NCBI RefSeq assembly: GCF_029873635.1
Contig: NC_080422.1
Coordinates: 10,509,764-10,573,763, forward strand
DNA: 64,000 nucleotides
Direction: 5' to 3'
From: Malania oleifera
Lineage: Eukaryota > Streptophyta > Magnoliopsida > Santalales > Ximeniaceae
Shown here: one piece after another, positions 1 to 64,000 of the stretch
Layout: every line of letters starts with the position of its first letter
Numbering within the stretch: the stretch's first letter is position 1
The notes under the pieces: model-generated
The model's database searches: none
What the model was told of the DNA's origin: nothing
Seen by the model: the letters and a program-made list of their open reading frames with translations, nothing else
Made by a program: the position numbers and the translations under genes

Positions 1-720
1 CTCATCCCATCTAACTAAGTGATCCTTATGAGCCCCTGCACCAAACCATAGAAAGTCTCACATAATTTTCATATGTTTACGAGCAATCCATGTTAGAATC
101 TTAAAAAAGAACAAAACATCAAGCAGGATGACAAGCTTCAATCAAAGTAATTCAAGAGAAGAGAGCCTCCTTCCATCCATCTAACCTCTTTGTCACCCTT
201 TCCACCATTAGATCCCAAAACTCCACTACTCTAGGATTCCACCACAAAAGAACACCTAAGTAAGTCAAAGGCCAATCCCAAATGCCACACCCCACTTCAA
301 TTGACCACTACATGTTTTGCTTTTTAAGTACATTCAGAGTTGCTAAACTAATATTCCCTATATGAATTTTAAGGCCATATTCCTTTTGAAGATTTGGAGA
401 ATACCCAAAATTCATCTGAAAGAGGGACTATAGTCATCAAGGAAGAAAATAGTGTCATTAGTAAACTGGAGGTGGGATACCACCATACCCTCTCTCCTTA
501 CTTCTAAGTCTCTAACCAGCCCCCTCTCCACGACCCTATCCACTATCATGCTCAACATATTAGCTACAAGAATAAATAAAAAAGAGGATAAAGGATCACC
601 TTATCTGATGCCCCTAGAAGCACTAAACAATGATTTTGGTTCACCATTAAGAATCGTCGAGAACCACATGTAAGGTAGTCAATCTCTTATCTAAAGATGC
701 CGCCACTCACCAAAACCTTT
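1..720 (-). pseudogene. LINE (L1-like) reverse transcriptase fragment
   Basis: Read on the minus strand, 421-480 gives HLQFTNDTIFFLDDYS, the L1-type RT catalytic block (usual form FADD, here FTND). Upstream (about 660-540) is the classic GDPLSSFLFILVANMLS segment, with a stop where the family usually has Gln. Downstream (300-1) are stretches resembling WPLTYLGV, WNPRVVEFWDLMVE and RLDGWKEALFS, the post-RT part of plant LINE ORF2. Several stops and frameshifts and a changed catalytic residue make this a dead copy. It runs off the left end of the window and stops near 720, shortly before the LTR of element A. Confidence 0.8.
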
Positions 721-773
721 TCTCATAAAGACTTCATCCAAGAAGCTCTAAATTACTCTTAAGTTGTTTGGGT

Positions 774-2025
774 TTATTTAGCACGATTAGGAAAATTTGA
801 CCACTTGCTTCAACCCTCACACAAGCACATACACTAATAACTCTTTGGATTAAGAATTCAATTAACTAACATAAATACCATAAATTATGCTATATTTCAC
901 ATGTTGTTGGATTTTGAAAAGGTGTATGATGTTGTCTACAAAATAAGTCCCAAGTATTACTAATCAAGGAATCAAACTTTATGCGTAAAGATGTTAATTT
1001 CAATGTCAAGATTACAAGTTCTAAGTTAACAAACTAATATTCATACAAGTGATATTAGCTTGCAAGTGGCAATGTTGAAGTCTAAGGATTCAAATGTGCT
1101 ATTCAAATATGGAATTTCAGGCTCCAAGCAAAGGCTTACACAATATTAAGCAAGGGTTCAAACAAGTACTGAATTTACCACGAGATTCGTTGGATGACTT
1201 GACGTTGTTCAACACAAGTTAGACCACACCGTGAGTCCTTTTTACAAGCTTTGAATCAACAAGATGAACGCAGTAATGAAGTATAGGGAAAATATGTGGG
1301 TGTATAATGGTGGTGACCGTGTTTGTGTTTGATGGGGGTGGCCTTTTGGGTGAGAGGAAGGAGATGGTGATGGTGTCGCTGGATAGAGTGGTCTCTTACC
1401 ACTTGATCTTTGAAGAGAATGCCGTAACCTCACACTACACAATCGATAGATTGAACAAATTTAAACAAGCTTCAACAATGGAAATTCATTCAATATTCAA
1501 ACATAAGCTGCTATTAGAGTTCTTACAATGAAAGATATAAAAGATAGCATGGGAGGACAAGACATGAACTAGCTAAAAATTCCCACACATGCATCGGAGA
1601 CAAAGATATTTAATATTAACACTAAATCCTAACACATGAAACACTCTCACAACTTACTAAGCACACATGCAAACTTAATTGTCTTGCATTATTACAAATT
1701 AAATATGAGACATATGCCAAAGGGATGCCCAAATTCGCGTGGGGCCCATGGAGTCATGTGGGGCTCACATGGGTCTTGAGGTGGATCTTGCTTCAATACT
1801 TCACTTGGTCTTCAAGCACCTAATAATATTGAAATAAAATATCCAAGCAAATATAAATACAAAATAATAAAGTCTTTAACAAAAGTCTTCCATCAAAAGT
1901 AAATGGTCTTCAAGAAATCCCACGTGTAACTACAAAAGAGTTATGAACAGTAGTGGACATCGGGAGGTCGTCTACATGTCACCATATCTGCAAAGGAAAT
2001 AGACAATACATATTGATCCCTATCA
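774..2025 (-). repeat. 3' LTR of chromovirus A
   Basis: About 1,250 bp, homologous over its length to 19802-23189 once the insertion there is removed, and in shortened form to the 181-bp solo LTR at 34384-34564. In element orientation it begins TGATAGGGATCAATATG at 2025, directly after a purine-rich tract (CTTGGGAGAGA, complement of about 2026-2036) that would be the polypurine tract. The outer end near 774 is diverged (ttatttagcacg against tgatgtaggacg in the other copies). Confidence 0.75.
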
Positions 2026-4530
2026 TCTCTCCCAAGCCCAAAAGAATTCTTCTCCGAATAATGAGAAGTGGTGTACTAGGAATACAACTCTGGGTCGAGA
2101 CGAAGGAGGTCTTCTTTAAGAATCCAACTTCTCTTGGAAAGTGGCTTGCCTCTCCACTTGACCAAGAAATTTTGGTATGATCCTAAGTGTTGTCTTGTCA
2201 TCCCAGATCTCTTCTATCTCATCAAGGTTCTTTGGTATGGGTAAAGGTGGAGGCAAAGACAACTTTGGGTTTTCATGCTCATGAGGAGTGAGGAATGGAG
2301 TAGGATCACCTGCAAGGTTAGAATTGGAAGGCTCCACTAAAGATGATGCTTCAAGAAAATGGGTTAGATCTTCAATATTAAACACACTGCTTATACCAAA
2401 ATCAATAAGAATATCAAGCACATAAGCATTAGAACTACTTTTCTATAAAACTTAATTTGAAAGGTCTCATCTTTTTGTCATGTAGCTCTCTTAGCTTTTC
2501 TACATGAATCCTCAGAAAAAATGCAGACCATAGCCATATCACCCTTTAAAAATTCTTGCAACCTACGATGTATAAGTACTAGATTTATAATGCTCATTAT
2601 TCAAATTAATTTTCATTCTTATTTCAGAGTGTAGATTATGTATGTGTTTTGCAAAAGCATCAACTTGCTCACTCACTCTAATCTGTGGGGGTAATGGGAT
2701 AAGATCTATAGGCTTCCTAGGTTGGTAACCAATGACAACTTGAAAAAGGACTCAATCCTGTGGTTCTATTTACTGAACTATTAAATGCAAATTCAGCCAT
2801 AGGAAGACACAAATCCCACGAACCTATGTTTTCACCCACTAGACATCTCAATAGATCACCTAAGCTCTTATTAACTACCTCAGTTTGCCCATCAATTTGG
2901 GGGGTGGTAAGCACTAAAAAACTGGAGTTTGGTGCCCAACATGGCCCACAAGGTCTTTCAAAAATAACTCACAAATATTACATCCCTATTAGAAACAATG
3001 GTCTTGGGAAGACTATGTAGTCTTATAACTTCCTTGAAAAAGATAGTGGCTATTTTATATGCATCATGTGTCTTGTTGCATGGAATGAAGTGTGACATTT
3101 TAGAAAATCTATCCATAACAACAAACATAGAATCATAGTCCTAGGGAGTCTTAAAACAAAGTCCATACCGATGTCCTGCTAAGGGGTATGAGGCACAGGT
3201 AAAGGAGTATACACCAGTGTTTTGCTTCTTACCACAATAAGACACAATTTTAGCAACATCCCTTTTCAAACTAGGCCAAAAGAATCTATCCTCTACCATG
3301 GCAATGGTCTAATCTCTACCAAAATGACTTGCAACACCACCTGTATACAATTCCCATCTCAACTAGTCACGTAGAGATGTAGAGGGTATGCACAACCTAG
3401 TCCTTTTAATTAGGAATCCACCATGGATCATAAAATCAGGATGGTTTCTAGGAAGTCCTTGTAATAGGTCAGAAAAGACGTCGCAGAAATTAGGACATTG
3501 GGAATATTCTCTTTTAATACTCTCAAAGCCTATGACTTTCACTTCTAAGGTCTATAATGTGGCCACAACTTGGCTCAAGGCATCATCAACTTTGTTTTCA
3601 ACACCGACTCGGTGTTTGAGCACAAAAGTGTCTTGTTGAATGTATTCAACCCACTTTACATGCCTATGATTCAATTTCTTTTGGGTGCTCAAGTATCTAA
3701 GGGCCTGGTGGTCAGAAAAGAGTACAAACTCCTATGGGAGCAAATGATGTCTCTAGTACCTCAAAGATTGAACCACAACATAGAATTCTTTATCATAGGT
3801 GGAGTATCGCTGGTTTGCTTCATTCAATTTTTCACTAAAGAAGGCAACATGGTGGCCCTTTTGACTAAGCACTCCTTCTATGCCTACACCAGAAGCATCA
3901 CAAGCTACTTCAAACAATTTCCGAAAGTCAGGAAGGTGTAGCACAAGTGCTTTTGTCATCATGTCTTTTATGTCTAAAAAGGCTTTGGTTGTAGCTTTAG
4001 GTCATATGAACTCACCTTTATTAAGACAATTTGTGATGGGTGTCATGATGGTACTAGAGTTCTTAATGAACCTTCAGTAAAATGTGGCTAACCCATAGAA
4101 TCTTCTTGCTTCATGAATGTTCCTAGGAGTAGGCCAATTTTTAATGGCTTTGACCTTTTCAAAGTCAACATAAACTCCATTTTCAGTCATAACAAATCCT
4201 AAAAAGATTACCTAAGAGGTCATGAAAGTACACTTTTTCAGGTTTGCATACAATTTCTGCTCTCTCTTAGCACTTCAAACACTCTTCTCAAGTGAACTAG
4301 ATGCTTCCTTGTTTGGCTATAAATTAGGATATCATCAAAATAGACAACAAGGAAATGCCCAATGAAAGGTCTCAAGATTTGAGTCATCACTCTCATGAAT
4401 GTGCTAGGTGCATTAGTAAGGCCAAATGGCATCACCAACCACTCATACAAACCCTCTTTGGTTTTTAAAGTAGTTTTCCATTCATCTCCAGGCCTTATAC
4501 TTATTTGGTGGTATCCACTCTTAAGATCAA
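2026..4530 (-). pseudogene. Chromovirus A pol, 3' part: RT second half, RNase H, integrase, chromodomain
   Basis: Minus-strand translation of 4530-4238 continues RT from IDLKSGYHQ through [16 protein letters not shown] to [13 protein letters not shown], so the catalytic Y-F-D-D box is intact here. At 3962-3753 comes the RNase H entry (FEVACDASGVGIEGVLSQ). At 2914-2717 is the integrase C-terminal part (TPQIDGQTEVVNKSLGDLLR, then WDLCLPMAEFAFNSS). Near 2190-2100 an FLVKWRGKPLSKRSW segment is a chromodomain core. Between these are several frame changes and stops. RT breaks off exactly at 4530, where a solo LTR is inserted, and resumes at 8273. Confidence 0.85.
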
Positions 4531-5560
4531 TGTGGCACTCTAAACCTGGTGGGGCCCGAAGTGATATTCTCTATACCTATATCTTTAATAACATCATTAT
4601 AAAAACTCAAACCCGAAGTGGGGTGTTGGGTACACCTGTCCATAATTCATTTAAAACATGGAGCAAAAATACTTCATACCACAAAAACTAAACCAGAGTA
4701 CCAAACCTTCTTATAATTACCCATATATCTCCAAGCATGGATAATACATCCCAGATAAATAAAACATATCTATATACACATATATACATGCTAGTGTCTC
4801 ACATAAACTTATTTTAAACAACACAATCTAATCCCGCCCCAAGCTCCCTAAGCTCGACTCCTTGGATTTCCTGAAATATTAAAAGTTATTGGGGTGAGAC
4901 CCTTCTCAGTAAGACGGAATAGATTATCATCAGTGTGTGACAATATGAGTTTTAGTGTAGTAAACGTATCCATTAAATAATTTACTTTAACTAAGAAATC
5001 ATGTAAAACTTTACCCACACCTATACATTCATAAATATATACATTCTTTTCAAAAACATGCTTTATCGGAATAAATTTCTCTGTGTACGTAATTCATCAT
5101 ATATACATAAAGGATTTTCCCTGAATGGACATTCATATATCATCATGTAATAACCCCATATGATCGAGTTGTGCGGTCTAAAGACTGGATTTAGCCATAG
5201 CTGGCCTACCTCTAGGCTAACTCAAACATAATCGTCTATAAGTACAATTGGCCTACCCAGTCTGGTCTGGACTCCAGGGGGGTAGTCTACTCTTCTTAGG
5301 CCCAATCGACTATCCAATTGCCTACACTCTTATAATAATGTGGCTGCACTAACATATCATACTAGAAACGGTACCATGCTCTTAACATAATTGGTCCATT
5401 AGGGTTCTTATGCCATATAGTACCATTTATAAAATAAACAGTAACATGCTCTCATTTCACAATTTAGTATAAAACTTTTCATATTCACAAGTCTGAACAA
5501 ATCCAGTTATAACCGTCATTTCATATCATAATCGGTATAAAACTGTCATATTATAACTAT

Positions 5561-7317
5561 TATCACGCCCCCAACCCGGCAATGGGACTCAGGGGTGAAT
5601 TAGTAACCTAACCTGTCTTTGTATCATACAAAACATCCAAACACAGGATAATGAATGAGGGTCTGACCCCGTGGGGTTCCTAGGCACCCTATACACATCC
5701 ATATACAATAGAACATATGCAGCGGAAAAAGGTCATTCTATACATATATGGTACCATACCAGAGTCTATACAAAGGGGTCAAACTCCAAAAAAATAGCAC
5801 AAACCCAGGTGGCAGCCAAAACTCCCAAAAGACCACCCAGCACTAGCATAGAACTTACCCAGGTACCTCCCACAATACACCAACCACTACGCTCATACAC
5901 CTAGAAGCTAGCTCCGATTACCTGAAGGACTAGAAATATATGTACGTACAGCATGGGTGAGACACCTCTCAGTAAGGAAGAATACAAGTTATATCAGTGT
6001 GTGGCATTTGAGTGTTATCATGACATACCAACATGCATAGTTCAACAATCAAAACAGTTCCAGTATTTTCACAAAACAAGCAATACAATCTGGTATCGTC
6101 ACACCCTTCGGTAAAAACCGATAATCTGGTGATATTTCACACCCTTCGTCTTGAAGCCGGACTGTCTGGTGGTATTTCACACCCTTCGACAAATGCCGGT
6201 GCCCTCGATAACCTGTCATAGCATCAGCATTGAACCGATGCAGATATGGTGTTCGCACACTCTTCGGCTCGAAATCCAGTTGATCTAGTGGTATTGCACA
6301 CTATTCAACAAAAGACGGATTTTCAAACCTGGAACAATTCGGAACCCCGTTCCAATTTCACCAAAATACAACACATGCATGCTCACATAACCAAAAAAAA
6401 CCAAACTCATTTGGTAATCCAAATTCATGATTTTACAAACATATACAGTTTAAATAAAGTCGAGGCACAACCATCCTTATTACACAGTATAAATCATCAT
6501 ATACATACAGTTTTCCAACAAAACCAGGGATGCAGCCCATCGCCCCCATTTTTCCCAAAACTGTAACATGAAAAACACATAATTTTACACGTCAGATTTC
6601 CCCAAATGAGTAATCAAAACACACATTGGAACATGGACCACGGCTCCACCGAGTCCGATTTCAAAAATAACTGATATAAACACAGTTCCCCTTACCTTTC
6701 CCTAAACGATAAATCCCGAACTCGAAGGCCCCTAAACAGCGAACTGAGTTCCAAAACCTACAACGTACAATACAGAATATACTCATGACTCCACTCTCTA
6801 CAAAACTACTAGAACAGAAAAGAAAATAGAGCCTTACCTCGATTTTGGGCTAAAACCCGAAAACACCCGAAACAAAGATTCGATCCATAGATATTGTAAA
6901 GAATCCTTCCACAATCCTAGTGGTAACTTCATATTAACGATTCTCGCAATAAAAGGCAAATAAATCTAGAGAGATGGAGAATAGGAAGAGTTTCTAGAGA
7001 GATAGAGAGAGAAAATGAGATTTCATTGCTTGGAAGTAAGGAAACTAATATTTATAGCACCTTTGACTCGGCCACCCTCGTCGAAGAATGGCATCCTCGT
7101 CGACGAGGCCATATAGATAGCTTGTCGATGAGATGAGGACCTCATCAATGAACCTGGGATCTCTGATTTTTCGAAACCCCTCGGCTTCTCCTCATCGACG
7201 AGCCTCTGAATTTTGTCGACGAGCAGCGCATGGACTTCATTGAAGAAGCCTACTTAATTCCCAATTTGCCCCTCTCTTAATTAATTAAACCCACCTATCA
7301 CGGTTCATGTTCTTACA
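5561..7317 (-). mobile_element. Solo LTR C1 nested in solo LTR B1
   Basis: 1,757 bp with ends tatcacgcccccaacccgg and gttcatgttcttaca, flanked by a perfect TSD actat (5556-5560 and 7318-7322). Sequence on both sides is the ataactatcatatcataa repeat of B1. It holds a direct-repeat block (about 6100-6310, units near 40 bp starting cacacccttcg) and, near 7075-7250, TCGTCGACGAGG-type palindromes that mark the U3 side, so it lies in minus orientation. A TATA-like tatttatagc lies at about 7051. No coding sequence was seen. Confidence 0.85.
6095..6310. repeat. About 40-bp imperfect tandem repeat in solo LTR C1
   Basis: The string cacacccttcg recurs near 6100, 6139 and 6179, with decayed copies near 6257 and 6297 (cacactcttcgg, cacactattca). 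Each is followed by a cc-ggt or ccagt block and tctggtg/tctagtgg. Confidence 0.7.
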
Positions 7318-7887
7318 ACTATCATATTATAACTCAGTATAAAACTGTCATATCATAATTGGTATCAAATCGTCATATCATAACTATCAATATCGTATCT
7401 TAGTATAAAATTGTCATATCATAATCGATATAAAACCGTCATATCATAACTGTTCCTCCTGCCACACAATTTGAGTGATAATATATAATGTAATTAGCTG
7501 CTTAGGAAAAATATATTTCACTGAAAACAAGGGTATGATCATCTCCATAATTTTATATAACTCAAAATACTTGTTTAATAAGAAAAATAAGATGATTACC
7601 CTACTCACTTTTGTTTTTCCCAAATACATATATATAATAATCAGAATCACCATATCCATATGCCTAAATATTCAGAAAAATCATATATAACGTTCATGTA
7701 ATGACATACTCCTTTTTAATCGGATAAATTTCTAAAAAAATAATTGACGTAATCTATTCCTCTTACCTTATCCCTGGAGTGGTGCCTATGATGCCCAAAC
7801 GACGAATCTGCTCTAGTTAAAATGCTGAGAATCAGAGCTAGGAAGTGGTGTTTGTTTTTCAATCTGGCCTAGAAATAAAGAGAAATT

Positions 7888-7888
<1 letters not shown>

Positions 7889-7969
<81 letters not shown>
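7889..7969. repeat. (GA)n microsatellite in LTR B1
   Basis: About 80 bp of near-pure GA. The related solo LTR at 29350-31473 has a GA tract at the equivalent place (31143-31194), so the tract is a family feature rather than a local accident. Confidence 0.95.
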
Positions 7970-7970
<1 letters not shown>

Positions 7971-8192
7971 GATTCACAACCCTAGGAAGAGAGAGAGGAT
8001 TTCCCAAAAAAAAAAAAAGAACTAAAATCCTATTTATAGGCTGCTGTCCCAGATAAAACCATGGTTTGGTCTTTAACCAAACCATTTTTACAGTGTTTTT
8101 ACTTTAATGACTCTCGGTAATTCAAAACCGTCGATGGTTTTTCCTAAACTCACCAAACCATCGACAATTTGGTCTGCACCAAACCAAACTCC

Positions 8193-8196
<4 letters not shown>

Positions 8197-8248
<52 letters not shown>
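8197..8248. repeat. (TA)n microsatellite near the U3 end of LTR B1
   Basis: About 52 bp of uninterrupted TA, directly inside the LTR end. Confidence 0.95.
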
Positions 8249-8250
<2 letters not shown>

Positions 8251-8272
8251 TTTTCCAGGTCTCTACAATCAA

Positions 8273-9250
8273 TCTTTGAAAAGATCTTCGAACCAACCAT
8301 TTGATCAAGCATGTCATCAAGTCTAGGTATAGGAAACCTATGCTTGATGGTGATCTTATTAATGACTCTACTATCAACACACATTCTCTATGTTCCATCT
8401 TTCTTAGGAGTGATAAGGCGGGGCATGCACATGGGCTCATACTCTCTTGAATAAAACTCTTATTTCTCAGCTCATCAACTTGCCTTTTTAATTCATTATG
8501 TTCTTTGGGATTCATCCTATAATGAGGCAAATTAGGCAAAGATGATCCTAGAACAAGGTCTATGGCATGTTGAATGTCTCTCATGGGAGGTAATTCATTT
8601 GGAAGCTAAAAAATAACATCCTCAAACTCATAAAGTATGGGTGACACCTCAGGTGGTGTCTCATGTTCAAGAATAGAGGAGTTATTCTCTTTAGTCACCA
8701 CAACATAGAAAACTTGTGTGTCTTTGCTTTCTTGTTCAAATTACTTTTTGCTTAAAATATGCAATGAATTTCCAATCTTCTATTTTCCTTTCAAGCCCTT
8801 CCTTTTATTGTCTTGCTTGTCCTTTTTATCAATTTTAGGCTCAAGGGGACTCAAGACAACCTTTTTCCCATTACACCTAAAGGTATAGGTGTTGGCACAA
8901 CCATTGTGTGAAATATCAAGGTCATAAAGCCAATGTCTTCCTAAAAGAATATGGGCAACATCCATAAGGACATCACACCAAATTTCATCTTCATAGTCCA
9001 TTATTTTGACGGGGACTAAGCATCTAATGCTTATGGACATTGTTGCTGCATTTACCCAAGCAACTTTTTTGGGATGGGGATGAGGTTCCATTTTCAAATT
9101 CAATTTTTTTGAAGCTAATTTTGAAATTACATTCATGCAACTCCCTCCATCAATGATCATTTTATAACTTTTATTCCCACGCTTAATGTATGTATGAAAA
9201 TAGAAGTGTAGTGCCAATCCTCTTGTTCTCGAAGAGTCACGATGATGCAT
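8273..9250 (-). pseudogene. Chromovirus A protease and first half of RT
   Basis: At 9250-8780 a minus-strand frame carries an aspartic-protease block, MIIDGGSCMNVISKLASKKL (family DSGSxxN; here DGGS), followed by LLGRHWLYDLDISHNG. RT starts near 8590: [29 protein letters not shown], then the [20 protein letters not shown] block and KIFSKID at 8273. The two parts are in different frames with stops between, so they are decayed. RT stops exactly at the TSD atcaa of solo LTR B1 and continues at 4530. Confidence 0.85.
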
Positions 9251-9706
9251 CTCATAATATTCAGATTAGCATTTTCATTTTCCTCAATTGACAACTCATC
9301 CTCATTGGCTAATTCCTTGGGAATATAGGGTTGTTCTTCACCTCGAATCTTCCTCTTCATCCTCTTTTTCAATTGCAAAATTTCTAGTTGGGCATTGCTT
9401 AGCAAAGTTGCCTCTTTTGTGACATTTATAACACACATCATTCCCAGAATTTTGTTTTGAGGGCCTATTTATAGGTGCCTTTCCTTTGTCACTCGACCCA
9501 TGTTGGTTGTTGGACAGTGGGATTGCTACCTCTAGAAGTCACTCGACCTATGTTGGTGGGTCTAGTCTTCTCGTATGATGCGGCCTTTCTTGGGTAAGTA
9601 TCATTGGAAGTGTTCCCAAATTTTCTTCCCATTTGAACTTTACTCATTTGCTCATAGTCATGTGGCAAATTGAATGCATGCTCAAGTGAGTCAATATGAT
9701 GGGAAA
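9251..9706 (-). pseudogene. Chromovirus A gag C-terminal part with zinc knuckle
   Basis: Minus-strand reading gives the gag C-terminal segment HHIDSLEHAFNLPHDYEQM, then a zinc knuckle near 9440-9390 reading CYKCHKRGNFAKQC. This is the CX2CX4HX4C pattern with the His replaced by Asn. The upstream half of gag lies at 18737-19672; the 9-kb element inserted between them is flanked by ggaaa at 9702-9706 and 18732-18736. Confidence 0.75.
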
Positions 9707-11574
9707 TGTAAGGACCCGAACCCGAGTGAGTTCCTACATATAAATTTTTCAGTGGACACACATAAATCTAAATTATTTTTATTACCAGAGCACTAATTAG
9801 CTTTATTACAAATATATGTCTCAACTATTAAAATGAAAATTTCTAAAATTCTAAAATACACAAACATATTCTAAATTGTATTGTGCTAAATTTTTATTCT
9901 ACTCTACTCTTTCTACTGCCACCCATACACTTGCTACGCCAGATTTCTGGTATACTCTTCAAATTATCTGAAATGTAAAATAACGATTGGGGTGAGATGA
10001 CGCTCAGTAAGTAAATAAAATTATTATCAGTGTGTGGCCAAAATGAACTTTCATAATATTATACTTTCGTAAAATAATATTTAATACTATAACTTCAAAA
10101 CTACTTTTAAAATAAATGTGAATTTAAAATTTTCTACATAAAACTTTTACCATCAACTACAACAGTAAAATTTTATAATCATATACTGTAATTGTTAAAT
10201 TAAACCTTTAAAACTATAAATATAATATTTAAATATATACATATATACTCTTCCTTACACATTTCCTTTAGATCGTCATTTAGACACAAAAATAGCCATG
10301 TTCACATAAACATATATTTTTCTTTCAAATCATCAATAGCTCTATACACGTAATTAAATATGTATATGCATATACTATAAAAAATCACCCTTAGGTCTGT
10401 TAGTCGTAAGTCATGTTTACCCCCATGATTGGGTTATGCGGTTCGAAAACTGGACTTAACTGGCTAGACGGTCAAACTAAATCAACATACATAATCATTA
10501 AGTGAGAATTTCCCTATTAAACCTTGGTCCGACCCAGATGTGCACTCAGGAGAAATCCATTATTATATAAAACCACTCTGTAAACAATGTGGGTGCACTC
10601 TGATCCGTTTAAACTTTAAGTTGCAGTACCGAGTATTCATAATTTCGGTATCGTCTGAGTCATAAGGGGTTTTGAAAACATCTTACTATACAATTAAAAT
10701 AATATCATAAAAATCTCATTTTTACTCATATTTTCGTGAAATATGCAATATAAAAAAATAAACTCATGTCATCTTTACTCATATTTTCGTGAAATATGCA
10801 ACGTAAAAATAAACTCATGCCACACAATTTTTGTATTAAAAATATTTTTTTAAATAAAAATTAATGCTGTAAAATACCTGAGGGGTTTAGAACATTTATT
10901 AACTCAAAAATAAACGCAAGTATATTAAAAATAAAACTGATATAATTAAATATGCATAAAAACAAATTCGGGAGAATTTTATGAAAATAACTAACATAAT
11001 CAAAATTTACTTACAAATACACTCGGGTATAAATTTTAAATAAAAATATAACATAATCAAATTTACTTATCTTTTACTTAACCTTGTGATACGATCACAA
11101 CGAATATCGCTAAAAAATGAGATTGGAAAGAATGGGTGAGTGAAAATTTTAATTATAAAAAAAATTCTCCTTCCACCGTTAATTATTTCACTTACTAATC
11201 ATTCTTTTCCTCGAAAAATTTTTTGTGAAAAATGAAGGTTGAGAACTTCCTATTTATAGGAAAATTTTGGGGAAGAAAATGGAATTTGTAAAAGTGTGGG
11301 GAGAGGGGTGAAATTATAATTTTTTTAAAATAAAAGAATGAGTAAGGAATGGGCATGGGATGAGCACGGGCTGAGAGGCATGGGATGTGGATAGGGGTAC
11401 ATGTGGGGAAAATGAGAGTACTTGCTGACAATCCCATTTAATTATTTTTTAATTAATTTACTTAATTAATAAATTAATTAATTCATAATTTTTTTGAAAT
11501 CATTATTATTATTATTTTTACGCTACATTTTAGTGTGTATATATATTTGAAAAAGAATTAAGTTCGAATCTAGA

Positions 11575-11730
11575 AAACTCATGTGGACCCCACATGGTCT
11601 TGTGGGCCCCACACAACTTCAAGACTCTAGTGGGTCCTACGTAACTCCAATAGTCCTCACACGATTTTATGGGCCTTACACAGTTTCGGGACTCATGTGA
11701 ACCCCACACGATCTTGTGGTCCTTGCATAG
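11575..11730. repeat. GGGCCCAC-type repeat array in LTR
   Basis: Repeats of tgtgggccccacac and catgtggaccccacat separated by 25-45 bp. The same array lies at 18225-18400 in the partner LTR, and similar motifs occur in element A's LTRs (about 1737-1775 and 20767-20830). TGGGCC is the core of site II/TCP-type promoter elements in plants; a regulatory role is inference. Confidence 0.6.
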
Positions 11731-12186
11731 GATATCTATATTATTATTATTATTATTATTATATCGTATATTTCTACAAATTATGTCAGTCAAAACATTA
11801 TTTTATTTATATGTACTTATTTACGTGTACAAACAGTGTGTATCCTGTTTATCCTACAAAATTCCATTTTGACTAGGCCGACCTCCACGGAGTGACTGAA
11901 TCACAATGGTCTCTAAGGACTCAATAAGACAAGGGATTTCTTAGGCATCAAACATGGAATCAAGGATCCTATAGAAAAACACATTTGTATTAATAATAAC
12001 TTAATGACCATTTTTATTATTTTATGTAACGCCCCAACCTAGGTCTATCAGGGAGCACTAAATCTCTCATCCTCCACCTGGACCAAACACCAGGGGGCAG
12101 CCTTATCAGACTAATGACTGGCCCCACAGACCAACACATGTCATTTTCAGTATGTTTTGTCCTCACTTACACACTTCCTAAGAAAA

Positions 12187-12297
12187 CTTCCCAAAAGGTC
12201 ACCCATCTCAAGATTACCCCAAGTTAAGCACGCTTAACCGTGAAGTTCTTATACGAAAGCTCCGAAAAGAAAGGTGCACCTTATTGATATAGGTAGT
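12187..12297 (-). other. 5S-rRNA-like domain in Cassandra LTR 1
   Basis: The complement contains the 5S internal promoter elements in order: a GGTTAAGCGTGCTTAAC box A region, then a TGAGATGGGTGACC box C region and a GGGAAG end. The remembered plant 5S has GTTAAGCGTGCTTGGGC and GGATGGGTGACCTCCTGGG. It is part of a retroelement LTR and diverged, so it is not a 5S gene. Confidence 0.85.
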
Positions 12298-12340
12298 AAC
12301 ATCTAATCCTTTTTAAGACTTTCTTCCACGGGGTATCACA

Positions 12341-12669
12341 TTCTCCCCCACTTACAGAACGCAACGTCCTCGTTGCGAACCCACATTTCGAAACCCAGGC
12401 GATGTGAATCTCATCACACTTCTGACCAGGTAATTGCTCTGATACCATTTGTAACAAACCCCCTTTCGAGTGTTGTCACTTTCCTTATGGGCCTTGCGCC
12501 TGTGGCAACAACGGGTACCTATCAGAGCACTCACTAAGATTGAGGCGTTACGTATCACTATCTCTCAATTCAGTAAGCCCTCGGGCAGAGAGTCTTACTT
12601 CGCCACAATCATTCATAAGCGAGAGTTCTCGAGGATCAGGGGTAACTACCCCTTTGCTCTGATACCATT
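12341..12669 (-). repeat. Cassandra internal region 1, with a second PBS-like block
   Basis: Starts with the PPT complement (ttctccccca) and ends with the PBS complement at 12655-12669. A second copy of the PBS complement plus LTR-like start (tgctctgataccatttgtaac) lies inside at about 12433-12453. Internal region 2 (12987-13316) has the same pattern, with the inner copy near 13080-13102. Confidence 0.75.
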
Positions 12670-12831
12670 TGTAACGCCCCAAACTGGATCTGTCAGGGAG
12701 CACTGAATCACTCATCCTCCACCTGGACTAGAAAACAAGGGGCAGGACTTATCAAACTAATTACTGGCCCCAGAGACCAACACATGCATTTTCAGTATGT
12801 TTTGTCCTCACTCACACACTTCCTGAGAAAA

Positions 12832-12942
12832 CTTCCCAGAAGGTCACTCATCCCAAGATTACTCCAAGCTAAGCACGCTTAACCGTGAAGTTCTTATACG
12901 AAGGCTCCCTAAAAGAAAGGTGCACCTTATTGATATGGGTAG
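12832..12942 (-). other. 5S-rRNA-like domain in Cassandra LTR 2
   Basis: Same arrangement as in LTR 1: complement has GGTTAAGCGTGCTTAGC, then GGGATGAGTGACCTTC and TGGGAAG. The A in GATGAGTGACC is a change within the box C-like segment that LTR 1 and LTR 3 do not share. Confidence 0.85.
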
Positions 12943-13479
12943 TAACATCTAATCCTTTTTAATATTTTCTTCCACGGGGTATCACATTCTCCCCCACATA
13001 TAGAATGCAACGTCGTCGTTGCGAGCCCACATTTCCAAACCCAGGCGATGTGAATCTCATCACACTTCCGACTAGGTAATTGCTCTGATACCATTTGTAA
13101 CGACCCCCCCTTTCGAGCGTTGTCACTTTCCTTATGGGCCTTACACTTGTGGCAACAACGGGTACCTATCAGAGCACTCACTGAGATTGAGGCGTTACGT
13201 ATTGTCGTCCCTCAATTCAGTAAGCCTCCGGGCGGAGAGTCTTATTTCGCCACAATCATTCATAAGCGAGAGTTCCCGAGAATCGGGGGTAACTACCCGT
13301 TTGCTCTGATACCATTTGTAACGCCCCAAATTGGGTCTGTCAGGGAGCACTAAATCTCTCATCCTCCACCTAGACTAGAAAACAAGGGGCAGGCCTTATC
13401 GGACTAATTACTGGCCCCACAGACCAACACATATCATTTTCAGTATGTTTTGTCCTCACTCGCACACTTCTTAAGAAAA

Positions 13480-13590
13480 CTTCCCAGAAGGTCACCCATC
13501 CCAAGATTACTCCAAGCTAAGCATGCTTAACCATGAAGTTATTATGGGAAGGCTCTCGAAAAGAAAGGTGCACCTTGTTGGTATGAGTAG
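13480..13590 (-). other. 5S-rRNA-like domain in Cassandra LTR 3
   Basis: Complement has GGTTAAGCATGCTTAGC and GGGATGGGTGACCTTC followed by TGGGAAG. The box A-like core has a G-to-A change against the other two copies. Confidence 0.85.
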
Positions 13591-13633
13591 TAACATCTAA
13601 TCCTTTTTAAATCTTTCTTCCACGAGGTATCAC

Positions 13634-13634
<1 letters not shown>

Positions 13635-13690
<56 letters not shown>
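13635..13690. repeat. (ATT)n microsatellite
   Basis: About 56 bp of ATT repeats next to the Cassandra array. The partner LTR has a shorter ATT tract at the same point (about 18674-18696), which marks the insertion site. Confidence 0.9.
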
Positions 13691-14051
13691 GTTTTAATCG
13701 TATATATATTTTTGGGGTCATTACATCCTCCCATCCTTATAAAAATTTCGTTCTCGAAATTTGTTAATTTAAGATAAGTACTGTATTTGTGCTCTTAGTT
13801 TGAAATATTTGGCTAAGTATTATTATAGGACCAATTTGAAAAAATACTTTGTTTAGGAGATTGAAGTGAGAATCGTTGGTCTAATAGGGAAAAACTCAGA
13901 AAATGTGGAAAATGATTGAATGATTTTATTTATTTATATATATGCATATTTATTTATACATATCTCATAAATTATAAATAAAAATAAAATAAAATAAAAT
14001 AACATAAAATAAAATAAAATCCGGTCCTTCTCCCTCATGTGTGTGCTCAAG

Positions 14052-14782
14052 TTAGAGCCTTAACTCAACATCAACATCTATTGAAGTTCTAGCGATGTCA
14101 CCGCTATTTGATTGGGTTCTTTCTTGGCGGTGTTGACCTCTTATAATGTCATCAGCTTGGGGTGGAAAAAGGGAGAGAACGCTCGTTTGTTTGGCAAGAG
14201 AAGAAGAGTTGCCCTCTTCCCCTTGTGGCCTTTGGTGGGGATGCTCGTAACGAACCATTAGTGGTTCTTACATGAGTCTCAACGCTTATTGGATCTCTTG
14301 GAAATGATGGAGTAGGCCAGCATTATCAGAAACCCTTAGTGTGGTGACTGCGATGTTACCATTGTAAGGGGTATGATTCATTGGTGTGATGTTAGTTGTA
14401 AGCTTCATAGACAGAATATTGCCAATAAGGATGAGGGTACAAGTTGTTGAGAAAATGGCGGGGGCACTACTCGGGGCAGCAGTGGCGGAGGAAATAAGAT
14501 GGATAATTGGTGGGGTAGTAGTTGAAATGGTGGCCTCTTCAATTGATTCCCGTCTACGCCTACAGTTCTCGAACCAAAGCATACATTCCTCGGCTCGATC
14601 AGACCATACTGTCGGAGTCATGCTGCAAGCAAGGTAGTCCACTCCACGGAGGGGAGTTCCCCTTCACTGCTGCGAAAGGCCTCCTCTGGAATCACCAGTT
14701 GTCCCTTGCTGGGTCTCCACCTTTGGGTTGGAGATCTAGTGCTGCTTTCAGCAACTTAGGGAGTTGGATTATTTGACAACAT
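14052..14782 (-). pseudogene. WUSCHEL-related homeobox (WOX) pseudogene captured in an LTR element
   Basis: In minus orientation, from the ATG at 14782, the translation has RW-x-P-x3-Q, FRS, PSVEW, then after a TGA stop LRQYGLIEPRNVCF. A one-base frameshift follows, then WFENCRRRRES. Spacing matches the WOX5/WOX7 homeodomain (RW to WFxN = 53 positions), including helix-3 W-F-x-N and the following R. Downstream in one frame is SVLSLFPPQ, like the WUS box TLxLFP, and the reading ends DVELRL and stop, like the C-terminal EAR-type repressor motif of WUS-clade proteins. About 240 codons span the copy. It is broken by an early TAA (codon 9), the TGA in the homeodomain (CGA-to-TGA would explain it), the frameshift and two TAA codons near 14286 and 14268. 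The homeodomain shows no intron. WOX proteins are plant transcription factors of stem-cell and organ-founder cells; this copy is not expected to make one. Confidence 0.75.
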
Positions 14783-14912
14783 TTTCAGTTAAATGAAACG
14801 AGTAATGAGACAATCAAAAGAAAAGTTAGGAAGAGCTAATCTCTGCAAACCGAAATGTGGTTGTTCAAGATGATAAAAAGTTGTGATACTTAGAGTTCGA
14901 GGAGGGCAGACC

Positions 14913-14922
14913 CTTTTTATAG
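14913..14922 (-). promoter_or_regulatory. TATA box-like motif upstream of the WOX copy
   Basis: The complement reads tataaaaagg about 130 bp upstream of the WOX ATG on the minus strand. It could be a captured promoter or a chance motif. Confidence 0.4.
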
Positions 14923-14936
14923 GAGAATGGCCTCAT

Positions 14937-15202
14937 GTCGTGTAAATCGAGAGAGAGCGATGTATGCCATGAGAATTGAGAGAGAGCGACTCGTGCCGCG
15001 AATATTGAGCACACAACATATTTTGCGAAAATCGAGGGAGAATGACGTGTATCGCGAGACTTGAGAGAGAGCGACGTGTACCGTGGATATTGAGCGCGCG
15101 ACGCATTTTGCAAAAATCGAGGTAGGGCAACGCGTGTCGCAAACGACGCGTTTTGCAAAAATCGAGGGAGGGCGACGTATGCCGTGAGCGACGCGTTTTT
15201 CC
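14937..15202. repeat. GC-rich tandem repeat (42-46 bp units) upstream of the WOX copy
   Basis: Units contain ttttgcaaaaatcgaggga, gcgacg and acgcg. Cores occur near 15022, 15106 and 15152, with a decayed copy near 15190 and more diverged copies to the left (aatcgagagagagcgatg). The block is clearly more CpG-rich than the surrounding AT-rich sequence and lies just upstream of the TATA-like motif. Any open frame through it is a by-product of the repeat. Confidence 0.7.
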
Positions 15203-15284
15203 GAATTCTCAGAATCAAAGTTTGGTTCATGTTTCTACATCTTTATTAATGCTTTAACTATAATTAATCTCACACTTAGATCAC

Positions 15285-15455
15285 CACTTGGGTGGGTGGC
15301 CTAATGGTAAGGAGCTAGTCATGTATTTGTGTGATCGCAGGTTCAAGTCCCCATTATGCCCAAGCGGTCTCATGTCTTGGCTTTACTTCAGGGGTAAGTG
15401 AGATAGTCGATGATTCCCACCCATGAGACTATTTTTTTATTTTTTTTATTTTTTA
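15285..15455 (+). mobile_element. tRNA-derived SINE
   Basis: A box A-like tggcctaatgg (15297-15307) is followed 33 bp later by a box B ggttcaagtcc (15340-15350), the spacing of a tRNA-type pol III promoter. A non-tRNA body follows, then a T/A-rich tail (about 15430-15460). It does not fold as a complete tRNA beyond the promoter part. TSDs were not identified, so the ends are approximate. Confidence 0.65.
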
Positions 15456-16330
15456 TTTATTATTAAGTTACTTTGAGCCACCTATGTACATTTTTGTATA
15501 AGGGGCTCTACTCTAATATATACTACCGTGGACAACCTTGGTCAGGGCTGGTTAATTTCCTTAATTATCTTGGAAGAAGAAGTCTACAATAATTGAATGA
15601 TGAACTTGAAATTTTTTTTTAAATCATTTTTTTGAATTCAATATAGTAACATTTAAATTGTATTTAATTCCTTATAAACCAATACAAAATTAAAATTAAA
15701 GATTTCGTTAAAATTTATATTCCTAAATTAAGCTTGAATATTTTAATGAGACCTGAATACGCAATGCAAAAATACATATTCATATTCAACTTGCACATGC
15801 AAAGGAATTTTGGGTAAATCCAGATTTCAGAATAAACCATTTGTTCATATCTATTTGTATGTGTAGCACTTCCAAACCCAGTAGGGTCTAATGTGCTTCT
15901 TTTTTATATTTTTAGTGAAAATAATAACAGCGAAAATAAATAAATCTCGGACATTATTATATTATTATATTTATATATTTGATTATGAATATGAAAATTT
16001 TAAATTATTAATGTATCTGATCTAACAATTAATTATGAATCATCAATATGGGTACATGTTTCTACAAACATAAATGACATATTTAAATTAATTAATGTGT
16101 TTTCAATAATACTACCATTTTTCTTAGAGAATATATGATTGTTACCTGTCCTTGAGAGCCTTCACGTTAATCTCATTTCCTCCAATGTTATTATCTTTAG
16201 GATCCATTCTTAAACAATGATCAAACGTTATTTTAAAATCATAAATCTATTGTTAACGTATAATAATATAACATAGTAAAAGAAATATCGTAAAATCTAT
16301 ATGCTAGAGTATGCAAGACCTATATCATAT
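15456..16330. other. Internal region of the 9-kb element, no features seen
   Basis: AT-rich sequence without coding motifs, between the SINE and the primer-binding site of the 9-kb element. Confidence 0.6.
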
Positions 16331-16344
16331 TCTTTGATACCAAT
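16331..16344 (-). other. Primer-binding site of the 9-kb element
   Basis: The complement attggtatcaaaga lies directly inside the right LTR. It resembles the initiator-tRNA-Met type PBS (tggtatcagagc) with changes. Confidence 0.7.
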
Positions 16345-18731
16345 TGTAAGGACCTGAAACTGAGCAAGTTCCTATATATAAATTTTTTAGTGAACACACA
16401 TAAATCTAAATTATTTTTATTACCAGAGCACTAATTAATTTTATTATAAATATATGTCTCAACTATTAAATTGAAAATTTCTAAAATTTTAAAATACACA
16501 AGCATATTCTAAATTGTATTGTGCTAAATTTTTATTCTACTCTACTCTTTCTACTCCCGCCGATGCACTTGATATGTCAGATTTTTGGTATACTCTTCAA
16601 ATAATCTAAAATGTAAAATAACGATTGGGGTGAGATGACGCTCAGTAAGTAAATAAGATTATTATTAGTGTATAGGCAAAATGAGCTTTCATAATATTAT
16701 ACTTTCATAAAATAATATTTAATACTATAACTTCAAAACAGTTTTTAAAATATAAGTGAATTGAAAATTTTCTACATAAAACTTTTATCATCAACTACAA
16801 TAGTAAAATTTTATAACAATATACTGTAATTTTAAATTAAACCTTTAAAACTATAACTATAATATTTAATTATATACATATATACTTTTCCTTACACATT
16901 TCCTTTAGATCATCATTTAGGCACAAAAATGCCAATATTCACATAAACATATATTTTTCCTTCAAATCTTCAATAGCTCAATACACGTAATTAAATATGT
17001 ATATACATATACTGTAAAAACTCACTCTTAGGCCAAATAGCCGTAAATCATGTTTCTATTAGTCGTGAGTCATGTTTACCCCCATGATTGGGTTGTGTGG
17101 TCCGAAGACTGGACTTAACTGGCTGGCCGGTCAAATTAAATTAACATACATAATCATTAAGTGAGATTTTCCCTATTAAACTCTGGTCCGACCCAAGTGA
17201 GCACTTAGGTGAAATTCACTACCATATAAAACCACTTTGTAAACAGTGTGGGTGCACTCTGATCCGTTTAAACTTTAAGTTGCGGTACCGAGTATTCATA
17301 ATTTCTGTATCATCTGAGTCATAAGGGGTTTTGAAAACATCTTATTATACAATTAAAATAATATCACAAAAATGTCATTTTTACTTATATTTTCGTGAAA
17401 TACGCAACATAAAAAAATAAACTCATGTCATCTTTACTCATATTTTCGTGAAATATGTAGCGTAGAAATAAACTCATGCTACATAATTTTCGTGTTAAAA
17501 ATATTTTCTTGAATATAAATTAATTCTGTAAAATACTTGAGGGGTTTAGAATATTTTTTAACTCAAAAATTAATGTAAGTATATTAAAAATAAATTTCGT
17601 ATAATTAAATATGCATAAAAATAAACTCGGGAAAATTTTATGAAAATAACTAACATAATCAAAATTTACTTACAAATAAACTGGAGCATAAATTTTAAAT
17701 AAAAATATAACATAATCAAATTTACTTACTTTTTACTTAACCTTGTGAGACGATCACAACGAATATCTCTAAAAAATGAGATCAGAAAGAGTGGATGAAT
17801 GAAAATTTTAATTATAAAAAAATTCTCCCTCCACCAATAATTCTTTCACTCACTAATCCTTCTTTTCCTTTCAAAATTTTTATGTGAAAAATGAAGGTTG
17901 AGAACTTCCTATTTATAAGAAAATTTTGCGAAAGAAAATGAAATTTGTAAAAGTGTAGGGAGATAGATGAAATTATAATTTTTTTAAAAAAATAAAGGAA
18001 TGGGCATGGGATGAGAGGTATTGGATGGGGATGAGGGTACATATGGGGAAAATGGGAGTGCTTGCTGACACTCCCATTTAATTAATTTTTAATTAATTTA
18101 CTCAGTTAATTAATTAATTAATTCATAATTTTTTTTGAAATCATTATTATTATCATTGTTATTATTTTTACGCTATGTTTCGTATATATATATTAAAAAA
18201 AATTAAGTTCGAATTTCGAAAACTCATATGGACCCCACATGGTCTTGTGGGTCCCACACAACTTCGAGACCTAAGCGGGTCCTACGCAACTCCAATAGTT
18301 CTCACACGATTTTATGGGTCCTACATAGCTTTGGGACTCATGTGGGATCCCACATGGCTTCGAGACTCATGTGGGCCCACACGGTCTTGTGGGCCCCGCA
18401 TAGGATACTTATATTATTATTATTTTATCATATATTTTTACAAATTATGTTAGTCAAAACATTATTTTATGTATATGTACTTATTTACATGTACAAACAG
18501 TGTCTACCCTATTTATCTTATGAAATTTCATTTTGACCAGACCGACCTTTAGGGAGCGACTGAGTCGCAATGGTCTCTAAGCACTCACTAAGACAAGGTC
18601 TTTCTTAGGCATCAAACATGGAATCAAGGATCCTACAGAAAAACACATCTGTATTGATATTAAGTTAATGACCATTATTATTATTATTATTATTATGCTT
18701 TAATCGTATATATATTTCTGGGGTCATTAAA
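16345..18731 (-). repeat. Right (5') LTR of the 9-kb element
   Basis: 2,387 bp, starting tgtaaggacctg and ending ggggtcattaaa (partner ends attaca, so the last CA has mutated). Highly similar along its length to 9707-13725 without the Cassandra insert. A TSD copy, ggaaa, follows at 18732-18736. Confidence 0.85.
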
Positions 18732-18736
18732 GGAAA

Positions 18737-19672
18737 CAACTCTTTTCTCAACTCGGTTTCAAGCCAATTCTAAAACGGGAAATTTGTTGGCTATTACTTT
18801 CTTTCACACCACACCTAATGGAAATTTCATCAAAATTGCTCATGTATTCAGTCACACTCAAACTTCTTTGCCTAAGGCTATAAAGTTGGTCCATGATGCG
18901 TTCTCTATAGGAGATTGGGACATACTTTTCTTTCAACCTTTCTTTCATCAAATCCAAAAGTTCTATAGGCCTATGACCAAGGCGAGCTTCTTGTCTTTCG
19001 ACATTCACCCAATGAGCTTTACTTGCCTAGTCAACCTCATCTTTGCAAATATTACTCGATGTGGATCATTCATTTTATACCAATCAAAATATGAATCAAT
19101 TCAGCCAACCAATCCTGAAAAAAATTTGGGTCCATTTGACCATCATATGGAGGGGTTTCAATTTTTACTCTTTTCCTCACATCCACATCCGAATCATGGT
19201 TTTCCCTACGATATGGTCTCTTTGGTTGAAAATCCTCTTCATCATAATCTTCATCATTTCAGTTTGGAATATAAGGGTCATGACATTGGAACCTTCTAGG
19301 AGCATTTAGTCTTTGTGGAGGATGAATAGGAGGTCGTTCTTGAGGTGGTATCCTCTCTTTTGGAGGATGGTTTTGCTCCCTAAAGTGTGGGGAAGGAAGC
19401 TCATTGTCAAGCTCAACGAGCTATCCTGGATTTTCTGGAAGTGGGTTAGGAGCTAAACTAGCTTCCAACCTCTCAATTCTTGCAAGTGCATTGGTCAAGT
19501 CTTGGGTCAAATCATGGACTTGGTCTTGTAGGTCATCTAAAAGTGTGTCACAGTCCATATCATTCCTATGACCACAATAATGATTTTTGGTTTGGGTTGC
19601 CATCAAAACACAATCCTCCTCCTTAGAGGTTGTTCCCTGAAACCGAACCAAACTAACATTCCAAATATCCAA
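18737..19672 (-). pseudogene. Chromovirus A gag N-terminal part
   Basis: Two minus-strand frames. The first (19672-19421) starts MDIWNVSL and contains a heptad-like stretch LQDQVHDLTQDLTNALARIE. The second (19008-18748) carries a retrotransposon gag domain: LLDLMKERLKEKYVPISYRE, LYSLRQRSLSVTEYMSNFDE, RFRIGLKPS. Gag continues after the 9-kb insertion at 9701. Frameshifts separate the parts. Confidence 0.75.
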
Positions 19673-19789
19673 AATTCAAAATCTACGTAGGCTGTTCCGG
19701 GCAAAACTGTCGATGGTTTCAAACTGAAACCGAATTCTTGTGGCTACTAGGGAAAATGGAACTTTAAGGGTTTGCCTAATTCGACCTAG

Positions 19790-19801
19790 GTTCTGATACC
19801 C
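19790..19801 (-). other. Primer-binding site of chromovirus A
   Basis: The plus strand reads ttctgataccca next to the LTR; the complement tgggtatcagaa resembles the tRNA-Met type PBS used by plant gypsy elements. It fixes the minus orientation of element A. Confidence 0.65.
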
Positions 19802-20858
19802 AGATGTAGGACGGGAATGGTTGACCTACCCCTACGGTTCAACCCTCACACAAGCACATACACTAAAAACTCTTTCAATTAAGAATTCAATTAACTAAAT
19901 TAAACACCATAAATTATGCTATATTTCACATATTGTTGGATTTTGAAAAGGTGTATGATGTTGTCCAGAAAATAAGTCCCAAGTATTACTGATCAAGGAA
20001 TCAAGCTTTATGCGTAAAGATGTTAATTTCAATGTCAAGATTACAAGTTCTAAGTTAACAAACTAATATTCATACAATTGATATTAGTTAGCAAGTGGCA
20101 AAGTTGAAATCTAAGGGTTCAAATGTGCTATTCAAATATGGAATTTCAGGCTTCAAGTAAAGGTTTACACAATATTAAGTAAGGGTTCAAACAAGTACTG
20201 AATTTACCACGAAATTGGTTGGATGACTTAACGTTATTCAACACAAGTTAGACCACGTCGTGAGTCCTTCGTATAAGTTTTGAATCAACAAGATGAATGC
20301 AGCAATGGAATGTAGGGAAAATGGCCGTGTGGGTGTATAATGGTGGTGGTCGTGTGGGTGTTGGATGGGGGAGGTCGTGTGGGTGAGAGGAAGGAGATGG
20401 CTATGGTGTTGCTGGATAGAGTGGTCTCTCACCACTTGATCTCTGGAGAGAACTCCGTAGCCTCAGACTACACAATCAATAGATCGAAGAAAGCTAAACA
20501 AGCATCGACAATGGAAATTCATTCAATATTCAAACATAAGCTGCTCTTAGAGTTCTTACAATAAAAGATATAAAATCTAGCATGGGGGGACAAGACATTA
20601 ACTAGCTAACAGTTCCCACACAAGCATGGGAGACAAAGATATTTAATACTAACACTAAATCCTAACACATTAAACACTCTCACAACTTACGAAGCCCATA
20701 TATAAGCTGAATTGTCTTACATTATCACAAATTAAATATGAGACATATGCCAAAGGGAGGCCCAAATCCATGTGGGGCCTATGGAGTCGTGTGGAGAGCC
20801 CACAAGCTGTGTGGGGCCCACATGGGTCTTGAGGTGGATCTTGCTTCAATACTTCACT

Positions 20859-22094
20859 TGTAACGACCTCAATTTCCTTAACATAAAATGTAATATAATG
20901 AATGGAAAAGTCAACCCGAACCCGTAGGTAACGGGGACACCTGTCAATCACAACGAAAACCTAAACAGCAGTAAAATAAAATCTCAATCATTCAACCATG
21001 AAACATAATACCAAAGTTATTTACATTCCCAAAATACTGTATTTATTTACAATCTTCCAAAAGTCAAAATAACACTAGGATTGTACAATAAAAATCTCCT
21101 AATCCTAATTCAATGCTTACCCTTCTAGTAAGGAAGCTAAACCCACTCAACGACTGCCCTGGCCCGCCGGACCCTTTGGGTTTCCTGAAAATAATTTAAT
21201 ATTTGGGGGTGAGACACTTCTCAGTAAAGGAAAATAAACTAAATACAGCTATGTGGCAACATGAATATTTAAGGCACTTGTACGTATACAGTACATTTCA
21301 TAACTCTGTAAACTTTTATTATATCATACTGGATAATCATATAATTTCATATATGTTAATAAATCATAATATACATAAAACATCTGTTATAACTATAATA
21401 TTGAAAATATACCCAGGATGAATAGCTAGCTGGTGTCATGTATATCCCCCCCATGACGGGTTGTGCAGCCCGAAGGCAACCCCCAACAATGGTTAGCCGA
21501 CCACTGCCGAGTCAAATATGTTTGTAAGGACGATGAGCCTGCCACACTCTGGTCCAGACTGTCAGGTGGATGTCCACACTCTACTAAAAGTCACATCGAC
21601 TATCCATCTCCCACCCCCTCGTGGGGTGGTTAGCACTAATCTGATCATAAATATCTGATTTATAAGCTAGGGTACCAAGCCCCTGAACTGAACTAAACTA
21701 ACATCTTGGTTGTGATAACATATAATACATGATCATACATAACATCATTACGGCCTCGTGTCGAATATATCGTAATTACGGCCTCGTGCCGAATATATCA
21801 TAATTACGGCCTCGTGCCGAATACATCATAATTACGACCTCGTGCCAAATATATCATAAATATGGCCTCGTGCCGAATACATCATAATTACGGCCTCGTT
21901 CCGAAATCATATCAGGTATATACATTCTGAAAATAAATCGATTATCATACATTCGTCAAAATCATCGTAACATAACATATCTTTTCATAATACCTGATAA
22001 CATACTTTGCTCATAAAATCTTTCATATCGTAATACGTTCACATAAAATAATATTCATGCCACACATGCGTTCTAAAATCGTAATTCTCTGGCA

Positions 22095-22136
<42 letters not shown>

Positions 22137-22980
22137 TTCAATATAATAGCAGTATTTCTCAAACGTACATTTCATCCATAATATACAATTATAAGATATG
22201 CTTTTTTGAAAATAAATTTATTCATAATTAATAATAATTTGTATGAAAAGTAACTGCTTTAGTTTATTCCCTTACCTGACTACTGAGAAAGCCCCTAAAA
22301 TATCCTAGCCTGACCCCCCATAGGATTTTCTGATCAATACCCTGAAACTGAAAATTCTCAGTATTAAACTTCAGTATTTTCATACGTACATTATTTCCTA
22401 TAACTATCACAAGACCAAATTTGGCTTAAAAAGTCTTACCTCAACTCAGGGATGATTTCCAACTTCATTTCCCCAACAATCCGCTTCGAAAAACTCATAG
22501 AGAACTTCGCCAGGAGCGTCGTGGTAGCCTCAAATCTTCGATCCAGCGACTGGCGGGGCCAAAATCGAAGAGAGAAGTGAGAGAGAGGCGTAGGAGAGAG
22601 AGAGAAGAGTGTTAAAAGTGAATAAAAATTAGATTTTTAGCTATTTATAGGGCCAAATTCGTCGATGAGACATGTCACCTCGTCGACGAATCCTTCATTA
22701 AATTCGTCGACGAGACCCTGTATTCGTCGACGAAATTCAGAGCAGCCAAAAACCCCGCTTAGTATTTTCTCGTCGACGAATCCCTGTATTTGTCGACAAA
22801 TTTTCTTCTGCACTCATCGACGAACCCCTGTATTTTTCCACGAATCTAGGCAATCTCTTTAAAATTATTTTTATCCCCTAAATGCAATGTCGTCGATGAA
22901 GTCTATGACCTCCTTCTGTTTCTGTTTCTATTTCTTTCCTTCTTAATTATTCAAATTCCATTTTTATTCGGGTTGTCACA
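20859..22980 (-). mobile_element. Solo LTR D (chromovirus, same family as the Tekay-like element H)
   Basis: 2,122 bp, ends tgtaacgacctc and cgggttgtcaca, perfect TSD tcact at 20854-20858 and 22981-22985; the flanks rejoin element A's LTR sequence. It lies inverted relative to the LTRs at 51368 and 58313 and shares their landmarks in reverse order: a gagacacttctcagtaa block (about 21210), a gacgggttgtgcagcccg block (about 21454), a ggcctcgtgccgaata tandem array, a TA tract (22099-22132) and TCGTCGACGAA palindromes (about 22650-22850). The U3 side is near 22980. Confidence 0.9.
21750..21910. repeat. Tandem repeat ggcctcgtgccgaat in LTR D
   Basis: Five to six units of about 29 bp, each with acggcctcgtgccgaata followed by cata/atcataatt. 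It is the reverse complement of the arrays in the two LTRs of element H (about 52190-52390 and 59330-59540). Confidence 0.9.
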
Positions 22981-24836
22981 TCACTTGGTCTTCAAGTACC
23001 TAATAATTTTGAAATAAAATATCCAAAATAATAAAGTCTTCAACAAAAGTCTTCCATCAAAAGAAGATGGTCTTTAAGAAATCCCACATGTACCTACAAA
23101 AGAGTTATGAACAATAATGGACATCGGGAGGTTGTTCAAGTGTCACCATATCTGCAAAGGAAATAGACAAGGCATGTTGATCACCATCAATATAGTAGAC
23201 ATTCACGTGTTGCCAATGCAACTACTACCGACTTCCCACATTTGGGGGTAACCAATGCAACCACCACCGACACTCGTGGCGAAGTTGTCTGCAAGTCTAC
23301 TGGAGCTGATTGTTGGTGGAGTTGGTTTGGATTTCATCCCAATCTCAGGGTAAGGCATTTTATTCGGTATTTGTCTTTCCCTCAGTTATAAGAAATACAA
23401 TACACGAAGAAATACTAATATTTTGTTATGGGGTATGTGGTTTTCAGGGTGTTGAATGGAGAACCCTGCGGGTATAGGGCTAGAGTATAGTAGAGACTTT
23501 TCAGAGATAAAGTAAAGGAAACATGCTATGCTAGGAGATTTATTAACGTTATCAGAACTTATATATATGCATGTATACCAAATATTATACAGGATATGAA
23601 TTTTTAAAGTATGTATGGCCTGAGTACATGATATTGTTATGGAGTTTTATGTAGTTTTTCAGTATTTCAAGTTATACAAACATAGTTAGAAAATTACAGA
23701 TTTTATACAGACAAAATATGTGTACATATACAGTTTTATTCAGATGATTACATAGATAGATATATATAACATTATATAGATATTTATTCAGAACAGTATA
23801 TACAGTGTATATAGAAAGCTATGTTTTCCTAAATGCCATAACACTCATGTGATACAGAAAGAAAGTACAGACAAATTATACAGTTATAGCATCAAGATGC
23901 TACATATATTACAATATTTACAGTACAACAATATAGTGTTATGGTTATTTTGGAAATATAATGAAAACAGTATAAAGAGTATAGTATGTATATATATAGT
24001 ATCAGATCCTTGTGGAAAGATTACAGACAGATATAGTACAGATATAGATTATAGAGCACTGTACCGTTGCTAGTACAGATAGAGTGCAACCACATATCTC
24101 AGATAGTGTGTGGGTACCGTCAACCGTGCTCAGAGAGTATGTAGCTCCCCGGTTCGCTGGGTTGAGGGAGCCGATTTGACGAGGTAGTAGCCAGTCCCGC
24201 GCCTAGGAGAGTACGCAGTTTGACTGGGTTAAGGTAGTGTAGGGTATAGTGACTTTCCTGAAGGCTCAACCAGGTTAAGTCCCGCCTACGGGCTGCACAA
24301 CCCTGTCATGAGAGGTCAAATCATGACATACAGAGTCCCAGCGAAAGAACACAGTTATGTATATGTATACAGTTTTACAGTTTTTATCGTATGTAGTATG
24401 TTATAGCATTATGAATGATAAAAAGCTCAGATGATACAACTGTTTTAAGATTTTATACATGTGTTTTATAGATTTGTCAGATCATACAGTTTTAAATACT
24501 ATTATTACAATTTTATAACTCGGTCGCCACACACTAGTAATAGCATATTTCCACTTACTGAGCGTCGACTCACCCCATTACTTTAACATTTTTTCAAGTG
24601 AGTCAGCTAGGCGAGCAGATCAGACTCGCGGATAGAGATCACTTGGTCACCCTATTTATAGGGTAAGTTTTGTGTAGGGTTTTGTATTTTTGGGTAGTTG
24701 ACACTGGAGAGAGAGAGGTATTATGTAGCTATGATTGAAAATACTGTATTTTGGTATTATATATATATATATATATGTATATATGGTTATGTGATTTATG
24801 TTTCCCGCTGCATAGGGGTGTCCATTATATTCAAAT

Positions 24837-27088
24837 TGTTGACCTTATTGGTCACGCTGGTTTTGATTATGACAAATACTCATTGTATCTAATGAGCGTT
24901 TGAGTTTTTGTGCAGGAATCAAGAATGATAAGATCAAGATGTGCACAAAAGCAAGAAAGGCTTGAAGACAATTTCATAACTCTTAATTGTAATAATGTTC
25001 AGTAAAATTGTCTGTAATAGTAATTAGGGTTCTTCGGTTTGTAATAAGCACACACATCACAAACATGATTTAATTTGCAAGCTCAAACGGAACCGTAGAA
25101 AGACCTTAGGGTGAACCTTCGGTCGACCGACGACCGACACCGGACTTTTTCGGTGATCTCAAATTGGACCCCAAAGTGACCTTAGGACACACACATATTC
25201 ACATATATTTGTTGGACACTTGAATAGGAATTGTTTGGGTAGATACGGGACCGAAATGCACACTTGGTGTACTTTCGGTCGACCGGCCAATTCAGTTCAA
25301 TTTGGCCCGGTCGATCGAAACTGGTCCGGGTCAACTATTTGACCCAGGCCCGGTCGACCGAGACCTTATAGGTCATTTGACCTCGGTCGACCGAACCACC
25401 TGGGAGTCAACAGTTTGACCTCCCGGTCAACCGACCAGATTTGTACTCCAACTACCTGGTCGACCGAGGGGTCTTGGGAGAATTCCTAGCGGTATGGTCG
25501 ACCGAGCCATACAGTTCAAAAAGGCCCCGGTCGACCGAACCTCGGTCTTTTTGAAAATCGCCCTTGCCCGGTCGACCGACCACTCAGTTCAAAATGCCCC
25601 CCGTCGACCGAGCTACTTGAGTCCCGGTCGACCGAGACACTTTTGGTCAACCGGACCTCTCGGGTTGTTCCCATTTTTACCGTGGTTAATATTTTTCTAA
25701 ACAGGGTTAAAATGTCTTAAACATCATTAAAATTTTCTAAAAATACCCTATAGGTCCCCAACGGTCATATTTTCTCCCTTGCCTATATATACAAGTTCAT
25801 TTAAGAAAATTAAGAGAGGATTAGCCACTTTGATTAGGGAAAATTCTTTGAAAATCCAAAACCCTATAATACTCATTCTTAAGCCTCCTACACTCATACT
25901 TACCTTCTCATACAAATTAAACCCTTTGTAAGTTGATTGAGTGCTAGTCTAAGTAGGTTTGCTCTCCCATTCATATTTGATTGTTTTATTATCCTTGAGA
26001 GCTAAACCTTGAGTATTCTTAGGGGACTTTATTAATAAGTCTATCCTAAGAAAACTTTGATAGATCTTCTAAGATTTGCACCTCCATTGCAACATCTTAA
26101 GAAGATTGTATTTGTATTTTGGTTGCAAAACGTTTTCAAATATCTATTGTGTTATTAATCTTGAAAATATTTGATGAGATATTTGCTAGTGTGATAAAAT
26201 CTTTGTTGAATACTCGTTAACTCATATATCTTTTGCTGAATACAAAGATTGAATATCCTTTTGCAAACCAAACTTATACGTTGCTAGAGCTTCATATACA
26301 TATGTATATTGAGAAAACTTGTTGATTGAAATATATGAAGTCTAAATGATATCTTTGTTTGAGCACTTAGATTGAATATCCTGTGATACAAAGATCATTT
26401 AGGTTTACACTCTCACGTACGCATTACACTGATAGTAAATCTATTTGAGAGTTGACATCTTAGACCACACTGAGCTTACAAATTATTTCATATTTGTGGT
26501 GTATATTATTGCGCGAGTTTGGGTACATATCTGCTTTACTTGAAAGCACAATCACTGTACCATTTCAGTATAATACACATTGGTTGTATTTCCAGGCACT
26601 AGCCTGAAGAGGGAGACTAGCCCTGGAATAGTCCCGAATTGGCTTAGACCCGGTTAGGAAAGTTAGGTGCATCGTCCTGTTAAGGCGTGTAGGTTGAGGT
26701 CAGCCCCGCTAATTGACCTAGTTAAGGTTGAGGTCAGCCCTGTGATAATTTGACCTGGTTGTAAACGGTGCCGCTCCACCCTTAAGTGAGCTATTAGTGG
26801 AATCCTCTAGCTTGCGAGCTTGAGGCGGGGACGTAGGCACGGTTGGCCGAACCCCGATAACATATCGTGTGTTCATTTATATTTCCGCACTTTATATTTA
26901 CCGCACATGTATGTTATGGGTGAATGATGCGTATGACTTAAATTTCACATTATACTTATATACGCATTTGAAAATTGAATAGGCAGACCCTAGGTTGTGT
27001 ATATACTGTTGTTTATCCGGTTCAACCTAGGTGATAAATTTTAAAATTCCAATTCACCCCCCCTCTTGGCAATACACCAATTCTAACA
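24837..27088 (+). mobile_element. Solo LTR F1 (SIRE-type copia) in LTR E
   Basis: 2,252 bp, starting tgttgaccttattgg and ending caccaattctaaca, with a perfect TSD caaat at 24832-24836 and 27089-27093. It is the same family as the split LTR at 49459-60819, which has an adjacent PBS and a copia gag and so identifies the family. It contains an array of GGTCGACCG palindromes (about 25110-25650) and a near-repeat of gaggtcagccc (about 26697 and 26740). Confidence 0.9.
25110..25650. repeat. GGTCGACCG palindrome array in copia LTR F1
   Basis: More than a dozen copies of cggtcgaccga or one-base variants, spaced roughly 20-60 bp, with variable sequence between. A more decayed array occupies the same place in the relative at 49459 (about 49760-50330). 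Confidence 0.9.
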
Positions 27089-27145
27089 CAAATATTGGAG
27101 TAATTTGTTATTATAAAAAAAATGGTGAATTTTGAGGATGTTACA

Positions 27146-29349
27146 TACAAGCCCTTTCATGTCAGTCTAATATGATGTTTAGGGTCCTGGTAGAGTTGTA
27201 TCCAAGTTGTGTTTCCAATACTTTGTAACCTTTGTGGATGATTATTAAAGAATGACTTAGCTATTTTGAACAAAAGATCATTTTGAGTTATTTCATATAT
27301 TTTGTGCCTTTTTTCTGAAGTAAAGACTCAATTTGGTTTTCTAGTTTAAATACTTCAAAGAGATAATGCTAAAGAGTAATTAAGTTCACAATTCACTACT
27401 TATATGACTTAGTTTGGTATTGTCCATCAATCATTCTATGTATACACTGCATAACAAAATGGGGTTGCAGAGAGGAAAAATAAAAATATCTTAGAAATCA
27501 CTCACACATTACTTTATCAAATGCATGTACCTAAAGTTTTTTGGGGTGATGTTGCACTTTCTGCTTGCTATATGATCAATAAGATGTCATCCTCTGCTCT
27601 TAATGGTAAATTCCCCTACTCCATTCTCTTTCCTAATTCATATTTATTCTCTCTCCCTCCTCGTATATTCGAGTGTGTGCCCCTTGATCATCAACTAACT
27701 CCTAGGATGGATAAGTTGGATCCTAGTGCTATAAAATGTCTTTCTTGGCTTACTTATATGCTCAAAAGGGATATTATTGTTACAGTCCTATGCTACATCG
27801 CTTCTTTATTTCTGCCGATGTTACCTTCCTTGAGTCTACACCTTAAGACACCCAACTCCTAAGTGCTTTTGAGCTTAATGAGTCTCTGCCTCTGCCTAAT
27901 CTTCCAGATTCTACTTTATTGTCCTTGCCCACCCAACCATCTGAGTCCCCATATAGTTCGATTTCTTCTTATCGTCTTGATCATCCTAATTTAAAAGTGT
28001 ATTCATGACAACGACTCCAAGGAAGAGAGTCCCCTCTAGTTTCTACTTCCACACCTTTGGTTTCCTCGTTTGATGATCATATTTCCCATGATGTTGATCC
28101 TCCCATTGCTATTCAGAAAGGTAAATGCACATGTACCCAACATTCCATTTCCAAATATGTTTTTTATGACTTCTTATCACCATATTATTATTGTTTCGTT
28201 ACTTTTCTATCATCTATTACCTTCCTAAATCTATTTCGGAAGCCTTAGCCCATTTTGGGTGAAGGAATTCTATGGTTGAAGAGATGAATGCTTTATAGGA
28301 CAATGGCACTAGGGACTTTGTACCTTTTCCTCCTGACAAGTTAGTAGTTGGTTGTCATTGGGTATACACTTTAAAAGTCAACCCTAATGGTTCTATGGTT
28401 GGTCTAAAGGCCCATATTATTTCTAAAGGGTATACTCAACTGTATGGTTTGGGTTATTTTGGCACCTTTTCTCCAGTTGCCAAGCTTACACCAGTATGTC
28501 TATTCATCTCCTTCGCTACTGTTTGTCATTGGCCATTACATCAATTAGATGTGAAGAATGCCTTCTTGCATAATGATTTTGAGGAGAAGGTCTATATGGA
28601 GCAACCTCCTAGGTTTGTTGCTCAATGGGAGTCAGATTAGTTTTTCGGCTTAAAAAGAAACTATATGGTTTAAAATAGTCTCCTAGAGCATGGTTTGGTC
28701 ATTTCAGTGTTGTAGTTCTTTAGTCCAGTATTTAATGGTTTGTAGTGGATCATTATGTATTTTATCATCATACTATGTGATGATGATAAAGGTACCTAGA
28801 GTCTTAAACTTTTTAATACAAACTAAGTTTCAAATCAAAGATTTGGAACTGTGGAAATACTTCTTGGGTATAAAAGTATCTAGATCCAACATGGGAACTA
28901 TTTTGTCATAGAGGAAGTATGTCCTTGATCTGTTGGATGAAACATGATTGTTAGGATCCAAACCGATTTTTACACCCATAGATCCTGATAGCAAGCAAGT
29001 GCTAGATACAGGTGATTTGCTACCTCATCCTAGATAATACTAGAGACTTGCTCAAAAGTTGAATTATCTCAGTCACTCTATCGAGTATATCATTTGTAAT
29101 AATTGTTGGGGGTCAATTTCTAGATTCTTTGAGAACAAGCCATTGGAACGTAGTAGTTCACATCTTAAGATATCTCAAAGGTGCATCTGGGAAATATCTT
29201 TTATATCGTGATTAGGGTCACACTTATATCCATGGATATACAGATGTAGATTAGGTTGGGTCGCCTTCTGACTAGAGATCCGCAATCAGGTACTATATAT
29301 TGTTTGGCGGTAATTTTGTTTCTTGGAAGAGTAAAAAACAAATTGTGGT
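27146..29349 (+). pseudogene. Copia element 1: integrase and RT fragments
   Basis: Starts inside integrase: FVTFVDDY near 27220, then NGVAER-type remains and HVPKVFWGDVALSACYMINK at 27524-27583, all typical copia integrase. RT follows: KGYTQLYGLGYFGTFSPVAK (28428-28487), LHQLDVKNAFLHNDFEEKVY, the copia strand order with the D of the DVKNAFLHG block. It reaches the RNase H region at 29349 (FVSWKSKKQIV), where a solo LTR interrupts it. The 5' half (LTR, gag, protease) is missing because LTR E abuts at 27145. Stops and frameshifts throughout. Confidence 0.85.
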
Positions 29350-29790
29350 TGTAACGCATTGTTTTTTTTTTTTTTTTTTTCGGTCAAATTCCTCGGATAC
29401 CATAACAATGATAATAAATTCCACTTGGATCCAAGGTGGGGTACCTGAGATATACCTGTCCATATCCATATTCTATCTATGCAACGAAAAACATAACCCA
29501 ATTAAACTTTAAGTACAATACCAAAGCACTACTGTCTCCCAAAAATATCCATACCAACCCCCAAAAATCATCAAATCCTCAAAGTCTATACAAACATATA
29601 CCTAGTCCCAAAATGGAAACATGCCCTAATCAACAAAAATCTACTCCTCTGCTATTTCGGAGTTCGGTCCGCCTGACACCCCGTATTTCTTGAAATGTTA
29701 AGATCTATGGGGTGAGACACCTCTCAGTAAGCGGGGGAATAAATTATTATTAGTATGTGGCAATAAAATTTAGTGTATTACATCATTTTC

Positions 29791-29837
<47 letters not shown>

Positions 29838-31140
29838 CATACATCTGTAACAATATATTATTCTCAAAATATAATCATTCTCAACAAATATTTATGAGTA
29901 CAAAGTAACATATCTATCAAAGTACAATCATATAAGTGCATCGTGTCTGTAATGAGAAAACTCATTCATATCATCGTCATGTAATAACCCCACATGACCA
30001 GGTTGTGTGGCTCAAAGGTAGGACTTAACCCTGGTTGGTCTATCAGGCTAAGTCAAAATACCTCGTCTATGGTACGATTGGCCAACCACAGCCTGGTCCG
30101 AACCCAAGGGCACTCAACATCTCTCCAAAGGCTCAATCAACTTCCATTACCAACACGCTCCCTAAGTTGTGTGGTTGCACTAACTCAATCACTAGCAACG
30201 GTACTATGCTCTCATATCATTAAACAACTAGGCTCTCATATCATTAAACAACTAGGTTCTCATATCCATCACTCGTTATACATATAAGTTTATTTCTAAA
30301 AATTTCCATTTCTCATAAATATACTCAAGCTCATGAGTATCCATGTGTATGTATCACATCTTGTCTATAACTCATGGCTCATTTCTCATAAATATGCACA
30401 AGCCCATGAGTATCCATGTGTATGTATCACATTTTGTTTGTAACTCATGGTTGTACATCATATCTAATTAAAACATGTCTATAAAAAATCTCATTTCATC
30501 GTATCAGTGTAAAACATATCTATACATATCTCATCTCAACATAGCTGCTTACATCATATCTGTTTATATCTCAATGTAAACCCCATTTCATCATATAAAA
30601 TATTCACAGATTTATTTCTCAGTGATCACACTCGTTTCTCATGCCACATAGATTTTCAATAATATTTAACCATATAATAATTATCCAGTAAAACATTGGT
30701 TATTTCCAAAACTACCATTTCATATATATATATATATACCTGATAAGTCAGAAAATTCACATATAATATTTTCATATCATACTTCAATTTAATCAGTTAA
30801 ATTTCTCTAAAGTCCTGACATAATTTATTCCTCTTACCTATTTCCTGAGGAAACGCTCGCAGGGATGCAAAATCAACGCGTGCGGTGTTTGCACAAAACC
30901 CTGTATTCCACAAATCCTAATTTAGTCAGCTCAACCCCAGCATGCATACCACCCTAGTATTCCTAAGTCCACACAAATCAAATAACTAATTAAGCTTAAG
31001 ACAACTCCCTTATCCTAATTTTGGAGTGGTGCATGGGATCCTCAAAACACGAATTTGTCCTGGTTAACTTGATGAGGATCGCAGCTAGGCCTTAAAAACA
31101 GTGTTTGATCGTCAATCTGGGGCGTTTGGAGTGAAAAAAT

Positions 31141-31196
<56 letters not shown>

Positions 31197-31473
31197 CTAA
31201 TATTTACAAAGAAAAGATGACATGCAACCTTATATAACTTTCTGTCCGTGAGCAAAATCGTCGACAGTTTTCTTAGGCTCTCTAAAACCATCAACGGTTT
31301 GGTCTTTAACCAAACCGAATTTTAACTAATTTACCTTTACCTGGCTACGGTAACATGAAACCGTCAATGGTTTTCTGAGCTCCCATCAAACCATCGACGA
31401 TTTGGTCTTCACCAAACCATTCTCCCTCTTTTCCTTATTCATATTTATACTTATTATTTTTCGGGTCCCTACA
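29350..31473 (-). mobile_element. Solo LTR B2 in Copia element 1
   Basis: 2,124 bp, ends tgtaacgcattg and gggtccctaca, with a perfect TSD gtggt at 29345-29349 and 31474-31478. Removing it rejoins copia RNase H codons across the gap (KQIV with VARSSAKSEY). Same family as B1 at 4531-8267: GA tract (31143-31194), TA tract (29796-29833), the ggggtgagacacctctcagt block (about 29710) and accgtcaatggtttt/accatcgacgattt repeats near the right end, which is the U3 side, so orientation is minus. Confidence 0.92.
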
Positions 31474-31478
31474 GTGGT

Positions 31479-31841
31479 GGCTAGGTCAAGTGCTAAATCA
31501 GAATATAGAGCTATGACTCATACTACTTGTGAGCTTGTTTGGTTAAATAACATGTAAAAAGAATTGGATATTTAAAATTCTCAGCCTATGAAGTTGATGT
31601 GTGATAATCAAGATACTTTTCATTTTGCCTCAAATATGGTCTTTCATAAGCAAATGAAATACATTTAAGTTGATTGCTACTTTGTTCAGGAGAAACTTGT
31701 GCAAAAGCTCATTACTACCACTTATGTGAAGTCTAATATGCAGCTTGTTGATTTGTTTACCAAAATTTTGGGTGCTTGTGTTAAATTTATTTTTAATAGG
31801 CTAGGATTATATGATATTTATGTTTTAGCTTAAGAGGGAGT
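31479..31841 (+). pseudogene. Copia element 1: RNase H end
   Basis: Continues from 29349 with ARSSAKSEYRAMTHTTCELV, the copia RNase H ending, then a decayed tail. An agagggagtgt purine tract at about 31833-31843 would be the polypurine tract before the 3' LTR. Confidence 0.8.
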
Positions 31842-32295
31842 GTTAAAGGTTATTATTAAATGTGTTAGTATGTTAATTAGTGAGAGTTAGTAAAAGTATT
31901 ACTGTTATTAGGATGTATTTATTTGAATTATGAATAGAAGGAAGAGACCTGTCGCAACATCTTGAAGAAGGGTTCGAAGTGGCGAGGGGTGATAATAATA
32001 ATAGTTCGATGGAGTTATCACTGACTTGTTATTTTCCTAAGTGCATTAGTTCACCTAATTACTACTTGTTGATTGGTCTCTAGACTAATCCTAAGGCCAA
32101 GGAACCAGTAGTCTCAGTCTGCTTTTACCAAAGTAAGGATTGGGAGTATATTTATATAAGGGGAAGGTATTCACACCCCTTGTACACCTATTCTATGAAC
32201 AATACCTAATTAACTATGACTTATCCCAATTTGAATCATATGGTCCTTAATTAAATCCTAAACAATCCAATAAATTTTAAAATTTCAAAAGACTT
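31842..32295 (+). other. Probable 3' LTR remains of Copia element 1 and unassigned sequence
   Basis: tgttaaaggttatt follows the purine tract directly, as a copia 3' LTR would. The right end and a partner LTR were not found. A tatttatataagg TATA-like string occurs near 32150. Nothing else was recognised before Copia element 2 starts. Confidence 0.4.
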
Positions 32296-34292
32296 GAAGT
32301 GTGAGACTGTATGCAGAATTGCCTAAGATGTTTTAGGCAGATGCAGTTAACATGACCTATCATATTATTGACAGGTCACCCTCTATGAAGCTAGATTGTA
32401 AAATGGTTAAGGAAGTTTGGACATGTTAGGAGGTTTACTACTCTACATTAAGTATCTTTGGTTCTCCAGTATACACTTAAATTCCTAGTGATCTTTGGTC
32501 CAAAATAGACCCTAAATCTAGGTGCATTTTCATTGATTATACAAAAAGGGGTTAAAGGGTTCAAGTTGTGGGATCTAGAGGACAAGAAAGTATTTATGAG
32601 TAGAGATGTGCAAAGAAATAATGCTGACAAGAAGGGACTAGGGGTGCAAGTGGAGCTTGGTAGACTCCACTTGGTAGACAACAAAAGCAGCAACCAAAGG
32701 TGTCCTCGGTTAAGCAACACAATCAGCAACAATTAGATGAGCATAGTGTAGCTACTAATAGACCCACAAGCATTATCGATGCACCACAGACATTGGTTTT
32801 GAGAATATGGTCTCCTTTGCTCTAGTAAGTGGTAGTAGAGATCCATATTCTTTCCAAGATGCAATTTCAGGTCTAGAGAGAAATAGGTGGATGGAAGCTA
32901 TAATGGAAGTGGTGGAGTCTTCAAATAAAAATCAGACTTAGGAGTTGGTAGAACATTCTAAGAGAAGGAAAAAAAAATAGGATGCAAATGGGTGTTCATG
33001 AAGAAAAATGATATTTAAGAAAGAGATATTAAATGATTTAGCACCTAACTAGTGGAAAAAGAGTACTCTCAAAGGAAAAGGATAGACTATGATCATGTAT
33101 TATTTTTGGGTGCCCAACATACCTCCAATAAGGTTTTACTAGCCATGCAACTCAATTTGATTTTGGAGTTAAAGTAGTTGGATGTTAAAACAACATTTAT
33201 CCATGGTGACTTAGAATAGAAAATTTATATGGAAAAATCATAAGGTTTTAAGGAACCTGGGAAGGAGCATTATGCTTACAAGTTGAGGAAATCATTGTAT
33301 AGTCTGAAGTAATCACCAAAGCAATGGTACAAATGTTATTAAGTAAGAAATTTGAGATTAAGAATCTTGGTGCTACAAAGATGATCATTGGGATGGAAAC
33401 AAGAAGAGACCAAAAAGATTGGAAGCTTCGAGTCTCTCAAAAGGGTTATATAGAGAATGTGTGGGAGCGATTTAGAATGAGCAATGCTAAGCCAATGTTT
33501 AGCCCATCGGCAAATCATTTCAACCTATCTTCAACACAATGCCCACAATCAGAGGAGGATGTAAAGGAGATCTCAAGGGTACCGTACACCAATGTAGTGG
33601 GTTGCTTGATGTATGTCACGGTTTGTAATCATCTGAATATAACACATGCAATTAGTATAGTAAGTTTATAGAAAATCCAAGTAATAAGCATTATAGTGCT
33701 TTGAAGTGGGTCCTCGGGTACTTGAAAGGCACTGGAGATTTTGGCATTATGGTTGGTACATGACATAATTCAACTTTAGTATAGGGACTCATTGATGCAG
33801 ATTATGCAAGAGATTTGGATGACAAGAGGTCCACAACAGGTTATGTATACAATATGGCAAATGGACCTACTTTTATAAACCAATTTTATAGTTAGTTGTT
33901 GCATTAACTGCAACTGAGGCAAAGTACATGGCAAATAGAGACCACAAGGGGAAGTTATGTTGTTGAAGGGATTGGTAACTGGACTTAGCATAATGCTGCA
34001 AACTATTCATTTGCATTGTGACGGTCAAACTGTCATTCATTTAGCAATGAATCAAGTCTATCATGTTAGAACAAAGTACCTTGTGGTCAAATACCACAAG
34101 ATACAAAAGTTAATTGCTACTAATAGGATTCAGTTGGTTACAGTGGCTACACAAGAACATGCAGCTGATATGTTGACAAAAATTTTACTAAAGAGAAGCT
34201 CTCGCATTGCTTAAACTTACTCCATATTGCTAGTTGTTGAATTAGTAATGTGCAACTTCAAGCGGAGGTATAGGTCTCGAAGCTCCAAGGGG
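32296..34292 (+). pseudogene. Copia element 2: integrase end, RT and RNase H fragments
   Basis: Begins in the integrase C-terminal region (DRSPSMKLDCKMVKEVWTC near 32371-32427), followed by the IFIDYTKRG region near 32531. RT/RNase H follow: KKFEIKNLGATKMIIGMETR (33342-33401), SQKGYIENVWERFRMSNAKP, SRVPYTNVVGCLMYVT (33577-33624), and the C-terminal VATQEHAADMLTKIL (34144-34188). Type is Tork-like copia. The 5' end is absent and stops are frequent. Confidence 0.8.
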
Positions 34293-34978
34293 GTGAATAT
34301 TCTCCAAGGTGGAAATAGTTGAGTTATGACTTATATTCAAAAGGGTTTAACTATTTGAAATTTGTTATAAGTGGGAGGTTTCATGATGTAGGACGGGAAT
34401 GATCGGCCTAGTCCTATAGTTCGACCCTCACACAAGCGCATACACTCAAAACACTTTGGATTAAGAATTTAATTAACCAACATAAACATCATAAATTATG
34501 CTATATTTCACATGTTGTCACCATTTCGGCAAAGGAAACAATCAAGATCTGTTGATCCCCATCATTTCATGCAGAGGGTGAAGGAGCCCGTAGGGCCCTT
34601 ACGCTTTCCACAGGATAAACCTCCCTATCTACTTAAACTAAACCTTGCAAGGGTGCGTCGGGGGGGGGGGGGGGGTGTTGGAACAAGATCCCCCCCTGCA
34701 ATATCGTATGATATGTTTTAAGTAGTTTAATTATGTGGTCATATGAGGGAATTTTGTCGTTTTAACATGAGGCTATATATAAATATTTGTACCCAAGGAT
34801 TAAAATCCTAAGATAGTTTTCGTTTGATGCTATAGTCAAAATTGTGCAAAGGCTTTGCGAACGTAGGCACATTGTCGAACAATGTAAATTCATTCTATTC
34901 TTCTTCTTTTACTCTTTTGATTTCTATTTTCATATTATTGTGTGTGTATTCATAATCTTAGGGCGCAATTTCACTACA
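34293..34978 (+). repeat. Probable 3' LTR of Copia element 2, split by a mini solo LTR
   Basis: Follows a purine-rich ccaagggggtga tract. It contains ggctatatataaatatt (TATA-like, about 34771) and the block gaacgtaggcacattgtcg (34859-34877), which is widespread in U5 of plant copia LTRs. A G16 homopolymer sits at 34660-34675. The ends are approximate. Confidence 0.5.
34384..34564 (-). mobile_element. 181-bp solo LTR A2, short form of chromovirus A LTR
   Basis: Starts tgatgtaggacggg and ends gatccccatca, with a perfect TSD tttca at 34379-34383 and 34565-34569. Its two halves match the two ends of the 1.25-kb A LTR (774-2025); the middle kilobase is absent, with the junction near 34518 (cacatgttg|tcacc). 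Confidence 0.85.
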
Positions 34979-35565
34979 AAAATAAAAAAGTAAAAGAAAT
35001 AAAGAAAAGGTGCAATGAAATTTCAAAAAAAAAAAAAATTTCTTGCTTATACAATTTAAATAGGAATGTAAAATATGGACTAACCTTTGTGAGGAAATCA
35101 CAATCCACTACAAGTCCTAAAGTGATATTTTAAGGTAAAAAAATTGTTTTTAACTTGCATGAAAAGAAATTAAACAATACTTAACCTCCAAAGTCAAAAA
35201 TTTCTTCTTCTATTGAGTAATTTATGCATTAACTTAATAGCAAGGCCATAGAGTTTGGTAGTCAAGTATTACTAATTGCTTTAATTATGTTAAATCCGTA
35301 GTTGTTTTACTAAATTATCAAGACTTAAAAATGGTATATAATGAGTTTAAATTGGTTCCTTAAGGAGAAGAAATGTGCCATTTATCTTCATTACGTTACA
35401 CTATTCCGTAAATTAGCGCAACTAACTCGAATGGTATGTGATAACTCCAAATTAATATTTGTTTTGAAGTAAAATGCATCCTTTTACTTTTACTTTAGGT
35501 AAAAGATTGAAGTAAAATTCTCAAAATGTTTTAGCTACATTATGGGTTTAACGAAGGGGAGACAG
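34979..35565. other. Upstream flank of endoglucanase gene 1
   Basis: AT-rich, no coding potential. From about 35170 onward it is alignable with the sequence upstream of gene 2 (from about 39850), so the distal promoter was part of the tandem duplication. Confidence 0.6.
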
Positions 35566-35633
35566 CTAGGTCTATATAAGAGCTAAGCTCAACACAACCC
35601 TGTACTGGGCTGTGGCTTCATAGTTTAAAGATC
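35466..35633 (+). promoter_or_regulatory. Promoter block of endoglucanase gene 1
   Basis: A TATA box tctatataagag (35571-35582) lies about 55 bp before the ATG. The stretch from agtaaaatgcatccttttac (35469) to the start codon is conserved with the gene 2 promoter (40256-40421). It includes an acttttacttt block and the leader string tggcttcatagtt just before the ATG. Confidence 0.7.
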
Positions 35634-36839
35634 ATGGCTTGTGGTAGTATGGTCCTGTGGGGTGTGGCCTTGTGGTGTGGCTTGGCCAGTTGGAATGGGC
35701 TAGCCATGGAGGATGGAAGGCTGTGCTCCCCTCCTAATTATGACTATGGTGATGCACTTGGCAAAGCAATTTTGTCTTTTGAAGGGCAAAGATCGGGCAA
35801 GTTGCCGCCTACGCCGAGAGTGCAATGGAGGGGAGACTCTGCTAACTCAGATGGCATGCCCGATAATGTATTAATTTCTTTGTTTTTGTTTTCTTGATTT
35901 TAATTAATTATTTATTTATTTTGGCATGGGGTTGGTGGGTGGCGGGTTTAGAGGTAAAATATATTGTTCGACTTTGTAATGTTTTTGAAATTTTGTGTTT
36001 TGGCATGTCCCAAGTACTCGCAAAGGTGGGACCCACTTCCAGATGCAGGGTTCACTCAATGCATACTTGTCATGCCGGAATACAAAATTTCGAGAAAACT
36101 ATCATTTTTCGTGTTCTATTCTAATTTCTAAGACAATACACAAAGGTTAATTACTCCCTAATCATGAAAAATGTAATAAGAAAGAAAGTGATTATTGCTC
36201 AATTGGAATTACAAGTGTCCTTCCCGTCTATATCTTTTCTCTCCTTTCTCGACCTTGCTTTTGAGAAGAGTCTTTCTTTTTGTTCTTTCTTCTTTCTTTT
36301 ATCATTGTTTTCACCACATCAAAGGAAAAAAGAACTTTCATCCCCTCCCTCCATTTTAATTTTTCCTTCCATATTCATGTATCTCTTGTGACACTAGAGT
36401 CACAAGCACCAACACTATCAACGTTTCTATCTGTTTTTGGTTATTTAGAACTCTACACATATGTTAGGGACAACCAATGACATATTAGTAACTAAAAGAC
36501 ATCCCATCAACGTGTATGCTTCAATACTGGTTATTATAGAGCTACAACATTTTTTTTATTTTTTTTCTATTTTGTTTCTTTCTTTCTTTCTCTAATGATT
36601 TAGGCTGGATGTTCCTATATTGGAAGGTGAATTTGGCAGGAGGGTACTATGATGCTGGGGACAATGTCAAGTTTGGATGGCCAATGTCTTTTACAGTGAG
36701 CTTATTGAGTTGGGCAGCTGCAACGTACCCGAAGAAGATATCTGCAGTTAATCAGATGAGTTACCTTCGCGATTCTATTCGCTGGGGTGCCGATTTCATA
36801 TTGCAAGCTTACACTCACCCCACCACCCTCTACACCCAG

Positions 36840-36888
<49 letters not shown>

Positions 36889-39217
36889 CATGACAACTTT
36901 TTGTGAACATTGAAGTGTAAGATTACTAAATCTTAATATGGACCAAAAGGGGTAGCCGAATTTGCTTTTGAGTTTTTATTTTTATTTTTTTCAGTTGAAG
37001 AACATAGGAAACCAGCAAAACCCAAATTTTATTTTTTATTTTTAATTAAAGGAGGTGGCACCTCCATTTATTTATTAATATACCTTCACTTTTGACGGAA
37101 TAATATCGTAGTTACAAGACAAGCACCAATCAAAATAGGACTACAAATCCAAACAAAATTAAATGAGAAACAAATCTAAACAGATCTATCAAAAGTAAAA
37201 ATAATAAAATAAACTAAAATCTAAAAATCTAAACCAATCAAACAAAAATCGAGAGCAAAATAAAAGGCTATTAATGTTGAGTTCAAGTAGCACTAGTGGT
37301 ACCTTATAAAGACAAAACCCACACCGATATGGAGATATTGTTAGGTGAGGTTGCCTAATCATGTCACATTCTACATGGCCAATCAAACCTTTGGATTTTG
37401 AATAGTTTTCAATTGAGAGTGATTTAGTTGTTTAAAATATAATGTGGTTATGTAGTATAACGATGATGATCTTTAGCAATTAATTGTATAATTCTTTCAC
37501 ACTGTTTTAACTTCATGGGCATGGTTCTACAGGTTGGAGATGGAAACAGAGATCACCAATGCTGGGAGCGTCCAGAGGACATGGACACTCCTCGAACACT
37601 CTACAAAATCACTTCCTCTAATCCGGGAACTGAGGCGGCAGCTGAGGCTTCTGCTGCTCTTGCTGCTGCATCAATTGTCTTCAGAAGGGTGGACTCCAAA
37701 TATTCTGCGAATCTACTCGGACAATCAAAATCAGTGAGGCACAGCATATGCAATATAGTTCAAAGTCTACTCATGACCACTGAACTCTGCTTCAGTTCTC
37801 TAACTTGTTTAGGTGTTTTCAGCTCTTTAATTTTGCAGACAAGTTCAGAGGATCTTACCAAGCCTCCTGCCCTTTCTACTGTTCCTATTCAGGCTTTCAG
37901 GTAGGAAACTTGAGCTAGATAGCTAGTCACTTGTCACATGTGAACAATTAGGATCATCCATCATCCATTGTAACAACAACGAGCCTTAATTTCAATTGGG
38001 TTCTTGATGCTTTGAAGGATGAATTGCTGTGGGCAGCAGCTTGGCTGTACAAGGCCAGTGGAGATGCCAACTATTTGAATTATGTATCAAGCAACCAAGG
38101 ATGGAGTCGGGCAATGACGGAGTTCAGTTGGGATAACAAGTTCGTTGGAGCTCAGACATTGCTAGCAAAGGTATCGCTATCAATAACAATGATTGTTCTT
38201 GTTTTTTTCCTAAAATAAAAGGGAAGGTAGGGTAATTCACTGACGGCATACCCTGTGCAGGAATTCCTAATTGGTGGCAAGAAAAATTTGGAGAAGTACA
38301 AGCGAGATGCTGATTCATTTGTATGTGCATTGATGCCCGGAAGTAGCTCTAGGCAGATCAAAACAACTCCAGGTAAGCACCAATGCTTTGATTCCAAAGC
38401 AAACTAGTTAGGTTTGTGATAGGAAGCATGAATTTCAGGCCTTAGATTTGGATTTGTATAGATTTGGACAAAGCTTAATACAATTTTGTCTGGCACTTTA
38501 TTTCAAACAATCCCAACTCCAAGCTACTAGACATGGGGTAAGAGTACTGGTTTTGTTAAATGCAGGTGGCCTTATGTTCACCAGAGATGGTAGCAATCTA
38601 CAGTATGTAACAAGCTCTACCATGGTGCTATTTATCTACTCCAAAACCCTAAGTGCATCTCATATTCTGGGAGTCCAATGTGGTTCTCAGAATTTCTCCA
38701 CCTCCCAAATCAGAGCCTTTGCAAAATCACAGGTTAAGTTGTTGCCTTCAATTCATTTATTTTTGGGATGGGATTTGGGAAGAAAGTATCTAACATTTGT
38801 TTTGGTTTTTCTTGCTTTGTGTTTGCCGCTCAGGTGGACTATATACTTGGGAACAACCCCAAGAAGATGTCCTACATGGTGGGCTTTGGAAATAAATTTC
38901 CAATGCAGTTGCACCACAGAGCTGCATCCATCCCCGCCATCAAAGTTCTTCCGGCCAAGGTCGGATGCAACCAGGGATTTGCAGACTGGTTTTCTTCCAG
39001 CAAACCAAATCCAAATACTCATGTGGGTGCCATTGTAGGAGGTCCTGACTCGAATGACCAGTTCAGGGATTCGAGATCAGACTACGCTCATTCGGAAACT
39101 ACGACCTATATCAATGCAGCTTTTGTGGGTTCAGTGGCTGCCTTAACTGCATCTGCCAAAGGGTGTTTGGAACTGCCACAGATCAATAGAACTGCACAAA
39201 TTATTGATGAAATTTAG
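35634..39217 (+). CDS. Endoglucanase 1 (GH9, class B), 8 exons
   Basis: Endo-1,4-beta-glucanase acting on cell-wall glucans after secretion. Exons by reading frame and GT-AG sites: 35634-35867, 36627-36839, 37533-37733, 37823-37900, 38018-38170, 38261-38372, 38566-38732, 38834-39217, giving 513 residues. Residues 1-24 form a hydrophobic signal peptide ending NGLA. YYDAGDN puts the catalytic Asp pair at 87 and 90. The GH9 His signature [17 protein letters not shown] is at 399-415, and [13 protein letters not shown] carries the acid Glu at 474. No membrane anchor beyond the signal and no C-terminal carbohydrate-binding module, so class B; about 500 residues is usual. N-glycosylation sites NFS and NRT occur. 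It heads a tandem pair with the gene at 40422 and appears intact. From memory it resembles Arabidopsis GH9B proteins (endoglucanase 24 group); the exact orthologue is uncertain. Confidence 0.93.
36841..36884. repeat. (CT)n microsatellite at the start of intron 2, gene 1
   Basis: About 44 bp of CT directly after the exon 2 donor (cag|gt). Gene 2 has none at the same place. Donor-adjacent CT runs could mimic a polypyrimidine tract; an effect on splicing is speculative. Confidence 0.9.
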
Positions 39218-39256
39218 ACAAATACATCACATACATACATACATATGTCAAGTAGC

Positions 39257-39262
39257 AATAAA
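39257..39262 (+). terminator. Polyadenylation signal, endoglucanase gene 1
   Basis: AATAAA 40 bp after the stop codon, in a block (caataaaatcccaat) also found after gene 2 at 44335. Confidence 0.7.
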
Positions 39263-40255
39263 ATCCCAATTCATGGGCTTGAGAGCTTGAGTGACTTTGA
39301 TTGTAATCTATTTATAACTGATACAGCCTTTATATGATTCAATTGGAAGATGGTTTATATAAAAACTTCTTGCAATGTTGTTTCAAGTAGGCATATTTTA
39401 AATCTACTTCAGCTCATCTTATTAATTTCAAAGATTTTAAAGGGTGAATACAAGGCAAAGGAAGATCTGGGAAGATATAAGACTTGTCATTGGATCCCGC
39501 GAGCTAATGACATTGAGGAATGGGTACTTGTGCATTTGTCATCCCACGCTTACGCGTTTTAATTATGGGGCATGCATAGTTGTGTGACAACATACTTTTG
39601 ACTTTGCAATCCTTCATATGTAATCTACCCCCATCCTTTAAATCTTTTCTTGGCCACTACTCCATATCTTCCTCTGTATCTTCTATTTCCCAATCTTCCT
39701 AGACATCAATTTTAGCCTCCGGGTGTACTTTCCGATCTAGACAGTCTCATAAGCTCCCTCCGCTATGCTGATGCATAGTATCGGTGCTTTTGCATGCTTA
39801 AAGGTTCATAACATAATAATGACTTTAATGTGGATTTATAACTATCATGGAAAAAATACTTAACTACTAAAGTCAAGTTTTATAATAAAATATAACTCAC
39901 TTTTTCCTGAAAAGAACATTGAGTAGGTTTTGAATTAACGTAATAGATACTCTGGCTCTTCAGGTCGGTTATAGAGTTAATTTGATAGCTAAATGTTGCT
40001 AATTGCTTTCATAATGTTAAGCCAGTACTTTTTTTTTTTTTTCTAAATTATCGAGACTTAAATGGCATATGAAGGTTTAAATTGGTTCTTTTAAGATAAG
40101 TGAGGGCTATTAATAAAATTGGGGTTTTTGTTAAAAAAAAAAAAAGAAAAAAGAAAAAAGAGAAAAGAAAAAAAGTAATGCATCTTTTCTGTTCATTACG
40201 TAATTAGTGAAACTAACTTGAGTGGTGCATGGCAAGTCCAAGTTAGGTATTTTTA
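39263..40255. other. Intergenic spacer between the endoglucanase genes
   Basis: No coding or RNA motif seen. Up to about 39850 it is the 3' flank of gene 1; from there it aligns with sequence upstream of gene 1 (for example the gctaattgcttt block, about 40000 versus 35273). It includes T and A homopolymer runs (40029-40042, 40133-40175). Confidence 0.6.
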
Positions 40256-44297
<4,042 letters not shown>

Positions 44298-44334
44298 CAT
44301 AACAAAAACCAATATTATATAAATATCAAGGAGT

Positions 44335-44340
44335 AATAAA
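44335..44340 (+). terminator. Polyadenylation signal, endoglucanase gene 2
   Basis: AATAAA about 38 bp after the stop, in the same conserved block (taataaaatcccaat) as gene 1. Confidence 0.7.
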
Positions 44341-44552
44341 ATCCCAATCATGGGCTTGAGTGGCTGAATGTAACCCATTTATAACTGGCACAACTTTTCT
44401 ATGAATCAATGGAAAGACAAGTTTATATGTAAAAACTTCTTGAAGTGTTGCTTCAAAAATTTTCTTCAGCTCATCTTATTTCCTTATTGTTCAGCCTCTT
44501 GTTCAACAAATGAATGGTTTAACCGGCTCCAGTTGAGCGTGCGTGTGCACAC

Positions 44553-45388
44553 GGTTGGAGATGGATCTATGAGCATCAATCGCACAAGTAAAATACACAA
44601 CCACAATACAACACCAGATTTACGTGGTTCAGTCCACTGTGACTTACGTCCACAGGGGCACACACAATCCACTATAATCGAGAGAATTACTGTTGAGAAT
44701 TCCACTTGTGAGCTTGTCCCACATTGGAAAATCATAGTGGATAATGGATGCTTATATACATGGTTGGGCTCAAAACCCAATAGGCTTAAATTTTTGGGTC
44801 AAGTTGGTGTGCACTCATGTGTATCAAATCCACCCATAGGCTCCTCCGGTCCTAACAAGTGGTATCAGAGCCTACAGTTCGTAAGTCTGGGTAAGCGACA
44901 TCGTAAAAGTCGAGACATGAACCTAACTATCCTGACGTGCTAACAGTTGGAGGACCAAGTGTATAACTGGGGCCAATAAGGATCATCGAAGCTGCGGATG
45001 GATCCGAACAGGGTCAAGACGTGAGAGGTAGGATTGGTTCGGAGGCACGTGAAATGCAATCCGACGCACATAAGGCGCTAGTGGTAAGGCCCACTTGAGC
45101 AACTGTTAGAAAATTGAGCTTATTCCCAGAAGGGAGACGATTTCCGTTCAAGGAGGAGCGGTTGGAACTTACAAGTGAGGGAGAGATTGTTGAGAATTCC
45201 ACTTGTGAGTTTTTCCCACATTGGAAAATTAGAGTGGATGATGAGTGCTTATATACATGGTTGGGTCCAAGACCCAATAGGCTTAAACTTTTGGGTTAAA
45301 TTGGTGTTCACCCTTGTGTATCAAGCCCACCCATAGGCTCCTCTGGTCCTAACAATTACAAGGAGGAGGAGGAGGCTATTGCCCTCAA

Positions 45389-45433
<45 letters not shown>

Positions 45434-45695
45434 AACACACACTTTGCCTCACACTACTCTGTACACCACCACACCGCACTCTGCAGCATGCAACTCACAA
45501 CCTTGCCACTATATTACACACATATACATCACATATATATACACAAATGGGAGGGAAAAAGACATAGAAGGTGGCTGCAATTTCAAACATGGTAGGCAGA
45601 GTTTGGTGGAGGACTGCTGGTCTTCCCAACAAAATTAACATAATTAAGTTGTTGGGTGGTGTGGCTGCCTAACCAATACGAGCCACACCCTAACA
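44553..45695 (-). repeat. Left (3') LTR of Copia G, containing a TRIM
   Basis: Matches 47951-48469 from tggatctatgagca to ccaatacgag. Own length about 474 bp after removing the TRIM and one TSD copy. It includes a CT microsatellite (45391-45431). Confidence 0.85.
44691..45354 (+). mobile_element. TRIM element nested in the Copia G LTR
   Basis: Two 167-bp terminal repeats (44691-44857 and 45188-45354), each starting tgttgagaattccac and ending ggtcctaaca, flank 330 bp of non-coding sequence. The TSD attac is perfect (44686-44690 and 45355-45359). A PBS tggtatcagagc lies at 44860-44871 and a purine tract gtgagggagagat directly before the right LTR. Size and lack of coding fit a terminal-repeat retrotransposon in miniature. 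The two LTRs are close in sequence, so it is younger than Copia G. Confidence 0.93.
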
Positions 45696-47175
45696 ATCTC
45701 TACCTTGGCAAGTATCAACTCCCAAGTCCACAGCTCCACCTTGATGCGAACTTGATCAAGGAAAATCTTCATAACTTGATTCAAACGTCTGAATCATGCA
45801 AAGAGCACCGCCTTCTTCATTGGCAAACTGAACTCATCTATTCGTTCCTGACGATGTGTAGCATCATTCGAGGTCAAACCACCTACCACTGTGACTCCCA
45901 TCAACTAATACAGCCCATGAGAATTCTTCCCTATAAAAACCATTGAGTCACGCCGGGTCACCTCCATAGCTCCACTTGCGACAGAGATTTGGCAACTCTT
46001 AGAATCCAACCGAATAAGGGAGATCAAATTTTTTCACATCCTTGGAACAAAGTTTACGTCATCCAAAATACGGACCGCTCCAACAAGCGTCTTCAGTTTC
46101 ATAGATCCAATCCCTCTAACATCGCATGAAGACCCATCATCGAGTGATACCGTACCGCAAACTTCTCTAAAAGAATGGAAAATTTCTTTCTTAAGACAAA
46201 CATGAACCGAACTCCCAGAGTCCAAAACCCATCCATCAACGTTTGGACTGTGACAAGTATTCATGTTCTTTCTCATCAATTTTTGGCACTCCCTCTTCAT
46301 ATGGTTGTACTTCTTGCTGTATCGACACTGCACATTATTTTGTCAATGTAAACTTCTTCTCAACAAGGACCTCATCATTACCATGTCATGTGGCATTCTT
46401 TGATGTATTGATACCATCCCGTGTCTTCTTTTCTTCTTCGTATCATTTTCGATCTTCACGGTCCCTCTTGAAGTGCCCCTTTTTTATGACACCAATAGTC
46501 TCGTTCTCTTGATTTTGAATGCCATTGTTTTCCACCGAGCTTTCGATCTTTGCTTCTTCCTTGTCTCTCATTATTAGTCACCAAAGCTTGCTCATGAGAA
46601 GTCACAATCGGCTTTCTTAACGTCTTAGAATCTTGAAGTGATGTCATCACATCATCCAACTTCAAGGTATCCTTCCCCACTAGCAATGTAGTTGCCAAAC
46701 CATCAAATGAAACTGGTAGAGACGACAAAAGTAGAAGCATCGTATGCTCTTCAACAATTTTCACGCCGAGGATCAATAACTGGGTCAAAATCTTATTGTA
46801 ATCATTTATGTGATAAAAAATACAGCTTCCCTCATTCATTCGGAGTTGATAAAGTTTCTTCTTCAGAAATAACTTATTGGTAAGGGACTTCGACATATAC
46901 CTCTACTCCAATTTCTTCTACAGCTCCATCGGTGGGGTTTTGTCTAACATCGAATATTTGACTTCATATTCCAGAAACAATCGGATTGTGCTGACCCTCT
47001 TCATCTCCAATTCTGTCCAGTCGTCATCTTTGATATCATCTGGCTTCTTCTCAATCAACGGCTTGATCAAGCCTTGTTGAACCAAAATATCCTTCATCGC
47101 ACTCTACCACAAGCTGAAGTTGTTTCGCCCATCAAACTTCTCCACCTTAATTTTTGAAATGTCAACACTTGCCAT
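45696..47175 (-). pseudogene. Copia G gag, protease and GAG-pre-integrase remains
   Basis: From the ATG at 47175 the minus strand reads VDISKIKVEKFDGRNNFSLW, a copia gag start, and continues in frame past several TAG codons to YQLRMNEGSCIFYHINDYNK and LLLLSSLPVSFDGL (46896-46456). A CX2C zinc-knuckle remnant follows (QCRYSKKYNHMKRECQ), then the protease block GWVLDSGSSVHVC (46240 region). In 46030-45700 there are remains of the HGLY (GAG-pre-integrase) region, fused to the element's 3' end. The rest of pol is deleted. Confidence 0.8.
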
Positions 47176-47936
47176 TCTACTCCAAATCTCACAAAACAAA
47201 CACTACCAATGGCTTCGGAACGACCACAAACCTTAGAAATGGTATAATTCGTTCAAAAAAATTATATGAAATGACTCTAAAAAGCTCGGTTAAACTTCTA
47301 GTCAAAACAGTTGATTTCGTTCAAACTTAATGAAATATTCCTTCGTTTAATGGAATATTCCTAGTGTCATTAATTACACTGACGTCGTTACTTGACACCA
47401 TCTGGTGACGTGGCACTATGGGGCCCACCTTCCTATCGGGTCCACCTGCTGACGTGGCACCGAGGCCCAGCTCCTGTAAGGGCTAACTATTGACGTGGCA
47501 CCGCTGACCCCTACAGGCGTGTCTTGTGGGGCCCACCCTAGGTCCACGCTGCTGACATGTCACGAATCCCAACTGATATGACAAACTGCCGTCACATTCA
47601 CATCAGCGTCTTCAACCTCCAGACGATCGCCAGCGCATGGTAGCACATAAACCACCTTCCAACTAACTGCCGACGCGTGAGGGTGCGTGAGCCCACCTAC
47701 CGTTCACCTATCAACTCGTGGTGGCAGGTGTGGACGCTTGGCAATGCCTTTTGGCTATCCATGGTGCGTGTGAGCGTGTGTGTCCTCTTCTGAGCTCCGT
47801 TCGAGCCATAGTTACCGCCATTGGCTTCGTCTCGACAAGAGGAACATGATGGTGGTCTTAAACTAACTTTTGAGCTAGTGGGCAGAGGCTCCAATTTGGA
47901 AATTTTGCTCCGATTTGGTGATTTCACTCCAACCTC
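47176..47936 (-). other. 5' leader of Copia G
   Basis: Non-coding sequence between PBS and gag. It holds three exact tgacgtggca motifs (near 47403, 47452, 47491) and a variant tgacatgtca (about 47555) within 47400-47560. This part is GC-rich compared with the rest of the element. Confidence 0.55.
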
Positions 47937-47950
47937 GCTCCGATACCAAT

Positions 47951-48122
47951 TGTTGAGAATGGATCTATGAGCAACAATCACACAAGAAAAATACAAAACC
48001 ATAATACAACACCAGATTTACGTGGTTTGGTCCACTGGGAGCTACGTCCATCGGAGCACACACAATCCACTATAATCGGGAGAATTACAAGGAGGAGGAG
48101 GAGGCTACAACCCTCAACTCCA

Positions 48123-48186
<64 letters not shown>

Positions 48187-48469
48187 AACACACACTTTTC
48201 CTCACATTACTCTGCACACCACCACACTGCACTCTACAACTCCCTCTCTTTGCACACACCACAGCACGCAACTCACAACCTTGCTACTATATTACACACA
48301 AAAACATCACATATATATACACAAATGGGAGGAGGAAAGTCACAGAAGGTGGCTACAATTTCAAATATGGTAGGCAGAGTTTGGTCGAGGGCTGCTGGGC
48401 TTCCCAGCAAAATCAACATAAGTTGTTGGGTGATGCGGCTGCCTAACCAATACGAGCAACACCCTAACA
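47951..48469 (-). repeat. Right (5') LTR of Copia G
   Basis: 519 bp, tgttgagaatgg to cacccctaaca-type end (accctaaca). Includes a CT microsatellite (48123-48183) followed by caacacacacttt. A TSD copy cacac follows. Confidence 0.88.
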
Positions 48470-48474
48470 CACAC

Positions 48475-49458
48475 ATGTGTAGATATTTGGATTTGCAAGA
48501 AGATTATTCCTGTGTTAATCAATATACCATGGTTTATAAAAGTATTACAAACATTAAGCAATAAGAAAGGCAAAATTAAACCAGCAGTATGCAAAATGCT
48601 TTGTTAGTTTAAAGAATCTAGAGAAGGTAATGCACTAACAAATCCATGGAACTCTCTAAATCTTGAGTTGAAGCCACCTACAATTTCGGTGAATATGGCC
48701 ACTAAAAATTTCCAAGTGAACACATTTCAAGCAACCTCAGATCAATTATTATATGGAGGGAGAGAACTTTCCCATTTGAATCCTGAACTTCATGAGAAAG
48801 ACATAAAATATGTGAAGACACAAGCATGTCCACGAAAAGTGATCATGGAGTTGGGCATCCACACTAGCTGTAAACTATCCAATCCCCTATTCTAATTCAA
48901 ATACTATAAAAATCAACATCAATAAGAGTTAGTCTGTGAAGATTTAACCATTGCTAGTTATGAACTACTGTAAAAATCAACATCAACAAGCCCAGGAAGA
49001 AAAGAAAATAAAAGAAAAGAATCATCCTCGTGAAATGCTCAAAACCACTGCAAGTCTGTGAGTGCAAAGTCTCTACTCTCTAGGTGCAAATGGGCCTTAT
49101 CATTATGGGTTGAACGAGATGAGTTGGGCCCTTACTGCTGTTTGGGCTAAGCATGCCCAGAATAGTGTCCCAACTCGTGACCCCACAACAATAACTTGTG
49201 AACTTCATAGGTATTGTTTCAAAACACGAATTCTGGACCATGAATCTAAGGTAGTGTTTGGGAGCATAGATTTCCAACTTTAAATTTGAGTTTGAGTGGA
49301 TTTGGATAAATTTGGATACGATAATATACTACATCTTATTCAAATTCTATACAACTACAAATCCAAGTATCTCCAAATATAGGATAAAAATTTTTGTTAA
49401 TCATGGTAAGATTTTATGTTTCTAAATGCAATATATACAAATTTAAAAAAGTATTTTT
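48475..49458. other. Unassigned spacer
   Basis: No convincing coding sequence. Around 49250-49390 there is a gtgtttgggagcatagattt start and inward-facing tttggat/atccaa strings, suggestive of a decayed MITE. A similar stretch occurs in intron 6 of endoglucanase 1 (about 38440-38525); neither has clear TSDs. Confidence 0.35.
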
Positions 49459-51375
49459 TGTTGACCGTATAGGTCACGTCCGGTTTTGATTATGACAAAT
49501 ACTCATTGTATCAAATGAGTGTTTAAGACTTTGTGTAGGAATCTTAAAATTGCCAAGATCGAGATGAGCACAAAGAAGAACTGAAGCTGAAGACCCAATT
49601 TACGATTGTATTATATTTCATTTATATGCAAAGGGTCTGTAATAGTAAATAGGGATTGGTTTGTAATAAGCTCACACACATCACATGCATCATATAATAC
49701 GTAAGATCAAAGCAACCATAAACTAAAAATGATATTAGAATGATCTTAGGGTTTACCCTTCGGTCGACCGACACCGGACTTTTTCGGTATCTTTAATTGG
49801 ACATAAATGACCCTAGAACACTCACTCATGCATAAACATATTTGATTATTTGAAATAGGGTGATTGTTGGATGAAAAAGGACCCAAATGCACAAAGTGTG
49901 CACTTTCGGTCAACCGACCAAGGAAGTTCATTTTGGCCTTGGTTGCCAAATAGGTAAGGGTAAACAAGTTGACTGCAGCTCGGTCGACCAAACCCTCATG
50001 AAGTCAACAATTTGACTTCCTAGTTGACTGAGACGTTTTTGTATTGCATCAACCTGGTCGATAGAGGGTCCTCGGCAGTTGTCCCAACGGTCTACTTGAC
50101 CGACAGGCCTAGTTCAAATCAGCCTAGTCGACCAAACCTTGAACATACGAAAAATTGGCTCGTCTGGTCGACCAAAAAGTTAGTTCATTTTAGTCCCAAT
50201 TGACCGAACCATGCAAAAAGGCTTCGATTTTAAAGATCTGGTCGACCGACCTAGGCAGCTCAAATTTGGTCCGGTCGACCAAACCATATGAACTTCAGTC
50301 GACCGAATATGTTTCTGGTCGACCGGACCTCTCGGGTTGTCCTGATTTTTACCGCAGTTAAATATTTTTAAACAGAGTTAATTAGGGTTAAAATGATCTT
50401 ACACAATATTAATAATACCCTACATGTCCTAATGACTATAATTCTTCCAATGTCTATATATAGCCCATCATTTGCTAAGATTAGCAACAGATTAGCAGAT
50501 TTGATTAGGGAGAATTCTTTGAAAATTCAAAAACCTATAATACTCATTTTTTAGCCTCCTACACTCATACGTACCTTCTCATACTGATTAAACCCTCTAT
50601 AAGTTGATTGAGTGTTAGTCTAAATAGGTTTGCTCTTCCACTCTTGATTGTTTGATTGATTCGATTTTTTACAAGAGCTAAACCTCAGTGTTCTTAGGGG
50701 GCTTTTGCGAATAAGCCTATCCTAAGAAGACTTGCTTAAGATTTTGAGTATTGCATTTGTGTTGCAATATCTTAGGAAGCTTGTATTTGTCTTTGGGTTG
50801 TAAAATCATTTTCAAAACATACTCAAATATCTTGTGTGATTTATATTGATATATTTGTGAAAAGATATTTGTGTTTGTGATAGTGATCTTTGTTGCAATA
50901 TTCATTCACTCATATGTTATTTGTTGAATACAAAGATTACACATCTTTTGCAAACCAAGCATATACATTATTTGATATTTACATGCTTGAGACATCCTGC
51001 TAATTGAAATATTTGAGACTTGATATCTTTGTGTGAGCTATTAGAATGAACACACATTGTGATATAAAGATCATACTGGTTGACACTCTCACGTACTCAT
51101 TACACTGATAGCAAATATTTTGAGAGTTGAAATATTGAACCACACTGAACTTACATATTAAATCATATTGTGGTGTATGTAATTGCGTGTATTTGGATAC
51201 ATATCTACTTTACACGAAAGTACAATCACTGTACCGATATTATTTGATTGCAAAATCTGTTGTATTTCTAAGCACGGGCCTGAAGAGGGAGACTAGCCTT
51301 GAAATAGTCCCGAATTGGCTTAGACCCACTTAGGAAAATTAGGTGCGCCAACCTATTAAGGCGTGTATGTAACGA

Positions 51376-51581
51376 TTCGAAATTTTAAATGAAATTTAAA
51401 TAATAAAGAAAGGAAATTTTGAAAAAGGGAAAAAAGGGAAGCTGCCAAGCTTCGTCGACGAACACAGGGTTTTGTCGACGAAGGCTTTAAAGATTTCATC
51501 GACGAAGCTTGGCAGCTTCCCTTTTTTCCCTTTTTCAAATTTTCCTTTCTTTATTATTTAAATTTCATTTAAAATTTTGAA
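51376..51581. repeat. Fold-back inverted repeat at the 5' LTR start
   Basis: Two arms of about 87 bp, nearly identical in inverted orientation (only a few mismatches), separated by about 32 bp. The arms include cgtcgacgaa, ggaagctgccaagc and aataataaagaaagg on one side and their complements on the other. The 3' LTR has only one copy. Confidence 0.92.
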
Positions 51582-52189
51582 TACGAACACAGGGTTTTGT
51601 CGACGAAGGCTTTAAAGATTTCGCCAACGAACACAGGGCTTCATCGACGAGAAAATACTGAGAGTGGTTCTGAGGCAGCCTGACTTAGTTATAGAAATTG
51701 ACGTATGCATGAAAATATTGATGATTAATACTGGGGATTTTGAGTTTCAGGATATTGAGTAGGAAATCCTACGGGGGTAAGGATAAGATTTTAGGGGGCT
51801 TTCTCAATAGCCAAGTAAGGGAGTAAACTAAAGCAGTTCTTTTCCATGCAAACTATTATTGATTATGAGTAGTTTTATTTTCAGAAGAACATATGATGTA
51901 TTCGTTTATTATGAATGAAATGTACGATTAGGAAAATACTGCTATGATGCTTAAAAAGTATATGTATGTATGAGATGTCAAAAAATCATGATTTTAAAAT
52001 ATGAAGTATAACTTTTAATAGAGCATGTGTGGCATGAATATTATTTTACGTGAAATGAGATAAAATATGAATGCTTTTACGAGTAAAACACATTTTCAGG
52101 TATTTTGGAAAGATGGGTTATGTTATATTGAGTTGACGAATATATGATAAATGAGTCATTTTCAAATGTAAATACCTGAAATGTATTTG

Positions 52190-52390
52190 GCGCGAGGCCA
52201 CATTTATGTTATCGGCACGAGACCGTATTTATATGATTTTGGCATGAGGTCATGTATTTATGCTATCGGCACGAGATCGTATTGATATTATTGGCGCGAG
52301 GCCACATTTACTATGATTTTGGCACGAGGCCATACGTATGATTTCGGCGCGAGGCCGTATCTATGTTTTCGGCACAAAGTCGTAATGATG
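52190..52390. repeat. Tandem repeat ggcacgaggccgtatt, 5' LTR of H
   Basis: Seven to eight units of 25-30 bp alternating ggcgcgaggccaca and cggcacgagaccgta with short AT spacers. The homologous array in the 3' LTR is at 59330-59540. Confidence 0.9.
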
Positions 52391-53586
52391 TTATGTATGA
52401 TCATGTATTATATGTTATCACAACTAGGATGTTAGTTTAGTTCAGACCAGGAGCTTGGTACCGTAGCTATGGGTAGATCATATTTGGCACGATGTTGTAT
52501 TAGTGCTAACCATTCCACGAAGGGATGGGAGATGGATAGTCGATGTGGCTTTCAGTAGAGTGTGGACATCCACCTGGCAGTCCGGACCAGGGTGTGGCGA
52601 GCCCATCATACTTACAGACATATTTGATTCGGCAGTGGTAGGCCAGCCATTGTCGGGTCCCGCCTTCGGACTGCACAACCCATCATGGGGGGTAATACAT
52701 GACATTTGCTAGTTATTCATCCTGGGTATATTTCAGTATTACGAGTTATAACAGATGTTTATGTATGTTATGATTTATTAACGAATATGAAAATACATGA
52801 TTATCCAGCATGATATTATGATTATTTCCAGAGTTATGAAATGTATTGTATATGTATAAGCACTTTAAATATTCATGTTATCACACAACTGTATTTAGTT
52901 TACTTTCCCTTACTGAGAAGTGTCTCACCCCCAACATAAATATATTTTTTAGGAAACCCAGAGAGACCGGCGGGTCAGGGCCGTCGTTGAGTGATTGGTG
53001 CTTCCCTACTAGAAAGGTAAGCCCTGAGCTAGGACTAGGAGATTTTTGTTGCATAGTCCTAGTGTTATTTTGACTTTTTGGAGATTGTACAAATGAACAG
53101 TATATTGATGTTAAAAGAAAGCTTTGGTATTATGTTTTATGGATGGATGTATGGATTTTTATGTTTACTGCTATTAGGTTTTTCGCTGTGTATGACAGGA
53201 GTCCCCGTTGGCCACAGGTTCGGGTTGACCATTTATTTATTATGTTGTATTTTATTTAGGGACATTATATTTGGTATCAAAGCCCAGGATACTAGGTTCT
53301 TTAGACTTTAGAATGCAACAGTAATAATATCAGAGTATAAGATAAGAAGATTTGAGGTCTGGTTTTATAGTCTAGATGCAGGACTTCCGTGATGGTTTGT
53401 ATGATTTTCCTGGGGTGACGATTTCAAGAAATTCATTGTAAACTATCGTCAAGTTGGGTATCTAGGTTGCAAGATTGAACCTTGAATTGAGATTAAGAGA
53501 GATGAGTTAATTAGGAGGATATATTATATAAGTTGAGTGATACACGTAGAGAAAGAGGTTTTGAGTTAAGTTACCTGTTTTTCAGG

Positions 53587-54540
53587 ATGGACCTTGGTGG
53601 CAATAGTGCCCATACCAGTGGGAGTGAGGGTGCTAGACCCTCAAGTGCTGCGGGTAGTGATTCAGATGCAGTCTTACGCAGCATAGCACAGCAGGTTATG
53701 GCAGAAATTCCTAGGAGTTCGAGAGAACAGGGTGGTCCATCGACAAGCCATGGTAGTTCTATAGAGAAGTTTATTAAGATGAGTCCTCCAGCTTTTTTAG
53801 GAGGGACAGATCCTGCAGCTGTTGAGAAGTGGGTGCAGGAGATGGAGAAAATATTTGTAATGCTGCAATGTTCAGAGGAGCAGAAGGTGTTGTTTGCCAC
53901 CTACAGACTGACTAGAGAGGTTGAAAGATGGTGGTCGACAGTGAGACTTTTAGAGCAGCAGAGGACTATACCTGTGGAAATGACATAGGAGCGGTTCAAA
54001 GAGATTTTCTTTTATAGATATTTTCCAGCCTCTTCGAGGGTGGCTAAGATTGCAGAGTTCCTGAATCTGAAGCAGGGATAGCTGTCGGTACAAAAGTACC
54101 CGGCGAGGTTTATTGAGTTATCCCGCTTCGCCCCGTATATTATTCCAGATGAGGCGAAGAAGGTACAACAGTTTGAAAGAGGCCTGAGGAGAGAAATATA
54201 CAAGCAGGTATCGATTTTAAAGTTGCAGGATTTTGCTGAGCTAGTGGACCGAGCCACAATAGCTGAGATTGGTGATCGGTTGGAGGCTGAGGAACAAAGA
54301 TAGAAGAAGAGGTCTACACCTTCTGGTTCCCAGCAGGGGGTGGACGTGGTACATGGAAGAGAGGTGGCTATTATAGAGACCAGAGACAGGATACCGGACA
54401 TCGCGGTTTCCAAGGTGCACAGTCATCTCCAGCTTGCCCATCTTGTGGGAAGAGACACTTGGGGGAGTGTCGTGTCGGGCAAGGTGTCTGCTATAGGTGC
54501 GGGGAGCCAGGGCATATGATGAGAGTTTCCGACACATACT
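53587..54540 (+). pseudogene. Chromovirus H gag
   Basis: Starts MDLGGNSAHTSGSEG; an in-frame ATG at 53533 lies further upstream. The gag domain shows FLGGTDPAAVEKWVQEME, RWWSTVRLLEQQ and FKEIFFYRYFPASSR, then FIELSRFAPYIIPDEAKKVQ. Two zinc-knuckle-like motifs follow: CPSCGKRHLGEC (complete) and [15 protein letters not shown] (last Cys lost). TAG stops at 53986, 54079 and 54301 break the frame. Confidence 0.88.
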
Positions 54541-54543
54541 GGT

Positions 54544-57500
54544 GTGACTCCTGCTCTTAGACCTGCAAGAGGAGGTTACCAGGTACCACGAGGAGGCCAG
54601 CAGAGGAATACGGCCCCAACCAGAGTTTTTGCATTGATGCCGAGCGACGCTGGGGCTGCCGACGACATGGTGACAGGTACTATTAGTATGTTTTCATTTA
54701 AAGTTACTGCACTTTTTGATTCTAGTGCCACGCATTCTTTTGTGTCCTTAGAGTGTGTTACGTTATATGGGGTGAAAACGCAATCATTAGATGTCGAGCT
54801 GTTAGTGGCTACACCGACCGGGTCAACAGTGAGATGTAGTAGGGTACTTTGTGGTTGTCCAGTTGATGTTCAAAGGAAGATTTTATTTGCTGATTTGGTG
54901 GTATTAGATATGCACGGGTTTGACATTATTTTCGGCATAGATTGGCTAGCGGCTAATTCTGCTATTATAGACTGCCGTGCTAGAGAAGTGATATTCAGAC
55001 CTCTAGGGAAACCAGGATTTAGATTTACAGGGTCACAAGTGCAATCCTTACCTCAGATGATCTACGCAATTCAGGCGAGGAGACTGCTTCAGAATGGCTG
55101 TTTGGGATTCGTGGCTTTTGTGAAGGAGATGTCAGAAAATGAATTGAAACTTATAAATACGCCTGTAGTGAGAGAATTTACATACGTGTTACCAAATGAG
55201 TTACCAGGTTTGCCGCCTGACCATGAAGTAGATTTTTCTATTGATCTACTTCCAGGTAGAGCACCGATTTCTAAAGTACCGTACCAAATGGCGCCAACAG
55301 AGTTGGCAGAATTGAAAGACCAATTGCAGGATTTACTTGATAAAGGCTTCATACGGACTAGTGTATCTATGTGGGGAGCCCCACTGCTATTTTTGAAGAA
55401 GAAATACGGGACTATGAGAATGTGTATAGACTACATAGAGATTAATAAAGTGACTATCAAGAACAAGTATCCTCTACCCCGTATAGATGACTTGTTTGAC
55501 CAGCTCCAGGGTACACGGGTGTATTCAAAGATTGACCTCAGATTCGGCTACCATCAGGTGAAGGTGAAAGCAGAAGACATCTCAAAGACGACCTTTAGGA
55601 CCAGGTACGGGCATTATGAGTTTCTTGTTATGCCGTTTGGTTTGACAAATGCTCCTACAAGATTTAAGGACTTGATGAACAGAGTCTTCCACCGATATTT
55701 AGACTAGTTTATTGTTGTTTTTATTGATAATGTATTGGTCTATTCGAGGAACTATGAGGAGCATGAGACACATTTGAGGCAGGTTTTACAGATGCTCAGG
55801 GAGAAGAAGTTGTATGCCAAATTTAGTAAGTGTGATTTCTGGCTTGAGAAAGTTGTGTTTTTGGGGCATGTCATCTTAGGAGACGTAATTTCTGTAGATC
55901 CCAGTAAGATTGAGGCAGTGGTGAACTGGGTTAGACTGAGGAATATCCAAGAGATCAGAAGTTTCTTAGGGTTAGCTGGTTATTATCGTTGTTTTGTCGA
56001 GGGGTTCTCAGCCCTATCAGGGCCTCTGACACGACATACCAGGAAGAATGCTAGATTTGAGTGGGACGACAGCTGTGAGCAGAGCTTTCAAGAGCTGAAG
56101 TAGAGATTAGTCACAGCGCCGGTATTGATCATCCCATTTGGGGGTGAGGGTTATACCATTTATAGTGATGCGTCCTTAAAGGGACTTGATTGTGTGTTGA
56201 TGCATCATGGCAGGGTAATAGCGTATGCATCTAGACAGTTGAAAGAGTATGAAAAGAATTACCCTACCCACGATCTTGAATTAGTTGCGGTGGTACATGC
56301 GTTAAAAATTTGGAGGCATTACCTATATGGCTAGCAGTGTGAGATCTTCTCCGACCACAAGAGCTTAAAGTACTTCTTCACTCAAAAGGAATTAAATATG
56401 AGATAGAGAAGGTAGTTATAGTTGATTAAAGATTTTGACTGTACTATTAGTTAACACCCAGGGAAAACAAATGTGGTAGCTGATGCACTGAGCAGGAAGT
56501 CTGGAGTATCAGCATTAGTAGCTATGGAGATTCAGCATCCGATCATGATGGACCTGGAGAGACTTGGCATTGAGTTGATGGAGAGTAACACCCTAGTATG
56601 TATTGCCAACCTAGTAGTACAACCTACTCTACAGAAAAGAATTAAAACCGCCCAGAAGGAAGATCCAGAGTTAGTAAAGGTGATGGATAGAGTGCAGAGT
56701 GGTCAAGGGGAGAAATTCAATATTGCAGATGACGGAGCCTTGCGGTTTTGTTCCAGATTATGTGTTCCTGCCGATACTGAGATCAGGAAGACCATTCTAG
56801 ATGAGGCTCACAAATCGTTGTATACAGTTCATCCCGACAGTATGAAAATGTACAGGGATTTGCAAGAGTTTTACTGGTGGAACGGAATGAAGAGGGAGAT
56901 TGCCGAGTATGTAGCCTAGTGTTTGATGTTCCAGTAGGTAAAGGCTGAGCACCAGAGGCCAGCAGGGCAGTTGCAGCTGTTATTTATCCCGGAGTGGAAG
57001 TGGGATCATATTTTTATGGACTTTATTTCAGGGCAGCCGATGGCATTACATGGCCAGAATGCCATTTGGGTGATTGTTGACCATTTGACGAAGACCGCCC
57101 ACTTTATACCTATTAAGATCAGCTATTCCCTCAGCCGTTTAGCAGAGATTTACATTTAGGAGATAGTTCGTGCTCATGGGGTGCCTGTATCCATTGTATC
57201 ATATCGAGACCCACGATTTACGTCGCGATTTTGGAGGAGCTTGCAGGAGGCTCTGGGGTCTCAGTTATCGTTCAGTACGGCATTCCACCCTTAGTCAGAC
57301 AGGTAGACTGAGAGGACAATACAGATACTAGAAGATATGCTCTGAGAATGTGTTTTAGATTTTGGGGGTAGCTGGACTCAATTCATGCCACTGGTAGAGT
57401 TTGCGTACAATAATAGCAATCAGTCCAGTATTGGCATGGCACCATTTGAGGCACTATACGATAGGAGATGCAGATCTTTTTTATATTGGGACAAGTTGGG

Positions 57501-58059
57501 TGAGCGGCGAGTTGTGGGACCAGAGCTAGTACAGCAGGCATATGATAAGGTTTAGCTTATCAGGGACAGGATTGGTGCAGCACAGAGCCGACAGAAAAGT
57601 TATACCGACACTCGCCGTAGGAATTTGGAGTTTGAAGTGGGGGACCACGTATTTTTGAAGATAGCTCCATTGAAAGGAGTTATGAGATTTAGTAGGAAGG
57701 GTAAACTTAGCCCTAGGTTCATTGGTCTGTTTGAGATTTTAGAGAAAGTGGGACCAGTGGCCTACAAGCTCGCTTTACCACCTTCATTATCCAGAATTGA
57801 CATATTCCACATATCGATGTTGAGGAAATACGTCCCAGATCCTTCTCATATTATCAGTTATGATGAGTTGGAGCTTATCGATTCACTGGGGTATGAGGAG
57901 GTACCAGTACGTATTCTGGATAGGAAAGTACAGGAGCTACGTAACAAAAAGATTCCTCAAGTAAAAGTTTTGTGGAGGAATCATGCGGTAGAAGAGGCTT
58001 CTTGGGAGTCCGAGGAGCAGATGAGACGGAGGTATCCGCAATTATTTCAGGAAGTTTAA
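54544..58059 (+). pseudogene. Chromovirus H pol: protease, RT, RNase H, integrase, chromodomain-like end
   Basis: Protease: [13 protein letters not shown] near 54712 (family DSGATHSF, the Gly is Ser here) and [70 protein letters not shown], then a TAG and [11 protein letters not shown], where the second catalytic Asp is Asn. RNase [40 protein letters not shown]. Integrase: HPDSMKMYRDLQEFYWW, WDHIFMDFISGQP, FVEFAYNNS-like VEFAYNNSNQSS, then GDHVFLKIAPLKGVMRF and the chromodomain-like C-terminus. Stops near 55705, 56101, 56332, 56401, 56452, 56917, 56935, 57157, 57292, 57304, 57343 and 57553. Confidence 0.92.
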
Positions 58060-58312
58060 ATGTAATTAGAAAATGTGAGTAAGTATGTAGTTTTCTTGAC
58101 AGGTACATGTAGGGTTTTAGTAGTGTAGTATATTATTTTTGGGAGGAGTTTTCTTTTATATATGTAATCTCCCAAGACATGAGTTGTAACCACGGTATTC
58201 CTCCGCCATAAGTGAGGGTGAGTAATAAAATGAGTAGACCATTTTACCTAAGGGGTGATAAACTATATGAATAATAAATTTCGAGGACGAAATTTTTATA
58301 AGGAGGGGAGAA

Positions 58313-60417
58313 TGTAACGACCCGAATTTTTAAATGAAATTTAAATAATAAAGAAAGGAAAATTTGAAAAAGGGAAAAGAAGGGCAGCTGCCAGGCTTCG
58401 TCGACGAAACCCTGTTTTCGTCAACGAAGGCTTTAAAGATTTTGTGGACGAACACAGGGCTTCGTCAACGAGAAAATACCGAAAGGGATTCTGAGGCAGC
58501 CTAAATTTCGCCGACGAATACAGGGTCTCATCAATGAAATTTGTGAAGGACTCATCGACGAAGGTCGGGCTCGTCGACGAATCTCGTTACTTTATAAATA
58601 TGGAAATTCGGTAAATATCTCATTTTTTAAGAAGCTTCTCTCTCTCCTCTTCGGCTCTCTCACTCTCTCTCTTTGATTTTGGGCTGGTTTTACGCCGAAT
58701 CGAAGATCTGAGGCTACCACAATGCTCCTGGCGAAGTTCCCTACAAGTTTGCTGGAGCGGATTGTCAGGAAAACGAAGTTGGAAATCATCCCAAAGTTGA
58801 GGTAAGGCTTTTTAAGCCAAATTAGACTTTATGGTAGTTATAGAAATTGACGTACACATGAAAATACTGATGATTAATACTGGAAATTTTGAGTTTCAGG
58901 ATATTGAGTAGGAAATCCTACGGGGGTCAGGCTAAGATTTTAGGGGGCTTTCTCAGTAGCCAAGTAAGGGAGTAAACTAAAGCAGTTCTTTTCCATGCAA
59001 ACTATTATTGATTATGAGTAGTTTTATTTTCAGAAGAACATATGATGTATTCGTTTATTATGAATGAAATGTACGATTGGGAAAATACTGCTATGATGCT
59101 TAAAAAGTATATGTATGTATAAGATGTCAAAAAATCATGATTTTAAAATATGAAGTATGACTTTTAATAGAGCATGTGTGGCATAAATATTATTTTACGT
59201 GAAATGAGATAAAATATGAATGCTTTTACGAGTAAAACACATTTTCAGGTATTTGGAAAGATGGGCTATGTTATATTGAGTTGACGAATATATGATAAAT
59301 GAGTCATTTTCAAATGTATATACCTGATATGTATTTGGCACGAGGCCATATTTATGTTATCGGCACGAGGCCGTATTTATATGATTTTGGCACGAGGCCA
59401 TGTATTTATGCTATCGGCACGAGGCCGTATTGATATTATTGGCGCGAGGCCATATTTACTATGATTTCGGCACGAGGCCATACGTATGATTTCGGCGCGA
59501 GGCCGTATCTATGTTTTCGGCACGAGGCTATAATGATGTTATGTATGATCATGTATTATATGTTATCACAACTAGGATGTTAGTTTAGTTTAGACCAGGA
59601 GCTCGGTACCATAGCTATGGATAGATCAGATTTGGCTCGAGGCCGTATTAGTGCTAACCATTCCACGAGGGGATGGAAGATGGATAGTCGATGTGGCTTT
59701 CAGTAGAGTGTGGACGTCTACCTGGCAGTCCGGACCAGGGTGTGGCGGGCCCATCGTACTTACAGACATATTTGATTCGGCAGTGGTAGGCCAGCCATTG
59801 TCGGGTCCTGCCTTCGGACTGTATAACCCATCATGGGGGGTAGTACATGACATTAGCTAGCTATTCATCCTGGGTATATTTCAGTATTACGAGTTATAAC
59901 AGATGTTTATGTATGTTATGATTTATTAACGAATATGAAAATACATGATTATCCAGCATGATATTATGATTATTTCCAGAGTTATGAAATGTACTGTATA
60001 TGTATAAGTACTTTAAATATTCATGTTGTCACATAGCTGTATTTAGTTTACTTTCCCTTACTGAGAAGTGTCTCACCCCCAACATTAATATATTTTTCAA
60101 GAAACCTAGAGAGACCGGCGGGTCAGGGCCACCGTTGAGTGATTGGTGCTTCCCTACTAAAAGGGTAAGCCCTGAGTTAGGATTAGGAGATTTTTGTTGC
60201 ATAGTCCTAGTGTTATTTTGACTTTTTGGAGATTGTACATATGAACAGTATATTGATGTTAATAGAAAGCTCTGGTATTATGTTTTATGGATGGATGTAT
60301 GGATTTTTATGTTTACTGCTGCTAGGTTTTCCGCTGTGTATGACAGGAGTCCCCATTACCCACGGGTTCGAGTTGACCATTTATTTATTATGTTGTATTT
60401 TATTGAGGGACGTTACA
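58313..60417 (+). repeat. 3' LTR of chromovirus H
   Basis: 2,105 bp, tgtaacgacccg to gggacgttaca. Contains TCGTCGACGAA palindromes (58397-58590), a TATA-like tttataaatatgg (58591-58603) followed by a CT-rich leader, the ggcacgaggcc array (59330-59540), a gactgtataacccatcat block (about 59817) and ctgagaagtgtctcaccccc (about 60061-60080). It is the reference against which the damaged 5' LTR is read. Confidence 0.92.
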
Positions 60418-60821
60418 ATGTAGGTTGAGGTCAGCCCCGCTAATTGACCTAGTTAAGGTTGAGGTCAGCCCTATGCTAATTGACCTTGTTGTAATCGATG
60501 CCACTCCACCCTTAAGTGAGATATTAGTGGAATCCTCGGGCTTGCGAGCTAGAGGCGGGGACGTAAGCACAGTTGGCCGAACCCCGATAACATATCGTGT
60601 GTTTGTTCATATTTTCGCACTTCATATTTATCGCATGTGTAATTATGTGAATGATGCGCTTGATTTAAATTTCTGTATATTATATTTATCGGCGTATTTG
60701 GAACTGCATAAAAAGACCCTAAGTTATAATATTCAGCTAACATCTAGTTCAACTTAGGAGAAAAGTTTAAAATTCCAATTCACCCCCCCCCCTCTCTTGG
60801 GATTACACCAATTCTAACAAT

Positions 60822-60833
60822 TGGTATCAGAGC
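60822..60833 (+). other. Primer-binding site of copia element F2
   Basis: tggtatcagagc, 12 bases complementary to the 3' end of plant initiator tRNA-Met, two bases after the LTR end. Confidence 0.85.
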
Positions 60834-60874
60834 CTCGTTGGACTAGACTTAAACGTTTTTGCAAAAAGATCGCA

Positions 60875-62101
60875 ATGGCTTAATTTGGTGTATCCCCATT
60901 CGGAGAGGGACAGTTACCTACCAGTCCTCCATTATTTTGTGGTGTGGATTACACCACCTGGAAAATTAGAATGAGTGTATTTTTAAAATCTATGAGTTGG
61001 AGGGCTTGGCAAGTGATTGTCAAAGGAATTTGTATGCCAATAGAAAATGATATTAATTTGATGCATGCAAATTCATATGTTATGGACATGTTATATCTTG
61101 CATTAGATTCTAATATTTTTGTTGAGTTTTTGGCATATCGGCCTGCAAAGGATATCTGCGATGAACTCAAAAGAAAATATGGAGAGTCCTAGGAGAATGA
61201 GACCACCACTCAAGAAGTGGTAAATGATGGGATTAATGCATTAACAGAACAGGAGGTATATGACTCTTTCTCTGCATCTATTGATGATTCTTGTGTTGAA
61301 TGTTGTAATGAGTCTTATGTTGAATCATTTATTGAAAATAATGCTAGTTCTGTTGTTGATGCATGCGATGATTCTTGTGAAGAATTTTGTGATATAGCTT
61401 GTGCTGAATCATCTATTGAATATTGTGAAAATTATGCTATTAATGCACCTGATGATTCTCATGTAGAATACAAGAATATATTATGCATCGAATCATCTAT
61501 TGAAAGTTATGATTTTATTGTTAACGCTGCATGTATTGATTCATATGAAAATTATTGTGTCAATTCTTTTGCTGAATCATGTGCTGAATTAAATAATAAA
61601 AGCATGTTGTCATTTGAAAAACTAGAAAAGACTTTATTGAAAATGAATAAATTTCTAGTTAAGATATCTAAGTAGAAATCATTTTTGAAAATTAAGAATA
61701 AAGGGATAACTATACAATTAAAAGAATTAAAATATTATCATGCTATCCTCGAGAAGAGAAAGATTAAGAAGATACTGAAAATTATCTTCTTAGAAAAGGA
61801 AATAGATGATTACTCTATAGTTGCACCCAAAGTACAATATAAAAAGAATAATCATACTGAACCCTTAAGAGCTAAAAGAAATAAATTTTTCAAAAAGGGT
61901 TCATATTATAAGTCCCACAATTATATGTCATCAAATAAAAATAAAACAAGTAAGCATAATTTGTCACATGCATATAAATTTCTCTTATCTTGTAAAATGA
62001 AAGGGCGTATCCAACTTAGAAATGCTAGAAGTATGGACAAAGAAATGATGTGGGTTATTATGAAAGCAAACCTCGTAGGTCCTAAGGAAAATTGGATTTA
62101 A
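60875..62101 (+). pseudogene. Copia F2 gag with a 28-residue Cys/Glu/Ser-rich tandem repeat
   Basis: One frame of about 409 codons interrupted by TAA (codon 3), TAG (61190) and TAG (61673). The N-terminal part is copia gag: PPLFCGVDYTTWKIRMSVFL, WRAWQVIVKG, LYLALDSNIFVEFLAYRPAK, ICDELKRKYGES. Then 61283-61609 holds about four 28-residue repeats (DDSCVECCNESYVES and relatives), rich in Cys, Glu, Ser and Asn. A Lys-rich tail follows, ending WVIMKANLVGPKENWI, like the gag-protease junction of SIRE elements. No zinc knuckle was found. The repeat block is unusual for the family as I know it. Confidence 0.75.
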
Positions 62102-64000
62102 CTTAATATTACTTTATTAAATGTTTCCTTAGATCCTAGGCTTAGGTTTAGGGGATTGTGATGACTGTAGGTTAGGAAGTGGTCTGTGCTTAAAATGAAA
62201 ATTCTTAGTATATGTATTCACTGTACACTTTTTCCATACTAAGAAATTGAATAAACTTCACTTCCAAGTGGGCTATGCATCTCTATTAGATAAATATTTC
62301 TAAATGCTTAACCCATGTTAACATGAAAATCACAAAGTTAAGCAACTGTTGTCCATTACACAAAATTGAGTGTTAGGGTTCTACTTCTATCATATATCAC
62401 TATACCCTAAACTTACTTTTGAATATGAAAAGTCTAAATCAAAATCAAGCCATCACTCTAGGCTTAAAGCCCTATTGATAATAAATGGCTAATATATATA
62501 TTAAGTGCTTCTCATAGCTATAACCAAATTAGAGGTATCCATTAGGGATTTGGTCCCTTTGAGTTTAAATTGCAAAACCTTTAATTTTGGTTTAATCGCT
62601 CCATAGGAAATCTATACCAAACCATGACCATATCAGGTATAGATTCATCCTTTCCTTGGTTTGTATTCTTGTTCTAAATTGTGATAATATTTATAGGGCA
62701 CTTTCCATTCTCCGAAGAGCATTGTTCAAGAAAATTCAAATACTCATAAATGCTCTTTACCTAAGCGATTGGACATATCCACTTTCATGAAAATATCCTG
62801 AGTCATGTCCACTTATATTGAATACTCTTCGAATTTAATAAAAATTGTAATCCTTAAGAGTATTTAATCTACTTCATATGCATAGCTCTCAAAACGTTAA
62901 GTCATATCCTTTAAAGCTTCATATCATTAGAGATGAGTTGAATGGCAATGTTGGTTGTAGTAGGTCTCAATCTAGATGAGTGCAAAAAATTCAAGTAGAC
63001 CTATGCACATGCAGTTTAAATTGAAAGCCATTCCAACTTGTGCCTCTCACACACACTAAGATTCATAAGAAAAGAGGCAGACATTGGCTTATCATCTCAA
63101 CAAATATTCATTGTGACTTTCTGGCCCAATAAGCCTAAAGCATTCACCGCCAAGATATAATCATGAAAAATCTAAAACACTTGGCTAAGTAATGAGAAAT
63201 TAAGAAAAGGCATAAAATGAATAAGTACATAACTCAGGGGGAGCATTTCTCTTTTATGACTTTTTATATTAAATGCTCTTATGATCATAGCTTATATGCC
63301 TTAATGAGTTACAGCACTAAACTCATAACTATCCACTATTATTTATTGTTCATATTATATCTTGATGGACAGTGATTTATGATTATCTAGTATTGTGAAC
63401 TATTATTGAATATATTGTTTGATAATTCTGGATTGCATGGAACGCCATCTGTAAGGCTGTGGCAAAAACTTATTTACTTGCATGCTTGTATGGGAACGCC
63501 TCCTGCATGACGGATGCAGTTGATGAGAATTGCATGCTGGTAGTGGATTATAGGTTCTCGTATGTTCAAAATACTATTTTAAATTGATTGCTTGAATCTA
63601 TCAAGTTTTAATGAATGAAAATTTGGGAAATGTCTAATTCACCGACGGCATGCTACTGAAATTTTGACAGGATTTTTCCCAAACCAAAACCTTGTGTTAA
63701 ATATGATTATGATGAAATTAACTTTAAAATATTTTTTAAAGGATGAGTGAAAACTCAAGTAGATAATTAATCTTCATCCTAACATAATCATCAATTGTTT
63801 AGAAAGGCTCAGATCCATCCCTATAGGAAACGCATAAATGATCCATATGCATCACTTTCATTTATTGAATATCGAGGCTCTTGAGAATATCCAAAACATT
63901 ATATCTAGTGCTTAAAGGCTTATGTTTTGATATGAAATGTTCTTGGGTCATGAACATTATTGCATGCCTTAATATATATCTTCTGATGCATCCAGGGTCT
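62102..64000. other. Internal region of F2 after gag, no pol seen
   Basis: AT-rich sequence with no protease, integrase or RT motif in any frame and only very short open frames. It may be the internal part of a gag-only element or unrelated sequence behind a deletion; the window ends before this can be decided. Confidence 0.5.

Follow-up and report, generated by a model that had tools for sequence, protein, structure and literature searches.

A WUSCHEL-type homeobox gene carried by a multi-copy LTR retrotransposon family of Malania oleifera

The window analysed here, a stretch of 64,000 nucleotides of Malania oleifera DNA, contains an LTR retrotransposon with a block that is, by its sequence, the decayed gene for a WUSCHEL (WUS)-type homeodomain protein. 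The block is related to WUS, and the element belongs to a multi-copy family in which the start and stop of this gene are conserved among the copies examined. We consider it likely that an LTR family without recognised gag-pol took up a WUS-lineage gene once, long ago, and has kept it as a gene of its own, the protein perhaps aiding the spread of the family. The features of the window element are as follows (LTRs are named in element orientation).

9702..9706, no strand: left target site duplication (TSD) GGAAA
9707..13725, minus: 3' LTR, enlarged by a nested TRIM-like array
12025..13636, minus: TRIM-like tandem array inside the 3' LTR, with three repeats of about 320 bp plus two internal segments
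13726..13738, minus: polypurine tract (PPT) AAGGATGGGAGGA, adjoining the 3' LTR
14052..14782, minus: WUS-derived ORF, 243 codons and a stop in the family; four internal stops and one frameshift in the window copy
14055..14066, minus: C-terminal ELRL (EAR-like), before the stop
14157..14180, minus: WUS-box-like VLSLFPPQ
14549..14725, minus: homeodomain, codons 20-78 (PF00046 in open copies)
14913..14922, minus: TATA box CTATAAAAAG, upstream of the ORF
14935..15200, minus: ACGCGT-bearing tandem repeats that precede the TATA box
15627..16294, minus: leader adjoining the primer binding site
16331..16342, minus: primer binding site (PBS) TGGTATCAAAGA
16345..18731, minus: 5' LTR
18732..18736, no strand: right TSD GGAAA
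18748..19026, minus: gag (PF03732) of an outer gypsy element

The structural hallmarks of an LTR retrotransposon are present in the window, namely an LTR pair, GGAAA on both sides, a PBS and a PPT, as the initial annotation had stated when it placed a WUS-clade gene inside such an element. The WUS ORF reads in the element's own sense. The PBS is presumably of the initiator-Met type, with two differences from the usual form. The outer end of the 5' LTR is AA, where the partner LTR has CA. The insertion lies within, and disrupts, the gag of an outer gypsy element. Also in agreement with the initial annotation, which called the element pol-less, the ORFs listed for 13726-16345, two of which were scanned with Pfam, include none that was recognised as gag-pol. 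Rfam and tRNA scans of the window gave no match.

The two LTRs are 89.8% identical once the TRIM-like array is left out (K2P 0.112 over 2332 ungapped positions), and 86.7% identical by blastn with gaps counted. Substitution rates of 7e-9 and 2.5e-9 would give the element an age of about 8 and about 22 million years, respectively. At the rate of 1.3e-8 per site and year that has been used for Malania oleifera (PMC6377399), the K2P distance corresponds to about 4.3 million years.

Several other features were seen in and around the element. The internal segments of the TRIM-like array are bordered by the PBS-like TGATACCATTTGTAACG. A stretch inside the element at 15285-15470, on the plus strand, has a tRNA-like head, with A- and B-box-like stretches recognised by eye, and a T-rich tail, and is perhaps a SINE; ARAGORN and Rfam reported nothing there. 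Between copies, the leader at 15627-16294 is conserved to about the same degree as the ORF; it is perhaps a packaging leader. A repeat pair at 774-1594 and 19803-20627, 19 kb apart, may represent the LTRs of the enclosing outer gypsy element. Further away, direct repeats at 51686-52403 and 58835-59551 (7.15 kb apart, 94-97% identical) perhaps belong to a younger LTR element, and have inverted relatives at 21030-21770.

The reading of the minus strand as a WOX protein, made at the outset from the letters of the window, is borne out. In a frameshift-aware alignment, the block scores 90 against the WUS homeodomain, whereas 40 shuffled homeodomains score 25 +/- 4 with a maximum of 34. A phmmer search of all PDB chains returned STENOFOLIA (3.5e-6) and WUSCHEL (6.4e-6), the third and last match having an E value of 1.7; beyond these two WOX structures, no solved structure matches convincingly. 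Stops at codon 9, at codon 55 and at two later codons interrupt the frame of the window copy, along with a frameshift near 14577, and the window piece falls under the gathering cut-off of the Pfam homeodomain (E 0.038), as does P0001, an annotated Malania protein (LOC131144967). The PF00046 check is positive in the open copies: in all four, the homeodomain passes the cut-off, with E values from 2.7e-5 to 2.2e-9.

The initial annotation also described a WUS-box-like LSLFPPQ and a C-terminal DVELRL. The C-terminal piece, which includes VLSLFPPQ, was scored against 118 WUS proteins: its best score is 60 and its mean 37.7, compared with a null of 25.1 and a null maximum of 47. ELRL or DLRL is present in all four open copies, but the P of LFP is missing in three of them. 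The middle of the block is shuffle-like when compared with WUS proteins (28.6 vs 26.4 for the null).

Alignment with the WUS protein of Malania (P0111) gives 26 identical residues out of 72 for the window block and 21 out of 52 for P0001. The maximum BLOSUM scores with the best WUS proteins are 120 for the window and 122 for P0001; against Arabidopsis WUS they are 105 and 113, against Malania WUS 120 and 110, and against STENOFOLIA both lie within 102-106. Of the other WOX proteins compared, WOX1 and WOX2 also lie within 102-106 and the remainder at 73-97. In a tree, the window block and P0001 are joined at 99/98, on a stem of 2.76 changes per site, and the homeodomain is not placeable. The fold of P0001 from its single sequence was uninformative (pLDDT 34). 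With eight WUS proteins aligned, residues 61-110 reach pLDDT 90-94, and the top seven matches of this fold in Foldseek are WUS homeodomain chains, with a best E value of only 4e-3 and an alignment that biases the result in that direction.

The homeodomain had been assigned WOX5/7 spacing. The spacing is in fact that of WUS: the distance from W to the end of WFQN is 52 residues in the block, and also in all 118 of the WUS records that fit the pattern (118 of 120 protein records). The same span in WOX5 is 51 residues. WOX5/7 is rejected as donor on spacing and scores, WOX5 representing the pair in the comparison. The WUS homeodomain is one residue longer than that of other WOX proteins, the extra residue being specific to WUS and a tyrosine in angiosperm WUS (PMC3701499). 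In the phmmer alignments, the block runs without a gap against WUS over this part and has a one-residue gap against STENOFOLIA. The tyrosine that marks WUS is absent from the block at this site. The element ORF resembles WUS transcription factors in having a homeodomain of WUS length, a WUS-box-like motif and a C-terminal ELRL in the same order. It differs from them in helix 3, which is mostly WFEN(C/R)RR rather than WFQNHKAR, and in its low identity, the missing tyrosine, the dissimilar middle and its carriage by a repeat family.

The lack of an intron in the homeodomain was initially taken to indicate capture through RNA. The homeodomain lies in exon 1 of WUS in rice, where a homeodomain deletion has been located in that exon (PMC4938654), and in Petunia, where the sequenced partial exon 1 contains it (PMC5127159); an intronless homeodomain alone is therefore no proof. 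The compact layout from homeodomain to WUS box is probably better evidence of a spliced origin. Two other routes were rejected. A LINE-type processed pseudogene does not fit, since there is no poly(A) past the stop in the sense orientation and the run found there is T-rich. Capture by a Pack-MULE or another TIR element was likewise rejected, the inverted repeats flanking the block being A/T-rich runs save for short ones such as I24 (25 of 26 listed). WOX-derived small RNAs, as proposed in the initial annotation, are unlikely to be aimed at host WUS, judging from the sequences. At most 18 consecutive nt agree with any back-translation of Malania WUS, against 14-16 nt in five shuffles; a 21-nt window with one mismatch would still be compatible with this bound, and likewise in the shuffles.

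The captured copy is not a one-off. A genome search with the block for other carriers gave the window and 39 further near-full-length copies, 84-88% identical and most of them over all 731 bases. The 40 scored copies, drawn from 680 candidates, are spread over 12 contigs, and the block thus exists in at least 40 copies including the window. They were chosen and ranked by block similarity, which favours long, gap-poor blocks. The sample consists of 20 copies with long flanks, 19 with short flanks, and the window.

LTR sequence of the same family is found in all 20 long-flank stretches, and on both sides of the block in 15. An LTR pair longer than 1500 bp is present in 11 of 21 elements (the 20 long stretches and the window), with identities of 80.7-89.5% and a median of 86.7%. 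In these 11, the part upstream of the ORF measures 1.1-2.9 kb. Downstream there are 0.27-0.38 kb in ten, the 2.0 kb of the window being inflated by the TRIM-like array, and in these ten elements there is little internal room for gag-pol. A scripted search found a 5-base TSD with TG..CA ends in two of 21 elements, a count that says little because the same script missed the TSD of the window.

The ORF has promoter-like sequence in front of it. In the window, the TATA box lies 139 bases before the ATG in the sense direction, after the tandem ACGCGT repeats. TATAAA occurs between -190 and -90 in 31 of the 40 copies, compared with 13% of 100-base windows taken at random. Of the 48 ACGCGT sites that precede the ORF in 21 elements, 47 fall between -700 and -150, these sites not being independent because the repeats are tandem. 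Self-regulation through WUS motifs was considered and rejected, as TTAATGG and TAATGG show no enrichment; the 3' LTR stretch is depleted in them (3 TTAATGG vs 17 expected, and 17 TAATGG vs 44 expected).

The ATG is kept in 34 of the 40 copies and the stop at codon 244 in 39, and 24 copies have no indel. Intact copies, whose existence had been left as a question, amount to four that are open from the ATG to the stop at codon 244; the window copy and most others are broken, with a mean of 1.75 internal stops per copy. When one open copy is used as reference, the three thirds of the ORF are free of indels in 33, 37 and 28 of 39 copies, compared with nine of 39 for an upstream flank of equal length and none of 39 for a downstream one, a contrast that may stem in part from the picking of copies by block similarity. 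When 21 copies are read in frame 0, stops recur at codon 55 (in five) and at codon 224 (in five), perhaps by change of CGA to TGA at methylated CpG or by shared descent.

The strongest rival to retention of the gene is that a master element picked up a WUS-like gene a single time, just ahead of its burst, and multiplied it as a passenger of no use, the divergence of the gene from WUS having arisen earlier in a fast-evolving host paralog. We regard this as unlikely, but there are several observations in its favour, among them the overlapping ranges of the control frames given below. The copies form a star-like pattern, nearest relatives being about 86-92% alike, and carry the internal stops just noted. 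Diversity is nearly equal at the three codon positions (0.130, 0.136 and 0.144), a weak signal. A test of rare against shared substitutions gives p 0.0026 in frame; once CpG-context sites are removed this becomes 0.14, and a control frame then gives 0.0019.

Taken across all pairs, dN/dS amounts to 0.55 in frame and to 0.61 and 0.66 in the other frames, which indicates mostly decay after insertion. Against a passenger stand the comparisons between subfamilies, which were defined by clustering the very block sequences under test. At the deepest split, of five copies from the main group, dN/dS net of within-group change is 0.31 (bootstrap 0.13-0.70; one of 200 bootstraps at or above 1), with 12 of the 29 main-group copies drawn at random. 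Both control frames are higher, at 1.14 (0.55-6.22) and 0.67 (0.28-2.76), with ranges that overlap the in-frame range. The second split gives 0.51 (0.21-1.51), the controls being 1.40 and 0.68. When all copies are used, the in-frame values of five comparisons are 0.24-0.42, and those of the control frames 0.71-1.32 and 0.54-0.73. The sequences lend moderate support to coding constraint between subfamilies while the family evolved, the deepest split speaking for it more clearly than the second. The ORF is poor in indels beside indel-rich flanks, with the caveat on copy choice given above, and the TATA box is retained. No host paralog of the kind required, besides P0001, appeared in protein searches, one of which covered the best 120 of 2255 matches. 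In simulations of a neutral path over the divergence from Malania WUS to the P0001 homeodomain, 168 stop-free codons were left in four of 300 runs.

P0001 itself suggests another reading, in which a host gene that is still alive, perhaps LOC131144967, keeps the blocks of different elements similar by being captured again and again or through gene conversion. The homeodomain of P0001 resembles the window block at 30 of 48 residues and its tail at 99 of 121, and the contig that carries it has the same length, 156,926,036 bases, as the one with WUS. However, P0001 ends before the WUS box, its first 59 residues have no match in the window, and it looks like another copy; the blocks moreover accompany one LTR family throughout the long stretches. 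We consider this reading very improbable. There is next to no prospect that a host pseudogene merely lies between LTRs of separate insertions, since, full of nested elements as the region is, the matching TSD, PBS and PPT and the same arrangement at other sites refute it. Chance resemblance without WOX kinship can be discarded with similar firmness, although the window piece and P0001 score below the Pfam cut-off, given the shuffle test, the PDB matches and the Pfam pass of the open copies.

On the reading that we prefer, a long-lived LTR family without recognised gag or pol, most likely in Malania oleifera, would have taken up a WUS-lineage homeobox gene in a single ancient event, in a compact and probably spliced form. 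The family would have retained it with its own TATA promoter, the 243-codon ORF, the homeodomain, and the WUS-box-like and C-terminal ELRL motifs. Because no gag-pol is recognised, we propose that transcription of the elements starts in the LTR and that the gag-pol of another element copies them in trans. The TATA box, homeodomain and C-terminal motifs suggest a separate transcript from the internal promoter, which may encode a nuclear, DNA-binding, repressor-like protein. Individual copies, the window copy included, would decay following insertion. Through an effect on transcription in meristem or reproductive cells, the protein may help the family to spread, a possibility to which we give clearly less than an even chance. 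That it acts in stem cells is a guess based on the protein family concerned.

LARD-type non-autonomous LTR elements have long LTRs and no gag-pol, and are described as non-coding. The Malania family shares the long LTRs and the lack of recognised gag-pol, but has an ORF. The nearest comparable case that we have read is the AlkB m6A demethylase ORF in Gypsy elements of the orchid Phalaenopsis (PMC9289625), where a host-type regulatory domain has likewise become fixed in a multi-copy plant LTR family. Those elements are 25 kb long and were found via their reverse transcriptase, whereas no gag-pol is recognised in the Malania family. The same reverse-transcriptase-marker screen reported 15 unusual domains, of which one is a B3 transcription-factor domain, and 'homeo' is absent from its main text (PMC9289625). 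Bs1 of maize and other LTR-captured genes also place host gene sequence within an LTR element, Bs1 having segments of three host genes, for a membrane ATPase, a xylan endohydrolase and a glucanase (PMC13317346, PMC3726574). The Malania element differs from Bs1 in carrying one transcription-factor frame whose start and stop are kept in many copies. Retand elements have antisense ORFs with TRP28, and thus also an extra ORF, a possible DNA-binding protein and internal tandem repeats; these ORFs differ in being antisense, beside gag-pol and of an unrelated domain (PMC11963269). Among the literature matches listed, judged by title and the start of the abstract, there was no report of an LTR element carrying a WUS-type homeobox gene.

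It is already known that plant LTR elements can have extra host-like ORFs. Perhaps, although less likely than not, a family without copying machinery of its own has made WUS its selected protein, which would let it be active in the stem cells that found the germline, or act on them. Screens based on reverse transcriptase would miss a gag-pol-less family of this kind, and the hypothesis is directly testable within one species. If true, a family that lacks gag-pol and persists thanks to a developmental regulator would represent a new use of the plant stem-cell programme by a parasite.
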